A stretch of 64,000 nt of DNA, taken from assembly GCF_000730385.1 (NCBI RefSeq), contig NZ_CP008849.1, forward strand, positions 3,844,001-3,908,000, written 5' to 3'. Shown in pieces: positions 1 to 64,000 of the stretch. The DNA is from Alteromonas australica (GTDB lineage Bacteria; Pseudomonadota; Gammaproteobacteria; Enterobacterales; Alteromonadaceae). Below the pieces are notes generated by a model, which worked only from the letters and a program-made list of their open reading frames with translations, ran no database searches and was not told the DNA's origin. Position 1 is the stretch's first letter, and each line of letters begins with the position of its first letter. The translations under genes were made by a program, and so were the position numbers.

Positions 1-317
1 GCCTGCCAAAAAAACATGTAGGGTATTATATTGCTTCTCGCCCTAGTGTACCCTAATCCATTGATTAAGTTGATCTCACTCAGCAATTCCTTGACCCAAC
101 ACATGTGAATAAGAAGGCAAACGCCTACCTTGTGCCGTTGTTGATTAATAATAGTGAAATTCCATTTTTCAACCCTAAGCGCCACTGATTGGGCAACATG
201 AATGACATAAAATAGAAAGCTGATAACGGCAATAAAAAAGCGCTGTGCTTCGGTTGGGGACAAAACACAGCGCAAAGGGTAGGTGACCCAAGTTGGGGTG
301 TGCATGAAGGCATACAT
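1..317 (-). CDS. Possible partial ORF running off the left edge
   Basis: A minus-strand frame is open from an ATG at 317 to the window edge (about 105 codons). It starts MYAFMHTPTW, has a hydrophobic stretch near residues 27-42 and is basic later. I recognise no family. A perfect hairpin with a T-run lies inside it (240-273) and fits a terminator better than coding sequence, and there is no convincing ribosome site. It may be the start of a gene to the left or chance. The rest of 1-517 holds nothing else I can support. Confidence 0.2.
   Translation of the reverse strand, partial: MYAFMHTPTWVTYPLRCVLSPTEAQRFFIAVISFLFYVIHVAQSVALRVEKWNFTIINQQRHKVGVCLLIHMCWVKELLSEINLINGLGYTRARSNIIPYMFFWQ
240..273 (-). 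terminator. Hairpin with T-run, minus strand
   Basis: GCGCTGTG and CACAGCGC form a perfect 8-bp stem around an 18-nt loop. Read on the minus strand it is followed at once by TTTTTTATT, as in a Rho-independent terminator. The large loop is unusual. Any transcript it ends would start to its right, in the short space before the response regulator gene, so a small RNA or attenuated leader is possible. Confidence 0.4.
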
Positions 318-517
318 GATGTCAAGCACCTGATAAGTAAAACATCACGATGAGGCATTGTTGGGGAGCGAAAGGGGAAAAGTTCCGACGATTACGGGCA
401 ATTATGTCAGCATTGTGGCCAAGTTATGCTTTTTTTGCCGAACTCAGGCAATTGTGAAACTTGCACGGTATAGTACACACAATATCCATGTTCCTCTGTA
501 AATGAAGAGTGATTTTT

Positions 518-1207
518 ATGCCTAAAACCATTGCTTTGGTTGAAGATGATGCCGCGATTAGAGAAAACTATTTGGCGGTTTTACGCGCTCAGGGTTACCA
601 CGTAGATGCCTATGAAGATAGACCCAGCGCGTCACGCGCATTTAATGCAAACCTACCTGACCTTGCCATCATTGATATCGGCTTAAAAGAAGAGATGGAA
701 GGCGGTTTTTTACTGTGCCAGCAACTACGCAACTTGTCGCCAACCTTACCGATAATCTTTTTCACTGCCCGTGACAACGATGTGGATACTATCAGCGGGC
801 TTAGAATGGGCGCAGACGACTACCTCACCAAAGACATTAGTATGGCGCATTTGTTGGCCAGGATTGCGGCTTTGTTTCGCCGTATAGACTTGATGCGAGC
901 GCCAAAGGCACAAAATGATGAAACTGTGATTGGAGAATTACGTGTTGATGCATCGAGAATGACAGTGAGCTGGAAAAATGAACCCGTGGCGCTAACTGTG
1001 ACCGAATTTTGGATGCTACATGCTTTAATTAAACATCCCGGACACGTTAAAAGTCGCCAGCAATTAATGGATGAGTCTCGTATGGTGGTTGACGATACCA
1101 CCATTACCTCACACATAAAGCGGATGCGTAAAAAGTTTATTCAGCTTGATGCTCAATTTGATCATATCGATACCGTATACGGTATGGGTTATCGCTGGCA
1201 GCTATAG
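518..1207 (+). CDS. pdsR: Response regulator, dedicated sortase system type (PdsR-like)
   Basis: An OmpR/PhoB-type DNA-binding response regulator of 229 residues. The receiver domain fills residues 1-120, with the acidic pair near E9-D11, the phospho-acceptor Asp at about 53 (AIIDIGLK), Thr near 84 and Lys near 106. A winged-helix output domain follows (about 135-229, ending DTVYGMGYRWQL). I chose the ATG at 518 over an upstream GTG at 509 because GAAGAG lies just before it. The kinase gene starts 12 bases downstream, so the pair is one operon. The sequence resembles regulators found beside GN-class sortases of marine proteobacteria; that identity is by recognition, and no sortase or sortase target is in view, so those genes would lie to the left or elsewhere. 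Confidence 0.85.
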   Translation: MPKTIALVEDDAAIRENYLAVLRAQGYHVDAYEDRPSASRAFNANLPDLAIIDIGLKEEMEGGFLLCQQLRNLSPTLPIIFFTARDNDVDTISGLRMGADDYLTKDISMAHLLARIAALFRRIDLMRAPKAQNDETVIGELRVDASRMTVSWKNEPVALTVTEFWMLHALIKHPGHVKSRQQLMDESRMVVDDTTITSHIKRMRKKFIQLDAQFDHIDTVYGMGYRWQL

Positions 1208-1219
1208 GGCATTCACCTA

Positions 1220-3397
1220 ATGCGGTTTCGTTTTTCCATACGTCTACAGCTTCTGGTGCTGTCACTGTTTTTATTTGCTATTCCGTATTTAGGATACAAA
1301 TACGTATGGGAATTAGAACAGTATTTGCGCATTGGCCAAGAACAAACCATGATTGGTACGGCTAGAGCCGTGGCCACTGCCCTACACGAACGCCCTGCGC
1401 TGTTTGACAGTCAATCTGCGTATCTAAAGAATGTACGCCCAGGCACAGATCTTTACGCACCGCCTATACAATACCCTATTCAGCTTGATGGCGAACTTAA
1501 TGATTGGCAGCGAATTGATCACTTGGTGGCAAGTTATGGCAGCGATGAAGTCGTCGAAACCTACACAAAGACACTGGCTAACCCCAACCCCACTTTACGC
1601 TTCAAACACATGGTGGGACGTTACGGCCAGTTTTTGTATGCTATGTTTGAAGTCACTGATGATGTATTGCTTTGGCGTCAACCCAATAGTTTAAGTGTAG
1701 AAAGAGCAGACCATTTACTGATTGGGTTAAAAACGCCACAAGGCGACCTCGCACGTTATGTTATCGCCCCTTTTGAGAGCGGATGGGTAAACGCGTATAA
1801 GTTGTCAGATAACCCCAACACCTATCGTGCGGTTAAGAATGCCCTACAGATACAAGGACGCTGGCAGCAAACCGCCACCGGCTACAATATAGAGCTTCGT
1901 TTTCCTTTATCGATGACAACAGATGCTTTGGGCTTCGCCATTGTAGATGTTGATGATGATAGGACTAGAGAGAAACGACACGCCATTGGCACTGCTAACC
2001 CCAATCATATTGAGGAGCTAGGCACCGTAGTTACGCCGTCACCGGAAATTGAACGAATTTTGGCGGGATTGAAATACGCAGACTCACGGGTTTGGGTGAT
2101 AGATAAACACAAACGTGTGCTTGCTCGGGCCGGCGATATTCAAACCGCCCCAGGTATTGCAATAAAAGATGCCAGGCGCGAATCGCAAGGTGTGTGGGGA
2201 TGGATAGAATCCCGTTGGCTACTGCCCCTTTATTACCATATTCTCACAAAACCACCGGCAGATTTCGTAGACGAACTAGAAGACGCCTATGCCCTCGCCG
2301 GTCAAGATCTCGGCAAGGCCCTTGCTGGTCAACCCGATTCTTTATGGCGTCTTAGTCCAGACAATAAAGCGGTGATTTTATCCGCCTCTTACCCTATTTT
2401 TATTGAAGGTAACGTGATGGGCGCGGTAGTGGTAGAGCAAACCACAAATGGTATTCGTTCTTTGCGTAATCGCGCCTTAGAGCAACTTTTCCACGTAATA
2501 CTGGCAGTCATGCTACTTGGTACAGTAGGCTTACTATTATTTGCAAACCGCATCTCTGGCCGCATTCGCCATTTACGGGACAGCACCGAGCGCATCATCG
2601 ACAACAACGGAAAAATTGTGGGCACCTTACCTGTGAGTAAAAATCAAGATGAAATTGGTGATTTATCTCGTGCGTTTTCAGATGTGCTTCAACGTTTGCA
2701 GCAATATAACTCGTACCTGGAAAATATGGCGGCGCGATTGTCTCATGAGCTGCGAACGCCCATTGCCATCGTTAAATCTTCGCTAGACACCTTTTCGCAA
2801 ATCGATGATGAGTCTCAAAAAGATATTTTTATACAGCGAGCGCAAAGTGGAATTCATCGACTCAGTACCATTTTAAATAGCATGAGCGAAGCCACAAGAT
2901 TAGAGCAAGCCCTTGTGGATGAAGAACGCGTAACCTTTCAACTCGCTAACGTAGTTGAAGGATGTGTTGGCGGGTACGTGCATGCCTACACGCAACGTAA
3001 ATTCAGCTTTGCTTGTCATACCGACAACAGTAAATTGCATGGCTCACCAGACTTAATTGCACAAATGTTGGATAAAGTGGTAGCAAATGCCGTTGACTTC
3101 AGCCAAAACAATGATGAAATAAGCCTCTCCATTTCGCAAAAAGATAAACAAATTCAGCTTATTATCTACAACCCTGGTCCATTACTGCCCGATGGTATGA
3201 AGTCGCAACTCGTCAATTCTATGGTCTCCGTGCGTGCCGATGCCACACGCCATGAAAAGAGTGATACCCCCCACTTAGGCCTAGGTTTGTTTATTGCCGA
3301 CCTTATTGCTAACTTTCACCGCGGCACCCTTAATATTAGCAACGCCCCTGATTTTAGTGGCGTAGAAGTGATTTTTACCTTCCCCACCTTAAAGTAA
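1220..3397 (+). CDS. pdsS: Sensor histidine kinase, dedicated sortase system type (PdsS-like)
   Basis: Inner-membrane sensor kinase of 725 residues. A membrane helix (about 10-27) leads to a long periplasmic part containing a CBM9/DOMON-like segment (IQLDGELNDW near residue 90). A second helix lies near 425-445, followed by HAMP, then the phospho-acceptor box RLSHELRTPIAIVKSS (His near 512) and a HATPase domain with an N box (NAVDF) and G2 box (HLGLGLFIADL). The usual DxGxG box is replaced by NPGPLLPD, so the nucleotide pocket is atypical. The carbohydrate-binding-like sensor suggests surface or glycan sensing, which is inference. It presumably phosphorylates the regulator encoded 12 bases upstream. 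Confidence 0.85.
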   Translation: MRFRFSIRLQLLVLSLFLFAIPYLGYKYVWELEQYLRIGQEQTMIGTARAVATALHERPALFDSQSAYLKNVRPGTDLYAPPIQYPIQLDGELNDWQRIDHLVASYGSDEVVETYTKTLANPNPTLRFKHMVGRYGQFLYAMFEVTDDVLLWRQPNSLSVERADHLLIGLKTPQGDLARYVIAPFESGWVNAYKLSDNPNTYRAVKNALQIQGRWQQTATGYNIELRFPLSMTTDALGFAIVDVDDDRTREKRHAIGTANPNHIEELGTVVTPSPEIERILAGLKYADSRVWVIDKHKRVLARAGDIQTAPGIAIKDARRESQGVWGWIESRWLLPLYYHILTKPPADFVDELEDAYALAGQDLGKALAGQPDSLWRLSPDNKAVILSASYPIFIEGNVMGAVVVEQTTNGIRSLRNRALEQLFHVILAVMLLGTVGLLLFANRISGRIRHLRDSTERIIDNNGKIVGTLPVSKNQDEIGDLSRAFSDVLQRLQQYNSYLENMAARLSHELRTPIAIVKSSLDTFSQIDDESQKDIFIQRAQSGIHRLSTILNSMSEATRLEQALVDEERVTFQLANVVEGCVGGYVHAYTQRKFSFACHTDNSKLHGSPDLIAQMLDKVVANAVDFSQNNDEISLSISQKDKQIQLIIYNPGPLLPDGMKSQLVNSMVSVRADATRHEKSDTPHLGLGLFIADLIANFHRGTLNISNAPDFSGVEVIFTFPTLK

Positions 3398-3424
3398 CAC
3401 TTAAAACTTTTTTAAAAAAATATC

Positions 3425-3447
3425 ACCATGATAATTATTATCATTTG
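3425..3447 (+). promoter_or_regulatory. Fur box
   Basis: ATGATAATTATTATCATTTG is a near-perfect Fur operator built on the GATAAT/ATTATC inverted repeat. It lies about 80 bases before the receptor start, right after the kinase gene, and predicts iron repression of the receptor and probably of piuC downstream. Confidence 0.85.
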
Positions 3448-3526
3448 TATTTACAAAAATTTTGACTTTCTTTACACTTCTGATCACACACATACAGATA
3501 CTTCAAAGAAGACACTAGGAAACACA

Positions 3527-5821
3527 ATGAAAAATAAAAGCTTATCGATGGGTGCATCTACCATTGCTGCGGCCTTAGCATTTGGACACAGTGCCGCATT
3601 TGCGCAAGATACCGATGTTGATTGTAAAGACTTAACGGCTGCAGAGTGCGCAAAACAAAGCGACGAGGCCATTGAGCTCATTCGAATTCATGGCGTTCAG
3701 CAGTCGATATACCGTTATAGCAAGTCTGGCGATCCTCGCCGTGTTGCGGATTTAGTTGATACACCACAAACCATTAGCGTTCTTACTCAAGACCAAATTC
3801 AAGAGAGCGGAAAAACCGACCTTAAAGATATTCTTTCAGCGCAGGCCGGTGTAACGCTGGGTACTGGTGAGAATGGTAATGCTTTTGGTGATCGCTATAT
3901 TATTCGAGGCCACGAAGCCCGCAGCGATGTTTTTGTTGATGGACTGCGTGACCCAGGCATGACCACGCGTGAAAGCTTTGCTACCGAACGTGTTGAAATT
4001 ACGAAAGGCCCAAGCTCTACATTTGCCGGTCGTGGTTCATCAGGCGGTGCGGTTAACTCTATTACTAAAAAGGCGTCAACCAGCTACAACTTTGGCCGCG
4101 TAGATGCAGCCATCGGTACCGATGAACATACTCGTTTTACTCTCGATTTAAATAAGACACTTACCGAAAACAGCGCCGTTCGTTTAAACGCCCTGACGTC
4201 GTCAGAAGACAAGCCAGGTCGCGAAGGTATTGAACGAGATCGTAATGGCCTTCAGCTTTCTTATGTAAACCAACCTACCGATCGCTTGTCGTTTACTGGT
4301 GATATTTACTATCTTGATGCGGAAGATAAGCCTGACCTTGGCAGCTACTTCGACCGCGATGCCGGCTATCCTCTTGAAGATATTCCAGTATACGCACAAG
4401 ATGAAGACTTCATGAACTCAGAAGTGACGACCTTTACACTGCGTACCGAGTATGAAATTAGTGACAACGTGCGTTTTTATAACGCGACCCGCGTCGGTAA
4501 AACAGAAAATGAATATGTCACTACCGGTATGCGAGGAACAAACCGAGACGCAACCGACCCTGATGCCCCTGGTGCCTACACGCTATCGCTAAGCAATCAC
4601 CAAGGCTGGCAAGATGTTGACTATGTCACTACTCAGTTTAACCTATTCTGGGACACGCAATTTGCCGGCTTTGAGCATAAATTTGTGTTCGGTTTTGAGT
4701 ACACCGACGAGTCAGTGGACAACGGTGTATTCAGTGTAGAATACGGAAATGAGTCAAACTGCTTAACCGGTGGTCGTCGTGGTGTATCTGAAAGCTACTG
4801 CCTGCTCGATGGTGATGGCAACATGGTAGACAACATCAACAGCCTAATGGGTAAACAAATCACCCGTGGTGATGCTGACGCGCTTTACGATATTGAAACC
4901 TACTCATTGTACGCAATGGATACCTTCGAGCTAACTGAAGCCCTTGATGTATTTTTCGGCTTACGTATAGATAGCTACGACTATAGCAACCAAACATCTT
5001 CTGAACTCTATGAATTCTCTGATGAACTTTATAACGGCCACGCCGGCCTTGTTTATGAAGTATCAGAGCACGGTAATATTTATGCCTCTTACAGTACAGC
5101 CACTAACATTAATGGCGGCGAGTCTGACCTAGGTGCTAACTGTGGCTATGGCGGCCTTTGCGGTACACCTGAGCAAGCGGCGCAAGCCGATCCTGAACAA
5201 GTAGAAAATATTGAACTTGGTACTAAATGGCTATTGTTTGATGAGAAACTCAGCGCTAATGCCGCTATTTTCCGCATCACCAAAAGCGATGTACACGAAA
5301 GCGTAGGCGATGCATATTCTACGCTAGGCACACTAAACACCGGTGAGAACCGCGTTGAAGGTGTAGAATTTGGTGTGAGTGGTGACGTGACTGAGAAGTT
5401 TAGCATTCAAGCGTCTGCGGCCGTTATGGACTCTGAAGTACTAGACTCTTATTCTGACGATAACATTGGCCTTGCACTGAGTAACTTTGCTGATAAGAGC
5501 TTCTACCTACAAATGCGTTATCAACCCAACGAGAAGTTCGCGTTCGGTGGTGATTACAGCTATCAATCTGAAATGTATGGTGGCCAACCCGATACGGCGG
5601 CGGGTTACGATGCTGATGCGGGTGAATACAGTATTCGCGTACCTGACTATCAAGTTATCAACCTCTTTGCTAACTACTATCACTCAGAATCATTGACATT
5701 CCGTGTTAATATCGGCAATGCCCTTGATGAAGAGTACTGGACAGCGGCATACCGTTCTGGCGCCTTCATGTACATAGGTGATGGCCGTAATATTACCGGC
5801 ACCGTGAACTACGAGTTCTAA
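3527..5821 (+). CDS. TonB-dependent catecholate siderophore receptor (Fiu-like)
   Basis: Outer-membrane receptor for ferric siderophores, 764 residues from the ATG at 3527, which follows an AGGA ribosome site; an upstream in-frame start runs through the Fur box and is not used. A signal peptide ends near AAFA-QD. The plug domain (about 60-200) contains DTPQTISVLTQDQIQESG, the RGHEARSDVFVDGLRD stretch and VEITKGPSS. The rest is a 22-strand type barrel ending in NYEF, with a terminal Phe as in outer-membrane proteins. The Fur box and the following piuC-like gene match the fiu-ybiX arrangement of Escherichia coli, which points to a catecholate ligand; the ligand itself cannot be read from sequence. 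Confidence 0.9.
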   Translation: MKNKSLSMGASTIAAALAFGHSAAFAQDTDVDCKDLTAAECAKQSDEAIELIRIHGVQQSIYRYSKSGDPRRVADLVDTPQTISVLTQDQIQESGKTDLKDILSAQAGVTLGTGENGNAFGDRYIIRGHEARSDVFVDGLRDPGMTTRESFATERVEITKGPSSTFAGRGSSGGAVNSITKKASTSYNFGRVDAAIGTDEHTRFTLDLNKTLTENSAVRLNALTSSEDKPGREGIERDRNGLQLSYVNQPTDRLSFTGDIYYLDAEDKPDLGSYFDRDAGYPLEDIPVYAQDEDFMNSEVTTFTLRTEYEISDNVRFYNATRVGKTENEYVTTGMRGTNRDATDPDAPGAYTLSLSNHQGWQDVDYVTTQFNLFWDTQFAGFEHKFVFGFEYTDESVDNGVFSVEYGNESNCLTGGRRGVSESYCLLDGDGNMVDNINSLMGKQITRGDADALYDIETYSLYAMDTFELTEALDVFFGLRIDSYDYSNQTSSELYEFSDELYNGHAGLVYEVSEHGNIYASYSTATNINGGESDLGANCGYGGLCGTPEQAAQADPEQVENIELGTKWLLFDEKLSANAAIFRITKSDVHESVGDAYSTLGTLNTGENRVEGVEFGVSGDVTEKFSIQASAAVMDSEVLDSYSDDNIGLALSNFADKSFYLQMRYQPNEKFAFGGDYSYQSEMYGGQPDTAAGYDADAGEYSIRVPDYQVINLFANYYHSESLTFRVNIGNALDEEYWTAAYRSGAFMYIGDGRNITGTVNYEF

Positions 5822-5850
5822 TTAGCCACGACAAAGAGATACGTTGAACC

Positions 5851-6531
5851 ATGATCGTTATTGATAACCTGCTAAGTGCTAACGAAGTTGAACAATTTGT
5901 TGAAGCACTGGCGCTTGTGCCCTTTAATGATGGTAAAGAAACCGCCATGGGCATGGCCGCTGGGGTTAAAAATAACGGTCAGGCAGACGCACAAAATAAG
6001 CAAGTTCAGCAACTGGCTAATCACTTGCTATCGACATTGGGAAGCCACCCTAAGGTGGTTTCTGCTGCGCTTCCTCAACGTATCTTCCCGCCTTGCTTTA
6101 ATCGCTATAGCGAATCACAAACCTATGGTTATCATGTTGATGCGGCCATTATGCGCATCCCCAATACACCGGACGTATTAAGAAGTGATATGTCGATGAC
6201 GGTGTTCTTATCTGACCCTGATAGCTATGAAGGAGGAGAACTCGTTATTCAAACAGGGTTTGGCGAGCAGAGTATCAAGTGTGCCGCTGGCAGTGCTATT
6301 TTATACCCATCTTCAAGTTTACATAAAGTGACCCCCGTTACCAAAGGTGAACGAATGGCGGCCATCACGTGGATGCAAAGCATGGTCAGTGATCAGCACA
6401 TTCGCGAGACGCTTTATCAATTGGATCAAAGCATTCAGTCACTTATTGCTAATGAGTCGGCCACGCGAGAAGAACTTGACCAATTGCATCATGTTTATCA
6501 CAATCTGATTCGCAAATTTACCCAATTGTAA
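5851..6531 (+). CDS. piuC: Fe(II)/2-oxoglutarate-dependent hydroxylase, PiuC/YbiX family
   Basis: PKHD-type dioxygenase of 226 residues, the normal family length. The metal site is visible as HVD (His and Asp in YGYHVDAAIM, about residues 94-96) and a distal His in SSSLHKVTPVTKGER, where the Arg would bind 2-oxoglutarate. The double-stranded beta-helix core lies between them. It starts 29 bases after the siderophore receptor and is probably co-transcribed and Fur-controlled. Family members accompany siderophore receptors and are thought to help handle the siderophore or its iron; the substrate is not established by the sequence. Confidence 0.9.
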   Translation: MIVIDNLLSANEVEQFVEALALVPFNDGKETAMGMAAGVKNNGQADAQNKQVQQLANHLLSTLGSHPKVVSAALPQRIFPPCFNRYSESQTYGYHVDAAIMRIPNTPDVLRSDMSMTVFLSDPDSYEGGELVIQTGFGEQSIKCAAGSAILYPSSSLHKVTPVTKGERMAAITWMQSMVSDQHIRETLYQLDQSIQSLIANESATREELDQLHHVYHNLIRKFTQL

Positions 6532-6624
6532 AAACCTACCAACTGGCAATGAAAGTAAAACCTGACTTGTCGGGTCTCTATATCGGGTATAGGCTATATA
6601 TCACTCACCATTTGAGAAACCTGC

Positions 6625-7281
6625 ATGAGAACAACACCTGTCCAGTTCATTTATTTGCTACTTTTCACCTTCTCGTGTTTATTTGTTAATGCGCAAGAAT
6701 CGGTATCGGTGCAGGTTAACCTAAATGATGCCGAAAGCCATGCCGTGGAAAATGCCGTTATTATTTTTACGCCAACCTTTTCTGCCCCCGCAGTCTCAGA
6801 GCAGAACCAAACACCGGCAATCATGAATCAAATTGATAAACAATTTGCACCTCATGTTTTAGTGGTTCAAGCCGGCAGGTTTATTGCCTTTCCAAATGCC
6901 GACAACCTCTTTCATCACGTCTATTCTTTCTCGCCCGCAAAGCAATTTGAATTAAAGCTGTATAAGGAATTTACTGCTGAACCTTTGCGCTTCGACGAGC
7001 CGGGAATAGTGGACATAGGCTGTAACATTCACGATTGGATGTTAGGCTATATTGTGGTTACAGAGTCGCCCTATTTTATTAAGACAGACACCCATGGCAA
7101 AGCACAGATTGACCTACCAGCGGGTGAGTACGCGTTATCATTCTGGCACCCCCGCGCTAAGGATGCGACACCATTTAGCCAGAACACCATGGTATTTGAC
7201 ACCTCAAAGACCCTGTCTTTGCAACTCGATACAGTGATTGAAAACGACCTGGGGTTTGATGATGGGTTTGGCGAATACTAG
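6625..7281 (+). CDS. Periplasmic cupredoxin-like protein (methylamine-utilisation-like annotation)
   Basis: A 218-residue exported protein with a signal peptide ending near VNAQ. A plastocyanin-like domain covers about 65-150: the first copper ligand would be a His in NLFHHVYSF, and Cys, His and Met lie in GCNIHDWMLGYIVV, the type-1 copper pattern. A carboxypeptidase-regulatory-like beta sandwich follows (GKAQIDLPAGEYALSFWHP). Such proteins are often labelled methylamine utilisation protein, but nothing here supports methylamine metabolism. It overlaps the next gene by 23 bases, so the two likely work together. Electron transfer or copper binding at the periplasm is inference. Confidence 0.7.
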   Translation: MRTTPVQFIYLLLFTFSCLFVNAQESVSVQVNLNDAESHAVENAVIIFTPTFSAPAVSEQNQTPAIMNQIDKQFAPHVLVVQAGRFIAFPNADNLFHHVYSFSPAKQFELKLYKEFTAEPLRFDEPGIVDIGCNIHDWMLGYIVVTESPYFIKTDTHGKAQIDLPAGEYALSFWHPRAKDATPFSQNTMVFDTSKTLSLQLDTVIENDLGFDDGFGEY

Positions 7282-8497
7282 CCGTACGCCTTTAACTAGC
7301 GCAGCCGTTTTCCTACTGACGCTTTTAGTCAGTGGTCAACTTTATGCAGACACCACCTTACTATTGCGTGGTGAATTGGTTAGCCAAGATGCAGACACCA
7401 GTTTTCAACAGCAAGGCATTAGTCATCAACGCTTCGACGATAATGAAATACAGCTGTCGCAAGCCATTTTAAGTACCCGCTTACAGCTAAACAGTGATTG
7501 GAAACTTCATGGTGTCTTCAACGCTTACAGTGATGGCGAGAAAACAGTGGGGGTCTCGCAGTTATTCGCCCAGTATCGTCCGTTGGTACGCCACACCATT
7601 AAACCCGAAGTCAAAGTCGGTGCTTTTTACCCCGCGCTTTCTGTCGAAAATACGGATATGGCTTGGCTATCTCCTCACTTTCTCTCGAACTCAGCCATTA
7701 ATAGTTGGATTGGCGAGGAGCTTCGCATTGGAGGGGTAGAAGCCAGTTTACGGCAAAACGGCCGTCAGGTAAGACGTTCATGGTCGTGGAAAGCCTTAGC
7801 TGGCCTGTTTAAAGGCAATGACACCACAGGCACCTTATTATCTTGGCGTGGCTTCGCGTTACACGATCGCCAATCATTGTTTGACGATAGGGTTAATTTC
7901 TACCCCCTGCCTTGGATAGTGAATGATGATGAGTTAAATGCCCCTGCTTGGACAGAGCCCTTTAGAGAAATAGATAACCGAATAGGGTTCTACTTAGGCG
8001 GTCACCTCGCTTACCAGCGGCAATCGGAGCTACGTTATTATTACTACGACAATAGAGCAAATCCGATAAAAGTAGACCCAGATAGGCTTTATGCATGGCG
8101 AACTAAATTTCACTCTTTGTCTGTTCGACACCGCCTATCCTCTAAGCTAACTTTATTCAGCCAAGCGCTAGCGGGAAGCACATTAATGGGGGAAGATATT
8201 GTCAGAAACCACTTCTATAGTGTGTATCTTGCTGCTAGCTATCAACTTGACAACGCGGTGCTGTCTACTCGCTTAGACTGGTATCATGTGATTGATGATG
8301 ACTCTACATGGCGAGATCCCAACCGAAGCATCGGCCAAGCCATGACGTTAAATTACTCCCGCCCCCTTTCCGAGTTGTTAACCCTGTCAGCGGAATGGCA
8401 ACTGAATAAGGGTAAGCAGGCAAACCGCGTTGAGGCTCAGCACAGTGAATCTTTCAGTGAACATAGCGCCAAGCTAGCGATAACCCTTCGTTATTAA
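7259..8497 (+). CDS. Outer-membrane beta-barrel protein, unknown substrate
   Basis: About 412 residues from the ATG at 7259 or its neighbour at 7262, overlapping the end of the cupredoxin gene. A signal peptide (VFLLTLLVSGQLYA) is followed by alternating polar/aromatic strands typical of a 14-18 strand porin, with Tyr-rich stretches (ELRYYYYDN) and a C-terminus ending LAITLRY, an outer-membrane-type terminal aromatic. I recognise no named porin family. Translational coupling to the cupredoxin gene suggests a paired outer-membrane/periplasm function, perhaps with iron or copper given the Fur-linked genes just upstream. Confidence 0.65.
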   Translation: MMGLANTSRTPLTSAAVFLLTLLVSGQLYADTTLLLRGELVSQDADTSFQQQGISHQRFDDNEIQLSQAILSTRLQLNSDWKLHGVFNAYSDGEKTVGVSQLFAQYRPLVRHTIKPEVKVGAFYPALSVENTDMAWLSPHFLSNSAINSWIGEELRIGGVEASLRQNGRQVRRSWSWKALAGLFKGNDTTGTLLSWRGFALHDRQSLFDDRVNFYPLPWIVNDDELNAPAWTEPFREIDNRIGFYLGGHLAYQRQSELRYYYYDNRANPIKVDPDRLYAWRTKFHSLSVRHRLSSKLTLFSQALAGSTLMGEDIVRNHFYSVYLAASYQLDNAVLSTRLDWYHVIDDDSTWRDPNRSIGQAMTLNYSRPLSELLTLSAEWQLNKGKQANRVEAQHSESFSEHSAKLAITLRY

Positions 8498-8508
8498 CAC
8501 CGAAGCGG

Positions 8509-9591
8509 CTACTGATCTTTACCATTTTTGTCTAACGCTGCATCGGGTACGTTTTTCACTAACATTCGCTCTTTACGCTTTATCATCATTTTAGCCAAGC
8601 GGCGCATGCTTACCGTGGTGTCTTTTTCATCGACAATATCTACACCGAGTAATCGCTCTAACAAATCTTCTAAGGTAAGCACACCTTCTAAGCCGCCGTA
8701 TTCATCCACCACCAGCAACATATGAACGTGCTTATTAATGAAGTGTTCGAAGGTTACCGACAACGGCATAGTATTGAGCACGGTAACCATATCTTTAGCG
8801 TACTCAGACAAAGCCTTATCAGTATTTCCCCTTGCTTGCGCCACCAATAAATCGGAACGCATAACAAAACCGGTTATATTTTCCGAGTCCTTTTCTTCGT
8901 AGACAGGAATTCTGGAATATTCAATATTGGCGTATTTGTGGAAAAACGCCTCTACTGTGGTTTGCTCAGACACCGAAAACAACACGGTTCTGTGAGTAAT
9001 CGCATCTTTGACTTTGAGTTCATGTAGGCTGAGCAGGCTCTTTAATACTGTGGCTTCGTGATTGGCCAACTGGCCTTCTTCACCCGATAACTCCGCCATG
9101 GCATGTAATTCACTTCGGCTTAACCCTCTTAGCGGACTGTCTTCTTTAAAGCCTCGGGTTAGTAGCGCAGACATTTTCACAAACGGCAATAAGATGAGCG
9201 ATAAATACTTCAAAAAATACGCAGTGGCGGGGGCAAGGCCGCGCCAATAGGTGGCGCCTAATGTTTTAGGAATAATTTCTGAAAATACTAAGATAAGCAA
9301 AGTCAGTACGGCCGATATAACGCCTAAGTAGGCCTCACCAAATACCGCAGCGGCTTGCGCGCCTGCGCCTGCTGCTCCCATTGTATGAGCGATAGTATTT
9401 AAAGTCAGTATGGCCGATAGAGGGGTATTGATATTGTCTGTTTGCTTTCGTAGTAGCGCCCCGCTAGGACGCCCTTCTTTCTCTAATACAGAGATGTAAG
9501 CAGAGGACACACTAAGTATGACAGCTTCAGCAATGGAACATAAAAAAGAAAAGCCCAGTGCAATAACGACATAAAAAATTAATAACAGCAT
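8509..9591 (-). CDS. CNNM/CBS domain membrane protein (CorC/HlyC family)
   Basis: A 360-residue inner-membrane protein. The DUF21/CNNM transmembrane domain spans about 1-150 with four hydrophobic segments and the SEIIPKTLG motif. A pair of CBS domains follows (about 190-310), with the second containing LLVVDEYGGLEGVLTLEDLLERLLG. The C-terminal CorC_HlyC domain of longer relatives is missing or reduced to a short basic tail. Family members are linked to magnesium or cobalt efflux; hemolysin is a historical label. It converges on the beta-barrel gene with an 11-base gap. Confidence 0.85.
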   Translation of the reverse strand: MLLLIFYVVIALGFSFLCSIAEAVILSVSSAYISVLEKEGRPSGALLRKQTDNINTPLSAILTLNTIAHTMGAAGAGAQAAAVFGEAYLGVISAVLTLLILVFSEIIPKTLGATYWRGLAPATAYFLKYLSLILLPFVKMSALLTRGFKEDSPLRGLSRSELHAMAELSGEEGQLANHEATVLKSLLSLHELKVKDAITHRTVLFSVSEQTTVEAFFHKYANIEYSRIPVYEEKDSENITGFVMRSDLLVAQARGNTDKALSEYAKDMVTVLNTMPLSVTFEHFINKHVHMLLVVDEYGGLEGVLTLEDLLERLLGVDIVDEKDTTVSMRRLAKMMIKRKERMLVKNVPDAALDKNGKDQ

Positions 9592-9728
9592 GTGTCCTTT
9601 CCGTGAAAACGGATCCTAAACTCAAACCCCTATTATGCTGTCATAGACGCCACTTACAAGAGCAGTTCCTAATTTTTCTTTTGCTGCTTCCGTTGATGTG
9701 GATTTACGCACTCGCCTTTGGCGCCATC

Positions 9729-10955
9729 TTACCCACAACAATGGCTACTTTCGCGCTTTACTCTATTCAACGCTGATATCTTTTTAATGTATAGGCGCAC
9801 TATCAACCCAGCTAAAACCACCGCGCAAAGTGCGTAAATGGCTTGAACATCGGCTCCATGCTGATGTAATGCCCCTTCAGTTTTAATGAGGCCTTGTAAT
9901 GAAAATGCGGACACCGCCCAGTTAACTAAATAGCCAAATGCGATACTGGCAGACACCACACTAAAAAGGTACGTCACTAGGGTTTTGCTGCCCATTTCTT
10001 GCTTTATCATACCCATAGTAGAAACGTTTGTGGCTGGCCCCGCCATTAAAAATACCAACACAGCACCGGGAGATAATCCTGCGGCTAAAAATCCCACCGC
10101 GAGTGGGGTAGAAGCCGTTGCGCAAATATACATAGGAATACCAATCACTGCCATAACCAACATCGCGATAACACCGTCGCCCCATTGGGTGAGAAAATCG
10201 GTGGGCACCCAGGTTTTGATGGCGGCAGCTAAGGCTAAACCAATGAGCAGCCACTTAACGATATCATCTAATAATTTTCCACTGGCATAACTCACCACTT
10301 GGCCTAATTTTACCACACCAGTAGAAAAAACACCGGCGTGAGCAGGGGCGTCTGCTTTGGCTTCACCAGAACAACAGGTGTCTTCTTTAACCGGCGGGGC
10401 GTTCACAGTTGTACTGTCACAGCAGCTATGTTGATTAGTCTCGACTTTAATAACCTCTGCTTTTGAACTGCAGCATGTACTTTGCGAGGTAGAAGAACGA
10501 TGTCCGTGACCGTCATCATGAGTAGACACCTTAGCTACAGGCGCGTGATTAAATAAGCGCACCATGAGACCCGCATAGATAGCACTCACAATAGCGGCAA
10601 TGGGCCTGACAATGGCATACAAGGGGCCTAACAATGCATATGAAACAGAAACACTGTCTACCCCAGTTTCGGGAGTAGAAACTAAAAAGGAAATAGTCGA
10701 AGGCGTAGAAGCGCCACTTCGGCGTAAACCGAGTGCAGCAGGAATGACGCCACAGGAACACAAAGGCAAAGGCGCGCCTATAACGGCTGCTTTCGTAATA
10801 GCACCCACAGAGTTATTCCCCATGTGGCGCTCTAAAAATGTCACGGGTACTAATTCATGCATGATGCCCGCAACCAATAAGCCCAATAGTAGCCAAGGCG
10901 CAGACTCTAAGAACAGTGCAACAAAGTTTTGACCCAGCATTAAAATATCGGACAT
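9729..10955 (-). CDS. SO_0444-type Cu/Zn efflux permease
   Basis: A 408-residue polytopic permease of the DUF318/YraQ fold. The paired halves carry APLPLCSCGVIPAALGLRRSGAS (first half; conserved CSCG) and a similar helix set after residue 235. Between them is a soluble loop (about 150-215) rich in His and Cys, with a HDDGHGH stretch and CC pairs in TCCSS, SCCDS and TCCSG, and the protein ends SHCCG. These are likely metal ligands. The family is annotated as Cu/Zn efflux; the transport direction is from annotation of relatives, not from this sequence. Confidence 0.8.
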   Translation of the reverse strand: MSDILMLGQNFVALFLESAPWLLLGLLVAGIMHELVPVTFLERHMGNNSVGAITKAAVIGAPLPLCSCGVIPAALGLRRSGASTPSTISFLVSTPETGVDSVSVSYALLGPLYAIVRPIAAIVSAIYAGLMVRLFNHAPVAKVSTHDDGHGHRSSTSQSTCCSSKAEVIKVETNQHSCCDSTTVNAPPVKEDTCCSGEAKADAPAHAGVFSTGVVKLGQVVSYASGKLLDDIVKWLLIGLALAAAIKTWVPTDFLTQWGDGVIAMLVMAVIGIPMYICATASTPLAVGFLAAGLSPGAVLVFLMAGPATNVSTMGMIKQEMGSKTLVTYLFSVVSASIAFGYLVNWAVSAFSLQGLIKTEGALHQHGADVQAIYALCAVVLAGLIVRLYIKKISALNRVKRESSHCCG

Positions 10956-11154
10956 GTACCCTCTCTGCCGTGTTAGGGGTTAGCTGATCCGTGTTGACAC
11001 TTAGGTATCTCCAGAGCCATTTAGCCTCATTGTGCACCAATGCCCTTGATACCCCGCGTGACTAAGCACCCAAAGAATTCTATTTCATAGTAACAGAAGT
11101 CTCTCACCACAGAAAATGGCGAAAAACGATTAGTTTAATTTGTTTAGCGCAAAC

Positions 11155-11188
11155 AAAATAAGGCCAGCATGTTAGGCTGGCCTTATTT
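11155..11188 (-). terminator. Terminator of cstA (bidirectional)
   Basis: AAATAAGGCCAGC and GCTGGCCTTATTT make a strong stem around a short loop, with A and T runs on both sides. It lies 46 bases after the cstA stop and could also stop plus-strand transcription. Confidence 0.85.
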
Positions 11189-11233
11189 CATGATTGACGC
11201 GTTATCAACAATAACGATATTACAAAGTGCCTA

Positions 11234-12925
11234 TTAACCTTCAGACTCTAGGCTTTCGCGCTTTTCATCCTTTTTCAGTTTGGACACCACGGAGAACGCT
11301 TCAAGCATAACCAGCACAGAGACCACCAACACGACTGCATCAAGGAACACCAATAGGTAGTTTTCAGCCAGATAGTATTCTTTTAGCTTAATTAGCCCGG
11401 CGAAAAACGCCATAACGAGTACAAACACCATAGGGATGAGGGTGTATTTGGCGGGGCGTCCTAGCTTTATCAACATCACAGAGATAACCAACAAGGTGAG
11501 GCTGGCAAGTATCTGGTTGGTTGAACCAAACAGTGGCCAAATGATCATACCGCCACTTCCAGACGCGCCGCCTGCGCCAAAGGCTAATAGTAGGCAACAT
11601 CCCACGGCAAGCAAGGTAGCAACCACACCGTTTTTCAGTAGGTTAATGGCGTAAATATCCCCCCATTCTTGAATAATGTAACGCTGAAGGCGTACACCAG
11701 AGTCCATGGTGGTACCGGCAAACAACACCACCATGACAGCCAGAATAGTGGATGAGAAATCTACAGGTAGCCCCCACCCTTGTTGAATGAGATTTGCGCC
11801 GCCGGTAATAAAGGCCCCTACGCTGCCCGCTCCAAGATGACTATAGACTTCATGCCACTCTTCCGGCGATGCTGCAAACGCTACACCACTGACGGCCACA
11901 ATGGTAATGAGTGCCAGAGAGCCTTCCCCAATAGCGCCTAAGTAGCCTACAAAACGCGCATCGGTTTCTTTATCTAGCTGTTTAGAGCTTGTACCTGAAG
12001 CCACAATACCGTGGAAACCGGATACAGCACCACACGCAATCGTCACGAATAGCAAAGGAATCAGGCTAGGCGAATCAATGGCGGTTTGGGTATTAAACGC
12101 TGGTGCGGTAATGTCTGGTAGTGAAAAGAAAACCGCGCCATACAGTAAGAAAAGCCCCACTAATAACTGCATACCATTAATGAAGTCACGGGGTTGCAAT
12201 AACATCCATACCGGAAGTAAGGACGCAATGGCTGCGTAAACAAACAAGATAATGATCCAGTTTGCTTTGTCTGCTAAACCGAACATGGTTTCCGGCAAAC
12301 TAATCGGAATATAACTGCCAAAATAAACAGACGCATACAGTACAGCAATACCGACTAAGCAAAGCGGCACCAATGCAAAATTTCGTTTTAACAATTGGCC
12401 AATAACTAAGGCAACGGCTATGGCCATCCATGCAGGAAATACAGCATTGGGCTGTGAAACGAAGGAATTGGCGATCACCACACCAAATACCGCATTCACC
12501 ATAAGCAATACCAGGAAGATGACAATCATAAACAACGAGCGTGAGCGCTTACCTATCACACTTTCAGATAACGCCCCCATTGATTTGCCTTTATGGCGTG
12601 AACTGGCCCACAAGGCGCCCATATCGTGCACCCCGGCAAACAATATTGTACCAAACACAACCCATAACACCGCGGGAACCCAGCCCCAATACACCGCAAT
12701 AGCGGGTCCAACAATGGGGGCAGCACCGGCTACCGAGGTGAAATGGTGCCCCCACAATACCACTTTGTTAGTAGGAACAAAGTCCACACCGTCTTGTTCG
12801 GTGTGTGCGGGGGTAACGAAACTATCATCCAATTTAAATATGCGGCTTGCGATAAATTTTGAATACACAAACCAACCAAACATCATTCCGATGATGCCCA
12901 GTATAACGATGGCAATAGACTGCAT
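11234..12925 (-). CDS. cstA: Carbon starvation protein CstA, peptide/pyruvate-type transporter
   Basis: A 563-residue inner-membrane transporter of the CstA family, with about 16 hydrophobic segments. The conserved GHHFTSVAGAAPIVGPAIA segment is near residues 60-80, followed by FAGVHDMGALWASSRHKGKS, and a central SGFHGIVASGTSSKQL. It is shorter than E. coli CstA (701 residues) and matches the compact subfamily. CstA and its paralogue BtsT take up peptides and pyruvate; which substrate applies here cannot be told. It stands alone. The 300 bases between it and the next gene (12926-13225) hold its promoter region, but no site I can name. Confidence 0.9.
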   Translation of the reverse strand: MQSIAIVILGIIGMMFGWFVYSKFIASRIFKLDDSFVTPAHTEQDGVDFVPTNKVVLWGHHFTSVAGAAPIVGPAIAVYWGWVPAVLWVVFGTILFAGVHDMGALWASSRHKGKSMGALSESVIGKRSRSLFMIVIFLVLLMVNAVFGVVIANSFVSQPNAVFPAWMAIAVALVIGQLLKRNFALVPLCLVGIAVLYASVYFGSYIPISLPETMFGLADKANWIIILFVYAAIASLLPVWMLLQPRDFINGMQLLVGLFLLYGAVFFSLPDITAPAFNTQTAIDSPSLIPLLFVTIACGAVSGFHGIVASGTSSKQLDKETDARFVGYLGAIGEGSLALITIVAVSGVAFAASPEEWHEVYSHLGAGSVGAFITGGANLIQQGWGLPVDFSSTILAVMVVLFAGTTMDSGVRLQRYIIQEWGDIYAINLLKNGVVATLLAVGCCLLLAFGAGGASGSGGMIIWPLFGSTNQILASLTLLVISVMLIKLGRPAKYTLIPMVFVLVMAFFAGLIKLKEYYLAENYLLVFLDAVVLVVSVLVMLEAFSVVSKLKKDEKRESLESEG

Positions 12926-13225
12926 GTTATTATCCTACTGTCGCATTAGTACACGCCGTAAGGGCGCTACGGTAACTAAAAGTGGGTAAAAGCATTACCC
13001 AATACGTAATTAGAACATTAATGTGGCGTTAACAAACGGGATGTTAGACTAAAGTCTCATTAACGAGAAGTTTTTTGCTACTCGTCGTACCATTTTTACG
13101 ACAATTTTCATGTTTTTCCGGCAAATTTCTTAAAATTCCGCCATTTATCCCCGTGCCACTTCAAATAATACTTATTCTCGTTTATAACTATAGCCCCTAA
13201 TCATCATACAAACTTGAAAACATCT

Positions 13226-13744
13226 ATGGCTTCACCAAAATTACACATGGCATTTCGTAAATATCACCGCTGGCTGGGATTTTTCCTTGCTGGGATAATG
13301 GCTGTGTATGCCATTAGTGGGATTTTATTGATTTTCCGTCCCACCGACTTTTTAAAGTTTGAGCAAACTGAGATAAGACAATTAGACAGCGGGCTTACTG
13401 CCAAACAACTTCCTAATGTGCTTAAAATAAAGGGAAGTCGCGTTGTGGATGAAACCGATACCCACATCACCTTAAACGTGGGTGAGTATAGTAAAGCATC
13501 GGGTGAAGCGACTATTACCCGCAAGAACTACCCGTTGGTGCTTAATAAAATGGTTAAGCTACACAAAGCCACCAACAATAGCCCGCTATTTTGGCTGAAT
13601 ATTTTCTTTGGTATTAGCTTACTATTTTTCGTTATTTCTGCATTTTTGATGTTTATTCCCAAACTGCCCATGTATAAAAATGGATTGAAAATAGCGGGAA
13701 TAGGTGCGGTGGTTACTGTACTCGTTGTCGTATTCGGCTCTTAA
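13226..13744 (+). CDS. PepSY-type membrane protein
   Basis: A small membrane protein of about 172 residues from the ATG at 13226 (an in-frame TTG lies 12 bases upstream). An N-terminal FRKYHRWLGFFLAGIMAVYAISG helix carries the K-x-H-x-W pattern seen at the start of PepSY-associated transmembrane proteins. A periplasmic stretch of about 75 residues follows, then two helices near 125-147 and 155-172. Family members often accompany iron uptake or reductase systems; nothing nearby assigns a partner. Confidence 0.55.
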   Translation: MASPKLHMAFRKYHRWLGFFLAGIMAVYAISGILLIFRPTDFLKFEQTEIRQLDSGLTAKQLPNVLKIKGSRVVDETDTHITLNVGEYSKASGEATITRKNYPLVLNKMVKLHKATNNSPLFWLNIFFGISLLFFVISAFLMFIPKLPMYKNGLKIAGIGAVVTVLVVVFGS

Positions 13745-13827
13745 GCTCGCAACACCTAAAGCACCCACAGGGGCATGCTGCACAAAAGGAATACTTCACT
13801 GCAGCACGCCCAACTACCGTCAACGGT

Positions 13828-14874
13828 CTACTGCGTAAAGCCCACCAAAAAACGTTTCAGCTGTCGATATACAGACTGAGATTCAGGGGTTTGATGCGAC
13901 ACCAAATAGTCGGCATGGGACAGACCTTCATAAACGTCTAGTACGGTAGTGACACCCGCATCACGCATTTTACGGTTTACCCTTACCGTATCGCTTAAAA
14001 ACATATCCCGCGTCCCTGTAACTAAAAAGGTAGGCGGAAAGTCGGTAAAGTCACCATAGATGGGCGACACTTTCGGATGGGTGAGAGGGGTATTACCCGC
14101 ATATAAGCGCGCCGATGCGCCGAGTGTTCCATCGTAGGTAATCAGAATCCTATCGATGCCTTCATTGGTATACAGAGAGTCACCCGTTTTCGTTAAATCA
14201 GCCCAAGGCGTACCTGCATAAATGGCCCTTGGCGTTGCCACACCATTTTCAATTAGCCCTTGAACAAACGCGAGCAGTAAGCCCCCGCCTGCTGAAGTGC
14301 CCCCCATAAAAATATGATTAGCATCGTATTGCTGAGATAGAACACGATAAACATGTTTAACATCATCAAGCGCTGCAGGAAACGGGTAGGCAGGTGGCAT
14401 TCTATAGTCGACACTGTACACCACGATCCCCAACCTGTGGGCAATCAAAATACCCTCTTCAATAGAAGGCAAGCCGGCGAATAACACATAAGCCCCACCG
14501 TGAATATCAATATACACATGGTCTTTGAATTCGGGAGACAGAGACTTCGGCGTTATCTTACGAACCGTTACACCCTTTATATCGAGCATCTCAACCGTCA
14601 CCCCATAATGCTTACGCATGTTTTGAATTTTGGTTTTTTGCATTTTGTTTGTGGCCTGTACATAGTCACGCCACTGCGCGGCTGTCGTAGGAACAAATGA
14701 CCTGGCTTCCTCCACTGAAGGCGAAGGATATTGCGCAAGCACCGCTTTTAACTCAGCACTAATAGACTGAGGTATGGGCACCTCTTTAGCCTGTTCCGCC
14801 GCCACCGCTTTATCAACACCTTGAACCATTAAAATCACCAAACTACAAAAAACAAGAAGACCATAGCGATGCAT
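13828..14874 (-). CDS. Secreted alpha/beta hydrolase, HSL (Abhydrolase_3) family
   Basis: A 348-residue esterase-like enzyme with a signal peptide (to about VAAE, residue 26). The HSL-family oxyanion motif HGGAYVLF is near residue 125, the nucleophile elbow GGTSAGG near 195, and the acid and base are probably Asp in GTRDMFLSD and His in GLSHADYLVS. All catalytic elements are present. The substrate is unknown; members hydrolyse short acyl esters. It is a single gene, with repeats upstream. Confidence 0.85.
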   Translation of the reverse strand: MHRYGLLVFCSLVILMVQGVDKAVAAEQAKEVPIPQSISAELKAVLAQYPSPSVEEARSFVPTTAAQWRDYVQATNKMQKTKIQNMRKHYGVTVEMLDIKGVTVRKITPKSLSPEFKDHVYIDIHGGAYVLFAGLPSIEEGILIAHRLGIVVYSVDYRMPPAYPFPAALDDVKHVYRVLSQQYDANHIFMGGTSAGGGLLLAFVQGLIENGVATPRAIYAGTPWADLTKTGDSLYTNEGIDRILITYDGTLGASARLYAGNTPLTHPKVSPIYGDFTDFPPTFLVTGTRDMFLSDTVRVNRKMRDAGVTTVLDVYEGLSHADYLVSHQTPESQSVYRQLKRFLVGFTQ

Positions 14875-14976
14875 AGTATAAACACCATCGAAGTAAACCT
14901 GCGTCTACCATAGCAAATCTCCACGAAAAACACGCTGTTATAAAGGCAATCACGTACTAACAGGATCACTCTGCAT

Positions 14977-15221
14977 CCCCTCCCCCAGACTTTCTACTAT
15001 GCCGTGCAAAGGAAGTGAGTGTTGTGCCCTCTGAAACCCGACACCGCAGGGACGCGGTGTCGGAGCCGCCATATATTAGAAGCGATGGGCCCACGGCGTG
15101 TTACACCCCTCCCCCAGACTTTCTACTATGCCGCGCAAAGGAAGTGAGTGCTGTGCCCTCTGAAACCCTACACCGCAGGGAAGCGGTGTCGGAGCCGCCA
15201 TGGATGGCTTTACGGCGTGTT
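14977..15221 (-). repeat. Two tandem copies of a palindromic intergenic repeat
   Basis: Two units of about 115 bases start at 14977 and 15106, offset 129. Both begin CCCCTCCCCCAGACTTTCTA and run through GCAAAGGAAGTGAGTG, a hairpin (ACACCGC...GCGGTGT), GGAGCCGCCAT and ACGGCGTGTT. The second keeps a CCATGGATGG palindrome where the first has drifted. No protein is encoded. The strand is nominal. Confidence 0.85.
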
Positions 15222-15258
15222 TCTTCCTTCTCCGTACAGGCTCAATAAATGCAAAAGG

Positions 15259-15354
15259 GGGCGCTTGTTCACTCTAGAACTCTCAGCTGCATGGAAGCAG
15301 CTGCGAAGCCCCCATGGATGGGTTCACGGCGTGTTCTAGAGTGAACAAGCGCCC
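15259..15354 (+). repeat. Third repeat unit with 22-bp perfect terminal inverted repeat
   Basis: Arms at 15259-15280 and 15333-15354 are exact reverse complements over 22 bases and contain TTCACTCTAGAA. Inside are a hairpin (CAGCTGC...GCAGCTG), CCATGGATGG and ACGGCGTGTT, the last two shared with the tandem units to the left, although the hairpin stem sequence differs. The whole would fold as a long cruciform or RNA hairpin. Confidence 0.85.
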
Positions 15355-15370
15355 TCTGGTGTGCAGGCAT

Positions 15371-15398
15371 AAAAAAAGCGCACCTGAGTGCGCTTTTT
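15371..15398 (-). terminator. Terminator after tuf (bidirectional)
   Basis: AAAAAAGCGCAC and GTGCGCTTTTT form a strong stem with a 4-nt loop and T-runs on both strands, 22 bases beyond the tuf stop. It ends the long minus-strand transcript. Confidence 0.9.
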
Positions 15399-15420
15399 GG
15401 CTTGTGTTGCTAAGTCTAGA

Positions 15421-16383
15421 TTAGTCTAGGATCTTAGATACAACACCAGCACCTACTGTACGACCACCTTCACGGATTGCGAAACGAAGACCTTCTTCCA
15501 TCGCAATCGGAGCAATTAGCTCAACTTTAAATTTAAGGTTGTCACCAGGCATTACCATTTCTACGCCTTCTGGAAGCTCTACAGCACCAGTTACGTCAGT
15601 TGTACGGAAGTAGAACTGTGGACGGTAACCTTTGAAGAATGGAGTATGACGACCACCTTCATCTTTAGACAGTACGTATACTTCTGCTTCGAAGTTAACG
15701 TGTGGCGTGATTGAACCAGGCTTAGCTAGTACTTGACCACGTTCAACTTCGTCACGCTTAGTACCACGTAGAAGAACACCAACGTTCTCACCAGCACGGC
15801 CTTCGTCAAGAAGCTTACGGAACATCTCAACACCAGTACAAGTCGTCTTAGTTGTATCTTTGATACCAACGATTTCTACTTCTTCACCTACTTTAACGAT
15901 ACCTTGCTCAACACGACCTGTTACAACAGTACCACGGCCTGAGATTGAGAAAACATCTTCAATTGGAAGAATGAACGGCTTGTCGATTGCACGCTCTGGC
16001 TCTGGGATGTATGAATCAAGCGCTTCACCAAGCTCGATGATTTTCTTTTCCCATTCTGCGTCGCCTTCAAGGGCTTTAAGGCAGAACCTTGGATAACTGG
16101 AAGGTCATCACCAGGGAATTCGTATTCGTTAAGAAGTTCACGAACTTCCATTTCTACTAGCTCTAGAAGCTCTTCATCATCAACCATGTCACATTTGTTC
16201 ATGAATACGATGATGTAAGGAATACCAACCTGACGACCAAGTAGGATGTGCTCACGAGTCTGAGGCATAGGGCCATCAGTCGCAGCGACTACTAGGATAC
16301 CACCGTCCATCTGAGCAGCACCGGTGATCATGTTTTTAACGTAATCAGCGTGTCCTGGGCAGTCTACGTGAGCGTAGTGACGA
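15421..16383 (-). pseudogene. tuf: Elongation factor Tu, 5'-truncated and frameshifted
   Basis: The C-terminal four-fifths of EF-Tu in the usual place after fusA. Reading from the right, homology begins abruptly at [18 protein letters not shown] (about residue 75), so the start codon, the GHVDHGKT P-loop and switch I are absent. Domain I continues through [17 protein letters not shown] to QGSALK, where one base is missing: the plus strand reads AAGGGCTTTAAGG near 16074, where AAGGGCCTTTAAGG would restore [11 protein letters not shown]. From there to 15421 the second frame gives an intact rest of domain I and domains II and III, ending [11 protein letters not shown]. As written it cannot make EF-Tu; a functional tuf must exist elsewhere, or the sequence is misassembled. 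Confidence 0.9.
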
Positions 16384-16500
16384 CAGCGGAATCGTATAAA
16401 TATGAATCGTCGTTGTGACACTCTTAACGAGTGCCCACACAGATTGTCTTGTTTAAATTGTTAAAGAACGTTGCGACTTCGTCGCAATTCACTAGAAGCT
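16384..16500 (-). other. 16S rRNA leader fragment (boxA) fused to tuf
   Basis: On the minus strand this segment contains GTTCTTTAACAATTTAAAC (boxA at 16459-16469), then GACAATCTGTGTGGGCACTC. That order matches the leader between the P2 promoter and the 16S gene of E. coli rrn operons (TGCTCTTTAACAATTTATCAGACAATCTGTGTGGGCACTCG in two adjoining parts). A hairpin TTGCGAC...GTCGCAA precedes boxA. It replaces the first 74 or so codons of tuf; the preceding bases (TTAGGAAACGAGAAAA) look like the normal fusA-tuf spacer with its ribosome site. Confidence 0.8.
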
Positions 16501-16562
16501 TTTCTCGTTTCCTAAGTTAAAAGTCCGACCCACAAATAGACCGGACCGAACCTTCATTTAGA

Positions 16563-18665
16563 TTAAATTCTAGATTCAATAATAGCCTGCGCCACATTGT
16601 TCGGCGCCTCAGAATAATTGAAGAACTCCATTGAGTATGATGCACGACCCTGCGTTTGTGAACGCAGCGCAGTAGCATACCCAAACATTTCTGAAAGCGG
16701 CACTTTTGCACGTATTATTTTAACACCTGCTACGCCATCTTCCATACCTTCGATCATGCCGCGACGACGATTTAAGTCACCAACAACATCACCCATCCAG
16801 TCTTCTGGAGTCGTTACTTCAACTTTCATAGTGGGTTCAAGCAACACCGGATTTGCTTCTGCGGCGCCATTTTTGAAACCCATAGAGCCGGCGATCTTAA
16901 ACGCCATTTCAGAAGAGTCAACATCATGGTATGAACCATCGAACAATGTAACCTTAACGTCAAGTACCGGATACCCTGCTACGACACCACTTTGCAACTG
17001 CTCCTGAATTCCTTTGTCGACTGCGGGGATGTACTCTTTGGGTACAACACCACCGACGATTTCGTTCACAAATTCGTAGCCTGCGCCTTCTTCCTGAGGC
17101 TCAATACGCAACCAAACATGGCCAAATTGACCACGGCCGCCTGACTGACGAACGAACTTCCCTTCCACTTCAACAGATTTACGAAGGGTTTCACGATAGG
17201 CTACCTGAGGGTTACCTACGTTACATTCAACCTTAAATTCGCGTTTCATGCGATCGACAATAATATCCAGGTGCAGTTCACCCATACCGGAAATGATTGT
17301 CTGGCCTGTCTCGTCATCTGTTCTTACTTTAAATGACGGATCTTCAGCCGCTAATTTGCTAAGTGCAAGACCCATTTTTTCTTGGTCTGCCTGCGACTTA
17401 GGTTCAACTGCAATAGAGATAACCGGCTCTGGAAAATCCATGCGCTCAAGGGTAATCACATTATTAGGATCACACAAGGTGTCGCCTGTGGTTACGTCTT
17501 TTAATCCAATGGCAGCGGCGATATCGCCGGCGCGCACTTCTTTTAACTCTTCGCGATCTTTTGCATGCATTTGAACAATACGTCCAAAGCGCTCACGCTT
17601 GCCCTTCACTGGGTTATAAACCGTGTCACCCGTGTTTACCACGCCTGAGTAACAACGGAAGAAGGTAAGCGTACCCACGAATGGGTCGGTTGCAATTTTA
17701 AATGCAAGCGCAGAAAACGGCTCGTTGTCGTCTGCATGACGCTCAGCTTCTGTTTCGTCTTTGTCGTCAAGCACACCTGTGATGGCTTTAACTTCTGTCG
17801 GAGCAGGTAAAAAGTCGATAACAGCATCGAGTACAGCTTGAACACCTTTGTTTTTGAAGGCACTGCCACAAGTGGCAAGAACAATTTCGTTGTTCAAGGT
17901 ACGCGTACGAAGGCCTAAACGAATCTCTTCCTCGGTGAGCTCTTCGCCTTCCAAGTACTTATCCATTAACGCTTCTGATGCTTCTGCAGCCGCTTCAATC
18001 ATTTCGACACGGTACTGCTCTGCTTTATCGAGATATTCAGCCGGAATGTCTTCATAGGTAAAGGTCATACCCATGTCAGCTTCATTCCAGTTGATTGACT
18101 TCATCTTAATTAAATCGATGACGCCATGGAATTCATCTTCAGCGCCCATGTTCAATTGAATTGGAACACAGTTTGCACCTAAACGTTTGCGGATTTGACC
18201 CACAACGCGTTCAAAATCAGCGCCAGCCCGGTCCATCTTATTGACGAACACAAGGCGTGGCACTTCATATTTATCAGCCTGTCGCCAGACTGTTTCTGAT
18301 TGAGGTTCAACCCCGGAAGACCCACAAAAAACAACTACAGCGCCATCGAGAACACGTAACGAACGCTCTACTTCAATAGTAAAGTCTACGTGTCCAGGGG
18401 TGTCTATGATGTTGATCCTGTGTTGATCGTACTGTTGCTCCATACCAGACCAGAAACAGGTAGTGGCAGCAGACGTGATAGTAATACCACGCTCCTGCTC
18501 TTGTTCCATCCAGTCCATGGTTGCAGCACCATCATGCACTTCACCGATTTTATGAGACAGTCCTGTATAAAACAGAACACGCTCTGTGGTCGTGGTTTTA
18601 CCCGCGTCCACGTGAGCCACAATACCAATATTGCGATAACGCTCAATCGAGGTCTTACGAGGCAT
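16563..18665 (-). CDS. fusA: Elongation factor G
   Basis: Translocase GTPase of 700 residues, full length. The G domain has [16 protein letters not shown] (P-loop), the DTPGHVD motif near 89 and NKMDRAG near 142. Domains II to V follow, with [18 protein letters not shown] and a C-terminal [20 protein letters not shown]. It drives tRNA-mRNA movement on the ribosome and ribosome recycling. It lies 27 bases after rpsG in the str operon and is followed by the broken tuf. Confidence 0.98.
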
Positions 18666-18692
18666 AAATCTCTCTCAGTTATATAACGTTGA

Positions 18693-19163
18693 TTACCAAC
18701 GGTAATGAGCAAACGCTTTGTTTGCTTCGGCCATACGGTGAACGTCTTCACGTTTCTTAACCGCTGAACCTTTGTTTTCTGCAGCATCAAGCATTTCAGC
18801 CGCTAGGCGTTGTGCCATAGACTTTTCGCCACGTTTACGTGCAGCTTCTACCATCCAACGCATACCTAGTGCATTACGACGAACTGGACGTACTTCAACT
18901 GGAACCTGATAAGTTGAACCACCTACACGACGAGATTTAACCTCTACAGTAGGACGGATGTTATCAAGTGCTTCCTCGAATACATCTAGGTGTGCCTTGC
19001 CGGTTTTTTCAGCAACAATATCAAGCGCACCGTAAACGATTTTTTCAGCGACTGACTTTTTGCCGTCGAGCATTACGACATTCATGAATTTTGCAAGTAG
19101 TTGTGAACCGAACTTCGGCTCAGGTAGGATTTTACGTTGACCTACGACTCTTCTTCTTGGCAT
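18693..19163 (-). CDS. rpsG: 30S ribosomal protein S7
   Basis: Complete S7, 156 residues, beginning [20 protein letters not shown] and ending AFAHYRW. It nucleates folding of the 16S 3' major domain and contacts tRNA at the exit site; in E. coli it is also the translational repressor of the str operon. It sits between rpsL (75-base gap) and fusA, the canonical order. Confidence 0.98.
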
Positions 19164-19238
19164 TTTCTCTTCTCCGTATGAATTCAGGGATAACCCAAAA
19201 CTCTTAAACTTCAGTTTGGCCTTACTAACGGAGAACCG

Positions 19239-19613
19239 TTAAGATTTAGGCTTCTTCGCACCGTACTTAGAACGGGCTTGCTTACGATCGTTAACGCCTG
19301 CACAGTCAAGGGTACCGCGAACTGTGTGATAACGAACACCTGGTAAGTCTTTAACACGACCACCACGGATAAGTACTACACTGTGCTCTTGTAGGTTGTG
19401 ACCTTCACCACCGATGTATGAAGAAACTTCAAAACCGTTAGTTAGACGTACACGACATACTTTACGTAGTGCAGAGTTTGGTTTCTTTGGCGTAGTAGTA
19501 TATACACGAGTACATACACCACGTCTTTGTGGACAAGCTTGCAAAGCAGCTACGTTGCTTTTTTCAACGGGCTTTTTGCGAGGCTTGCGCACTAACTGGT
19601 TAACTGTTGCCAT
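19239..19613 (-). CDS. rpsL: 30S ribosomal protein S12
   Basis: Complete S12, 124 residues. The decoding-centre loop reads [13 protein letters not shown], with Lys at the classical streptomycin position 42-43, and [16 protein letters not shown] carries the second resistance-prone Lys, near 88. Both are in the wild-type (sensitive) state. First gene of the str operon, with its own promoter and a structured leader of about 170 bases. Confidence 0.98.
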
Positions 19614-19642
19614 TAACTAGCTCCTGATTAAAAACTACGAAA

Positions 19643-19728
19643 ACCCAATCACTATGATTGGGTCCATACTAATGCGACTTCATCTTCGTCGCTCTCTTAT
19701 TGCTAACCCTGTGCTCGTCAGGTTTAGC
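19643..19728 (-). promoter_or_regulatory. Structured rpsL leader with attenuator-like hairpin
   Basis: On the minus strand the rpsL leader holds a hairpin at 19702-19728 (GCTAA...TTAGC arms) and a perfect 9-bp stem at 19643-19663 (ACCCAATCA/TGATTGGGT) followed by TTTTC, about 30 bases before the start codon. The second resembles a weak intrinsic terminator, so attenuation or protein-binding control is possible. Confidence 0.5.
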
Positions 19729-19799
19729 AGAGCTCTGATACAAAAAACCGCGCCCCTTTTCTGTTACCTTTTAAAGGCTATCAAAAATCGGGTCGCGGA

Positions 19800-19828
19800 A
19801 TATTAATGATCATCGCCCTGACTGTCAA
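19800..19828 (-). promoter_or_regulatory. Promoter of the str operon
   Basis: On the minus strand TTGACA (19823-19828) and TAATAT (19800-19805) are separated by exactly 17 bases, a near-consensus sigma-70 promoter. It lies inside the 310-base rpoC-rpsL gap and would start an RNA about 180 bases upstream of rpsL. Confidence 0.8.
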
Positions 19829-19891
19829 GCTGTACAAAGGATAGGCAGTTAATATTCCTAAAATATGTCAGCTTGACGTGCCAATTTGTTA

Positions 19892-19911
19892 GGAGCACGT
19901 TAACGTGCTCC
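19892..19911 (-). terminator. Hairpin after rpoC
   Basis: GGAGCACGTTAACGTGCTCC is a perfect palindrome 14 bases after the rpoC stop. On the minus strand it is followed by TAACAAATT, a weak T-tract, so it probably ends much of the rpoBC transcript just before the str promoter. Confidence 0.6.
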
Positions 19912-19923
19912 CATAATCATACC

Positions 19924-22900
19924 TTATTCGGCAGTATCTTCGTCTGCACCCGCATTTAGCGCTTCGGTTAATGCCTGTTCTGCTTCTGCAGCAGATACTG
20001 ACATTTCTTCGATTTGCTCTTTGCGTTTTTGTGCACGACGTTCGTGGTAAGCGAAACCGGTACCCGCTGGAATGAGTCGACCAACGATTACGTTTTCTTT
20101 CAGACCACGTAGGTCATCTTCTTTACCTTGAACCGCAGCTTCGGTAAGAACACGGGTTGTTTCTTGGAACGAGGCCGCTGAGATAAATGACTCAGTAGAC
20201 AGTGACGCTTTGGTGATACCAAGCAGTTGTGTTTCATACTGCGCTGGGATCTTACCGTGTTTTTCAATTTCACGGTTAGCCACTTTAACGTTCGAGACTT
20301 CAACCTGCTCGCCTTCAAGGAACTGGGTATCGCCTGGGTGCGTGATAATACATTTACGTAGCATCTGACGGATAACGACTTCGATGTGCTTATCGTTAAT
20401 TTTTACACCCTGTAGACGGTATACTTCCTGAACTTCGTTCACGATGTAGTTCGCTACCGCTGAGATACCACGTAGACGCAAGATATCATGTGGAGATTCT
20501 GGACCATCGGCGATAACTTCACCTTTTTCCACTTTCTCACCTTCAAACACGTTAAGTTGACGCCACTTGGGAATCATCTCTTCGTATGCGTCGCCGTCTG
20601 GCGGCGTGATAACAAGACGTTTCTTACCTTTGGTTTCTTTACCAAAGCCGATAGTACCTGACACTTCTGCAAGAATAGCTGGCTCTTTCGGTTTACGCGC
20701 TTCAAACAGGTCGGCTACGCGAGGTAGACCACCGGTAATATCACGGGTCTTCGAGCTTTCTTGAGGTATACGTGCTAGCACGTCACCTTCATTAGCCACT
20801 TTGCCTTCTTTCGCTTCAATAGTGGTGAAGCTCGGAAGACGAATTTCTTGAAGACCGAACTCGTCGCTCTCTAGAATTAGCTTAGGCTCTTTAGAGTTAA
20901 CCTTAGAAAGATCTTTCACTACGATACGTGTAAGACCGGTCAGCTCATCCTGCTGCATCTCGGTGTTAGAGTCGTCAATGTCAGCGAAGCTAATCTTAGC
21001 TGCACGTTCAGTAACGATTGGGTGACTATGCGGATCCCAGTTAGCAACAATGTCGCCAGCTGCAATCGTTGCACCGTCATCCACGCTAAGTACAGCACCG
21101 TATGGCACTTTATAGCGCTCTTTCTCACGACCTTGCTCATCAATAACAGTAAGCTCGGTTGAACGAGAAACGATAACCAATTTGCTATCAGAGTTACGTA
21201 CGAACTTCGCATTGTGTAGCTTAAGGCTACCCGCTGTTTTAACCTGTACGCTGTTTTCTGCTGATGCTCTTGATGCCGCACCACCGATGTGGAAGGTACG
21301 CATGGTAAGCTGTGTACCTGGTTCACCGATTGACTGTGCTGCAATAACACCAACCGATTCACCGCTACCTACCATGTGACCACGTGCTAGGTCACGACCG
21401 TAACACTTAGCACATACGCCGAAGTCGTTGTCACAAGTGATTACTGAGCGAACCATAACTTGGTCCACTGAGTTCGCTTCCAACATGTCTACTAGGGCTT
21501 CATCAAGCAATACGTTACGTTCAACAAGCACTTCATCAGAACCTGGCTTGATAACGTCTTCAGCGATAACACGACCTAGTACACGTTCACGTAGTGGCTC
21601 AACAACGTCTCCACCTTCGATAAGTGGTGTCATTTGAACACCTTCGAATGTGCCACAGTCGTCGTTAGTGATAACCAAATCTTGTGCAACGTCTACTAGA
21701 CGACGGGTTAGGTAACCCGAGTTAGCAGTCTTAAGTGCAGTATCCGCTAGACCTTTACGCGCACCGTGAGTAGAGATGAAGTACTGTAGTACGTTCAGAC
21801 CTTCACGGAAGTTCGCCGTAATTGGTGTTTCGATGATTGAGCCATCTGGCTTAGCCATCAGACCACGCATACCCGCTAACTGACGAATCTGTGCGGCACT
21901 ACCACGAGCACCGGAGTCAGCCATCATGTAAACAGAGTTAAATGATGATTGCTCTTCTTCTTCGCCATCGCGGTTAATTACGATGTCAGTCTTAAGGTTA
22001 TCCATCATGGCCTTTGCAACTTTCTCGTTGGCATTAGACCAGATATCGATAACTTTGTTGTAACGCTCACCCGCGGTAACAAGACCGTTTTGGAACTGTT
22101 CCTGAATTTCGATAACTTCTGCTTCAGCCGCGTCGATAATTTCTTTCTTAGCAGCAGGGATAACCATATCGTCGATACCAACAGATGCACCCGCGATCAT
22201 CGCGTAGTGGAAACCGGTATACATGATTTGGTCAGCAGCAATGACTGTGTCTTTCAGACCTAGCGTACGGTAACAAGCATTCAATAGTTTTGAAATTTGC
22301 TTTTTACCCATGGCTTGGTTGATGATTTCAAACGGCAGACCCTTAGGTAGGATCAGTGAGAAAATCGCACGACCAACCGTAGTGTCAGTGAGCGTAACTT
22401 TCTCAGTTTTGTTGCCATCTTCATCGATGTCGAATTCTGAAATACGTACTTTAACGCGAGAATGAAGCTCAGCATTACCTGTACGGTATGCTTTTTCTGC
22501 TTCGTTCGGGCTGGTAAATACCATGCCTTCGCCTAAGCCGTTTACTTTGTCACGGGTTAAGTAGTAAAGACCTAATACAACGTCCTGTGAAGGTACGATG
22601 ATTGGCTCACCATTCGCCGGTGACAGAATGTTGTTCGTAGACATCATTAACGCACGTGCTTCTAGCTGTGCTTCGATTGTCAACGGAACGTGTACCGCCA
22701 TTTGGTCACCATCGAAGTCGGCGTTATACGCCGCACACACAAGCGGGTGAAGCTGAATCGCTTTACCTTCGATAAGTGTTGGTTCGAATGCTTGGATACC
22801 CAAACGGTGAAGTGTAGGTGCACGGTTAAGTAGTACCGGGTGTTCGCGGATAACGTCGTCTAGTACGTCCCAAACCTCTGGTGCTTCGCGCTCTACAAGC

Positions 22901-24096
22901 TTCTTAGCTGCTTTAATTGTTGTGGCTAAACCACGACCTTCAAGCTTACCGTAGATAAACGGTTTGAATAGCTCAAGTGCCATCTTCTTAGGAAGACCAC
23001 ACTGGTGAAGACGTAGTGTAGGACCAACGGTAATTACAGAACGGCCTGAGTAGTCAACACGCTTACCAAGAAGGTTTTGACGGAAACGACCTTGCTTACC
23101 TTTGATCATGTCTGCAAGCGACTTAAGTGGACGCTTGTTAGAACCCGTGATCGCACGACCACGACGACCGTTATCTAGAAGGGCATCTACCGCTTCCTGA
23201 AGCATACGTTTTTCGTTACGTACGATAATATCAGGAGCCGCAAGGTCTAGAAGACGCTTAAGACGGTTGTTACGGTTGATAACACGACGGTATAAATCGT
23301 TAAGGTCAGACGTTGCAAAACGGCCGCCATCTAGTGGTACTAGCGGACGTAAATCCGGTGGAAGAACCGGAAGTACTGTCAAGATCATCCACTCTGGCTT
23401 ATTACCAGACTGTTGGAATGATTCTAGTAACTTAAGACGCTTAGTGATTTTCTTACGCTTAGTCTCAGAGTTAATTGAAGGTAACTCTTCACGCATGGCT
23501 GCTACATCGGCATCAACGTCAAGGACAGTTAGCAAATCGAAAACCGCTTCGGCACCCATTTTAGCGTCGAACTCGTCACCGTGCTCTTCTAGAGAGTCAA
23601 GGTACTCTTCTTCGTTAAGAAGTTGTCCACGCTCTAAGGTCGTCATACCTGGTTCGGTTACCACGTATGATTCAAAATAAAGCACGCGTTCGATATCACG
23701 CAGTGTCATATCAAGCATTAAGCCGATACGAGACGGGAGTGATTTAAGGAACCAGATGTGTGCCACTGGGCTAGCTAGCTCGATGTGGCCCATACGCTCA
23801 CGACGAACTTTAGTCAGCGTCACTTCAACGCCACACTTCTCGCAGATAACACCACGGTGCTTAAGACGCTTATACTTGCCGCAAAGACATTCGTAGTCTT
23901 TTACCGGACCAAAGATACGCGCACAGAACAGACCGTCACGCTCAGGCTTGAACGTACGGTAGTTAATGGTTTCAGGCTTTTTAACTTCACCAAATGACCA
24001 TGAACGAATCATGTCAGGTGAAGCAAGACCAATGCGAATATTATCGAATTCTTCGGTCTTGTTTTGTTGCTTTAGAAACTTTAATAAGTCTTTCAC
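19924..24096 (-). CDS. rpoC: RNA polymerase subunit beta'
   Basis: Full-length beta' of 1390 residues. It shows the N-terminal zinc finger ([22 protein letters not shown], near 70-90), the catalytic [15 protein letters not shown] with the three Asp that hold magnesium near 460, the trigger-loop region [25 protein letters not shown], and a second zinc site ([15 protein letters not shown]). Translation starts at GTG at 24096 after GGGAG, as rpoC does in E. coli. It is 81 bases downstream of rpoB and co-transcribed. Confidence 0.98.
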
Positions 24097-24177
24097 ATTA
24101 CTCTCCCAGCGGAGTCAGTCTCTAGAACCCGGCGCAAGCGCCGGGCCATCTCATATCATTACGCAGCGATTGCCGTG

Positions 24178-27100
24178 TTACTTTTCTTCAAGCTCGATGT
24201 TGATACCCAACGAGCGAATTTCTTTAAGTAATACGTTGAATGATTCTGGCATGCCAGGCTCCATTCTGTGGTCGCCATCGACGATGTTCTTGTACATCTT
24301 AGTACGGCCGTTAACATCATCCGACTTAACAGTAAGCATTTCCTGAAGGGTATATGCTGCACCGTAAGCTTCAAGGGCCCACACTTCCATCTCACCGAAG
24401 CGCTGACCACCAAACTGAGCTTTACCACCCAGCGGCTGTTGCGTAACAAGGCTGTACGAACCAGTAGAACGCGCGTGCATCTTGTCGTCTACTAAGTGGT
24501 TCAGTTTCAGCATGTACATGTAACCCACGGTTACAGGACGCTCAAACTCGCGACCAGTACGACCGTCGAACAAAGAAATCTGACCGCTTTCTGGAATATC
24601 AGCTAGCTTTAACATTTCTTTGATTTCAGATTCGCGTGCACCGTCAAATACAGGTGTTGCTACTGGAACACCTTTACGTAGGTTTTCTGCTAAGCGACGA
24701 ACTTCGTGATCAGTGAAGTTATCGATGTCCACTTCTTGGTGATTTTCACCAAGTTCGTACACCTTCTTCAAGAATTCACGTAATTCTGCCAACTCACGCT
24801 GCTCTTTAATCATGCGGTCAATCTTCACACCTAGACCATGGGCTGCCATGCCTAAGTGAGTTTCTAAGATCTGACCGATGTTCATACGAGACGGTACACC
24901 TAGAGGGTTAAGCACGATATCTACCGGCGTACCGTTAGCATCGTATGGCATGTCTTCTACTGGCTGGATAGTCGAGATAACACCTTTGTTACCGTGACGA
25001 CCGGCCATTTTATCACCCGGTTGGATGTGACGTTTAACCGCTAGGTAAACCTTAACAATTTTAAGAACACCTGGTGCTAGGTCATCGCCTTGCGTGATCT
25101 TACGACGCTTGGTTTCAAACTTCTTATCGAAGTCTTCTTTAATTTCAGCGTGTTGATCTGCAATTTGGTCAATCTCTAGCTGTGCGTCTTCATCGTTAAG
25201 TGCAATTTCGAACCACTTCTCGCGAGGCATGCTGTCAAGCTTAGCTTGATCAACACCTGCGCGGTTAAATGCGTTACGAGCACGTGCAAAGATACCATCC
25301 GCTAAGATTTCAAATTCATCAGTAAGATCTTTCTTAACCTGACGAAGTTGCATGTCTTCGATTTCAAGCGCGCGTTTGTCTTTCTCTACACCATCACGGG
25401 TAAATACTTGAACGTCGATAACGGTACCGTGAACTGAGTTAGGTACACGTAGAGACGTGTCTTTAACGTCAGACGCTTTCTCACCGAAGATAGCTCTTAA
25501 TAGCTTCTCTTCTGGCGTAAGTTGAGTTTCACCTTTAGGTGTTACCTTACCTACTAGAATGTCACCGCCTTTCACTTCTGCACCAATGTAAACTACACCT
25601 GATTCATCAAGCTTGCTTAATGCAGATTCACCTACGTTCGGGATATCAGAAGAAATTTCTTCTGGCCCAAGCTTAGTATCACGAGCAATACAGCTTAGCT
25701 CTTGAATGTGAATCGTAGTGAAACGGTCTTCTTGTGCTACACGCTCAGAAATAAGGATTGAATCCTCAAAGTTGTAACCATTCCAAGGCATGAACGCGAT
25801 ACGCATGTTCTGGCCTAGAGCAAGGTCACCTAAGTCTGTAGAAGGACCATCAGCGAGTACATCGCCTGTCACAATCGGGTCACCCACGCTACACGTAGGC
25901 TTCTGATTGATACAGGTGTTCTGGTTAGAACGGGTGTACTTAGTCAGGTTATAGATGTCGATACCCGCTTCGCCAGGAAGCATTTCTTCTTCATCGACTT
26001 TAATAACGATACGGCTTGCGTCAACGTAATCGACCACACCACCACGTTTAGCGACAACAGTTACACCTGAGTCTACCGCGATAGTACGTTCCATACCTGT
26101 ACCTACTAGCGGCTTATCTGCGCGTAGCGTTGGTACAGCCTGACGTTGCATGTTGGCACCCATCAGTGCGCGGTTAGCATCATCGTGTTCAAGGAACGGG
26201 ATAATACTTGCCGCAATTGAAACGATTTGCTGTGGTGAAACGTCCATGTATTTGATGTCTTCTGTAGGCATCAAGGTAGTTTCACCACGGTGACGACAAG
26301 GAATAAGGTCGTCAACTAGCTCACCATTTTCAGTTAGCGCAATGTTCGCCTGTGCAATGGCGTATTGGCCTTCTTCAATCGCAGATAAATAATCGATTTC
26401 GTCAGTAACCACACCGTCTACGATACGACGGAACGGTGTTTCTAAGAAACCGAAATCATTGGTGCGCGCGAAGCTCGCCAATGAGTTGATTAGACCGATG
26501 TTCGGGCCTTCAGGGGTTTCGATTGGACATAGACGACCGTAGTGGGTCGGGTGTACGTCTCGAACTTCGAAGCCAGCACGTTCACGGGTAAGACCACCCG
26601 GACCTAAAGCAGAAATACGACGTTTGTGCGTTACTTCTGATAACGGGTTGTTTTGGTCCATGAACTGAGAAAGCTGTGATGAACCAAAGAACTCTTTAAC
26701 GGCAGCTGAGATAGGCTTAGCGTTAATTAGGTCTTGCGGCATAACATTGTCAAGATCGCCTAAGCTTAGACGCTCTTTAACAGCACGCTCAACACGTACT
26801 AAACCAACACGGAATTGGTTTTCTGCCATTTCACCTACAGAACGGATACGACGGTTACCTAGGTGATCGATATCATCAACTTCGTCTTTACCATCACGAA
26901 TCATTATTAGCTGTTTCATAACAGAAATAATGTCTTCTTTATCTAGTGTGCCAGAACCAATAAGTTCTTCACGACCCAGACGACGGTTAAACTTCATACG
27001 ACCAACAGATGACAAGTCATAACGTTCTTCAGAGAAGAACAAGTTGTCAAACAAGGTTTCTGCTGCATCTTTCGTTGGTGGCTCACCAGGACGCATCATA

Positions 27101-28206
27101 CGGTAGATTTCAACAAGCGCTTCTAGGCGGTTAGTTGATGAATCGATACGTAGTGTGTCAGAGATGTATGAACCGTGATCTAATTCGTTGATGTAAAGCG
27201 TTTCGAACTCTTTAATGCCCGCTTGGCTTAACGCAGCAAGGTTTTCAAGAGTGAGTTCGTCGTTCGCGCTAACAATGACTTCGCCAGTGTCTTCATTGAC
27301 GTAAGTAGCAGCAAATACACGACCAATCAGGTAATCTGCAGGTACTTCTAGCTCAGTAAGACCGGCTTTTTCCAAGGCACGAGTGTGACGAGCAGAAACA
27401 CGACGTCCGGTTTCAACAACCACGTTGCCTTCGCCATCAATGATATCAAAGGCGGCTGTTTCACCACGTAGGCGATCAGGCACCACTTCCATCATTAACT
27501 TGTCTTTATCAATCCGTACGCTAACTTTGTCAAAGAAGGTATCTAAGATCTCTTCTGACGTCATTTCTAGCGCGCGTAAGATGATTGTTGCAGGCAACTT
27601 ACGACGACGGTCAATACGAACAAATAGGTTATCTTTCGGGTCAAACTCAAAGTCTAACCACGAACCACGGTAAGGAATTACACGTGCGTTATAAAGCACT
27701 TTACCTGACGAGTGGGTTTTACCTTTGTCGTGATCAAAGAAGACACCAGGTGAACGGTGTAGCTGTGACACGATAACACGCTCAGTACCATTGATAACGA
27801 ACGTACCGTTCTCTGTCATCAATGGGATCTCGCCCATGTACACTTCTTGTTCTTTAATATCTTTTACGGTACCTGGGGCAGCGTCTTTATCGAACAACAC
27901 TAACCGTAGTTTTACTCTTAACGGAGCAGAGAAAGTTACACCGCGAATTTGACATTCTTTAACGTCAAATACTGGCTCTCCCAGGCGGTAGCTTACATAT
28001 TGAAGCTCTGAATTACCTGAGTAACTTTTAATTGGAAAAACGGAACGAAATGCTGCTTCCAAACCGTATTGAGCATCTGCGTCGATCTCAATAAACTTTT
28101 TGAAAGAATCAAGCTGAATTGAAAGAAGGTATGGAATTTCCAATACCTGTGGGCGTTTGCCAAAATCCTTACGGATACGTTTCTTTTCGCTATAAGAGTA
28201 AACCAT
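24178..28206 (-). CDS. rpoB: RNA polymerase subunit beta
   Basis: Full-length beta, 1342 residues, the same length as in E. coli. The rifampicin region reads [32 protein letters not shown] (split in the usual order), with Asp, His, Arg and Ser at the classical sites in the sensitive state. The conserved [11 protein letters not shown] and [24 protein letters not shown] blocks are present near the C-terminus. It is expressed from the rplJL-rpoBC unit through the attenuator in the upstream gap. Confidence 0.98.
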
Positions 28207-28465
28207 GGGTTCCTCAGCCTGCTGATTTATGACCCAACCTGCTGCAAAATGCTTTAAAACGCGTGCTATGGGCTAAAAGCTGCGTTTTAAATGGCGCACT
28301 AAGCAACAAACTTCCACAACCCTTTTTCGGGTAGATACACCAGCATACAACAAAATTCAACTTATTATTAGTTAACTTGTTGGATTTTTATGCTTTTTAT
28401 GGGTATTTCCGAAGTGCGCATTTAGCCGTGTAGTCAAGGGTTAGAATCTACACGCTATACAGCGC

Positions 28466-28499
28466 AAAAAGGCTGGTGGTTCAAAAAACCACCAGCCTT
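28466..28499 (-). terminator. Attenuator between rplL and rpoB
   Basis: AAGGCTGGTGGTT and AACCACCAGCCTT form a 13-bp stem, with TTTTTG after it on the minus strand. It lies 33 bases past the rplL stop. The same place in E. coli holds a partial terminator that sets the ratio of ribosomal protein to polymerase. The remaining 260 bases to rpoB show no gene. Confidence 0.85.
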
Positions 28500-28531
28500 G
28501 CCGTCTCAGGCAAATAATCTAAACAAATAGA

Positions 28532-28906
28532 TTACTTGATTTCAACTTCAGCGCCAGCTTCAACTAGCTGTGCTTTAAGTTCTTCAGCTTCTTCTTTGCT
28601 TACGCCTTCTTTGATAGCTTTAGGAGCAGATTCAACTACTTCTTTAGCTTCTTTAAGACCTAGGCCAGTCGCGCCGCGAACTGCTTTGATTACTGCAACT
28701 TTGTTGCCACCGAATGAAGTCATTACAACGTCAAATTCAGTTTTCTCTTCTGCTGCTGCTTCACCGCCAGCTGCTGGACCAGCTACAGCTACTGCTGCAG
28801 TTGCTTCAACGCCGAACTTTTCTTCAGCTGCTTCGATTAGCTCTACCAATTCCATAACTGGCATTTCAGCAATCGCGTTTAAGATATCTTCTTTAGTTAG
28901 AGCCAT
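28532..28906 (-). CDS. rplL: 50S ribosomal protein L7/L12
   Basis: Complete L7/L12, 124 residues. The N-terminal dimerisation part ([20 protein letters not shown]) is followed by the Ala/Gly hinge ([21 protein letters not shown]) and the factor-binding C-terminal domain with [21 protein letters not shown]. It forms the stalk that recruits translation GTPases. It follows rplJ by 57 bases. Confidence 0.98.
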
Positions 28907-28963
28907 GTTCTCTAAACTCCTGGGTTTTTAATGTTAAAAAAATCAATATGCCAAAAACGGGAA

Positions 28964-29482
28964 TTACTTCTCGTCTTTGATCGCCGCCAATACGCGCACA
29001 AACTTGGTAGGAACTTCGTTGATTGTTTGAACGAATTTGCCCACCGGTGCTTTGAAGGTTGCAAGAAGTTTTGCAAGCGCTTCGTCGCGAGTTGGAAGTG
29101 AAGCCACTGCGTCCAATTTCTCTGGACCAAGAAGACCACTACCAATTGATAGTGCTGTTACTTTTAGCTTATCGTTCCCTTTCGCAAAGTCTTTGAAAAG
29201 ACGTGCCGCACCGCCTGGTGCGTCGATTGAGAAACCATAGATAAGCGGACCAGTAAGAGCGCTATCGATGTCTGCAAATTTGCTGTCTGCCAATGCACGC
29301 TTAGCTAGAGTATTACGTACAACCTTTAGGTATACGCCTTGCTCACGAGCTTTAACGCGCAGGTCAGTCAGTTCTGCAACTTCCATCCCACGGTATTCAG
29401 CGACGGCAACGGATAGAGCGCGAGACGCAACTTCAGAAACTTCTGCTACGATCTCTTTTTTTGCTGCTAAACCTAGTGCCAC
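28964..29482 (-). CDS. rplJ: 50S ribosomal protein L10
   Basis: L10 of 172 residues, starting [19 protein letters not shown] place the start at the GTG at 29482: GAGG lies 8 bases before it, and the protein then matches the family N-terminus; an in-frame GTG 9 bases upstream adds three residues and overlaps the ribosome site. L10 anchors the L7/L12 stalk and, with L12, represses its own mRNA through the leader just upstream. Confidence 0.95.
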
Positions 29483-29616
29483 TGAGTTCACCTCTTTGTA
29501 TCTGACTTTGCTTGTAGTTTCCTACTTACGCCGTCAGGGTTCACAGATTGATATCAACCAACACAGTTGATACCGCTCTACGGTGTTTGTTACCCCAGAG
29601 AGTCTGAGTCAAACCA

Positions 29617-29741
29617 CCGTCTGCGCAGGTTGTTGTATTAAGCAATGTGTTGACTGTGAAAGTTCTCTTACCTCTTTCACCACATCGCACCTGCGGTCTT
29701 GGACGGGAGCTGCTTACTAGCACTGCTATGTACACAGCTCC
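29617..29741 (-). ncRNA. L10 leader (autoregulatory mRNA element)
   Basis: On the minus strand, CGTCCAAGACCGCAGG (29690-29705) and CCTGCGCAGACGG (29617-29629) pair as in the E. coli L10 leader, with the kinked CCAAGACC side loop and a CTTAATAC segment kept. A preceding hairpin (GGAGCTG...CAGCTCC, 29706-29741) lies upstream. L10(L12)4 binds such leaders to block rplJ translation. The rest of the rplA-rplJ gap to 29787 has no gene. Confidence 0.85.
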
Positions 29742-29787
29742 AACCCATAACCTTTCAGAGATCCAATGGGAGATAATCCCTTTGGAA

Positions 29788-30483
29788 TTAAAGACCTACA
29801 GAAGCCTTGTCAAGAGATACGCCAGCGCCCATAGTGGTGCTTAGGCTGATCTTCTTGATATAAGTACCTTTAGCAGAAGAAGGCTTAGCTTTCTTCAATG
29901 CTTCAAGTAGTGCTTCAAGGTTTTCTTGAATTTGGTTTGCTTCGAACGCAATTTTACCGATGCTAGCGTGGATGATACCGTTCTTATCGTTACGGTAGCG
30001 TACCTGGCCCGCTTTCGCGTTCTTAACAGCAGTAGCAACGTCTGGCGTTACTGTACCCGTTTTAGGGTTAGGCATAAGGCCACGTGGACCTAAGATTTGA
30101 CCTAGTTGACCAACAACACGCATTGCGTCTGGGCTAGCCACTACAACGTCAAAGTTCATTTCGCCTTTTTTAACTTGCTCAGCTAGGTCGTCCATACCAA
30201 CAATGTCAGCACCGGCTTCTTTCGCTGCTTCAGCATTTGCACCTTGAGTGAATACAGCAACACGAACGTCTTTACCAGTACCGTTTGGAAGCACTGTTGC
30301 GCCACGAACGTTTTGGTCAGATTTTTTCGCATCGATACCAAGGTTAACTGCTACGTCAACGCTTTCTGCGAACTTAGCTGTTGCTAGTTCTTTAAGAAGC
30401 GCTACCGCTTCATTGATTTCGTACTCTTTAGTCGCTTCAACTTTGTCGCGAATAAGACGAGCGCGTTTCGTTAATTTAGCCAT
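29788..30483 (-). CDS. rplA: 50S ribosomal protein L1
   Basis: Complete L1, 231 residues, [21 protein letters not shown] to the C-terminal [11 protein letters not shown], with the conserved [18 protein letters not shown] segment near 125-145. L1 forms the mobile stalk by the E site and, in related bacteria, represses the L11 operon mRNA. It starts 4 bases after rplK ends, so translation is coupled. Confidence 0.98.
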
Positions 30484-30487
30484 TCGA

Positions 30488-30916
30488 TTAGTCCTCTACG
30501 TTCAAGCCCATTGAGCGAGCAGAACCCGCGATAGTGCGTACCGCTGCATCTAAGTCAGCTGCAGTTAGATCTGGCTCTTTAGTTTTAGCAATCTCTTCTA
30601 GCTGAGCGCGAGTAACTTTACCCACTTTCTCAGTATTAGGACGGCCAGAACCACTCTTGATGCCAGCTGCTTTCTTAAGCAGGTAAGACGCAGGAGGAGT
30701 CTTAGTTTCGAATGTGAAAGAGCGATCTTCGTATACCGTAATTTCTACTGGTACCGGAGCGCCTTTTTCAAGGCTATCAGTTTTCGCATTGAAAGCCTTA
30801 CAGAATTCCATGATGTTCACACCATGTTGACCTAGTGCAGGACCAACTGGTGGACTTGGGTTAGCAGAACCAGCTGCAACCTGAAGCTTGATAATACCGC
30901 TTACTTTTTTAGCCAT
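30488..30916 (-). CDS. rplK: 50S ribosomal protein L11
   Basis: Complete L11, 142 residues, with [34 protein letters not shown] (the Pro-rich N-terminal domain, thiostrepton site) and the RNA-binding C-terminal domain ending [14 protein letters not shown]. It belongs to the GTPase-associated centre and is needed for RelA activation. It is transcribed from the strong promoter at 31007-31035. Confidence 0.98.
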
Positions 30917-31006
30917 TTTACATGCTCTCTTGTTTGGGTCTAACGCCTCGCAAATACAGAGAATATTTGCTCAATCGGCTTCCCGTTTCCGTTTAAAAGG
31001 GCGCGC

Positions 31007-31035
31007 ATTATATAAGGTGATTAATTGCTATGCAA
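31007..31035 (-). promoter_or_regulatory. Promoter of rplKA
   Basis: On the minus strand TTGCAT (31030-31035) and TATAAT (31007-31012) have a 17-base spacer and a GC-rich start (GCGCGCC) typical of growth-rate-controlled ribosomal promoters. It separates rplK from the bacteriocin-like pair, so the insertion upstream leaves ribosomal expression intact. Confidence 0.85.
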
Positions 31036-31142
31036 GCATTAATGTGATTAAAAAACGCTCTCACGGACAGTTTTTTAATGGAATTCTTCGGCAGATAATT
31101 ATCAAGCCAACTCACTGGCAATGACTATCAAGAGGAAATGAA

Positions 31143-31451
31143 ATGGAAGAATATCAATTTACAACATTAAGTGAAGACGAAATGAACCGTGTTAATGGTG
31201 CTTGGCTTGCAAATGCTGCTGGCGCTATCGCCGGTGGTGTAGGCGGTTTTTTTGGCGCTATAATTTCTGGGGGGCAAGACGCAACAGCAGAAGATTTAGC
31301 TATTGGCGCATTTTCTGGATTTATCGCTGGTGGATTAAACCCTGTAAGGGGTTTCGGAAGCTTGGCGACAACGTTGGGCGGTACAATCGTAGGATCAGGT
31401 GCGTCTAGCCTGGCTGATGATATGATACAGAGCAGAAGGCTACGTTATTGA
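31143..31451 (+). CDS. Putative class II bacteriocin precursor with double-glycine-type leader
   Basis: A 102-residue precursor. Residues 1-20 (MEEYQFTTLSEDEMNRVNGA) fit the double-glycine leader pattern L-S-x-x-E-(M/L)-x-x-V-x-G-(G/A), as in colicin V and class IIb bacteriocins, with cleavage expected after Gly19-Ala20. The 82-residue core is rich in Gly and Ala with repeated GxxxG-like runs (AGAIAGGVGGFFGA, GAFSGFIAGG, TTLGGTIVGSGASS), has no Cys, and ends basic (QSRRLRY). The start has a good AAGAGGAAA ribosome site. A perfect 10-bp inverted repeat (31047-31079) lies upstream. The next gene encodes a small membrane protein, as for immunity. Killing activity is inference; no export ABC-peptidase is in the window. 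Confidence 0.65.
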   Translation: MEEYQFTTLSEDEMNRVNGAWLANAAGAIAGGVGGFFGAIISGGQDATAEDLAIGAFSGFIAGGLNPVRGFGSLATTLGGTIVGSGASSLADDMIQSRRLRY

Positions 31452-31468
31452 GAGTGAGAGGAACGTTT

Positions 31469-31678
31469 ATGGAATTTATTATTGGTACGCTATTGTGGTT
31501 AGTATGGGTAGTTGCCCTCAATGTCGTATTTAAGGGCGTATTGAAAGTCGGCTTTTGGGGCGCTATAAGCGACGCACCACAACTTTCGTCTTGGCAAGCA
31601 CACCTACTGCAAGGCATATTCATTCTTGCCCTATTAGTTCCTGCTTACTTGCTTATTCCTTTTGGAAACGTTTCTTGA
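31469..31678 (+). CDS. Small membrane protein, candidate bacteriocin immunity protein
   Basis: A 69-residue protein from the ATG at 31469, preceded by GAGAGG at a 7-base spacing; a TTG at 31448 in the same frame overlaps the bacteriocin stop and is less likely. Two hydrophobic helices (about 3-25 and 47-66) flank a short loop with one Asp and several polar residues. It starts 17 bases after the bacteriocin-like gene and shares its terminator, the usual layout of a class II bacteriocin and its immunity gene. I recognise no named family. Confidence 0.55.
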   Translation: MEFIIGTLLWLVWVVALNVVFKGVLKVGFWGAISDAPQLSSWQAHLLQGIFILALLVPAYLLIPFGNVS

Positions 31679-31712
31679 ATAACGCTATACCGACAAAAAC
31701 GTAATTAAAAAC

Positions 31713-31739
31713 AAAAAACCTGCCAGAAGCAGGTTTTTT
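31713..31739 (+). terminator. Bidirectional terminator between the bacteriocin pair and nusG
   Basis: AAAAAACCTGC and GCAGGTTTTTT form an 11-bp stem with a 5-nt loop and T-runs on both strands. It would end the plus-strand bacteriocin unit and the minus-strand secE-nusG transcript, isolating the two. Confidence 0.9.
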
Positions 31740-31761
31740 ATTCGATAAAGCTAAAGGGCGA

Positions 31762-32310
31762 TTAACCTTTTTCTACTTGACCAAATTCTAGGTCTACTGG
31801 TGTAGAGCGACCGAAGATAAGCACCGATACTTTTACGCGACTCTTTTCGTAGTCGACTTCTTCTACCACACCGTTGAAGTCTGCAAAAGGACCATCGGTA
31901 ACACGAACCACTTCGCCCGGCTCGAACAAAGTTTTTGGCTTTGGCTTATCAACCGACTCTTCAAGACGGTTTAAGATAGCGTCTGCTTCTTTTTGCGTAA
32001 TAGGCATTGGGCGATCTGATGTACCACCGATAAACCCTAGTACACGAGGCACACTTTTCACTAAGTGCCATGAATCTTCGTTCATCGCCATTTCAACCAA
32101 TACATAACCAGGGTAAAACTTACGCTCTGATTTACGCTTTTGGCCTGCACGCATTTCAACCACTTCTTCTGTCGGTACAAGTACCTGACCGAAGTGCTCT
32201 TCCATGTTGTGCATTTTGATGTACTCAAGCAGAGTCTTTTTTACACGTGCTTCATACTGCGAATATGCTTGTACTACGTACCATCTTTTCTTAATTGCTT
32301 CTTCAGACAT
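31762..32310 (-). CDS. nusG: Transcription termination/antitermination factor NusG
   Basis: Complete NusG, 182 residues. The NGN domain starts [20 protein letters not shown] and contains [32 protein letters not shown]. The KOW domain (about 128-182) has [32 protein letters not shown]. It binds RNA polymerase to raise processivity and links to Rho or to ribosomal S10. It starts 3 bases after secE ends. Confidence 0.98.
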
Positions 32311-32313
32311 ACG

Positions 32314-32691
32314 TTATGCTCCTATTCCAGTAATAAAGCCCACAAGACGAACAATAATGCCGTCTAGGCCCCACAAAATGAGTGACATTACCAAGGTAGC
32401 TGCGAGTACGATGATAGTGGTTTGATTAGCCTCTTGGCGAGTAGGCCATACCACCTTGCGTACCTCAGTACGAGATTCTTTTGCAAAACTTAAGAAATTA
32501 CCGCCTTTGGTGGTAGATGCAGCAAGAAAGCCCGCAATTGCCACTACGACTACGGCCGCAACCGCACGGTAAAGTACCGAAATTTCGCCATACATGGTGT
32601 TAGCCGTAACTAAACCAGCAAGTAGGGCAAACACGATTACCCATTTAAACATGTCCAAGCCATTGGACTGATTTTCCGTTTTTTCGCTCAT
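32314..32691 (-). CDS. secE: Preprotein translocase subunit SecE
   Basis: SecE of 125 residues with three transmembrane helices (about 13-32, 38-57, 92-115) as in E. coli, and the conserved cytoplasmic segment ESRTEVRKVVWPTRQEANQTT. It clamps SecY in the inner-membrane translocon. It lies between tRNA-Trp and nusG in one transcript. Confidence 0.97.
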   Translation of the reverse strand: MSEKTENQSNGLDMFKWVIVFALLAGLVTANTMYGEISVLYRAVAAVVVVAIAGFLAASTTKGGNFLSFAKESRTEVRKVVWPTRQEANQTTIIVLAATLVMSLILWGLDGIIVRLVGFITGIGA

Positions 32692-32749
32692 GTCACGATC
32701 CTAGCACTACAGCGTCGTTTAGCTCACGTTAATACGAAAGCACTTAATC

Positions 32750-32826
32750 TGGCAGGGGTGGAGGGACTCGAACCCCCAACCATCGGTTTTGGAGACCGCT
32801 GTTCTACCAATTCGAACTACACCCCT
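32750..32826 (-). tRNA. trpT: tRNA-Trp (CCA anticodon)
   Basis: On the minus strand AGGGGTG pairs with CACCCCT, the anticodon loop is TCTCCAAA (CCA), the T arm is GGGGGTTCGAGTCCC, and the 3' CCA is encoded. The D loop carries one base more than in E. coli tRNA-Trp. It is upstream of secE; the tufB gene found at this place in enterobacteria is absent. Confidence 0.97.
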
Positions 32827-32918
32827 GTGGCGTTAAACTCACAAATTTTACTTACACTACCCTTGGGAATTCAGCGTCTTTTCGTTGGAAAGTGCGGTAT
32901 CGCAAGGGAGGGACGCGT

Positions 32919-32946
32919 ATTATACTCAAGAATGCAATGGGCACAA
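32919..32946 (-). promoter_or_regulatory. Promoter of tRNA-Trp-secE-nusG
   Basis: On the minus strand TTGTGC (32941-32946) and a consensus TATAAT (32919-32924) are 16 bases apart, followed by the GC-rich stretch ACGCGTCCC, which is typical of stringently controlled stable-RNA promoters. Confidence 0.7.
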
Positions 32947-32966
32947 GGATTTTTCCACTCATACTG

Positions 32967-34808
32967 TCACTCGACACCAATAAAGCCCCCTGTTTGATGC
33001 GCCCACAACTTGGCGTAAATGCCATTGTGTTCAAGTAATTGTGCGTGGCTCCCCTGTTCTACAATTTTGCCTTTATCCAACACAAGTAGCCTGTCCATTT
33101 GCGCTATGGTTGACAGTCGATGGGCAATGGCCAGTACCGTTTTGCCTTCCATAACTTTATCGAGACACGCTTGTATCGCCGCTTCCACTTCTGAATCTAG
33201 GGCGGAGGTGGCTTCATCAAGAATTAATACGGGGGCATCTTTCAATAGCACTCGAGCAATGGCCACCCGTTGTCGTTGCCCACCTGACAGCTTCACACCT
33301 CGCTCGCCCACATGAGCATCGTATCCAGTGCGCCCCTGACTATCGGTGAGCGTAAGGATAAACTCATGGGCCTCGGCTTGTTTGGCTGCACGAATCATAT
33401 CCTCTTCTGTGGCGTCGGTTCTGCCATATAAAATATTGTCGCGAACCGAGCGGTGCATCAACGAGGTGTCTTGAGTCACCATGCTTATTTTCGCGCGTAA
33501 GGTTTCTTGGCCTACTTGGGTAATGTCTTGGCCATCAATGGCAATGTGTCCACTTTGGGCATCATAAAAACGCATTAACAGGTTCACTAGGGTAGATTTT
33601 CCCGCCCCGGAACGACCGACCAAACCCACTTTTTCCCCTGGTTTGATGGCTAAGTCGAGTTGCCGGAATACATCTATAGGCTTGTTTCCGGCCCCCGTAT
33701 AAGAGAAGTGGATATTGTCGAATGTTATTGCGCCGCCGTTAACCGTCAGAGCATTCGCCTTAGGGGCATCTTTTACCGCAATGGGTTGCGCCAAGGTATT
33801 CATGCCATCTTGAACGGTGCCTAAATTCTCAAATAAGCCTGACACTTCCCACATGATCCAATGCGACATACCGTTGAGGCGTAAACACAAACTTATCGCA
33901 ATGGCGATATCGCCAGCACTGGCAATATTTTCTAACCAAAGGTGTATCGACAACGCACCTATAACAAAAATCAGTATGGCATTGGCCATTTCAACGCAAA
34001 ATTCGAGTACGGTAACAAGGCGCATTTGCGGGTATACGGTTTTTAAAAAGCCGTCCATGCTTTCTTTGGCGTAATCGGCCTCTCGTCGGCTATGGGAAAA
34101 CAGTTTTACCGTGGTGATATTGGTGTAACTATCAACAATACGCCCAGTCATTAGTGAACGGGCGTCAGCCTGCCGCTGAGAAACAACTTTCAGCTTAGGC
34201 ACCAATACACGAAGAATACATATATAGACAAAAAACCAAACAATAAGCGGTACCGCTAATCGCCAATCCGTGCTGAAAATTAGCACCACCATTGAAATGA
34301 AGTACACACAAATGTACACCATTAAATCGAGCACTTTGGTTACCGTTTCACGCACTGATAACGCAGTTTGCATCACCTTTGTTGCTACCCTACCGGCAAA
34401 TTCGTTATGAAAAAAGGTGAGGCTTTGCCCTAGTAAATAGCGGTGAGCCTGCCAGCGAATTCGCATGGGATAGTTCCCCATTAACGACTGCCTAGAAAAC
34501 AATGAGCGCAGCAAAATAAAACCGGGAATAAGTACTAATACCGTGGTTCCCATCCCCACCAATGTCCATTTTTGCTCATCAAGAAAGGTGTCTCTGTTTT
34601 GCTCGGAAAACCAGTCCACCATTTGGCCAAGAAACCCAAACAGCGCGACTTCCAGCACAGCGACGATCGCACTTAATAAGGAAACAATAGCGATAACCCC
34701 CCACATGCCCTGGGTGTAGTATTTGCAAAAAGCGACAATACCTTTAGGAGGTTGAGCGGGTGGCGTGTCGGGAAAGGGCTTAGTTAAGCGCTCGAAAAAT
34801 GAAAACAT
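32967..34808 (-). CDS. ABC exporter, fused permease and ATPase
   Basis: A 613-residue half-transporter of the MsbA/multidrug type. Six transmembrane helices lie between about 33 and 320. The ATPase domain has Walker A GRSGAGKST (near 400), the signature LSGGQRQRVAIARVLL and Walker B VLILDEATSALDSE, and an H-loop AHRLS, so it is complete. It lacks an N-terminal C39 peptidase domain, so it is not a typical bacteriocin exporter. It should work as a homodimer exporting lipids or drugs. It lies upstream of tRNA-Trp, which has its own promoter. Confidence 0.9.
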   Translation of the reverse strand: MFSFFERLTKPFPDTPPAQPPKGIVAFCKYYTQGMWGVIAIVSLLSAIVAVLEVALFGFLGQMVDWFSEQNRDTFLDEQKWTLVGMGTTVLVLIPGFILLRSLFSRQSLMGNYPMRIRWQAHRYLLGQSLTFFHNEFAGRVATKVMQTALSVRETVTKVLDLMVYICVYFISMVVLIFSTDWRLAVPLIVWFFVYICILRVLVPKLKVVSQRQADARSLMTGRIVDSYTNITTVKLFSHSRREADYAKESMDGFLKTVYPQMRLVTVLEFCVEMANAILIFVIGALSIHLWLENIASAGDIAIAISLCLRLNGMSHWIMWEVSGLFENLGTVQDGMNTLAQPIAVKDAPKANALTVNGGAITFDNIHFSYTGAGNKPIDVFRQLDLAIKPGEKVGLVGRSGAGKSTLVNLLMRFYDAQSGHIAIDGQDITQVGQETLRAKISMVTQDTSLMHRSVRDNILYGRTDATEEDMIRAAKQAEAHEFILTLTDSQGRTGYDAHVGERGVKLSGGQRQRVAIARVLLKDAPVLILDEATSALDSEVEAAIQACLDKVMEGKTVLAIAHRLSTIAQMDRLLVLDKGKIVEQGSHAQLLEHNGIYAKLWAHQTGGFIGVE

Positions 34809-35130
34809 GGGTATGACTCACGTGGTTATACATCAACTGCAAATTATCTACAGGATTCTACACCATCTATTCGGTGCTATCGGTAAAACCTTTCACATTT
34901 TCCTCACTCTAAACGTTCACGCCTTACGCTAAGGTAGAAAAGACTGAAAGTGGTCTAACCTTTGTCGATAGTTTGGAATTATCTCGCGCCCATCACATAT
35001 TGATGTAATGCTGACAGTTCTATGGGTATTAACATGAAGAAATAACAGTGATTTTAGCCTTTCAGTACACCGGATGCCGTTTTTCAGCTAGACTCCACCC
35101 TATGTCTACATTTAGCGTTTTCATTTATTG
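34809..35130 (+). other. Intergenic region without a gene
   Basis: Divergent space between the ABC exporter and the EAL/HDOD gene. I see no conserved RNA, repeat or convincing operator, only AT-rich promoter-like stretches. Confidence 0.6.
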
Positions 35131-36348
35131 ATGAAAGTTTTTACCGCGCGCCAAGCTATTTTTAACCGTCGCCAACATACTGTTGCCTACGAGGTCTTCT
35201 TTCGCGACGGTATTGAAAACGTCTTCCCAAAGGGTGTTGACCCTACCGTGGCAACCTCTCGGCTTATTGTAAATCAACATTTAAACGTGGGTATTACCGC
35301 TATTACCAACGGTAAACGCGCCCTCGTTAACTTTTCTCAGCAAGGCCTGATTGACCGCATCCCTTCTCTGATGCCGCCTAATGATATCGTTATAGAGGTG
35401 CTTGAAGATGTGGAGCCCACTGACGAAGTGTATGAAGCGTGTCGAGAGCTTTTTCACAAAGGCTATCGAATGGCCTTGGACGATTTTTTGTATCACAAGG
35501 ATTGGGAGCGGTTCTTAAACTTCACCCGATTATTAAAGTTTGATATTCAAAACACCCCGTTAGAAGAAATCGCACCGCTTGTAGAAAAGTTTAAAAAACG
35601 CAAAGGCCTTAAACTGCTTGCGGAAAAAGTAGAAACACAAGAAGAGTTTATGCTGGCAAAAAAAATGGGCTTTGATTTCTTCCAAGGTTACTTTTTCTGT
35701 AAACCTGAAATGATTGAAAACAAGGATATTGAAGCGCAGCATGCCATGACGCTGATTATCTATCATGAAGCGTTAAAGCCGTTTTTAAACTACACAAAAC
35801 TTGCGAGTTATTTCGAGCAAGATGTTAGCCTGAGTTACAAGCTTTTGCGCTTTACGAATTCAGGTCTATTTGTATTAAAAGAGCCCATTGAATCTATAAA
35901 GCAAGCCCTAGTCTATTTGGGAGAAGAGCAAGCAAGGAAATTCATTTGCTTAATTGCCACCGCCCACCTACGCAAAAATAAACCCGTAGAAATTATTAGA
36001 ATGTCGATTATTCGTGCGCGCTTTTGTGAACAAATCGCCAAACACGTTGCCCCGGGCACTTCTGATAGCGCCTTCATGGTGGGCCTGTTTTCCATGATAG
36101 ATGCCTTACTTGATACGCCCATGGCGTCGTTACTTGCTAAGTTACCGCTCAGTGAAGATATTAAAACGGCGCTACTGGGGGAAAAGAGTTTGTTACTGAA
36201 TACCTTAGAATTGGTCAAAGCCTACGAGTCTGGCAGTTGGTGGGCCATCACGAAAAAAGCGGAACTGATTAATATTCCCCAAGATGATTTGCCCGATATG
36301 CACCGCAATGCAACCTTGTGGTCTGAAACCTACGAGACCATCAGTTAA
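35131..36348 (+). CDS. EAL-HDOD signalling protein with degenerate EAL domain (CdgJ/YuxH-like)
   Basis: About 405 residues from the ATG at 35131 (a TTG precedes it in frame). The EAL domain covers about 1-205, but the signature reads YEVFFRD instead of ExLxR and the metal-binding residues are not conserved, so it is unlikely to hydrolyse cyclic di-GMP. An HDOD domain follows (about 205-395: LASYFEQDVSLSYKLLRFTNS and AFMVGLFSMIDALLDTPM). Relatives such as Vibrio CdgJ affect motility and biofilm. A single gene. Confidence 0.85.
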   Translation: MKVFTARQAIFNRRQHTVAYEVFFRDGIENVFPKGVDPTVATSRLIVNQHLNVGITAITNGKRALVNFSQQGLIDRIPSLMPPNDIVIEVLEDVEPTDEVYEACRELFHKGYRMALDDFLYHKDWERFLNFTRLLKFDIQNTPLEEIAPLVEKFKKRKGLKLLAEKVETQEEFMLAKKMGFDFFQGYFFCKPEMIENKDIEAQHAMTLIIYHEALKPFLNYTKLASYFEQDVSLSYKLLRFTNSGLFVLKEPIESIKQALVYLGEEQARKFICLIATAHLRKNKPVEIIRMSIIRARFCEQIAKHVAPGTSDSAFMVGLFSMIDALLDTPMASLLAKLPLSEDIKTALLGEKSLLLNTLELVKAYESGSWWAITKKAELINIPQDDLPDMHRNATLWSETYETIS

Positions 36349-36629
36349 CCCATTAGGTCACAGGAATTACCGATAGCTTTGCCGTTATTTTCTACGCTAA
36401 CGTTACTCGTTGCCGAACTCGGTAACATTTTCATACCCTGTGTTAATACGATACATTCCTTTTACGAGCACCCCGCTGGCATAATGCCGCTATCCATTGC
36501 CAGCCCACGCATAGTGGGCGTTTAACCCTAACTATTTAACTGGTGTGGTTCCTGCTTTTCCTATTAGTAAGCCAGTGAGCGTATTCACTGATGTCATTGA
36601 ATTACCCTTGACTCACAAATAAGGAGAGC

Positions 36630-37178
36630 ATGATGAATAAACGCAAAATAACCGCAATGGTAGGCGCAGTATCGTTAGCACTCAGTTCAGCAAGTTTCGC
36701 GGCTCACCATGATGACGATCATATCAGTGTGGTAATGAAAGATTTAAAGACCGAGAGCAGCATGGGCACAGTTAAAGTGAGTGACTATGATGACGATGGC
36801 GTGGTTTTCACCCCTAATCTTAAAGGGTTAACCCCCGGTATTCATGGCTTTCACATCCACGAAAATGGCGACTGCTTAGCCACCATGAAAAATGGTAAAA
36901 CGGTACTTGGAGGCGCTGCGGGTGGCCATTTCGACCCCGAAGCAACCGGCCAGCATAAAGCCCCTTGGTCGGAAGCGGGTCATGAAGGCGATCTACCCAC
37001 TCTATACGTGGATGAAAGCGGCAATGCCACGCAACCTGTTTTCGCCCCAGAGTTAGAACTTGAAGACATTCGCGGCAAAGCCATCATGATTCACGCAGGT
37101 GGCGATAACTATTCAGATGAGCCGAAAAAACTTGGCGGTGGCGGTCCTCGTGTAGCATGTGGCGTTATTTCAGAATAG
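36630..37178 (+). CDS. sodC: Periplasmic Cu/Zn superoxide dismutase
   Basis: SodC of 182 residues with a signal peptide ending ASFA-AHH. The copper ligands are in HGFHIHENGDC and the later HAGGDNYSD; zinc ligands are in GGHFDPE with the bridging His. A Cys pair (GDC and VAC near the C-terminus) forms the family disulfide. A His/Asp-rich N-terminus (AHHDDDH) may bind metal. It converts periplasmic superoxide to peroxide and oxygen. Strong AAGGAGAG ribosome site. Confidence 0.97.
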   Translation: MMNKRKITAMVGAVSLALSSASFAAHHDDDHISVVMKDLKTESSMGTVKVSDYDDDGVVFTPNLKGLTPGIHGFHIHENGDCLATMKNGKTVLGGAAGGHFDPEATGQHKAPWSEAGHEGDLPTLYVDESGNATQPVFAPELELEDIRGKAIMIHAGGDNYSDEPKKLGGGGPRVACGVISE

Positions 37179-37202
37179 TGGCACTTTGATTGACCCACAG
37201 GA

Positions 37203-37261
37203 TGAGCCCTCTGCTGGGGCTCACTTTTGCGGGCACAAAAGGTACTAACCGAGGTGCCCGC
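37203..37261 (+). terminator. Two hairpins between sodC and the rraA-like gene
   Basis: TGAGCCC and GGGCTCA (37203-37223), followed by CTTTT, look like the sodC terminator. A second 8-bp stem, GCGGGCAC and GTGCCCGC (37229-37261), lies just past the convergent rraA-like stop and may end that transcript. Confidence 0.6.
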
Positions 37262-37265
37262 TAGC

Positions 37266-37874
37266 CTATTGAAAGCCTAACTCTTTTAATATTCCTTCCA
37301 CTTTTTCGACATGTTGTGCTTCCCACTGTGCTAACGACATTGCGGCGTCTTTTTGAGCCCGCGCACGGGCGACGTCATAAGCCTGTTCAGCTGCGGCTTT
37401 TGGAATCACAGCAATGCCTTCTTCATCGGCAACGATGATGTCGCCGGGGTGCACTAGTACAGAGCCACAATGCACGGGTTGATTGAGAGGCGACACACAT
37501 TTTTTAGCGCCTGGTTTGGGTATCACCCCTTTTGCAAACACTGGAAACTGATTTTCTCTGGTTTCAGCAATGTCACGAATAACACCATCAATCACAAACC
37601 CTTTGATGCCTCTTGCTTGCGCAATAGCGCAAACATTACCACCAGCCACGGCAAACTTGTCGTCGGCCTCCACCACAAGGATGTCGCCCGGCCGCGCGCG
37701 ATAGATGGCCGCATGAAGCATCAAATGATCGCCCGGTTCGCATTTTACTGTAAAGGCAGGACCTGCAATACGTGGCATTCCTGACCAAAGCGGCTTAATG
37801 CTGTAATGCATAAATTGATGGCGAGGCAAGGCATCGGCATATTCACAGGGTGATATTGAATCGAAGGGCAACAT
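37266..37874 (-). CDS. RraA-like / HMG aldolase family protein
   Basis: A 202-residue protein of the RraA fold. The conserved loop GGNVCAIAQARGIKGFVIDGVIRD (near 90-115) includes the Arg and Asp used for catalysis by 4-hydroxy-4-methyl-2-oxoglutarate aldolases, and the C-terminal part has HPGDIIVADEEGIAVIP. It may cleave HMG or oxaloacetate. It is longer than RraA proper (about 160 residues) and lacks an RNase E context, so I do not call it a ribonuclease regulator. Confidence 0.8.
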   Translation of the reverse strand: MLPFDSISPCEYADALPRHQFMHYSIKPLWSGMPRIAGPAFTVKCEPGDHLMLHAAIYRARPGDILVVEADDKFAVAGGNVCAIAQARGIKGFVIDGVIRDIAETRENQFPVFAKGVIPKPGAKKCVSPLNQPVHCGSVLVHPGDIIVADEEGIAVIPKAAAEQAYDVARARAQKDAAMSLAQWEAQHVEKVEGILKELGFQ

Positions 37875-38075
37875 ACGGGTTCCTTATCAAGAGTGCTGTG
37901 CACAGAAGCGCAAAGAATAGATGATATTCACTATAACCAACTTCCCTCCCTAAAGTTGTTACAAGCTATGTATTTTCACTATAAACGCTTTTTCTATTCG
38001 TCACTGCGTGATAGAAATATCCGGTCGTAAACGCCTATAAAAGGCGTACTAACAAAAATAAACCAGGAAGAAGTC

Positions 38076-40136
38076 ATGTTACGAACTGTAGTAAGCCTAA
38101 GTGTCGCACTCGCACTAACGGCATGTAGTCCTCAAAACACCACCAGCGAAACCCCATCTCAAGCTCAAGCAGAACAACAACAAGCCTTACAATCTGGCGT
38201 AATTAAAGAGAACATGGATTTATCGGTAGATCCAGGTAACGACTTCTTTAGCTATGTTAATGGTAAATGGGTAGATAACCTTGAGATCCCAGCAGATAAA
38301 TCTAGCTATGGTGCGGGCATGATTTTAAGTGACGAGTCTCAAGAAAATGTCATGGACATTATTAAAAGCTCTTCTGAAGGAGATTTTGCAGCGGGTTCCG
38401 ACGAACAAAAAGTAGGTGATTTTTATCGTGCGTACATGGATATAGATACCCGTAACGCACTAGGTATGACCCCTATTGTTCCTGAACTAGAAAAAATTGA
38501 CACCATTGAGAGCTACGACGACCTAGCGGCGTATTTTGCTTACGCTAACCGTTATGGCTATGCCAAACCCTTCAGTATCGGCCAAAATGCAGACTTCAAG
38601 TCGCCAGAAAGCTACATGATTTATACGTGGCAGTCTGGCTTAGGCTTACCTGATCGTGAGTATTACTTTAAGGATGACGAAGCCTCAAAAGACATTCGCG
38701 ATGCCTATATTAAGCATATTGAGCGTATGTTTACGTTAGCTAAATTCGACGCACCTGCAGACAATGCTCAAATGCTTTTCAATATGGAAATGGCCATTGC
38801 CAAACTTCATATGAAGAAAGAACAAGTACGTAACTGGGCAGTAAACTACACGAAAGTACCGGTAGATGAACTCAGCACCTACATGCCAAATTTCCCGTGG
38901 ACGTTATTCCTAAAAGAAATGCAGCTTGAAGACTTAGATAATGTGGTTTTTCTTCAAAGTGACTTCATGAAGAATATGGACAGCTTCATTGCTGAAACTT
39001 CCCTTGAAGATTGGAAGGTATTTTTGAAATGGGGTCTTCTTAACGCCTCCGCTAGCCGTTTAAGTGAAGACTTTGACCAGGCTGATTTCGACTTTTACAG
39101 CAAAAAACTTAGCGGCGTAGAAGAACAGCGCCCATTATGGCGCAGAGCCGTGGGGCTCACCAACGCCCACGTGGGCGAAGTTATTGGTAAGGTGTATGTG
39201 AAAAAGTACTTCCCACCCGCGGCGAAAGATCGCATGACAGAAATGGTGAACAACCTACTGCTTGCCTATAAAGACAGTATTGAGCAATTAGACTGGATGA
39301 CGGAAGAAACCCGCCAACAAGCGTTAGACAAACTGTCTAAATTCACCGTAAAAATTGGCTATCCAGAGCAATGGAAAGATTATTCACAGTTGACGGTGAA
39401 AGCGGAAGACTTGTTCGGCAACCTTAAGCGCTCGGCTGACGTGCAGTATGACGTTATGCTTAAAAAGCAAGGCGGTCCAGTGTGGAAACATGAGTGGTCG
39501 ATGACACCGCAAACGGTGAACGCGTACTACAACCCAACGGCGAATGAGATTGTATTCCCAGCCGCTATTTTGCAGCCGCCATTTTTCGATATGAATGCGG
39601 AAGATGCAGTAAACTACGGTGGTATTGGGGCCGTTATTGGCCACGAAATTGGACATGGGTTTGACGATTCTGGCTCGACCTTCGACGGCGACGGTGTGCT
39701 TCGTAACTGGTGGACAGATTCAGACTTAAGCGAGTTTAAAGCGCGTACCTCGACCTTAGTCAATCAGTACAATGAATTTGAAGTGCTGCCTGATTTGTAT
39801 GTGAACGGCGAATACACGTTAGGGGAAAATATTGGTGATTTAGGTGGCATTAGTATTGCGCTTAAAGCCTACCATCTTTCATTACAGGGTGAAGATGCGC
39901 CCGTGTTAGATGGCTTCTCGGGCGACCAACGGGTGTTTATTGGTTACGGACAAGTGTGGGCTAGCAAGTATCGTGAAGAAGCCTTGCGTACGCAAATTCA
40001 GACCGACACGCACTCTCCAGCGAAATTCCGTACGAACGGTGCGCTTCGCAACGTACCTGAGTTTTATGAAGCCTTTAATGTAACCGAAGAAGATGCGTTG
40101 TACCTTCCACCGGAAGAGCGCGTAAAAATTTGGTAA
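38076..40136 (+). CDS. M13 family metallopeptidase lipoprotein (PepO-like)
   Basis: A 686-residue exported zinc peptidase. The lipobox LALTACS puts lipidation at Cys17. The M13 N-terminal domain begins DPGNDFFSYVNGKWVD. The active site has NAYYNPTANEIVFPA, the zinc-binding VIGHEIGHGFDDSG (HExxH near 523) and ENIGDLGG, which gives the third ligand Glu. The C-terminus ends PPEERVKIW as in neprilysin relatives. It degrades oligopeptides in the envelope. Single gene with its own terminator. Confidence 0.95.
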   Translation: MLRTVVSLSVALALTACSPQNTTSETPSQAQAEQQQALQSGVIKENMDLSVDPGNDFFSYVNGKWVDNLEIPADKSSYGAGMILSDESQENVMDIIKSSSEGDFAAGSDEQKVGDFYRAYMDIDTRNALGMTPIVPELEKIDTIESYDDLAAYFAYANRYGYAKPFSIGQNADFKSPESYMIYTWQSGLGLPDREYYFKDDEASKDIRDAYIKHIERMFTLAKFDAPADNAQMLFNMEMAIAKLHMKKEQVRNWAVNYTKVPVDELSTYMPNFPWTLFLKEMQLEDLDNVVFLQSDFMKNMDSFIAETSLEDWKVFLKWGLLNASASRLSEDFDQADFDFYSKKLSGVEEQRPLWRRAVGLTNAHVGEVIGKVYVKKYFPPAAKDRMTEMVNNLLLAYKDSIEQLDWMTEETRQQALDKLSKFTVKIGYPEQWKDYSQLTVKAEDLFGNLKRSADVQYDVMLKKQGGPVWKHEWSMTPQTVNAYYNPTANEIVFPAAILQPPFFDMNAEDAVNYGGIGAVIGHEIGHGFDDSGSTFDGDGVLRNWWTDSDLSEFKARTSTLVNQYNEFEVLPDLYVNGEYTLGENIGDLGGISIALKAYHLSLQGEDAPVLDGFSGDQRVFIGYGQVWASKYREEALRTQIQTDTHSPAKFRTNGALRNVPEFYEAFNVTEEDALYLPPEERVKIW

Positions 40137-40168
40137 TACCATAGCGTTTAACACACGCTATTACCGAT

Positions 40169-40203
40169 AAAAAAGGGGCGACACTTGGTGTCGCCCCTTT
40201 TTG
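40169..40203 (+). terminator. Terminator of the M13 peptidase gene (bidirectional)
   Basis: AAAAAGGGGCGACAC and GTGTCGCCCCTTTTT form a 15-bp stem with a 4-nt loop. It serves the peptidase gene and also the convergent ACT-domain gene. Confidence 0.95.
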
Positions 40204-40218
40204 TTTCTGTTATTGAGG

Positions 40219-40617
40219 TTAATGTGACAAAGAGGACAACACCATAACGGCTTCATCAGCACGCTGGCAAGGCACAAAAATATGATCGTGGTAAAAGCCT
40301 GCCACCACATTTGCACTAATCCCTTTGTCGGTGAGTGCCGTTGTCATGGCAGCTGTCATACCTACCGCATCTAAGCTTGAGTGCACTTCACAGGTAATAC
40401 AGCTAAATGTACCTTCAAAAGTAAATCCATGTGTTTTTGCCACCTCAACCTCTAAAATCAACGTTACCCCTTCTTTTTCTTTAAAGGTTGCCAGGGCTTG
40501 CGACATCACATCAACAGACAATATGTCTGGCGCCACGCACACAAACACATAGTCCCCTGGCCTTTTCACAGGCATGAGGTTTTTTAGCAATGCTGACAAC
40601 TTGGATTCACCCAGCAT
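40219..40617 (-). CDS. ACT domain protein
   Basis: A 132-residue protein of two ACT-like halves: residues 1-62 (PGDYVFVCVAPDIL) and 63-130 (GFTFEGTFSCITCEVHSSLDAVGMTAAMTTALTDKGIS, then HDHIFVPCQRADEAV). ACT domains bind amino acids and regulate; no catalytic domain is present. It is upstream of nothing on its strand except its terminator, and 34 bases downstream of dbpA, so it may be co-transcribed with dbpA. Confidence 0.8.
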   Translation of the reverse strand: MLGESKLSALLKNLMPVKRPGDYVFVCVAPDILSVDVMSQALATFKEKEGVTLILEVEVAKTHGFTFEGTFSCITCEVHSSLDAVGMTAAMTTALTDKGISANVVAGFYHDHIFVPCQRADEAVMVLSSLSH

Positions 40618-40651
40618 GTATACTCCTTTGACGTATTGACCGTTTCATCAC

Positions 40652-42031
40652 CTAAAGCTTGCGAGCACGAACCCGCTTGCCTTTAATTTTGCCGTCTCTA
40701 AACAAGGCCATAGCGCGTTTTACACTGCGTGTTTTTAACGCCACAAAACTCATGCTATTTTGCACCGCAATTTTACCCACGTCATCGCCTGGAATACCGG
40801 CATCTTTGGTTAATGCTCCCACTAAGTCGCCAGGGCGTAGTTTTTGCTTTTTACCCGCGCCTAATGAAATACAGGTAAAATCAGGTAATACAATACGGTT
40901 TTTGTGAAAACGCAATGCTTGTGCGCCTTTCATCTCGATATCGCTTTCCTGAAGCACTTCGATTTTTCGCAAAAAGTGCTCCTCTTCATCACCTACAAGG
41001 GTAATGGCCGTTCCTTTCGCGCCCGCACGGGCAGTACGTCCAATTCGATGAATATGGGTTTCCGGCTCTTCACTCACGGTGTAATTAATGACACATTCTA
41101 TGTCGTCAATGTCTAGCCCTCTAGCCGCCACGTCGGTTGCCACTAGCACCTGTAATGCATCGCTAGCAAATTGCATTAACACGGCAGTGCGCGCTATCTG
41201 CTCCATGTCGCCTTGCAAGCCCGCCGCACTAAAGCCTTCCTCTGTAAGCTCCTCTACCACTTCGTTGACTTGCACCCTTCGGTTACAAAACACAATGGCA
41301 TTCTTAGGCTGGTAATGGGTCAACAGGGCTTTTAGTGTTTGAATTCGTGTATGAGGAAGTACTTTATACCCCAGTTGCGTAATAGCAGGCTTATTGATTG
41401 CGGCCTCTACCTTGCAGGTTACCGGGTCAGTTAAGTTTTGCTCAGCAATGCGTTCAATTTGCTCGGTAAAGGTAGCCGAGAAAAGTAACGTTTGTACCGT
41501 GTTTGGCATCGGCGAAAATATGACGTCTAACGCCTCTTCAAAGCCCATATCCAACATACGATCGGCTTCGTCTAGTACCCTTAACGTTACATTGGATAAA
41601 TCTAATCGGCGACGTTCTACATGGTCCATCACCCGCCCTGGCGTACCCACAATAATATGAGCACCGTGTTTGAGCGACTGGATTTGCGGCCCCATAGGTT
41701 GGCCCCCGCACAGGGTAAGGACTTTTATATTGCCAATTTGCTTGGCCGCGTTACGGCACTGCTGCGCCACTTGGTCAGCCAGTTCTCGGGTTGGACATAA
41801 CATGACAACTTGAACAGAAAAGTTGCTCTGGTCAATTTTTTCTAAGGCAGGTATGACAAAGCAAAGGGTTTTACCACTTCCTGTTTGTGCCTGCCCTATG
41901 ACGTCTTTACCTGCCAAGGCATGGGGTAAAGATTGTGCTTGGATAGGCGAAAGCGTATAAATGCCCTGCGCATCCAAAGCACGTTGAATGTCTGGGTTGA
42001 TATCTAAGTGCTTAATGGTTTCTACTGTCAT
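40652..42031 (-). CDS. dbpA: ATP-dependent RNA helicase DbpA
   Basis: DEAD-box helicase of 459 residues. Motifs in order: AQTGSGKT (near 48), PTRELA, TPGRV, DEAD (RVLDEADRML), SAT, ARGLDIDD and HRIGRTARAG. The C-terminal RNA-binding domain (about 385-459) is the DbpA type that recognises hairpin 92 of 23S rRNA, which directs the helicase to late 50S assembly. Convincing full length. Confidence 0.95.
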   Translation of the reverse strand: MTVETIKHLDINPDIQRALDAQGIYTLSPIQAQSLPHALAGKDVIGQAQTGSGKTLCFVIPALEKIDQSNFSVQVVMLCPTRELADQVAQQCRNAAKQIGNIKVLTLCGGQPMGPQIQSLKHGAHIIVGTPGRVMDHVERRRLDLSNVTLRVLDEADRMLDMGFEEALDVIFSPMPNTVQTLLFSATFTEQIERIAEQNLTDPVTCKVEAAINKPAITQLGYKVLPHTRIQTLKALLTHYQPKNAIVFCNRRVQVNEVVEELTEEGFSAAGLQGDMEQIARTAVLMQFASDALQVLVATDVAARGLDIDDIECVINYTVSEEPETHIHRIGRTARAGAKGTAITLVGDEEEHFLRKIEVLQESDIEMKGAQALRFHKNRIVLPDFTCISLGAGKKQKLRPGDLVGALTKDAGIPGDDVGKIAVQNSMSFVALKTRSVKRAMALFRDGKIKGKRVRARKL

Positions 42032-42050
42032 TTCGGTTTTCCAAAGATGA

Positions 42051-42075
42051 CAAAGGCCAGATTCACTGGCCTTTG
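42051..42075 (-). terminator. Hairpin between pyrC and dbpA
   Basis: CAAAGGCCAG and CTGGCCTTTG form a perfect 10-bp stem with a 5-nt loop, 20 bases after the pyrC stop. The T-tract is poor, so termination may be partial, letting pyrC transcription continue to dbpA. Confidence 0.5.
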
Positions 42076-42095
42076 ATTAATAATGCAGGAATGAA

Positions 42096-43145
42096 TTAGT
42101 TTGCGTTAAATGCGCTTTCTAATTTCCATTGTAATTCTTGGCCTGCGTAAAAAGGTACCATGTCTGTGCCATCGGCAAGGGTGACTTGCTCAGGTACCTG
42201 CCATTGCTGTTTGACTAACGTCATTGTAGTAGTATTGCGTGGCAGACCATAGAAATCGGCACCGAAATGGCTAGCAAAGCCTTCCAATTTATCCATTGCC
42301 CCTAGCTGCTCGAACACTTCTGCGTACAATTCAATTGCTGACCATGCGCTATAACAACCCGCACAGCCGCACGCATTTTCTTTCTTATGTTTCGCATGTG
42401 GCGCAGAATCTGTGCCAAGGAAAAAGCGCTTATGGCCACTGGCCACGGTTTCTCTTAGCGCTTGCTGGTGAGTATTGCGTTTTAGCACAGGCAAACAATA
42501 GTTGTGAGGGCGCACGCCACCCACGAGAAGATCGTTTCTATTCAAAAGTAAGTGCTGTGGCGTAATCGTTGCGCCAACAAAGTCACTGGCGTCTTTCACA
42601 AAACTAGCCGCATCAGCAGTGGTAATGTGTTCAAACACCACTTTCAGAGCTGGAAAAGCGCTTACAATTAACGACAAGTGCTTATCGATAAATGCCTTTT
42701 CTCTATCAAAGATATCAATATGGTGCTCGGTGACTTCGCCATGAACAAGGAGCAATAGTCCATGTTCTTGCATAGCCTCAAAGACGGGATAAAGGGCCTC
42801 TATGCCCTTAACTGCCGCATCTGAATTTGTAGTTGCCCCGGCAGGATAAAGCTTACAGGCGGTAACCCCTGCTTGCTTTGCCTCTGCAATATCTCGCGGC
42901 GTGGTTTGGTTAGTTAAGAACAAGGTCATTAAAGGTTCAAAGTGGCTTCCCTTTGGCCTTGCGGCTTCAATTCGTTGCTTATATGCCACAGCCATCTCAG
43001 CATTGACCACAGGCGGTACTAAATTTGGCATAACAATGGCGCGTTGAAAACAACGAGCCGTAGCAGGTACAGTTTCAGGCAGCATTTCGTTATCACGAAA
43101 ATGCAGATGCCAATCGTCTGGAGTTGTAATAGTTAAAGTTTGCAT
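42096..43145 (-). CDS. pyrC: Dihydroorotase
   Basis: Class II dihydroorotase, 349 residues, which makes dihydroorotate from carbamoyl aspartate in pyrimidine synthesis. Metal ligands are seen in DDWHLHFRD (near 13-17), the carboxylated Lys in [13 protein letters not shown] (near 102), HGE (near 139), FEHITT and GTDSAPH. A substrate-binding C-terminal part follows. Complete. Confidence 0.97.
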
Positions 43146-43177
43146 GCCTGTATGATCTCTACTGTATAGCTAACGAA

Positions 43178-43735
43178 TTAAGACTTTTTAGTGTATGAAG
43201 CAATGATAACAATGCGAGTACCATTCACCCTGCCTTCGATATGCAAAGGGTTGTCACTTAAACTGATGCCTCTCACCGGGGTGCCGCGCTTCGCAGTAAA
43301 ACCGGCGCCTTTTACGTTCAGGTCTTTCACTAAATGAACGTTATCCCCAGGCTGAAGCACAGTGCCATTGCAATCTAGTGTTGGCTCACGTTCAATTAAC
43401 CCCGCTTCAGCCCACTGCTTGGTGGCGTCTTCAAGGTACATCATATCCAGCAAATCTTGCGCCCAGCCTTCGCTGCTTAAGCGGCTTAACATTCGATATG
43501 ACACCACTTGAACGGCAGGTTCAGTAGACCACATAGCGTCATTAAGACAACGCCAATGGTTAGGCGTTAACTCAGCGTCGCCCGTTAATTGCTCGCGGCA
43601 CGTTTGACAGGTAGCGATAGCACACCCAGCTGTCTCATCTGGAGACTCTGGTATCATGTACACATCTAGGTTTTCGGTGTTTTTACATAGTTCACAAGCG
43701 CTATTCGCCCGCGTCATGACCGCTTCTTGAAGCAC
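43178..43735 (-). CDS. PhnA-type zinc-ribbon protein
   Basis: A 185-residue protein of the PhnA/YjdM class. The N-terminal CELCKNTENLDVY and the later ATCQTCREQL give a four-Cys zinc ribbon. A PhnA domain of the SH3 type closes the protein (DCNGTVLQPGDNVHLVKDLNVKG...). The start is GTG at 43735: AGGA lies 8 bases before it, and the length before CELC fits relatives. The name comes from the phosphonate locus of E. coli; there is no evidence of phosphonate metabolism here. Confidence 0.85.
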   Translation of the reverse strand: MLQEAVMTRANSACELCKNTENLDVYMIPESPDETAGCAIATCQTCREQLTGDAELTPNHWRCLNDAMWSTEPAVQVVSYRMLSRLSSEGWAQDLLDMMYLEDATKQWAEAGLIEREPTLDCNGTVLQPGDNVHLVKDLNVKGAGFTAKRGTPVRGISLSDNPLHIEGRVNGTRIVIIASYTKKS

Positions 43736-43826
43736 GACTATTATCCTGGCTAACTAACTGAGTTTAATTTGCGGCGCAGTATAGCACATTTAGCATTAAA
43801 TAGTCGGTATGCTCGATGAGTTAAAC

Positions 43827-44375
43827 CTAGTTAGCGTTAGCGGGATCGTGGTCAACCCATATAAGTTTATCTGTGTCATAACCTTTTTGGTTGGCAAAAG
43901 AGAGTAGCGCGTCTCGTGTCTCATCCGAGATGGTTTTAGAACGGGCTAAAAACCAAAGATAATCTCTATCAGGCCCGGTGACTAAGGCATATTGATAATT
44001 TTCTTTATCGAGCTTCATCACCACATAGCTGGCGTAAAATGGGCCAAAAAACGACACTTTTAAGTGAGCGATGCTAGGTTCACCTACAAAATAGGCTTTC
44101 CCTTCGGCTTCGTCCCATGTTCCTTCCTGCGCTGAGTATCCGCGGTTAATCACTTTTACACCACCGTCATCACGCATGGAATATTGGGCAGTAACGTGGC
44201 TTAAACCTTCTTCAAAACTATGATCATACCGCGCAATTTCATACCAGGTACCAAGATACCGGTTTAATTCAAACCCTTTAACTGGAGTGACATTGTCTGG
44301 CGTACTTGTGCAACCGGCTATTGCCATACCCACGATGGCCAAAAGTGCTGCTTTCACACTGAGTGCTATTTTCAT
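43827..44375 (-). CDS. blc: Outer-membrane lipoprotein lipocalin
   Basis: Bacterial lipocalin of 182 residues. The lipobox AIAGCTS marks Cys21. The lipocalin signature GTWYEIARYDHSFEEG is near 45-60, and the strand with YAQ(G)-like YSAQEGTWDEAEGKAYFV follows; the barrel ends with LWFLARSKT. Blc proteins bind lysophospholipids or fatty acids under stress. Single gene with a divergent aldo/keto reductase. Confidence 0.92.
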   Translation of the reverse strand: MKIALSVKAALLAIVGMAIAGCTSTPDNVTPVKGFELNRYLGTWYEIARYDHSFEEGLSHVTAQYSMRDDGGVKVINRGYSAQEGTWDEAEGKAYFVGEPSIAHLKVSFFGPFYASYVVMKLDKENYQYALVTGPDRDYLWFLARSKTISDETRDALLSFANQKGYDTDKLIWVDHDPANAN

Positions 44376-44545
44376 TATTGTTCCTTTGAACTCTGTTCGC
44401 TTGTATCAGTATATTTAATTTATACCTTCATACGTATTCAAAGGTTTACCTGTCGACTATTGTACTTGCTTCATCTATATAGGGCTTACAATAATAGACA
44501 GGCAAGGCTACTGTAGCGGTAGCATAACGATATTGGAGTAACAAA

Positions 44546-45496
44546 ATGCAAACTTATTTTCCCGAAGCAAGCCGGCTTATTTACGGCTGTATGGGGCTGG
44601 GCGGCGGATGGAACGATATAGCCGCCACCAACGATGATGTTAAGCAAGCGCAGAGTGTGATTGAAAAAGCCCTAGAGCTTAACATTAATGTATTCGATCA
44701 TGCTGACATCTATACCTTTGGTAAAGCCGAAACCGTCTTTGGTAACGTTTTACGGGATTCCCCTGCGCTCAAAGAGCAGATGGTTTTGCAATCGAAGTGC
44801 GCCATTCGATTTGAGGACGATATGGGTCCCAAACGATATGACTTTTCTGCGAAATGGATTAGCTCCTCTGTGGAAGGCATTTTGTCTCGGCTTCATATTG
44901 AACAACTTGATATTTTGCTACTTCACCGCCCAGATCCACTGATGGAACTGGAAGAAGTTGCGCAAACCCTAGCGTTGCTTCAGCAGCAAGGTAAAATCAA
45001 ACATGTTGGGGTTTCTAACATGCATAGCCACCAAATGGCTTATTTACAATCTGCCTTATCTACGCCTATTGTTGCGAACCAGCTTGAGATGAGTTTAGCT
45101 TTTAGAGACTGGTTAGAAGATGGAGTGACCACCAATAGTCCAGCGAATCGTCATTCAGGCTATGCCCCTGGCACCTTAGAGTATTGCATGATGAATAACG
45201 TGCAATTGCAAGCATGGGGGAGTTTGGCACAAGGCAAATACACTGGTGCTGCAACACAGAATGAGATGGAGGCTGCCACGGCGGCACTCGTTAACCAATT
45301 GGCCGCAGAATATACGACAAGTCCTGAAGCCATTGTACTGGCCTGGCTAATGCGCCACCCCGCCAATATTCAACCTGTTTTAGGTACCACCAATTTATCG
45401 CGGTTAACCGCGTGCGAACAAGCCAATCGTACACACTTATCTCGTGAACATTGGTACAAGTTATGGGAAACCGCGCGTGGCACAGAAATGCCTTAG
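44546..45496 (+). CDS. Aldo/keto reductase (YdhF-like)
   Basis: NADPH-dependent reductase of 316 residues with the TIM-barrel fold. The tetrad is visible: Asp and Tyr in FDHADIYTFGKAE, Lys in QSKCAIR and His in LLLHRPDPL. A nucleotide-binding C-terminal part has IQPVLGTTNLSRL. The substrate is unknown. It lies 38 bases upstream of the VOC gene, probably as an operon. Confidence 0.92.
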   Translation: MQTYFPEASRLIYGCMGLGGGWNDIAATNDDVKQAQSVIEKALELNINVFDHADIYTFGKAETVFGNVLRDSPALKEQMVLQSKCAIRFEDDMGPKRYDFSAKWISSSVEGILSRLHIEQLDILLLHRPDPLMELEEVAQTLALLQQQGKIKHVGVSNMHSHQMAYLQSALSTPIVANQLEMSLAFRDWLEDGVTTNSPANRHSGYAPGTLEYCMMNNVQLQAWGSLAQGKYTGAATQNEMEAATAALVNQLAAEYTTSPEAIVLAWLMRHPANIQPVLGTTNLSRLTACEQANRTHLSREHWYKLWETARGTEMP

Positions 45497-45534
45497 GGCA
45501 AACTCAGCCAATACCCCGTTAGGAGAAAATCAAA

Positions 45535-45936
45535 GTGGAAACGAAAAAGGCGCAACTTAAAGGCTTCCATCATGTGGCGGTTATCTGTAGTGACTATGCA
45601 AAGTCGAAAGCATTTTACACAGAGATATTAGGGTTTGCCGTGATTGACGAAAATTACCGTGAGGAACGGGATTCTTATAAATGTGATATTGCACTGGCCG
45701 ATGGCAGTCAGTTAGAACTGTTTTCGTTTCCGGGCGCGCCAGCGCGCCCTTCTCGTCCTGAAGCGCAAGGGCTACGCCATTTAGCCTTTAAAGTGGACCA
45801 AATAGAACAGGTTATCTCACATTTAGCCCATCATGGCGTAGCCTGCGAGCCTATTCGTATTGACCCTTATACACACAGGCGGTTTACGTTTTTTCAAGAC
45901 CCAGACGGTTTGCCACTAGAACTCTACGAGCAGTGA
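45535..45936 (+). CDS. VOC family protein, GloA2/YaeR type
   Basis: A 133-residue metal-binding enzyme of the glyoxalase/VOC fold: FHHVAVICSDYAKSKAFYTEILGF near the N-terminus, LELFSFPGAP, GLRHLAFKV and DPDGLPLELYEQ at the C-terminus, matching E. coli YaeR along its whole length. Metal ligands His and Glu are present. It begins with GTG after GGAG. The substrate is not known. Downstream, rRNA-type promoters point toward it from the opposite strand. Confidence 0.9.
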   Translation: METKKAQLKGFHHVAVICSDYAKSKAFYTEILGFAVIDENYREERDSYKCDIALADGSQLELFSFPGAPARPSRPEAQGLRHLAFKVDQIEQVISHLAHHGVACEPIRIDPYTHRRFTFFQDPDGLPLELYEQ

Positions 45937-45976
45937 ATTGCTTCTTAGTGGCTCACCCTGTTCGAGTGAGGTGCGC

Positions 45977-46004
45977 ATTATACGCTGGAAGTTTTTGTTG
46001 TCAA
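45977..46004 (-). promoter_or_regulatory. Orphan rRNA-type promoter P2
   Basis: On the minus strand TTGACA (45999-46004) and TATAAT (45977-45982) are 16 bases apart, followed by the discriminator GCGCACC as in rRNA P2 promoters. Its transcript would run antisense into the VOC gene 40 bases away, with no 16S gene or boxA. The leader bases read up to ACTGCTC, the first bases of a boxA, at the VOC stop codon. Confidence 0.7.
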
Positions 46005-46129
46005 CACTTTTTGAAAATTTATTTTCTGAAGCGTTTTCTTCTAAACTCCCGTCTTTACTGGCCTATAAAGGTAGTAGAGACTTACTTCAGGAGGCTTGCT
46101 GTTTTGCTTTTCCCCCGAAGCGGATGCGC

Positions 46130-46180
46130 ATTTTAGGGAAATGAGCGCTCACGTCAACAAGTATTTTCAAAAAATAGGAA
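46130..46180 (-). promoter_or_regulatory. Orphan rRNA-type promoter P1 with UP element
   Basis: On the minus strand TTGACG (46152-46157) and TAAAAT (46130-46135) are 16 bases apart, with discriminator GCGCATCC. Directly upstream TATTTTTTGAAAATACT fits the UP-element consensus. P1 and P2 are about 150 bases apart, close to the spacing in rRNA operons. Confidence 0.7.
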
Positions 46181-46226
46181 ATTTGCGTTTTTTCGGTGCT
46201 TTTCTGTACACATGCATTAAATAGTG

Positions 46227-46256
46227 ACCAGTAAACCTTGTTTAATGTTTACTGGT
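46227..46256 (-). terminator. Hairpin after the MFS gene
   Basis: ACCAGTAAAC and GTTTACTGGT form a perfect 10-bp stem 6 bases past the MFS stop on the minus strand. T-tract is weak. Confidence 0.5.
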
Positions 46257-46262
46257 AGTACT

Positions 46263-47534
46263 TTACCCTTCACCATATTCGCTTGCTTCTAGCTCAGCTA
46301 ACCTGGTTTGGGTTGGGTTTTTAACGTAGTTATAGCAAAGCCCTAAAAATAGAATAAGGGCAAAAACGGTCGCAACAATAAATCCGTATTTTGCATCGCC
46401 TCCATTCGCATCGCTCACCACCCCCATTATAAATGGACCCGCCGCTGCACCTGCAGCAGTAAAGAATAGAATGACGCCAGCCACACTACCGTGCTGATGT
46501 TTTGGAAAACAGCTAATTCCCTTTGAGTTAAACGTAGGGTAAATAACAGACATGAAGATGCCTGTTAAGGGGAACAAATACAGAGCAACGTGTTTGCCAC
46601 CTACAAGGCCTAAGGTGAAACAGGTTACAATAGCACCGCTAAATAACATTAATACTAGTGCCCAGTTAAAGCGTGACATCATCCAAATACCTAAAAAGCG
46701 CCCTGCTGCTCGTAATATAAAGAAAGCAGTAACGGAATAAATGGCTAGCAATTGTGATGCGCCCTCACTGTAGCACTGGTAAGTTGCCTTCATACTTGTT
46801 GCATCACATACCAAATACGTTGGCATCCAAACATAAATAGCACTTTCAGCTGCCACATATAAAAATGCGCCTATCGAGAACCCCATTGCATAAGGGTTTT
46901 TGACCAAGGCTAGGCTGTTCCATAAAGACACTTTGTCTGTAGATGAAGAAGGTTGTGTATTGTAGGTGGGGTATTTCACGAACAGTGCGCCAAGGATAAG
47001 CAGCGTACATACGCCACCGGCAATAACGTAAAGCCATTGCCACGGCACCCCTTGGTGAATTAAGTACGCAACAATCAGCGGTCCTATAATTGCGCCTACA
47101 CCAAAAAAGGCCTCGGCCCCGTTCATAGTAGAGGTATGCTGTTTGGTTGACGTTGATATATCGCCAATTAGCGCCAATGCGCCTGTTTTAAATATTCCAA
47201 CAGCCACCCCAGACAAACTCATCAGACTTACAATAAGCAAAAAGTCATTGGCGACTAAAAAGCTATAGCAGGCTAATCCAAATAGAAGCAAACCAATAAT
47301 AATAGTAGGTTTGCGTCCAATCTTATCTGCAAGAAAACCCAAAAATAAGCCAGATAGAGCAATTCCCAACATAGGTAGAGAGTGCATTAAGCTTGCTTGG
47401 GCGTTGGTGACAGAAAATGCCACTTTAACCTCTTTAATGATCTCGCCAACAGAGTCAGATGTCATCGCAAACATCATGAACATCAAATAGGTTAACCAGC
47501 GAATAACCCTGCTGTTTGGATCCTGGTTCGTCAT
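46263..47534 (-). CDS. MFS transporter
   Basis: A 423-residue transporter with twelve predicted helices. The cytoplasmic loop 2-3 motif reads GFLADKIGRKPTIIIG (near 65-80), typical of the major facilitator superfamily. Helix 5 has GAIIGPLIVAYLI. I cannot name the substrate; a LacI-type operator upstream points to sugar or oligosaccharide uptake, which is inference. Single gene. Confidence 0.85.
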   Translation of the reverse strand: MTNQDPNSRVIRWLTYLMFMMFAMTSDSVGEIIKEVKVAFSVTNAQASLMHSLPMLGIALSGLFLGFLADKIGRKPTIIIGLLLFGLACYSFLVANDFLLIVSLMSLSGVAVGIFKTGALALIGDISTSTKQHTSTMNGAEAFFGVGAIIGPLIVAYLIHQGVPWQWLYVIAGGVCTLLILGALFVKYPTYNTQPSSSTDKVSLWNSLALVKNPYAMGFSIGAFLYVAAESAIYVWMPTYLVCDATSMKATYQCYSEGASQLLAIYSVTAFFILRAAGRFLGIWMMSRFNWALVLMLFSGAIVTCFTLGLVGGKHVALYLFPLTGIFMSVIYPTFNSKGISCFPKHQHGSVAGVILFFTAAGAAAGPFIMGVVSDANGGDAKYGFIVATVFALILFLGLCYNYVKNPTQTRLAELEASEYGEG

Positions 47535-47658
47535 AGTTTTACTCGTTATTAACTGCTTTTTGGTTTGGGTAAACTAGCCAACTTACACCCTACATTTACA
47601 TGCTTTCAAAAATAACACGAATGTGAAATACGTAACTCAGCTGCTATACAAAACGAAA

Positions 47659-47672
47659 CTTAATCGATTAAG
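47659..47672 (-). promoter_or_regulatory. LacI/GalR-type operator
   Basis: CTTAATCGATTAAG is a perfect 14-bp palindrome with the central CG typical of LacI-family operators, 125 bases upstream of the MFS start. No repressor gene is in view. The remaining space to 48040 holds no gene; a 72-codon frame there overlaps the CPXCG gene and lacks coding features. Confidence 0.6.
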
Positions 47673-48040
47673 ATAAAAGTTAACAGAATATGAAAACCCT
47701 GTAAACCTTTTAATTTCGCCGGCACCAAGTGATCATTTTATTCATAACTAGGTAGAAGAACCTAGTTGATAACCAATAAGTGTTAAGTCGCAAGCGTATT
47801 ATCCGCAGTCCCTTGTGACTAGCGCAGTAAAGGCAAACTCCCACCGAGGGAAAACTATTTTTCTTTACATTTTCTAGGGTTAGTTGAGTGCACTTAATTT
47901 ATCGGCGCATTTCGTCAATAAGTGGCTATATTTTAGGGAACGAACTTATGCACGTAAAAGTATAAGCGCGTTGCACGTTACATGCGTGGTGATGTCAGCA
48001 AGGAGCATTAAAGATATGGAAAGTCTAATAAGGAAGTGTC

Positions 48041-48250
48041 ATGAACAAAAACCAACCTCTCGAATACTTGTGTCCATACTGTGGCGTTATAAACGCGTTT
48101 GAACTCAATTCATTGCGAGACATGTATCACGAGCAGGTAGAAACGTGTTTTTGCTGCAAAAAGAAACTTAGCCTAACGGCGGCTGATGGCGTAGAAGGTC
48201 AAATCAACTTGGTGATTACTGAACTGGAAAATGAACTTCAGGTTAAATAA
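48041..48250 (+). CDS. CPXCG-motif cysteine-rich small protein
   Basis: A 69-residue protein with CPYCG near residue 11 and CFCCKK near 37, matching the Cys-rich CPXCG family of about 60-70 residues. The two Cys pairs should bind zinc. AAGGAAG precedes the ATG. Function unknown; it stands alone. Confidence 0.85.
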   Translation: MNKNQPLEYLCPYCGVINAFELNSLRDMYHEQVETCFCCKKKLSLTAADGVEGQINLVITELENELQVK

Positions 48251-48353
48251 CGTATTCCATCAATAGAAAGGAATTCGCCCACACTAGCCTAGCGCTTGCT
48301 TAACCTGGCTGTTGGTATGGGCGTAAGCGAATCACCTATTCAATGAATTGTGC

Positions 48354-49037
48354 TTAGGCGAAGAATTGTCGTCTTAGTTCTGCATCTTCTAAGAACTTCC
48401 CACCTAATGCAGACGTTTTGGTGTAGGAATTGGTATCACGAATACCTCTTGCCTTCACACAATAATGTGTGGCGTTAATGCTCACCGCAACATCTTCAGA
48501 ACCGGTTAAGGTTTGGATGGCAACCAACACTTGCTGAGTTAAGCGTTCTTGTACTTGTGGGCGCTGAGCAAAAAAGCCGACAAGACGATTGATTTTAGAT
48601 AATCCTAGCACGGTGTCTTTCGGAATATAAGACACAGTAGCGGTTCCATCGATAGTGACAAAGTGATGTTCGCAAGTACTGGTAAGGCTGATATCAGATA
48701 CCTGCACAGGCTGGTCTAAACGCATTTTATTTTCAATTTGCGTAATTTTTGGAAACTTACGGTAATCGAGGCCGCCAAAAATTTCATCGACGTACATTTT
48801 GGCGATGCGCTTGGGAGTATCGCATAGGCTATCGTCCGATAAATCGAGACCTAGCGTATCCATGACCTCTCTCATAGCACTTTCAATTTTCAGTCGCTTT
48901 TGCTCGTCAGAAAGGCCATTACCTGCCATAGGTGTTTCTAAACCTTTCTCTTCTAACGCTGCTCTTACACGCTGTGCCGATTCGGAAATGGAGGGATCCA
49001 GCGCATCGCGCACGATTACCGCTTCTTTTGCTAACAT
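48354..49037 (-). CDS. folE: GTP cyclohydrolase I
   Basis: Full-length FolE, 227 residues. It opens GTP to dihydroneopterin triphosphate, the first step of folate and tetrahydromonapterin synthesis. Seen: zinc ligands Cys in TSTCEHHF (with His) and Cys in YCVKARG, and [23 protein letters not shown]. Divergent from folM, which uses a product of this pathway. Confidence 0.97.
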
Positions 49038-49225
49038 TAACTTATTCCGTAATTACTTCTTTTTTGACCTTATACGCCCAATAAAACGTAAAGATCCGTT
49101 GGGCATAAAGATGACATTATTTTAATCTAATGGCAGTCCTCTATACCTTACTGGTAGTGTGATTTCGTTACACTACTATACCTCATTAGAGTAGTCCGAC
49201 CCCTACACAGAAAAAGGAGACTTAC

Positions 49226-49933
49226 TTGTCGTTACCTGTGTTAATTACCGGCGCTAGTCAGCGCCTTGGATTGGCTATGGCTGAAAGCCTTTTAGACCAA
49301 AAAATTCCCGTTGTTATCACCTACCGCACATATAAGCCGTCGGTGGCGTCACTTAAAGAGAGAGGGGCTACTGTTATACAGGCAGATTTTAGCACTGAGC
49401 AGGCTATTGATCGAGCAATTGCTGAGATTAAGGCAATCAATAAAAGCTATCGCGCCGTGATTCACAACGCCTCCGACTGGGCGATTGATGACAAATATGA
49501 GAACAAAGACCAATTAATGACATATATGATGCGCATTCATGCCCTTGTGCCTTATCGCATAAATTTAGCGCTAGAAACCCACCTTACCAACCACAACTTG
49601 GTGGCCGACATTATTCACATGACCGATTATGTACAAGAAACCGGTAGTGAAAAGCACATGGCGTATGCGGCAAGCAAGGCTGCATTGCACAATTTGACCT
49701 TGTCCTTCGCGAAGCGCTTAGCCCCTAAAGTAAAGGTAAATAGTATCGCGCCTGCGTTATTGATGTTCAATGATGGAGACTCGGATCACTATAAAGAAAA
49801 AGCGCGCACTAAGTCCTTACTTGAAGTTGTGCCAGGTGCACAAGAAGCGGTAAAGGCAATGCACTATTTGATGCAAAGTGAATATATTACTGGGCAAACT
49901 CTTCATCTTGATGGTGGCAGGCACTTAAAATAA
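49226..49933 (+). CDS. folM: Dihydromonapterin reductase FolM
   Basis: Short-chain dehydrogenase of 235 residues. The nucleotide fold starts PVLITGASQRLGLAMAESL; the catalytic pair is in YAASKAALHNL with Ser/Thr before it, and PALLMFNDGD and HLDGGRHLK end the family profile. It reduces dihydromonapterin (and dihydrofolate weakly). Translation starts at TTG at 49226 behind AAAAAGGAGA; no better start exists. Divergent pairing with folE supports the call. Confidence 0.92.
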   Translation: MSLPVLITGASQRLGLAMAESLLDQKIPVVITYRTYKPSVASLKERGATVIQADFSTEQAIDRAIAEIKAINKSYRAVIHNASDWAIDDKYENKDQLMTYMMRIHALVPYRINLALETHLTNHNLVADIIHMTDYVQETGSEKHMAYAASKAALHNLTLSFAKRLAPKVKVNSIAPALLMFNDGDSDHYKEKARTKSLLEVVPGAQEAVKAMHYLMQSEYITGQTLHLDGGRHLK

Positions 49934-50069
49934 AGCGTGGGGTAAATGTTGCGTATTCAGTCACGCAAAATTTTATTCTTTTCCAGCAATTAAATTCATG
50001 AAACCAGCTATTGGTAGGCAACCATTCCCTAGCTATAATTGTGGGTTTACACAAATCAACGAGATTAAC

Positions 50070-51131
50070 ATGCAAGGTAACCGAGTCATGGCTCCGGAAT
50101 GGAACCAAGTGGATGCAGTACTTTTAGCTTGGCCCCACGCTCAAACTGATTGGGCGCCGTGGCTTGAGCATGCACGATTAACCTATATTAACGTCATTAA
50201 TGCGGTTAACCGTTATGGTGCCGGCGTAATCCTATTGTGCGCACCTGATGACATTGATGCGCTTCAAGCACGCCTACCTGAGCAAGCAAAAGTGCTGATT
50301 ATTCCCGCGTCGTTCAACGATACTTGGATGCGTGACTACGGCTTTATGACTTGTATAGACAGTGAAGGTAACGGCGCACCTGTAGAGTTCAAATTCAATG
50401 GCTGGGGCGAAAAATTCGATGCCTCCGAAGACAACCTAGCTAACCAACGCTATTTAGCGTCTTTGTGTCAATTGCCCCTGCGCAGCAGTCCGATTGTTGT
50501 GGAAGGCGGCGCGCTTGAAATTGATAGCACAGGGCACCTGCTCACCACCGCGCAATGCTTACTTAACCCTAAACGAAATGGCGATATGGATTTAAACTCA
50601 TACGCTGAAGTGTTTACGCAGATGCTTGGCTGCAACAAAGTCACCGTGCTTCACAATGGCCATCTTGAAGGTGATGATACCGATGGGCATATCGATACTC
50701 TAGTGCGCTTTACGCCAAACAATGGTTTGGTCATTCAAGCTGCCTTTAACCGGCCACAAGATAGCCACTATGCGGGGTTGAAAGCATTATGTGAAGAGTG
50801 CGAACAATACCTCCCTCAGCACACGCAGTATCATTTACCTTTGCCCTATATTGTGGACGAAGACGGGGTTAGGCTACCGGCTTCTTATGCCAACTTTTTG
50901 ATCTGTAACGACGCTGTTCTGCTACCCATTTATAAGCAGGATGAAGACGCCATTGCCATTGACGTTATGCAAAGCGCCTATCCCAACCATGTTATCGAAC
51001 CCATTGATTGTTCTGTTTTGGTTAAACAGTATGGCAGCTTGCATTGTATTTCGATGCAAGTTCCCACCAACACACTGCAGGCTTCTGTACTAGCGCTGCT
51101 GGAAAAAGGAGTATCAATTTATGCCCAATAA
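50070..51131 (+). CDS. aguA: Agmatine deiminase
   Basis: About 353 residues from the ATG at 50070 (MQGNRVMAPEWNQVD); a longer frame from 49998 overruns the family start, and the ATG at 50088 is possible too. It turns agmatine into N-carbamoylputrescine. Seen: NDTWMRDYG, VVEGGALEID, HLEGDDTDGHIDT (catalytic Asp and His) and the nucleophile Cys in GSLHCISMQ. Overlaps aguB by 11 bases; together they give putrescine. Confidence 0.95.
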   Translation: MQGNRVMAPEWNQVDAVLLAWPHAQTDWAPWLEHARLTYINVINAVNRYGAGVILLCAPDDIDALQARLPEQAKVLIIPASFNDTWMRDYGFMTCIDSEGNGAPVEFKFNGWGEKFDASEDNLANQRYLASLCQLPLRSSPIVVEGGALEIDSTGHLLTTAQCLLNPKRNGDMDLNSYAEVFTQMLGCNKVTVLHNGHLEGDDTDGHIDTLVRFTPNNGLVIQAAFNRPQDSHYAGLKALCEECEQYLPQHTQYHLPLPYIVDEDGVRLPASYANFLICNDAVLLPIYKQDEDAIAIDVMQSAYPNHVIEPIDCSVLVKQYGSLHCISMQVPTNTLQASVLALLEKGVSIYAQ

Positions 51132-52014
51132 AACCCTTAAAGTAGGCGTGGTTCAGCAAGCTGTCGCCGACAATAACAAGCAAACTAATTGGAATAAAAG
51201 TGCTGAGCAAGTGGCTAAGTTAGCCGATGAAGGGTGTGAGTGCATATTATTGCAAGAGCTTCACAGTACCTTGTACTTTTGCCAGCAAGAAGATACCGAT
51301 GCGTTTGATTTAGCCGAGCCGATTCCTGGGCCCGCTACCGATTTTTTTGGTGAACTTGCTGAGAAGCATAATATTGTGTTGGTGACCTCTTTATTTGAGA
51401 AACGCGGTTCTGGCTTGTATCACAACACCGCGGTGGTATTTGATAGAAGTAAAGAAATTGCAGGTAAATATCGTAAAATGCACATTCCCGATGATCCAGG
51501 TTTTTATGAGAAGTTTTACTTCACACCTGGCGATATGGGTTTTCAACCTATACAAACCAGTGTGGGTAAATTAGGTGTATTGGTTTGTTGGGATCAATGG
51601 TATCCAGAAGCGGCGAGATTAATGGCCATGGCAGGCGCAGACTTACTATTTTACCCGACGGCCATCGGCTGGGACCTCAACGACACTGATGATGAACGCG
51701 TTCGCCAACATGGTGCCTGGGAAACCATTCAACGTTCTCATGCTGTGGCCAATTCCGTGCCTGTTATTGTGGCTAACCGTACTGGATTTGAAGCTTCTCC
51801 TGTGGACGGCGACCCTGGTATTCAATTCTGGGGGCAAAGCTTTATCGTTGGCCCACAAGGTGAAATTCTTGCCAAGGCAGACGCCAACGAAGAAACCACA
51901 TTAACTGTTGAACTTGACCTTGCCCGCACTGAACAAGTTAAGCGCATCTGGCCTTACTTTAGAGACAGACGCATTGATGCATACGAAGATTTAACCAAGC
52001 GCTGGCGCGATTAA
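51121..52014 (+). CDS. aguB: N-carbamoylputrescine amidase
   Basis: Nitrilase-superfamily amidase of 297 residues. The triad is clear: Glu in LLQELHST, Lys in KYRKMHIPDDP and Cys in GVLVCWDQWYPEAARL. It splits N-carbamoylputrescine to putrescine, carbon dioxide and ammonia. Coupled to aguA by overlap and ended by a terminator hairpin. Confidence 0.96.
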   Translation: MPNKTLKVGVVQQAVADNNKQTNWNKSAEQVAKLADEGCECILLQELHSTLYFCQQEDTDAFDLAEPIPGPATDFFGELAEKHNIVLVTSLFEKRGSGLYHNTAVVFDRSKEIAGKYRKMHIPDDPGFYEKFYFTPGDMGFQPIQTSVGKLGVLVCWDQWYPEAARLMAMAGADLLFYPTAIGWDLNDTDDERVRQHGAWETIQRSHAVANSVPVIVANRTGFEASPVDGDPGIQFWGQSFIVGPQGEILAKADANEETTLTVELDLARTEQVKRIWPYFRDRRIDAYEDLTKRWRD

Positions 52015-52042
52015 GGCAGGACGCAAGTAAGTTTATGTGAAC

Positions 52043-52070
52043 CGGGCAACGTGATTGCCCGTTTCTTTAT
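52043..52070 (+). terminator. Terminator of aguAB
   Basis: CGGGCAA and TTGCCCG form a 7-bp stem with a 5-nt loop, followed by TTTCTTTAT. Confidence 0.8.
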
Positions 52071-52098
52071 GCCATGCTGTTGTCTGAAGGACACAGAA

Positions 52099-52833
52099 TT
52101 ACACCTTAAAAATCGCACGGTCATACAACATATAACAAGCACGGGATTTTTCGGGCACTAATGCCAGCATAACCTCATCATTCACATCTAAGCCCCCGGT
52201 GAATTGACCAAACGCAGGCATGATGAATAAGTTGTCAGAAATCACGAAACACTTACCGGAAAATCGGCGTCGAGAAATGGTTTTTCGTGTTTTAGGGTGG
52301 TAATGCCCGATGACTTGCGGCGTGCTTTCGGCCTTGCCGGTTGCACTTACACTACTTTTCAGCGCGTCTGGTTCATGGCGAAACACCACACTATCGTGCG
52401 CTATTTCATGACAAGGATTGCCGGGAATGCCTACAGGTAAATCAGGATCGTGATTCCCCTCTACCCAATCCCATTGGGAAACGCTATTGACGATATCGCA
52501 CAACAGGTTTTTGTCTTGTAGCGTCATGCGGGACAGACTGTGATTATCGTGAAAGCTATCACCCAAGCTAATCACCCGAGCAGGCATATAGTCTTTTATA
52601 ACCAGCTGCAACCGTTTCAGCGTAGCTACTGAATCTATACTTGGCAGCGGATTACCATAACTACGTAAATAGCTGCCTTTCTCAAGGTGTAAGTCGGATA
52701 CCACCAGCCAATCGAGCGCAGGTAAATAGGCCACTCCTCTGGCATCTAATACCCAAAGCAGCTCTGAAAACTTCACAATACTAATGTTTCGCAAGGCCAC
52801 CTGCGACGATAGCCACTGCTCACTTATTGCCAC
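52099..52833 (-). CDS. pdeM: Ligase-associated DNA damage response phosphoesterase PdeM
   Basis: A calcineurin-like phosphoesterase of 244 residues. The metal motifs are SDLHLEKG (near 46), GDSFHD, EGNHDPD and GHYHPKT, all intact. In many proteobacteria it is encoded with an ATP-dependent DNA ligase, a beta-CASP exonuclease and an Lhr-like helicase. Here its usual neighbour, the helicase, is at the right end of the window, about 9.4 kb away. It lies 15 bases after the TPR-GGDEF gene. Confidence 0.9.
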   Translation of the reverse strand: MAISEQWLSSQVALRNISIVKFSELLWVLDARGVAYLPALDWLVVSDLHLEKGSYLRSYGNPLPSIDSVATLKRLQLVIKDYMPARVISLGDSFHDNHSLSRMTLQDKNLLCDIVNSVSQWDWVEGNHDPDLPVGIPGNPCHEIAHDSVVFRHEPDALKSSVSATGKAESTPQVIGHYHPKTRKTISRRRFSGKCFVISDNLFIMPAFGQFTGGLDVNDEVMLALVPEKSRACYMLYDRAIFKV

Positions 52834-52848
52834 TCTTTATTTACTTCC

Positions 52849-54801
52849 TCAGTCGATGACGACTTGATTTCTACCGTTTTCTTTAGCTCTATACAAGAGG
52901 GTGTCTGCACGTTTAATTAAAGAATCCAAAGAATTAGGTGATTTGCTATTTAGCGTTGCTCCTACGCTAAATGTCATCTCTTTCTTTGGATTAAAAGCTT
53001 CAATGGCATCGCAATATTTTTGGAAGGCGACGGCAAGCTTTTGAAAGATGTTTCTAACTACTTTTTCATCTGCCGAATTTAAGACGAATAACCATTCCTC
53101 ACCACCGTATCGGCCAAATTCGTCGCCTTTAGGTAATGTATCTTTTGCTGCATTGGCAAAAGCAATTAGCACCATGTCGCCTATGTCGTGGCCATACTCG
53201 TCATTAATCTTTTTAAAGTAGTCTAGGTCAACAATAGCGATGGATACACTATGATGAGCTAGCTTAACGCTGGCAGCATTAAGTATTCCCCTACGGTTGA
53301 GACAGTCTGATAAATGATCGGTTGATGCCATACGATGGTATTTTTTTCGTTGGCGCACTTGCCGATAAAATAATAGCAAAGCCACAAGTACTAAAATAAA
53401 CGCTATTGCCGCACTAAGGCGCCAAATTATTTTTTGTTGATACTCTTCTTTTGCCTGAAGTTCACTGATATTTTTTTGGTATTCTAACCTTCGAATTTCA
53501 TCTTCTTTTTCTTTGACTTCAAACTTGACTTGCAGGGCTTTAATATTGCTTTCGCTGGTCGCTTCATAATGCTTATTAATGAAAAAAAGCTTTTTCTCCA
53601 GCGCTTCGAATGCTTCATCTACTTGATTAATCTTACGTTTTAGTTCATACCTTTCACCAAAAAACTCTGCTTTATAAATACTACGGCTAAATTTTTCAAT
53701 GAGGTTAAAAACGTCATCATTTATTTGATTCGCTACTTCCAAGTTACCCTTTTCAATATATATATTACTCAGCAGGATCATAGAAGCCAGTTGCATATCA
53801 TGAATACCCGAAGCCCGTGCAAGCTCTATATTTTCCTGAGCTAACTGTAAAGCCTCATCAAGATTGCCTTGAAGATATTGAACATTAGCAATGGAATATT
53901 GAGCAAAAGCTAACCCCTTTTTCATGTTTACTTTTTCAAAATAAGCCAGGGCTTTATGTAAGTAGAGCAACGCATTTGGGGTGTCATCGTTTTCTAGAAG
54001 TATATTGCCTAGGCTCCAATATGCCTTAGCAGTAAAAAGGCCGTCATTCGTTTTTTCAAACGTACTAACAGCCTTTTTAGCGTAATATATCCCTTTATCG
54101 CTTTCACTAAGGTAGGTGTAGGCGTCAGCTATTTTTCGGTAAAAATAACCTTGAGAAGCTACATCGCCTGTTTGCATCGCCAACTCGAGGCCATCTAAAG
54201 CCGCTTTCAGCGTTTTGCGCAACGCATCATCAGCCGTATAGTAATAAGCTAAAGCTCGATAGATAGTAATTTTTTCATCGTTTGAATGTTGCGATAGCTG
54301 TACTTCTAGCTTTTTCGCAAGTGCTTGTGCTGGGGCTGGATCATCCATTAATGTTAAAGACTTTAATTTCGTCTCTAGAAATAATAAATGAATGTCTTCT
54401 CGTTCTATGAACTCTTTTTTATCTAAGTAATATTGAAGGTGTGACGTTAAATCGCTGTATTTTTCTTGTCTGAAAAGAAGCTCGGAATAAAGCGCTGCCG
54501 CTTCAGCGTGAAGCGAATTCCAACCCTTTTCTTTAGCCACATTAAATACTTCCTTTAGGCTTTTTTCATTTTCAAGGTAATCAAGTCTGCTTTTTCTTAC
54601 GTCACTAATAAACTGCTGAATCGCTTCACGATTCGGCGTATCTAGAGCGAGCTCGAGTGCTAGGCTCTGAAGGCTAAAAGAAAACACGGAAGCGAGCACG
54701 AATGCTCTGAAAAAATATCGAATACTTAGGCCTCTTGAGTGGGTGTTATTTTCAACAATTATCACTTTTGAACCAGCAAACTTAATCACACCATTTATCA
54801 C
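52849..54801 (-). CDS. TPR-GGDEF diguanylate cyclase, membrane anchored
   Basis: Up to 650 residues; the N-terminus is uncertain because the frame opens with GTG before a signal peptide (FFRAFVLASVFSFSLQSLAL, near 30-49). A periplasmic array of TPR-like helices fills about 55-430, a coiled coil lies near 420-455 (KEKEDEIRRLEYQKNISELQ), one transmembrane helix near 467-485, and a GGDEF domain at about 500-650. The active loop reads RYGGEEW, a variant with Trp in the fifth place; the magnesium-binding Asp (VDLDYFKKIND) is kept, so cyclase activity is plausible. It likely senses a periplasmic signal. Confidence 0.85.
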   Translation of the reverse strand: MINGVIKFAGSKVIIVENNTHSRGLSIRYFFRAFVLASVFSFSLQSLALELALDTPNREAIQQFISDVRKSRLDYLENEKSLKEVFNVAKEKGWNSLHAEAAALYSELLFRQEKYSDLTSHLQYYLDKKEFIEREDIHLLFLETKLKSLTLMDDPAPAQALAKKLEVQLSQHSNDEKITIYRALAYYYTADDALRKTLKAALDGLELAMQTGDVASQGYFYRKIADAYTYLSESDKGIYYAKKAVSTFEKTNDGLFTAKAYWSLGNILLENDDTPNALLYLHKALAYFEKVNMKKGLAFAQYSIANVQYLQGNLDEALQLAQENIELARASGIHDMQLASMILLSNIYIEKGNLEVANQINDDVFNLIEKFSRSIYKAEFFGERYELKRKINQVDEAFEALEKKLFFINKHYEATSESNIKALQVKFEVKEKEDEIRRLEYQKNISELQAKEEYQQKIIWRLSAAIAFILVLVALLLFYRQVRQRKKYHRMASTDHLSDCLNRRGILNAASVKLAHHSVSIAIVDLDYFKKINDEYGHDIGDMVLIAFANAAKDTLPKGDEFGRYGGEEWLFVLNSADEKVVRNIFQKLAVAFQKYCDAIEAFNPKKEMTFSVGATLNSKSPNSLDSLIKRADTLLYRAKENGRNQVVID

Positions 54802-55088
54802 TATAGCACTTCTTTACAAAGTTAAACCCATGTTTTTCGTTAATAATTTCCATCTAAATTGAAGTATTCAACGCTAACTCTAACTCACGCAGACAATCAT
54901 GATTCAATAAGACTGCATGACAAGGTCTACTTTACCCTTATGATGATTGTTTAAAGGGTCGGTTCACTTATCAATCTCACCCTAATACCTCTATCATCAC
55001 GTTTTCGTCACGTTTTTTCACACAAAAATCATTACATTGATTCATAAATTGAGCACCCTGTAATAAATCAACAAGGGACGACTTAGTA

Positions 55089-55976
55089 ATGAATTCAAAC
55101 CTAATAATACGAACTTTAGCGCTGTTGCTGACACTGGCTGCCTTTCATTCATACGCGGTTATCACCCGACATGATGTGGACCCAGCCCGTTATAAAATCG
55201 ATACACCACCAGAATATTTTATTGATATGCCTTTTCAAGGTGCAGCAGTCTTAATTGATAAACATTGGTTACTTGCTCCTGCACACGTTATCTACACGTT
55301 TATGTATGAATATCAAAACAAACCCATAGCCATACACGGGGTCGATAACGTAATTGCAGAGGTTATTTTGCACCCTGATTACGAACGAGTAGGGGCATCA
55401 TCAGATAACTCCCTGTTGACGCAGCTTAATAACAGCGTAGATATTGCATTAATCAGGCTGGAACATCCGGTGACCCATGTTTCGCCTATTCCACTTTATG
55501 GTAGCAACGATGAGAAAGGTATGAAAGTTACAGGATTTGGTCGCGGTGCCATAGGCACAGGGCTAACTGGCGAGGTTGAAGACAGTCAAGGACCAGGCTA
55601 CGTGACCTATTATTGGTATCAAATCACAAAGTTCTTCTCAGACTGGGCATTTACTCAGGAAAACTATCAGCTTCAACAGTACAACAACCAGATAACTGAA
55701 GCCTCACAGCAATGGCTAAAATTTTCATTCGAAAAAGAAGACAACGCCATGCCCCTTGAAGGGACTATTGGTTCAGGGGACAGTGGTGGCGCGATTGTGA
55801 TTTTTCGAGATAACAAGCCAGTTTTACTAGGCATGGCTTCATGGCGAGAATTTGAAGGAGATGTGAAGCAATTTAGCTTTGGACACTATGATGAGGTTGC
55901 AGTTTTTACACGGGTTTCATATTTTAAGGAGTGGATAATGGAACATGTTGAAACTGCTGAGGTAATTTTTAGGTAG
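55089..55976 (+). CDS. Secreted trypsin-like (S1) serine protease
   Basis: A 295-residue exported protease with signal peptide (ALLLTLAAFHSYA). The triad is His in LLAPAHVIY (near 70), Asp in NSVDIALIRL (near 121) and Ser in GSGDSGGAIV (near 232). Before the active Ser is an insertion of about 60 residues rich in Tyr and Gln. No propeptide or second domain. Substrate unknown. It lies divergently beside the GGDEF gene. Confidence 0.88.
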   Translation: MNSNLIIRTLALLLTLAAFHSYAVITRHDVDPARYKIDTPPEYFIDMPFQGAAVLIDKHWLLAPAHVIYTFMYEYQNKPIAIHGVDNVIAEVILHPDYERVGASSDNSLLTQLNNSVDIALIRLEHPVTHVSPIPLYGSNDEKGMKVTGFGRGAIGTGLTGEVEDSQGPGYVTYYWYQITKFFSDWAFTQENYQLQQYNNQITEASQQWLKFSFEKEDNAMPLEGTIGSGDSGGAIVIFRDNKPVLLGMASWREFEGDVKQFSFGHYDEVAVFTRVSYFKEWIMEHVETAEVIFR

Positions 55977-55994
55977 TTAGCTGCCTAGAAAGCA

Positions 55995-56023
55995 ATGGTG
56001 TATTCATCCTATGAATACACCAT
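55995..56023 (+). terminator. Perfect 13-bp hairpin after the protease gene
   Basis: ATGGTGTATTCAT and ATGAATACACCAT flank a 3-base loop, 19 bases after the stop. No T-run follows, so it may stabilise the mRNA end rather than terminate. Confidence 0.6.
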
Positions 56024-56221
56024 GAGGACGTCAGTCTCTCACACCGTTGGTATCAATGATTGTAAATTTCTCAAGATAGCGTGTGAGCGAAGCAGTTTCG
56101 TCGACTTACCTCACCAGCCCTTAAAATATTCAGTCAAACAGATTTGGATTCAGCGGTAAGTACTCGTTGATGCTTCCGCGTGTGTCTGGCTGCTTAAGAC
56201 AAGGAGCGGACCTTTACCGCT

Positions 56222-57697
56222 TCAATCAGCCGCCACGTTAGCGGTCGGTTGCTTTGATTTGTTAAGTGACGTTGCTTCGATATCCAATATGATTAGGCCA
56301 TTTCGTTCGGGGTAGCTGATAATCACCTCATCGCTAATAATTTCGAGGTCTCGCGGGCCATTTGGCGCCTCCCCTAGATAAAAGGTCTCAATAACTTCGA
56401 GAGATGTTTTGTCTAGCACGGCTAGTTCGCAATTGTTTCTATTCAATGAAAGGAGGTAGTTTTCATAAACTTTAACAGATAAAGGATCGACCCAATTGAA
56501 GTGTTTATTATGGGCGCCTTTCTGAAATCTAATGTCAGCACAAACCTCATAAGAATTGGAATCGACAACGCAAACCCCTCGCATTGACTGAAACATACCT
56601 ATGTATATTTTTTGATCTTGTGGATCGATCTCTATACAAGCCGGAGTTGCATCATCTGAACGCCCATTATTGATCTCTGCGAGGTATAGAGTTTTCAAAT
56701 ATTCTTTCCGAGAAAGATCATAGACTGCCACAAAGCAATTTCCACCAAAATATGAAACTCCATTTAGCTTCCCTCCACGCTGTACCCCAATATATATAAT
56801 CCTACCGCCTGGGTCTGCGGATAAGGACATGCAGCCACGTCCACCTAATGGGTAACTAATAGGTTCAAATTTATAGGTAGCACTATCTATTATATAAAAC
56901 TGATTTTCTTTATTACTTGCAAAATAGATGGATTTTTCATCAGGAGATACGGCTATTTGTCCCTCTCCGCCTCCGGGGAGATAAATGCGCTTTACAATAG
57001 AATGAGTTTCAATATCAATTACAAGCAGAAAGTCCGAGAATACTTGGCCAACAAAAAGTCTCCCTTCAGCTATAGCCATATCTCCAGCCGGATGTTTTCG
57101 AATAACACGCTTACCGGTTCTTGAAGATTTTGATTCATATCTGTCTAGTTCAATAGTTCTAACTATCGTTCGTTTTTTTGGATCTACGATTGATATTGTT
57201 CCGCTTCCCCAATTAGCTGAAACTATAAGCTCTCCATATCTCAATAAGTGTTGGGGCTTTGAGTCATCTGGGAACTTATAGATCACCATACCATTTCCGC
57301 TATCAGAATAGATAAGCTGCTCTTCGCTGGAATTGGTTGATGCAGTTCTCTCAAATTCTTCTATTGATGTGACGAGAGTGATATTTGTATCTCGGACTGC
57401 ATCTAGTGCTCCAGATTGAAATCCTTTTTCACTAACAATAATTCCTCGGTCCGCACCCACATCATCCACGATTGACTTTAGCGCCATAACCTTTTCTTTA
57501 GGCACTTTAGTTTTCCAAAGCTTGCATTCAACGACCCAGGTGCATTCAATACCCGAACGATGAAATTTCACATGCACATCGACTTCATGCTTTGCTCGTA
57601 CACCTTGTACTATTTTTTCCACTTCGGCGTTGCAGCCTTGCCTTCTAAAGAAAGCAGCAACTTCGTTTTGATATGCACGCCAATCTGAAAATTTCAA
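56222..57697 (-). CDS. Mrr-type restriction endonuclease domain fused to a beta-propeller
   Basis: About 491 residues. I start it at the TTG at 57697 because AGGGAGG lies 5 bases before it; an in-frame GTG at 57715 sits upstream of that site. Residues 1-115 look like an Mrr/REase fold: HEVDVHV (metal Asp), WVVECKLWKTKVPKEKV (E-x-K) and VDDVGADRGIIVSEKGFQSGA. After a short linker, from about 130 on, are repeated blades (SANWGSGTISIVDP, LLVIDIETHSIVKRIYLP, IAVSPDEKSIYFASN, CVVDSNSYEVCADI, LAVLDKTSLEVIETFYLGE), a YVTN-like propeller of six or seven blades. No signal peptide, so cytoplasmic. A nuclease gated by a ligand-sensing propeller is inference. Confidence 0.75.
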   Translation of the reverse strand: MKFSDWRAYQNEVAAFFRRQGCNAEVEKIVQGVRAKHEVDVHVKFHRSGIECTWVVECKLWKTKVPKEKVMALKSIVDDVGADRGIIVSEKGFQSGALDAVRDTNITLVTSIEEFERTASTNSSEEQLIYSDSGNGMVIYKFPDDSKPQHLLRYGELIVSANWGSGTISIVDPKKRTIVRTIELDRYESKSSRTGKRVIRKHPAGDMAIAEGRLFVGQVFSDFLLVIDIETHSIVKRIYLPGGGEGQIAVSPDEKSIYFASNKENQFYIIDSATYKFEPISYPLGGRGCMSLSADPGGRIIYIGVQRGGKLNGVSYFGGNCFVAVYDLSRKEYLKTLYLAEINNGRSDDATPACIEIDPQDQKIYIGMFQSMRGVCVVDSNSYEVCADIRFQKGAHNKHFNWVDPLSVKVYENYLLSLNRNNCELAVLDKTSLEVIETFYLGEAPNGPRDLEIISDEVIISYPERNGLIILDIEATSLNKSKQPTANVAAD

Positions 57698-57742
57698 TAA
57701 TGCCTCCCTAGGCACTTAACATTCTATTATTGAGATTTCATG

Positions 57743-57847
57743 GTAACACCCGTTTCCACTGAAAAACCATATTCTGTGTATTCATGGGAAGGAATATGAA
57801 ATGTTTGCTGTACTTACGGAACTACCCTACAGCAAGCATTGACGGGC
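57743..57847 (-). repeat. Diverged upstream repeat, copy 1
   Basis: On the plus strand GTAACACCCGTTTCCACTGA, then GAATATGAAATGT, GTACTT and TTGACGGGC recur in the same order at 60230-60331. It lies directly upstream of the nuclease-propeller gene. The rest of 57716-58191 carries copies of an AGCGGACATT motif (57859, 57908) and no gene. Confidence 0.65.
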
Positions 57848-58191
57848 ATCAAAAGACAAAGAGCGGACATTCAATGATGTGATTTTCTACTTCTTACTTT
57901 GGTCAATAGCGGACATTAACGCCGTAAACAGGGGGGAGCTGTAATGAGGCCCCTGCCAGATTTGATTTGCTGATGTTTATGGTAGCAGGTATCTACTTTA
58001 TGAATAGGATTTAAGCCTATGACTCATATGGATTCTTTAATCATGATTTAACTAAATCGAAGTTTCCAAGCATAAAAACACTAAATACAGCCAATTTTAA
58101 GGTTGGTTTAAACAAAATTCAGTGAAGAGCCCGGTTCATCTGTTTTAACTGTCACAACCGATAGTTACTTTTCTGGTACTGGAGCACCTAT

Positions 58192-58359
58192 ATGAAATTT
58201 AATAAAATTGTACTTTTTTCGCTAACACTGCTATCGATAATAGTATACCCATTGATTTTCGACACAAATTTGGCTATTCATTTAGCTCAGAATATACAAA
58301 ACTTTTTGCTGGCCTTCACGACATCCATCCTTTCTGTAATGTTCTATAAAAAACACTAA
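58192..58359 (+). CDS. Small membrane peptide, 55 residues
   Basis: A short frame, MKFNKIVLFS to FYKKH, with two hydrophobic helices (about 5-23 and 37-51) joined by a loop with Asp and Asn, and a basic tail. GGAG lies 7 bases before the ATG, a good start signal in otherwise non-coding DNA. No family recognised. It faces the two-gene AlbA_2 unit convergently; a link is possible but not shown. Confidence 0.5.
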   Translation: MKFNKIVLFSLTLLSIIVYPLIFDTNLAIHLAQNIQNFLLAFTTSILSVMFYKKH

Positions 58360-58433
58360 CGTCTTATTGATGGGCGCATAAATGCTTGGCTGAAATTAGC
58401 GATGAAGGAGCGCAGGCCAAGCGTTTTACGTCT

Positions 58434-58754
58434 CTAAGAGTAACTGTAGAGCACATTACTTACTACTTCCGCTTTTCGCTCTAACTCATCCTTCTCAGGG
58501 TCTTCCAAGTCCCACTGAGATAAGCACACATATGAGCCAGATGTTAGTCCATCTATTTTCGCCATGATAGAAGGATCGTTATCATCACCGAACCGAACAA
58601 CATAACCATAAAGCAATCCATCGTTGCTGTAATCGCCATCAATTTCGTAAGCGATTTGCTCTAATTCACCTTCGGTAACTCCAAGAAGAGCAGCTAAGCG
58701 ACTATTTTTTTGTTCTTCAATTCTATCAAGCCAGTAGTCTTTATTACTGCCCAT
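58434..58754 (-). CDS. Small acidic protein next to the AlbA_2 gene
   Basis: A 106-residue acidic protein (MGSNKDYWLDRIEEQKNSRL to LYSYS), with no membrane segment or signal. I start it at the ATG at 58754 since GGGAG is 8 bases upstream; a TTG just before is possible. It has a helical, charged N-terminus (RIEEQKNSRLAALLGVTEGELEQ) and a beta-rich middle. I recognise no family. It follows the AlbA_2 gene by 39 bases on the same strand, so they probably form a unit. Confidence 0.6.
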   Translation of the reverse strand: MGSNKDYWLDRIEEQKNSRLAALLGVTEGELEQIAYEIDGDYSNDGLLYGYVVRFGDDNDPSIMAKIDGLTSGSYVCLSQWDLEDPEKDELERKAEVVSNVLYSYS

Positions 58755-58793
58755 CAATGTGACTCCCTGCGAGGACGTGACAATTTAATAGGT

Positions 58794-60182
58794 TCATAGT
58801 CGTCTCTCAACTAAGCGCCGTACGAGGTCTTCAGTTACACTTTCATTAATTTCGAAGCCGCTGAACACTTGAAATAGTGGTGTAATTACTTGATGTATAT
58901 AGCCTGAATAAGCACTTATAGCTGTATCGACAGGTACAGTTATATTCGTAGTTAAAGTATCTTGATGCGCAACTGCTGACCAAGATAACATTCTATTAGG
59001 GTTTGCCCATGAACTTAGGCTTCTGCCTTGTAACCCTTTCCATCTGAAAGTAAAACTAACATTTGACGTTTCTGAAGCCCCTAAAGATTTCGCGAACTCA
59101 ATTGCTACAACTACACATTCTGCAATTCTCAAAATCATCAATGCAAAGTCGAGCACAGTGCCAGCCGCAGGTGTCCTATCTCCCCCACCAACATCATCTT
59201 GTAATGCCCTATGTAAATAAAATTTACCATCAGGGCTCAAACGCCAATAGTCAATATGATCACCAAAGCCTCTATCCAGACTTACGATTAGTGCTTCCCA
59301 GTATCCATCGAAAACAAATGGCCTTGCAGAATCATCAGTAAAAGAACGACTATCACACCATACTGGCCATCCTGTATATCTTGGGTTGCTAGAAGCCAAT
59401 AAATTTAAAAAGTTTACATTAGTTGTGTGCTCATTTATCTCGCCTGTTACAACAGCAGCTACTTCGTAGCTTCCAAATGCTGGCAAGGTTAAATTGCGCT
59501 CACCTACAACTGTTTGAAATCTCCCATATGATTCTTCAATAAATTCAGCGGGCGTATCATTGTTTTCTTCAGGGGTCTCAATTCCTCTTAAAGTTTGAAT
59601 TAGTTCTGATAAATGTTCACCTGACAAACTTGTTAAGTGACGTCTTAAAAACCGCCCCACATCAGCTTCTCTATTATCAAAACATTTTTCGACAATTGAG
59701 GGCCAGTCTGACCATTTAGCTTCTGTTGTACTAGGAGTGTTATTAGAACTCAACGAGCGTATTATGACTTTATGTGCTCTTATAAAATGTCGATCGCCTT
59801 CTTGAAGCCCTGACTTTGTTGCTACTGGAGATTTAACTCCTGATGGCGCTTCAACAACAACGAACGTATTATCGTCTAACACAGGGTAGTGGACACTTAT
59901 CTCGAATGCCTCTGAAGAAAACCGAGATATAAGCCCTTGGATAATATCGACATGGAAAAGCTCACTGACATTGTCAGGCCCGTTAGGGTTTGGACTTCCG
60001 TCTGCATCATTAAAACCAATAAGTAAATAACCTCCGTTATTATTTCTCATTGCGATTAATGCTTTAACTATTTTTGACTGTCCCTCTTTAGTATTCGGAT
60101 CAATCCAATCCTTTAACTCTAACGAAAGGCTCTCAACAGGATTGATTATCAACTGTTGAACATGGTTATCTGCTAACGGCAT
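58794..60182 (-). CDS. AlbA_2 (Schlafen-like) domain protein
   Basis: A 462-residue cytoplasmic protein with AAGGAAG before its ATG. Residues about 15-150 are an AlbA_2 domain: ESLSLELKDWIDP, GQSKIVKALIAMRNNNGGYLLIGFND and a PVATKSG...FIRAHKVIIRS end. The Glu/Glu/Lys pattern resembles the nuclease site of Schlafen relatives, and I cannot tell if it is active. The rest (about 160-462) is unassigned, with no helicase motifs, unlike many bacterial AlbA_2 proteins. A small partner gene follows. RNA or DNA binding, perhaps defence, is inference. Confidence 0.75.
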   Translation of the reverse strand: MPLADNHVQQLIINPVESLSLELKDWIDPNTKEGQSKIVKALIAMRNNNGGYLLIGFNDADGSPNPNGPDNVSELFHVDIIQGLISRFSSEAFEISVHYPVLDDNTFVVVEAPSGVKSPVATKSGLQEGDRHFIRAHKVIIRSLSSNNTPSTTEAKWSDWPSIVEKCFDNREADVGRFLRRHLTSLSGEHLSELIQTLRGIETPEENNDTPAEFIEESYGRFQTVVGERNLTLPAFGSYEVAAVVTGEINEHTTNVNFLNLLASSNPRYTGWPVWCDSRSFTDDSARPFVFDGYWEALIVSLDRGFGDHIDYWRLSPDGKFYLHRALQDDVGGGDRTPAAGTVLDFALMILRIAECVVVAIEFAKSLGASETSNVSFTFRWKGLQGRSLSSWANPNRMLSWSAVAHQDTLTTNITVPVDTAISAYSGYIHQVITPLFQVFSGFEINESVTEDLVRRLVERRL

Positions 60183-60229
60183 AAATGGACTTCCTTGTGA
60201 ATTTCAAAACATATTAGTCATAAGCCATA

Positions 60230-60331
60230 GTAACACCCGTTTTCTCTGAAAACACAGTAAGTGTGCTTTCAAAAAGAATATGAAATGTCCGCTTCACGTA
60301 CTTTGCTGCCTAACCTCGAACACTGACGGGC
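60230..60331 (-). repeat. Diverged upstream repeat, copy 2
   Basis: GTAACACCCGTTTTCTCTGA, GAATATGAAATGT, GTACTT and CTGACGGGC match copy 1 at 57743 in order and spacing, with about two-thirds identity by eye. It lies 48 bases upstream of the AlbA_2 start. Confidence 0.65.
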
Positions 60332-60440
60332 TTTAATAAACAAAATATAGTCACCACTACTTATAAGTTTGAGTTGAGCCTTGCGCTCAAGTGGTTGAGT
60401 GTATCGCTAACCTTAGTTGAGGATGAACGCACTGGAAACT

Positions 60441-60673
60441 TCAGGGTTCTTTAAACATCGTTGTAAGCAACCTTTCTCGTAGCGTTTTTCCGCTCACTTC
60501 GTCAATTAGAATAGCTAACAGCACATAGCCTATGTTGCCATAGTGCCATTTAATGTCTGGCGCATGGGCAAGAGGCAACGTTTTAACAAGAACGTGAAAC
60601 TCTTCCACCGTAAGATAGTCTTCATTGCCAATACGAAACGGGTTACCCGATACAGCGGAAGACATCAATAAGG
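60441..60673 (-). pseudogene. Fragment of a beta-lactamase-family serine hydrolase
   Basis: About 78 codons encode the middle of a class C-like serine hydrolase: MTLLMSSAVSGNPFR, then WHYGNIGYVLLAILIDEVSGKTLRERL with the Y-x-N motif. The Ser-x-x-Lys part upstream and all after MFKEP are gone. It abuts an unrelated fragment, so it is a fossil. Confidence 0.75.
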
Positions 60674-60751
60674 TCATAGGGTCTGCATCCCAAAAACGTA
60701 TTCCACACCTTCGTCTTCTAACGCTTTTACAAACAAGTCAGACGCTTTCAT
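60674..60751 (-). pseudogene. N-terminal stub of a thiamine-diphosphate enzyme (acetolactate synthase-like)
   Basis: AAAAGGAGAGAGGAG precedes an ATG and 25 codons, MKASDLFVKALEDEGVEYVFG then a stop after MQTL. The first 21 match the start of acetolactate-synthase-like enzymes, where VFGIPGE would follow. Homology stops at VFG, where the serine-hydrolase fragment is joined. Confidence 0.7.
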
Positions 60752-60883
60752 GTGCTCCTCTCTCCTTTTAAGCTAAAAAATAATAGAGATCTTCGCTACG
60801 AGAAACCATCATAGGGATTTAAGACAGATAAAAAAATGTCCGCGAGCAAGCGCGGCATAATTTCAATGAAGGAAGAGGCGTGT

Positions 60884-61762
60884 TTATTCGCTAATAATAA
60901 TACGTTTATAGGCAAGTAATGAGCCGTCTTCATTCTGTTCTATATCGAACAGGTAATCGTTATAGTCACTGCCAAAAACCGTATCTTGCCCTAGCAATGT
61001 ATCAGGCTCTCCATGATGACTGTAGTCAACATGATTAGTACAAATGTCCTGACAAAACGCGTCAGTAAAGCCGAACTGAGAAATCAACTGATCATTGTTA
61101 TTGCGACGAATGCGGAAGTGAATATGTATTGCTCTACTGCTATACCAACCAGGGAAGCAACTTTTTAGATTAACTCTGCCGCTGGAATCTGTTACCGCAA
61201 TGCCTCGAAACCATTTGGCGCTCAGTGCGTCAGATTCATTGTCGGTACAGAAAGAGGAATTAAAATTGCTGCTGTCCGCACTGTCACTTGTATCACCAGA
61301 ATAAATACCGTCAACATCACAGTGCCATACTTCAATTTCGTAGCCAGAAAGCGGATTACAACTTTCATCGATAAGCTGAAGACACAACATCATCGGTAGC
61401 CCGGTTTGCTCTTCGGAGATATCATCAAGATAGTCACTTTGAAAATAGCAAGGGCCTTCCGTTTGCGCGCCAGTTAGCGCAACGCTGCATACTGAACTGC
61501 TCTCGAACAAAGAATCATCTGGGAAGTCAGATACCATTGAGGCAGTGCCGCCACTTGCCCAGCCATCGGTACTCGTATCACTGCCATTATCGGTGCTATC
61601 GTCAGACCCAGTGGAACCATTTGTGTCAGAAGTGGTGGAATTAGAATCAGAGCTACCGCAACCCCATAAGCCAATAGCGATAGGCGCTAGGGTAAGTCCA
61701 GCTGCCGTTTTAATGAAACGACGTCTCTTCAATGTTGTTTTATTATCTCGCTCTAAGGTCAT
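60884..61762 (-). CDS. Tat-exported intradiol-dioxygenase-like lipoprotein
   Basis: A 292-residue protein. The N-terminus has a twin-arginine signal (KRRRFIKTAAG) and a lipobox-like LWGCGSS, then a Ser/Asp/Thr linker of about 40 residues. The intradiol ring-cleavage domain (about 90-290) has EGPCYFQSD, EVWHCDVDGIYSGD (Tyr ligand) and PGWYSSRAIHIHFRIRR (Tyr and two His), all four iron ligands. Its substrate is unknown; surface members of this family lack a pathway neighbour, as here. Confidence 0.85.
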   Translation of the reverse strand: MTLERDNKTTLKRRRFIKTAAGLTLAPIAIGLWGCGSSDSNSTTSDTNGSTGSDDSTDNGSDTSTDGWASGGTASMVSDFPDDSLFESSSVCSVALTGAQTEGPCYFQSDYLDDISEEQTGLPMMLCLQLIDESCNPLSGYEIEVWHCDVDGIYSGDTSDSADSSNFNSSFCTDNESDALSAKWFRGIAVTDSSGRVNLKSCFPGWYSSRAIHIHFRIRRNNNDQLISQFGFTDAFCQDICTNHVDYSHHGEPDTLLGQDTVFGSDYNDYLFDIEQNEDGSLLAYKRIIISE

Positions 61763-61878
61763 TATTATGTTTCTTAAAAGTTGTGGTATTTGTAAAGACT
61801 ACCTATACACAATTGCGTTCTACTCTTTACGCAAACTTTACGAGAGCTGACCAAATTATTAACTCAACATTGCGAATA

Positions 61879-62124
61879 TTAGGCTCCATTGCTTTGCGAC
61901 TTCCATTGTTCAAGTGCCTGTTGGGTCGCTTTGTCTACATTCGCTTTATTTTCAAAAATCCACCAACGCTCCATAATTCTTACATTCTTCTGATTTGCTT
62001 TGTAAAAAATATCAGCGACATCTCCGACAAAGGGAATAAGTTCCTTTTCAATGTAATCTAAGAAAGCATCCGCTTTACCGCTGGGTACATCGGCAGTTGC
62101 GTGTGGGGTAGGCGTATAATCTAT
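61879..62124 (-). pseudogene. DUF4112-like C-terminal remnant
   Basis: An open stretch of about 80 codons with no start at its head. It includes ELIPFVGDVADIFYKANQKNVRIMERWW, resembling the end of DUF4112 membrane proteins (VGD...KAN..N). The first helix is absent, so it looks like a decayed gene tail. Confidence 0.55.
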
Positions 62125-62249
62125 CTATCAATATTCAAACTTACGAATGCTTTAGCAATAATAGTGAGTATTTCAAAGTAATGAGTTTGGTCTTCTCTCA
62201 AATACCTAGGCGTGTGTCAGACTTGTCCCTGCTCCACCGCTGTTAGCTT

Positions 62250-64000
62250 TTATGACAAAAGCGCCCGTACTTCATCCAGCATACTTTCCGCTTCGGCATA
62301 CAAGTTAGCTTGTTCTAGCATGGCGTGGGCGCCAGCCCCCTTTATTTGCTCACTTCTTACATCTAAAACAATAGGAATGGCCATAGGAGACACCTTTTCA
62401 AGGTTGACCAATGTGGTTTTGCCTACATACCGAATAAGCAAATTCGCTAAGCGCTTTATGTCCAGCAGCTCACGCTCAGCATCTGCTCGGGCTACGGTTA
62501 ATAAGATATGGTCGGGGTCGTGCTCTCTCAGCGTATCGTAAATTAAATCGGTTGAGAAAGTGACTTGCTTCATGGTTTTTTGCGCCGCATGGTAGCGCTG
62601 CTCCGTTAATCCACTCACCACAGCCACCTGCCTGAATGAACGCTTCAGCATTGGCGCCTGTAACATCCAGTCTTCTAACTCATCGCCCAGAATATCCGGT
62701 TGAAATAAGGTGGTAAGCTGCGCCTCACTAATACGATTTACCGCGCTAATCGACAGCCCATAGTCTGTCACACTAAAACTCAGCGGCTTAATGCTCATCT
62801 TTTCCATACGCCGAGTAATTAACATGCCTAAGGTTTGGTTGGCCTTTCTGCCGTCAAAGGTATAAAAAAGCGTGTAATGGGTTTGTCTAAATGGAAATTG
62901 CTCAACCAACAGTTGCCCTGGAGACGGTAAGGTTGAGAAAGCTTGTTGCAAGCCTAACCACTCTTTCACTTGTGCTGGTAAATTACGCCACATGGAAGGG
63001 TTAGCAAGAATATCCCTTACGCCGTCGGCTAAGAACGTAGATAAGGGCATTTGCCCTCCGGCATAACTCGGTATTTTTGCTTCTTTCGCCTTCGCCGGTT
63101 TTGCATGTAATTGCATGTCGCGGATAGCCTCAAATTTAAGTACTTGCCCCGCAAAGTAAAAGGTATCTCCTGGCACTAACTGTTGCGCGAAATACTCTTC
63201 AACTTCGCCGATAACTTTACCTTGATTGCCCCGCCGAATGCGCTTTACTTTTAATCTTCCTGCTTCGACTATGGTACCTATATTTTGCCGGTGCCGCTGA
63301 ATCACTCGCTTGTTCGCGGGCGAATAGGTGCCATCGTTATTTTTAGTCAGCCGTTGGTATCGTTCATAGGCATTTAAGGCGCTACCGCCATCAAGGGTGA
63401 ATTGCCACAATTTGTTAAAGTCGTCTTTGTCCAACCCTTGATAGGGCGTAGCGTTTAGTATTTCTTTATACAGCGCTTCAGGTGTACTAGGGTAACTACA
63501 CAAACAATTCAGTATGAACTGAGGGATAATATCCATCGCCCCGGGTTGGGGAGACTCACCATCTAGCTGCCCTTTTTTTATCGCGGTAATCGCCGCCTGG
63601 CACTCTAGCGCCTCAAACCTATTTGCTGGCACAAGAAGCGCATCACTCGGTTCATCCAATCTATGGTTGGCTCGGCCTATTCGCTGGAGTAAACGGCTTA
63701 CCCCTTTAGGCGCGCCAACTTGAATGACTTTATCCACATCCCCCCAGTCGATCCCAAGCTCAAGTGCTGACGTACACACTACAGCTCGTAGTTCACCAGT
63801 AGCCATCAAGGATTCCGTTTTTCGCCTTTGCTCTTTACTCAAAGAGCCATGGTAAAGCGCAATGGGCAGCGCCTGTGTATTGGCTTCCCATAAATGTTGG
63901 AATAGCATCTCAGCTTGTGCTCGCGTATTGACAAACACTAAAGCAGTGCGTGCTTGAGCGATAGCGTGGTAAATATCGTCAATAGCATAGCGCGCCATAA
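62250..64000 (-). CDS. Lhr-like DEXH helicase of the ligase-associated repair system (partial)
   Basis: The C-terminal 582 residues of an Lhr-type helicase that continues past the right edge. Present: the RecA2 domain (ALVFVNTRAQAEMLFQHLW, YHGSLSKEQRR, TSALELGIDWGDVD, SRLLQRIGRANHR) and then the winged-helix and Lhr-core parts, to LLS. The Walker A and DEXH motifs lie outside the window. With PdeM, a DNA ligase and an exonuclease it forms a DNA-damage response module. Confidence 0.92.
   Translation of the reverse strand, partial: MARYAIDDIYHAIAQARTALVFVNTRAQAEMLFQHLWEANTQALPIALYHGSLSKEQRRKTESLMATGELRAVVCTSALELGIDWGDVDKVIQVGAPKGVSRLLQRIGRANHRLDEPSDALLVPANRFEALECQAAITAIKKGQLDGESPQPGAMDIIPQFILNCLCSYPSTPEALYKEILNATPYQGLDKDDFNKLWQFTLDGGSALNAYERYQRLTKNNDGTYSPANKRVIQRHRQNIGTIVEAGRLKVKRIRRGNQGKVIGEVEEYFAQQLVPGDTFYFAGQVLKFEAIRDMQLHAKPAKAKEAKIPSYAGGQMPLSTFLADGVRDILANPSMWRNLPAQVKEWLGLQQAFSTLPSPGQLLVEQFPFRQTHYTLFYTFDGRKANQTLGMLITRRMEKMSIKPLSFSVTDYGLSISAVNRISEAQLTTLFQPDILGDELEDWMLQAPMLKRSFRQVAVVSGLTEQRYHAAQKTMKQVTFSTDLIYDTLREHDPDHILLTVARADAERELLDIKRLANLLIRYVGKTTLVNLEKVSPMAIPIVLDVRSEQIKGAGAHAMLEQANLYAEAESMLDEVRALLS

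Follow-up and report, generated by a model that had tools for sequence, protein, structure and literature searches.

A probable microcin-like bacteriocin and immunity cassette between nusG and rplK of Alteromonas australica

In Alteromonas australica, two small genes are located between the core genes nusG and rplK, which raises the question of what their products do and how such a pair comes to lie at this place. The stretch of DNA analysed, here termed the window, comprises 64,000 nucleotides (NZ_CP008849.1, positions 3,844,001 to 3,908,000). A preliminary description had interpreted the pair as a bacteriocin gene accompanied by its immunity gene. This interpretation passed the computational tests, and the pair probably represents a microcin-like bacteriocin and immunity cassette, as judged from its sequence, whereas the statements on the conservation of the junction, on an inverted repeat and on the exporter had to be corrected. 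Killing, immunity, export in trans and the recombination mechanism are what we infer from the analysis summarized here.

The junction and the gene pair of the window

The junction is composed of the following features:
30488..30916, minus strand: rplK (L11), core flank (ORF list and search)
30917..31073, minus strand: conserved rplK upstream region, left edge of the hotspot (in three independent comparisons, the block stops 157-161 bp from rplK)
31047-31056 and 31070-31079, no strand: 10-bp inverted repeat, straddling the left junction
31074..31712, no strand: swapped cassette, approximate extent (flank identity to G026)
~31131-31136: AGAGGA ribosome-binding motif of the precursor gene, directly 5' of the start at 31143
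31143..31451, plus strand: precursor gene, 102 aa, double-glycine (GA) type (ORF list; homologue omega far below 1)
31143..31202, plus strand: leader peptide MEEYQFTTLSEDEMNRVNGA, predicted cut after Ala20 (Gly19-Ala20)
31203..31448, plus strand: predicted mature peptide, 82 aa, 7.9 kDa, first residues WLANAAG (composition; invariant Gly/Ala columns across homologues)
31469..31678, plus strand: two-helix membrane protein of 69 aa, presumed immunity protein, 17 bases 3' of the precursor ORF
~31713..31739, no strand: hairpin of a bidirectional terminator that also serves nusG; the insert ends here on the right (both strands fold)
31762..32310, minus strand: nusG, core flank (ORF list and search)

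The edges of the insert became apparent by comparison with G026, a genome in which just a cassette remnant persists: identity is lost at gap position 157 (window 31073) and regained at gap position 797 (window 31713). Since the conserved flank ends 157-161 bp from rplK and the nusG terminator follows at the right, the cargo is located in a neutral spacer between two operons. The bidirectional terminator proposed to close the unit was recovered, as the hairpin folds on both strands (z -4.4 and -6.5 by direct folding), and its segment is conserved in G026. A terminator scan did not report the hairpin at 31713-31739, probably because the T-run was counted into the stem. The 10-bp inverted repeat, previously noted upstream of the pair, does exist, but since its left arm lies inside the conserved flank upstream of rplK, a block extending to about 31073, it is largely core flank and no cassette element; its right arm is absent in G026. 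A convincing cassette promoter was not found in a promoter scan, and the region is without a match in Rfam.

Both open reading frames of the pair described earlier, with 102 and 69 residues and 17 bases apart on the plus strand, are present, and each is preceded by a ribosome-binding motif. Among the ORFs of at least 45 aa in the window, 31143-31451 alone matches the double-glycine pattern, and the proposed leader with an expected cut after Gly19-Ala20 fits a pattern that is rare by chance (60 first-order Markov simulations of 64 kb yielded 0.05 such ORFs on average and never more than 1). Hydrophobic residues at positions -4, -7 and -12 serve as a criterion for leaders of class II microcins (PMC11494933), and GA is accepted as a variant of the double-glycine cleavage motif (PMC10233263). 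The leader MEEYQFTTLSEDEMNRVNGA contains L-12, M-7 and V-4 as well as the GA motif and thus corresponds to the GG/GA leaders of the C39 type, at a length of 20 aa versus 15-18 aa in known microcin leaders (PMC10233263). Mature class II microcins are characterized by a size of about 5-10 kDa and a glycine content of 12-26% (PMC11494933, PMC10233263), and the predicted mature peptide lies within both ranges (7.9 kDa; 18 Gly among 82 residues, 22%). Its core is devoid of cysteine and Gly/Ala-rich, as had been stated. The precursor aligns over its full length with the intact homologues, 23 positions being invariant in six sequences. Sequence searches of the PDB gave no match, and an AlphaFold2 model of the precursor was set aside as poor (pLDDT 57).

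Most relatives, including precursors with unrelated cores, have an acidic tail in common (TTDE, TDDE, TLDE, STDE), which may matter for uptake or export. The window precursor is without such a T-x-D-E tail and ends in SRRLRY; a relative from Aestuariibacter ends in KRRLSD. An origin of SRRLRY by frameshift was considered and rejected, as the neighbouring frames, read by eye, give no end of the TTDE type and the Aestuariibacter relative has KRRLSD. The atypical tail, together with the stages of decay found in the close relatives G010, G033, G026 and G038, would suit a decaying remnant with no current function in the source strain, but both ORFs are of full length with ribosome-binding motifs and the 23 invariant positions are retained, and we consider this explanation very unlikely.

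The 69-aa protein is predicted to form a hairpin with helices at residues 2-24 and 41-62 (AlphaFold2, pLDDT 87), in agreement with hydropathy and with the two helices described before. Its family is characterized by a loosely conserved motif (N-x-x-LKR...GFW) and was found in 16 of 60 genomes of the genus, one of these being marginal. As a small two-helix membrane protein adjacent to the precursor, it has the anatomy expected of a microcin immunity protein (51-216 aa) and, in addition, the orphan pattern described below.

Cargo, pair logic and turnover at the junction

The nusG-rplK junction had been regarded as one of the most conserved in bacterial chromosomes; this does not apply to the genus. 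Among the 57 genus genomes with a resolved gap, 20 have empty gaps (204-267 bp) and 37 have longer gaps filled with cargo, up to 10.3 kb (the longer gap of G049 includes a run of N), so that the junction represents a hotspot rather than an invariant site. Bacteriocin-like cassettes or remnants occur at this site in 14 genomes:
G000 (the window), G013, G053: intact one-peptide cassettes
G017, G030, G035, G059: intact two-peptide cassettes, membrane protein of the 112-aa class plus small membrane protein
G011: third cassette type
G010, G033, G026, G038, G019, G058: broken, remnant or orphan cassettes

The membrane protein of G058 is homologous to its counterpart in G011. The two-peptide GG-leader cassettes (L031, L032, L033 and L030, corresponding to G017, G035, G030 and G059) encode membrane proteins of 110-114 aa and of 61-66 aa and resemble class IIb two-peptide bacteriocins.

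Other cargo of the junction includes GGDEF cyclases, MscS-type channels, periplasmic binding proteins, a beta-lactamase-fold protein and an ABC transport operon. A GGDEF diguanylate cyclase with a small protein upstream, oriented in the direction of rplK, occupies the junction of six genomes (L094, L095, L067, L068, L098, L102); both domains were confirmed by Pfam in the G040 copy and the remaining copies were assigned by resemblance. Seven genomes (L104-L110) have an operon of about 5 kb at the junction that encodes a solute-binding protein as well as a permease, as Pfam confirmed for the G023 copy. No integrase was seen among the junction ORFs examined. Gap length also varies in other genera of the family. 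In G498, which belongs to a different genus within the family, a related precursor and a 78-aa membrane protein with overlapping stop and start (L229:6850-7388) are found next to rpsQ, where the S10 ribosomal operon ends, and a further GG-leader peptide is located at 13464-13691; the ends of ribosomal operons may be favoured as insertion sites.

In all seven loci of the close family, the precursor gene is followed by a gene for a small two-helix membrane protein. These loci represent three chromosomal contexts, namely the nusG-rplK junction, a position next to adk and, in Aestuariibacter sp. AA17, an unrelated site. An intact membrane protein without an intact precursor is present in G010 (core deleted), G019, G042, G036 and G025; a second membrane-protein locus in G035 was left out of this count, being too near to a sequence end. 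The orphans of G042, G036 and G025 show pairwise omega values of 0.04-0.07, which indicates that they are kept for a function independent of the precursor. The simplest reading is that immunity was retained after loss of the toxin, and an asymmetry in which the membrane protein outlasts the precursor is expected of a toxin and its immunity protein. The orphans could also be listeners, if the precursor gave rise to an exported signal or matrix peptide similar to GG-leader pheromones and the membrane protein were its receptor or helper. Pheromones also use GG leaders, and one sibling precursor gave a weak ComC match (E 0.052). The predicted Gly/Ala-rich mature peptide of 82 aa is, however, far longer than known pheromones, the 69-aa hairpin has a short interhelix loop and no kinase or regulator domain, and unrelated peptides replacing each other at one site suit weapons better; a signalling role is thus unlikely.

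In the families of precursors and membrane proteins, omega is mostly 0.03-0.3, which indicates purifying selection; for the most similar precursors with enough differences for a measurement, it amounts to 0.08. The membrane proteins diverge faster than the precursors, most strongly between G017 and G030, whose precursors are 89-94% identical, the 112-aa proteins showing just 48%. This is awkward for a strictly cognate immunity; either older toxins acquired new immunity genes by recombination, or the immunity has a broad range. In other genera, the more distant relatives mostly have different small membrane proteins as partners, and the start and stop codons frequently overlap; for one precursor copy in G455, no partner is obvious. 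A genome scan with the single protein found no relatives of the precursor, in contrast to the profile searches; order-wide profile matches with E values of about 1e-4 in long ORFs were set aside as chance matches of Gly-rich sequence.

The comparison of the gap among relatives, proposed as a check in the preliminary description, revealed a patchy rather than constant occurrence of the pair. G053 and G059 are 99.07% identical in nusG and rplK (9 of 972 bases differ), yet the former has a one-peptide and the latter a two-peptide cassette, and their gaps align over the first 161 bp only. G013 contains, besides its own pair, an orphan membrane protein of 112 aa that shares 95.5% identity with the one in the two-peptide cassette of G017. 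Since the tail of the final gene in such a cassette is also left in G013, this genome is a mosaic. The cassettes are scattered over the nusG+rplK tree, where nusG and rplK may themselves be exchanged. Cargo hotspots between core genes that are driven by recombination and lack mobile elements have been described (PMC5635113), and the turnover pattern fits recombination at the flanking core genes. Plasmid and viral collections contained no homologue of the precursor, so that carriage by plasmids or phages is unsupported.

Export of the predicted peptide

The window was stated to lack a C39 peptidase-transporter, and all three C39 matches of the whole genome indeed lie outside it. The exporter to be expected elsewhere in the genome is present together with HlyD:
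C1:3803837-3807261: HlyD and C39 peptidase ABC transporter (the latter at C1:3805048-3807261), ~68 kb from the pair, outside the window

The catalytic Cys/His/Asp triad of this exporter looks intact (ECGLAC, HWDMQHF and HDPA motifs), and matches to the TolC family above the cut-off were obtained at C1:702024 and C1:1109100. Hence, the genome combines a C39 exporter having the catalytic residues with TolC, as required for a microcin, whereas the C39 exporter and HlyD, which adjoin the precursor in the microcin definition, are about 68 kb away. Around the cassettes at nusG-rplK and adk, the sequence read contained no exporter. Within the window, an ABC transporter (32967-34808) was rejected as the exporter because it has no C39 domain; a homologue of it also adjoins nusG in G019 and G059, which carry other cargo.

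Export would therefore presumably occur in trans by the distant C39 exporter. Strong C39 matches are found in 58 of 60 genomes of the genus (none in G006, only a weak one in G019, which retains just the orphan membrane protein), and since nearly all genomes possess an exporter, its co-occurrence with the cassette weighs little. In G591, from another genus, a C39 exporter and HlyD are encoded at a distance of about 1.8 kb from a remote homologue of the precursor (hhalign 96.7%, E 3.7e-10). This exporter is 50% identical over 693 aa to the C39 exporter of the window genome, which links the precursor family to this exporter type. This neighbourhood, the conservation of the leader motif across the family and the omega of 0.08 for the precursors also argue against an intracellular membrane-active peptide with a small membrane antitoxin, i.e. 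an addiction-like pair acting without export. Such a pair would agree with two small, hydrophobic, adjacent genes and with the lack of a neighbouring exporter at most loci, but we regard it as highly improbable.

The exporter locus is situated beside hslU (L021:6838-11764, corresponding to G000:C1:3803837-3808763) and contains HlyD, the C39 exporter, a LuxR-type regulator, a short peptide with a GG leader and a gene resembling ATP-grasp maturases (TIGR04187, E 4.9e-25, below cut-off). The locus, which recurs in many genomes of the genus, resembles an uncharacterised cluster of the graspetide type. Owing to its own GG peptide and ATP-grasp gene, the exporter may be dedicated to that product. 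The maturase-like gene might also suggest that the precursor is a substrate of a modification enzyme, such as this ATP-grasp ligase, and that the product has a different role. As the short GG peptide of the cluster has a different core, no gene for a modification enzyme was seen close to the pair in the loci covered and the core of the precursor contains no Cys, this explanation is highly improbable.

For the bacteriocin and immunity cassette, the following mechanism is proposed. The GA-type leader would be recognised by a C39 exporter from another chromosomal locus, most probably that of the conserved HlyD/C39 pair at a distance of about 68 kb, and be cut after Ala20, and the 82-aa peptide would exit via the exporter, HlyD and a TolC-type channel. 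The exported peptide would insert into the inner membrane of susceptible close relatives, while the 69-aa hairpin in the inner membrane of the producer would block it. The cassette, containing neither exporter nor recombinase, occupies the neutral spacer that separates the terminator of nusG from the upstream region of rplK and would be gained, exchanged and lost by homologous recombination in the near-invariant flanking genes.

Meaning and relation to known systems

The nusG-rplK junction might, as a tentative generalization that we hold to be possible, act as a slot into which exporter-free cassettes with several unrelated kinds of precursor are plugged, all of them launched by a single conserved C39 exporter of the core genome, with toxin losers keeping the immunity gene and arsenals being exchanged by homologous recombination between near-invariant ribosomal genes, without mobile elements. 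The general kind of system is known; what would be new is that swappable cassettes without an exporter of their own occupy a junction of ribosomal operons and are served by a conserved exporter far from it. If true, microcin-type warfare would extend to an environmental, probably marine genus. Published microcin criteria rely on proximity of the exporter (PMC11494933), and modular toxin-immunity cassettes with a remote exporter would escape searches confined to the neighbourhood of the exporter. The genus would also offer natural experiments, as genomes with cassettes, broken cassettes, orphan immunity genes and empty gaps exist for one site, so that killing and cross-protection could be predicted from sequence.

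In profile searches, the best match of the precursor was Bacteriocin_IIc (PF10439; E 6.7e-4), but its 20 bits remain below the gathering cut-off of 27.1, and no class II or microcin model exceeded its threshold; TIGR03949 (lactobin A/cerein 7B, class IIb) gave E 0.013 and 15.3 bits (cut-off 21.5). Both models also match several homologues below their cut-offs, and the sole match above a cut-off was that of the leader model TIGR01847 to a sibling cassette (16.2 vs 15.7 bits). Because it scores below the curated cut-offs, the window precursor is designated microcin-like, without formal family membership.

A likeness to colicin V and class II systems had been claimed earlier for the leader pattern and the layout. 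Like class II microcins (MccV/colicin V), the window precursor has a GG/GA leader whose positions -4, -7 and -12 are hydrophobic and a mature part of corresponding size and glycine share, a small putative immunity protein of the inner membrane is adjacent, and a C39 exporter, HlyD and TolC are encoded in the genome. Unlike in these systems, the exporter and membrane-fusion genes are not adjacent, no match exceeds a cut-off (the MccV Pfam model gave E 0.4, with one sibling only), and the peptide is without a siderophore-type Ser-rich tail. With the bacteriocins of PF10439 and TIGR03949, which provide the best profile matches, it shares the GG leader and the Gly/Ala-rich core; it differs in the Gram-negative host, in the presence of one precursor instead of two and in scores below the cut-offs. 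The site itself resembles the hotspots of PMC5635113 in the turnover of cargo between conserved core genes, with no integrase seen among the ORFs examined, and in near-identical neighbouring core genes whose contents differ; it is distinguished by its location at nusG-rplK and by cargo that consists in part of recurrent bacteriocin-like cassettes.

Follow-up and report, generated by a model that had tools for sequence, protein, structure and literature searches.

Both the Mrr-propeller architecture and the carriage of anti-phage genes by integrons have already been published (PMC9519451; PMC12444791). Vassallo et al. 2022 (PMC9519451) described an E. coli system made up of an N-terminal Mrr-family nuclease and a seven-bladed beta-propeller, which was validated by phage selection. 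The main text of that study gives neither a name nor a sequence for this system, and no name for it was found in other literature; on this first discovery, its authors listed among the open questions how the nuclease is controlled by the propeller during phage defence. The anti-phage cassettes of integrons are documented by Darracq 2025, Getz 2025 and Kieffer 2025, as cited in PMC12444791. Two further points of reference are PD-lambda-3, which serves as an abortive-infection control in PMC13190303, and the propeller protein YncE of E. coli, for which single-stranded DNA binding is reported in PMC5120174, citing Kagawa 2011.

The locus studied here lies in a stretch of 64,000 nucleotides of Alteromonas australica, hereafter the window. 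The first-pass annotation of this stretch had recognised a Mrr-type nuclease fused to a YVTN-like propeller, a description that holds: both parts belong to one uninterrupted open reading frame (Table 1). The gene is on the minus strand, a point on which that annotation was silent. Its preferred start is a TTG codon at 57697 preceded by TAGGGAGG, and the TGA stop codon ends at 56222. An alternative start, a GTG at 57715, 18 nt upstream, would extend the protein to 497 aa; over these 491-497 aa there are zero internal stops. A direct reading of the sequence finds no hydrophobic leader or signal peptide, in agreement with what had been noted before.

Table 1 Features of the fusion gene, its cassette and its surroundings (positions in the window)
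Feature	Position	Strand	Basis or remark
Strain-specific insert of 9.4 kb holding the fusion gene	52834..62249		between the lhr helicase and phosphoesterase genes
Cassette unit shared with the Vreelandella cassette	56218..57719	-	94.5% DNA identity
attC-like site, 3' end of the cassette	56218..56267	-	R' box GCGGTAAAG, not GTTRRRY
Mrr nuclease-propeller fusion gene	56222..57697	-	491 aa, start as in the enterobacterial homologues
Seven-bladed YVTN/YncE-like beta-propeller (predicted), residues 135-474	56276..57295	-	TIGR02276; AlphaFold2 strands; YncE match
Mrr-type PD-(D/E)xK domain, residues 1-119	57341..57697	-	Pfam Mrr_cat 1.9e-13; model topology; weak nuclease fold matches
Catalytic motif region, D40 to K59 (V39-D40-V41 ... 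E57-C58-K59)	57521..57580	-	alignment
5' cassette edge: core site GTTAAGT, of integron type (GTTRRRY)	57714..57720	-	closes the preceding attC in Vreelandella (L021, 7996-8002)
Second attC-like site, after the 107-aa gene	58372..58432	-	79% identical to an element near the genome's integron integrase

The Pfam profile Mrr_cat (PF04471) is matched over residues 11-116, in the numbering of the 497-aa protein (E = 1.9e-13), with 51 bits, above the curated cut-off of 21 bits. The VD and ExK elements previously pointed out in the N-terminal region correspond to V39-D40 and E57-C58-K59. D40, E57 and K59 are invariant across five aligned homologues, and the catalytic motif region is also present in partial relatives of the nuclease domain. 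When this domain is modelled alone (pLDDT 63), the order of its strands and helices fits a PD-(D/E)xK core. The best Foldseek matches of this model are MspJI and AspBHI, with weak scores (E = 3e-3 to 2e-2; Z < 8), and a second structural search with it returned EndoMS, AF1548 and Can2, whose scores are again weak and which are listed among unrelated folds. The restriction endonuclease domain on which the initial reading depended is supported by the profile match and the intact D/ExK residues. Fold searches with the full-length model say little on the nuclease domain, since propeller matches fill the list. NA-iREase1 also matches the domain weakly (0.0004, below the cut-off of that family). Outside the fusion, the N-terminal domain recurs at 38-54% identity in proteins of ~230-300 aa that carry other, short C-terminal parts; from these sequences, the Mrr-type domain appears to be a constant effector with exchangeable partners. 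One of these proteins, with 261 aa (L063, 4959-5741), is encoded on a plasmid of Vibrio alginolyticus amid genes annotated as DUF3265, a label that we take to be typical of Vibrio integron cassettes, and a putative abortive infection protein is encoded near it.

The rest of the protein is a propeller, as had been proposed. It matches TIGR02276 (YVTN repeats) in four stretches (3.1e-14) and DUF5074 (1.8e-06). An AlphaFold2 model obtained from two sequences (pLDDT 69.7, pTM 0.64) predicts, according to its strand list read by eye, that residues 137 to 472 form seven blades of four strands each, with an N-terminal strand around 137-141 completing the last blade. The closest structures to the model are those of E. 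coli YncE (Z = 32.1 and rmsd 2.1 over 286 residues for the best; rmsd 2.1-2.2 among them), the YncE-DNA complex 3vh0 being among the best matches of the propeller, and the identity to YncE over the alignment is 18%. The fusion protein does not belong to the YncE equivalog NF052280 (26.8 bits for a cut-off of 400). In sequence searches with phmmer, the archaeal YVTN surface-layer propeller 1l0q is also matched (2e-10).

The fusion is not restricted to this strain. Vreelandella songnenensis (L021) encodes a full-length protein that is 95% identical, and Klebsiella, Salmonella, Enterobacter and E. coli have full-length homologues with 56% identity, carried by 18 plasmids of enterobacteria and by 31 E. 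coli genomes out of 5,426. Relative to the E. coli homologue, the nuclease is 62% identical and the propeller 54%. The junction between the two domains is the same in the 95% and 56% homologues, which come from other families. The distribution is patchy: the gene is absent from all other congeners searched, and no full fusion outside the window's own genome occurs among the sampled genomes of the order (394), class (369), family (295) and phylum (398), where the other matches cover one domain only. A phage origin of the gene was also considered and rejected, as no relative was found in viral contigs and phage genomes gave a match at the level of the propeller only. Between the window and Vreelandella copies, dN/dS is 0.12 with changes spread across both domains, and the fusion protein is under purifying selection.

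The first-pass annotation had suggested a search for the same architecture in defence islands, and the enterobacterial homologues are indeed located there. In E. coli and Klebsiella, the homologue starts 20 bp after PD-lambda-3 B and in the same direction, the genes ahead of it being identified by PADLOC as PD-lambda-3 A (2.3e-100) and B (1.2e-179). In many enterobacterial loci, it is followed by genes for a 1,040-aa protein, a phosphoesterase (which carries an anti-phage annotation in one record), a HAD hydrolase and Hachiman; on one plasmid, BREX genes lie upstream. The unnamed 1,040-aa protein (E. coli, L025, 16535-19657) has an N-terminal region that looks Mrr-like on direct reading, a weak match to a STAND NTPase (0.006) and zero PADLOC matches; its gene is a candidate defence gene. 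PD-lambda-3 A/B also occurs without the fusion homologue: this is the case for 19 plasmids and for several chromosomes of E. coli, and the next gene or genes are then Hachiman or Qat in the loci that were read. In strain C8, A/B is followed by a truncated remnant of the homologue. Since PD-lambda-3 A/B is also found without it, the fusion homologue can be separated from the pair, as one member of a defence island that undergoes shuffling. The window encodes no relative of either PD-lambda-3 protein (PDLC03986 and PDLC03987).

Two points go beyond the first-pass annotation: the design of the protein was already known, and the window copy travelled as an integron-type cassette. The window and Vreelandella DNA are 94.5% identical from 57720 to 56218, and this similarity is limited by two cassette recombination points, GTTAAGT on the upstream side and GAAGCG on the downstream side; because the identity is confined to these limits, the mobile unit is one gene. 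The 5' boundary has the form G^TTRRRY, with GTTAAGT at 57720-57714, where the sequence shared with the Vreelandella cassette begins. The final 14 codons of the gene (LNKSKQPTANVAAD) represent a read-through into attC at the 3' end, and these residues are missing from the enterobacterial form. The equivalent attC of Vreelandella (L021, 9449-9504) is intact and folds into a typical hairpin (-25.7 kcal/mol for the bottom strand). The window copy of the site folds to -15.8 kcal/mol, and the RYYYAAC...GTTRRRY hairpin of an intact attC, present in Vreelandella, was not found at the 3' end in the window. The loss of the 3' core site (now GCGGTAAAG) fits either decay or insertion at a non-classical site. 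A sigma-70-like promoter was not found just upstream of the gene either and, given this and the damaged 3' site, the window copy may be poorly expressed.

In Vreelandella, the fusion gene forms a cassette in an integron array, and attC-type sites separate the genes around it. Most of the sites escaped a strict attC scan, as the arms of the array attC do not fully match, and the junctions were read by alignment instead. The fusion cassette is near a HEC-08/DUF3644 protein (PADLOC, 8e-69). The cassette directly before it (L021, 7232-7930) encodes a 232-aa protein with an RNQIVH (R-x4-H) motif and a weak PADLOC match to RTasHEPN (0.0015), possibly a new HEPN-type defence cassette. The genome to which the window belongs has one integron integrase gene, intI (465.7 bits, cut-off 265), adjoined by attC-like repeats. 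As this gene is 3.27 Mb away, the fusion gene can be no more than a lone or orphan cassette. The two hosts share only 61% identity in QueA, a housekeeping protein; compared with the 94.5% identity of the cassette DNA, this indicates that the cassette moved recently between distant bacteria.

The first-pass annotation had placed the gene in an accessory segment beside an AlbA_2 protein, and both observations are borne out. In 12 congeners, the lhr and phosphoesterase genes are close together and the intervening genes are absent or replaced; much of the 9.4 kb insert is also lower in G+C (0.38-0.43, compared to about 0.46). The AlbA_2 (Schlafen-type) neighbour is encoded at 58794-60182 on the minus strand (PF04326, 6.7e-09). 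Along its entire length, it matches phrog_38563 (2.7e-123), a family of uncharacterised phage proteins, and the adjacent 107-aa gene has a match to phrog_31861 (1.9e-05). A blastn search with the attC-like site that follows the 107-aa gene retrieved a place near intI (L039, 2720-2781) and two further places. On account of this site, the 107-aa/AlbA_2 pair may likewise have been a cassette, perhaps one with two genes and also present in phages. PADLOC gives zero matches for these two proteins, so the window neighbours of the fusion are not known defence genes. Two other observations concern the same insert. The fusion gene and the AlbA_2 gene are each closely preceded by a copy of a ~120 bp repeat (57739-57860 and 60226-60344, respectively; 69% identity), and only a 50-bp piece of it was found elsewhere in the genome (E <= 1e-6). 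At 60400-60760 on the minus strand, direct reading reveals short remnants resembling the N-terminus of a thiamine-pyrophosphate enzyme and a serine-hydrolase fragment, which suggest decay within the insert.

Several scenarios may explain these data. The one that we consider probable is that the fusion is a single-gene anti-phage nuclease, in which the propeller would recognise that the cell is infected and so activate the Mrr domain or position it. We infer for this protein a role in phage defence, cleavage of DNA and sensing by the propeller; the defence role, already suggested by the first-pass annotation, gains support from the enterobacterial defence islands and from the E. coli system of the same architecture (PMC9519451). 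No phage test of the fusion protein or of its 56% identical homologue was found in the literature. Under this scenario, the Mrr-type PD-(D/E)xK domain would be the DNA-cleaving effector and the cytoplasmic, seven-bladed propeller the recognition part, which would bind a sign of infection such as a protein of the phage or DNA of unusual structure. This binding would then activate or position the nuclease. The gene would spread on its own, by integron recombination in marine and halophilic hosts and by the shuffling of defence islands in enterobacteria. A broader version is possible, though we hold it only tentatively: the fusion would belong to a family of immune nucleases that act on their own, each combining a Mrr effector with one of several exchangeable C-terminal recognition parts, and that pass as single-gene integron cassettes between distant bacteria; the YncE-like propeller would here detect, within the cell, a protein or a DNA structure of the phage.

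The nature of the trigger leads to a more specific case of the preferred scenario, a modification-dependent, type IV-like enzyme in which the propeller would read a modified base or a DNA structure and the Mrr domain would cut adjacent to it. MspJI and AspBHI are the best structural matches of the nuclease domain, and no methylase gene adjoins the fusion gene. Nevertheless, PD-(D/E)xK folds are all alike and the scores are weak. Among propellers, protein binding is commoner. The best match of this propeller, YncE, has a solved DNA complex and a reported binding of single-stranded DNA (PMC5120174), yet YncE is exported and only 18% identical over the alignment; altogether, we regard the DNA-reading enzyme as rather unlikely. 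The position of the enterobacterial homologue, 20 bp behind PD-lambda-3 B and in the same direction, could alternatively mean that the fusion is a third subunit (C) of an extended PD-lambda-3, acting only together with A (PD-D/ExK) and B (HEPN-like). The existence of A/B without the homologue disfavours such an obligate subunit; moreover, the window encodes neither PD-lambda-3 protein and the unit transferred between Vreelandella and Alteromonas is the fusion gene alone, which makes this explanation improbable. It would be still more surprising if the protein were a regulatory or housekeeping one, with an inactive restriction endonuclease fold and no defence role. Inactive domains of this kind exist, and the weak match to NA-iREase1 points in this direction, but the D, E and K residues are intact and invariant, and the patchy distribution, the defence-island or cassette context and the absence from the other congeners searched are at odds with it. 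Finally, a chance or annotation artefact, in which a frameshift would have joined two genes, had been raised as a possible weakness of the initial reading. Nothing was found in its favor: other families have the full-length protein, with the same junction, at identities of 95% and 56%, and together with the dN/dS of 0.12 this rules it out for practical purposes.

Among the closest known proteins are the uncharacterised WP_040100796 and WP_004016055, annotated as restriction endonucleases in E. coli and Klebsiella, which are full-length and 56% identical and share the active site and the propeller. They differ from the window copy in their location behind PD-lambda-3 A/B in defence islands, with no cassette, and in lacking the 14-residue tail that results from read-through into attC. 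YncE and the archaeal YVTN surface-layer propellers have a seven-bladed YVTN propeller, as is predicted for the fusion protein, but they are exported and without a nuclease, whereas the fusion protein has no signal peptide. The modification-dependent nucleases MspJI and AspBHI appear to share the Mrr-type PD-(D/E)xK core, their structural similarity to the N-terminal domain being weak. Mrr/MspJI-type nucleases bear other DNA-reading domains (SRA-like or winged-helix), the place of which is occupied by the propeller in the fusion protein. Like the integron anti-phage cassettes (as cited in PMC12444791), the fusion is a single defence-type gene between cassette recombination sites; unlike them, the window copy is 3.27 Mb away from the integrase and its 3' site is degraded. 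The travel of a Mrr-propeller gene as a one-gene cassette between distant bacteria agrees with the role of integrons as stores of defence genes.

With regard to the system of Vassallo et al. 2022, the fusion protein is the same in domain kinds, order and predicted blade count, according to the published description (PMC9519451). The PADLOC models of the named systems from that study do not match the fusion protein or its E. coli homologue, which suggests that the fusion is a distinct sequence family, provided that the published Mrr-propeller system is in PADLOC; the latter may then not be a relative by descent. The family described here offers small, single-gene versions from marine or halophilic bacteria and from E. 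coli, 56% identical to each other, for finding the target of the propeller. What it adds to the published architecture is the link to PD-lambda-3 islands and the transfer as a one-gene cassette.
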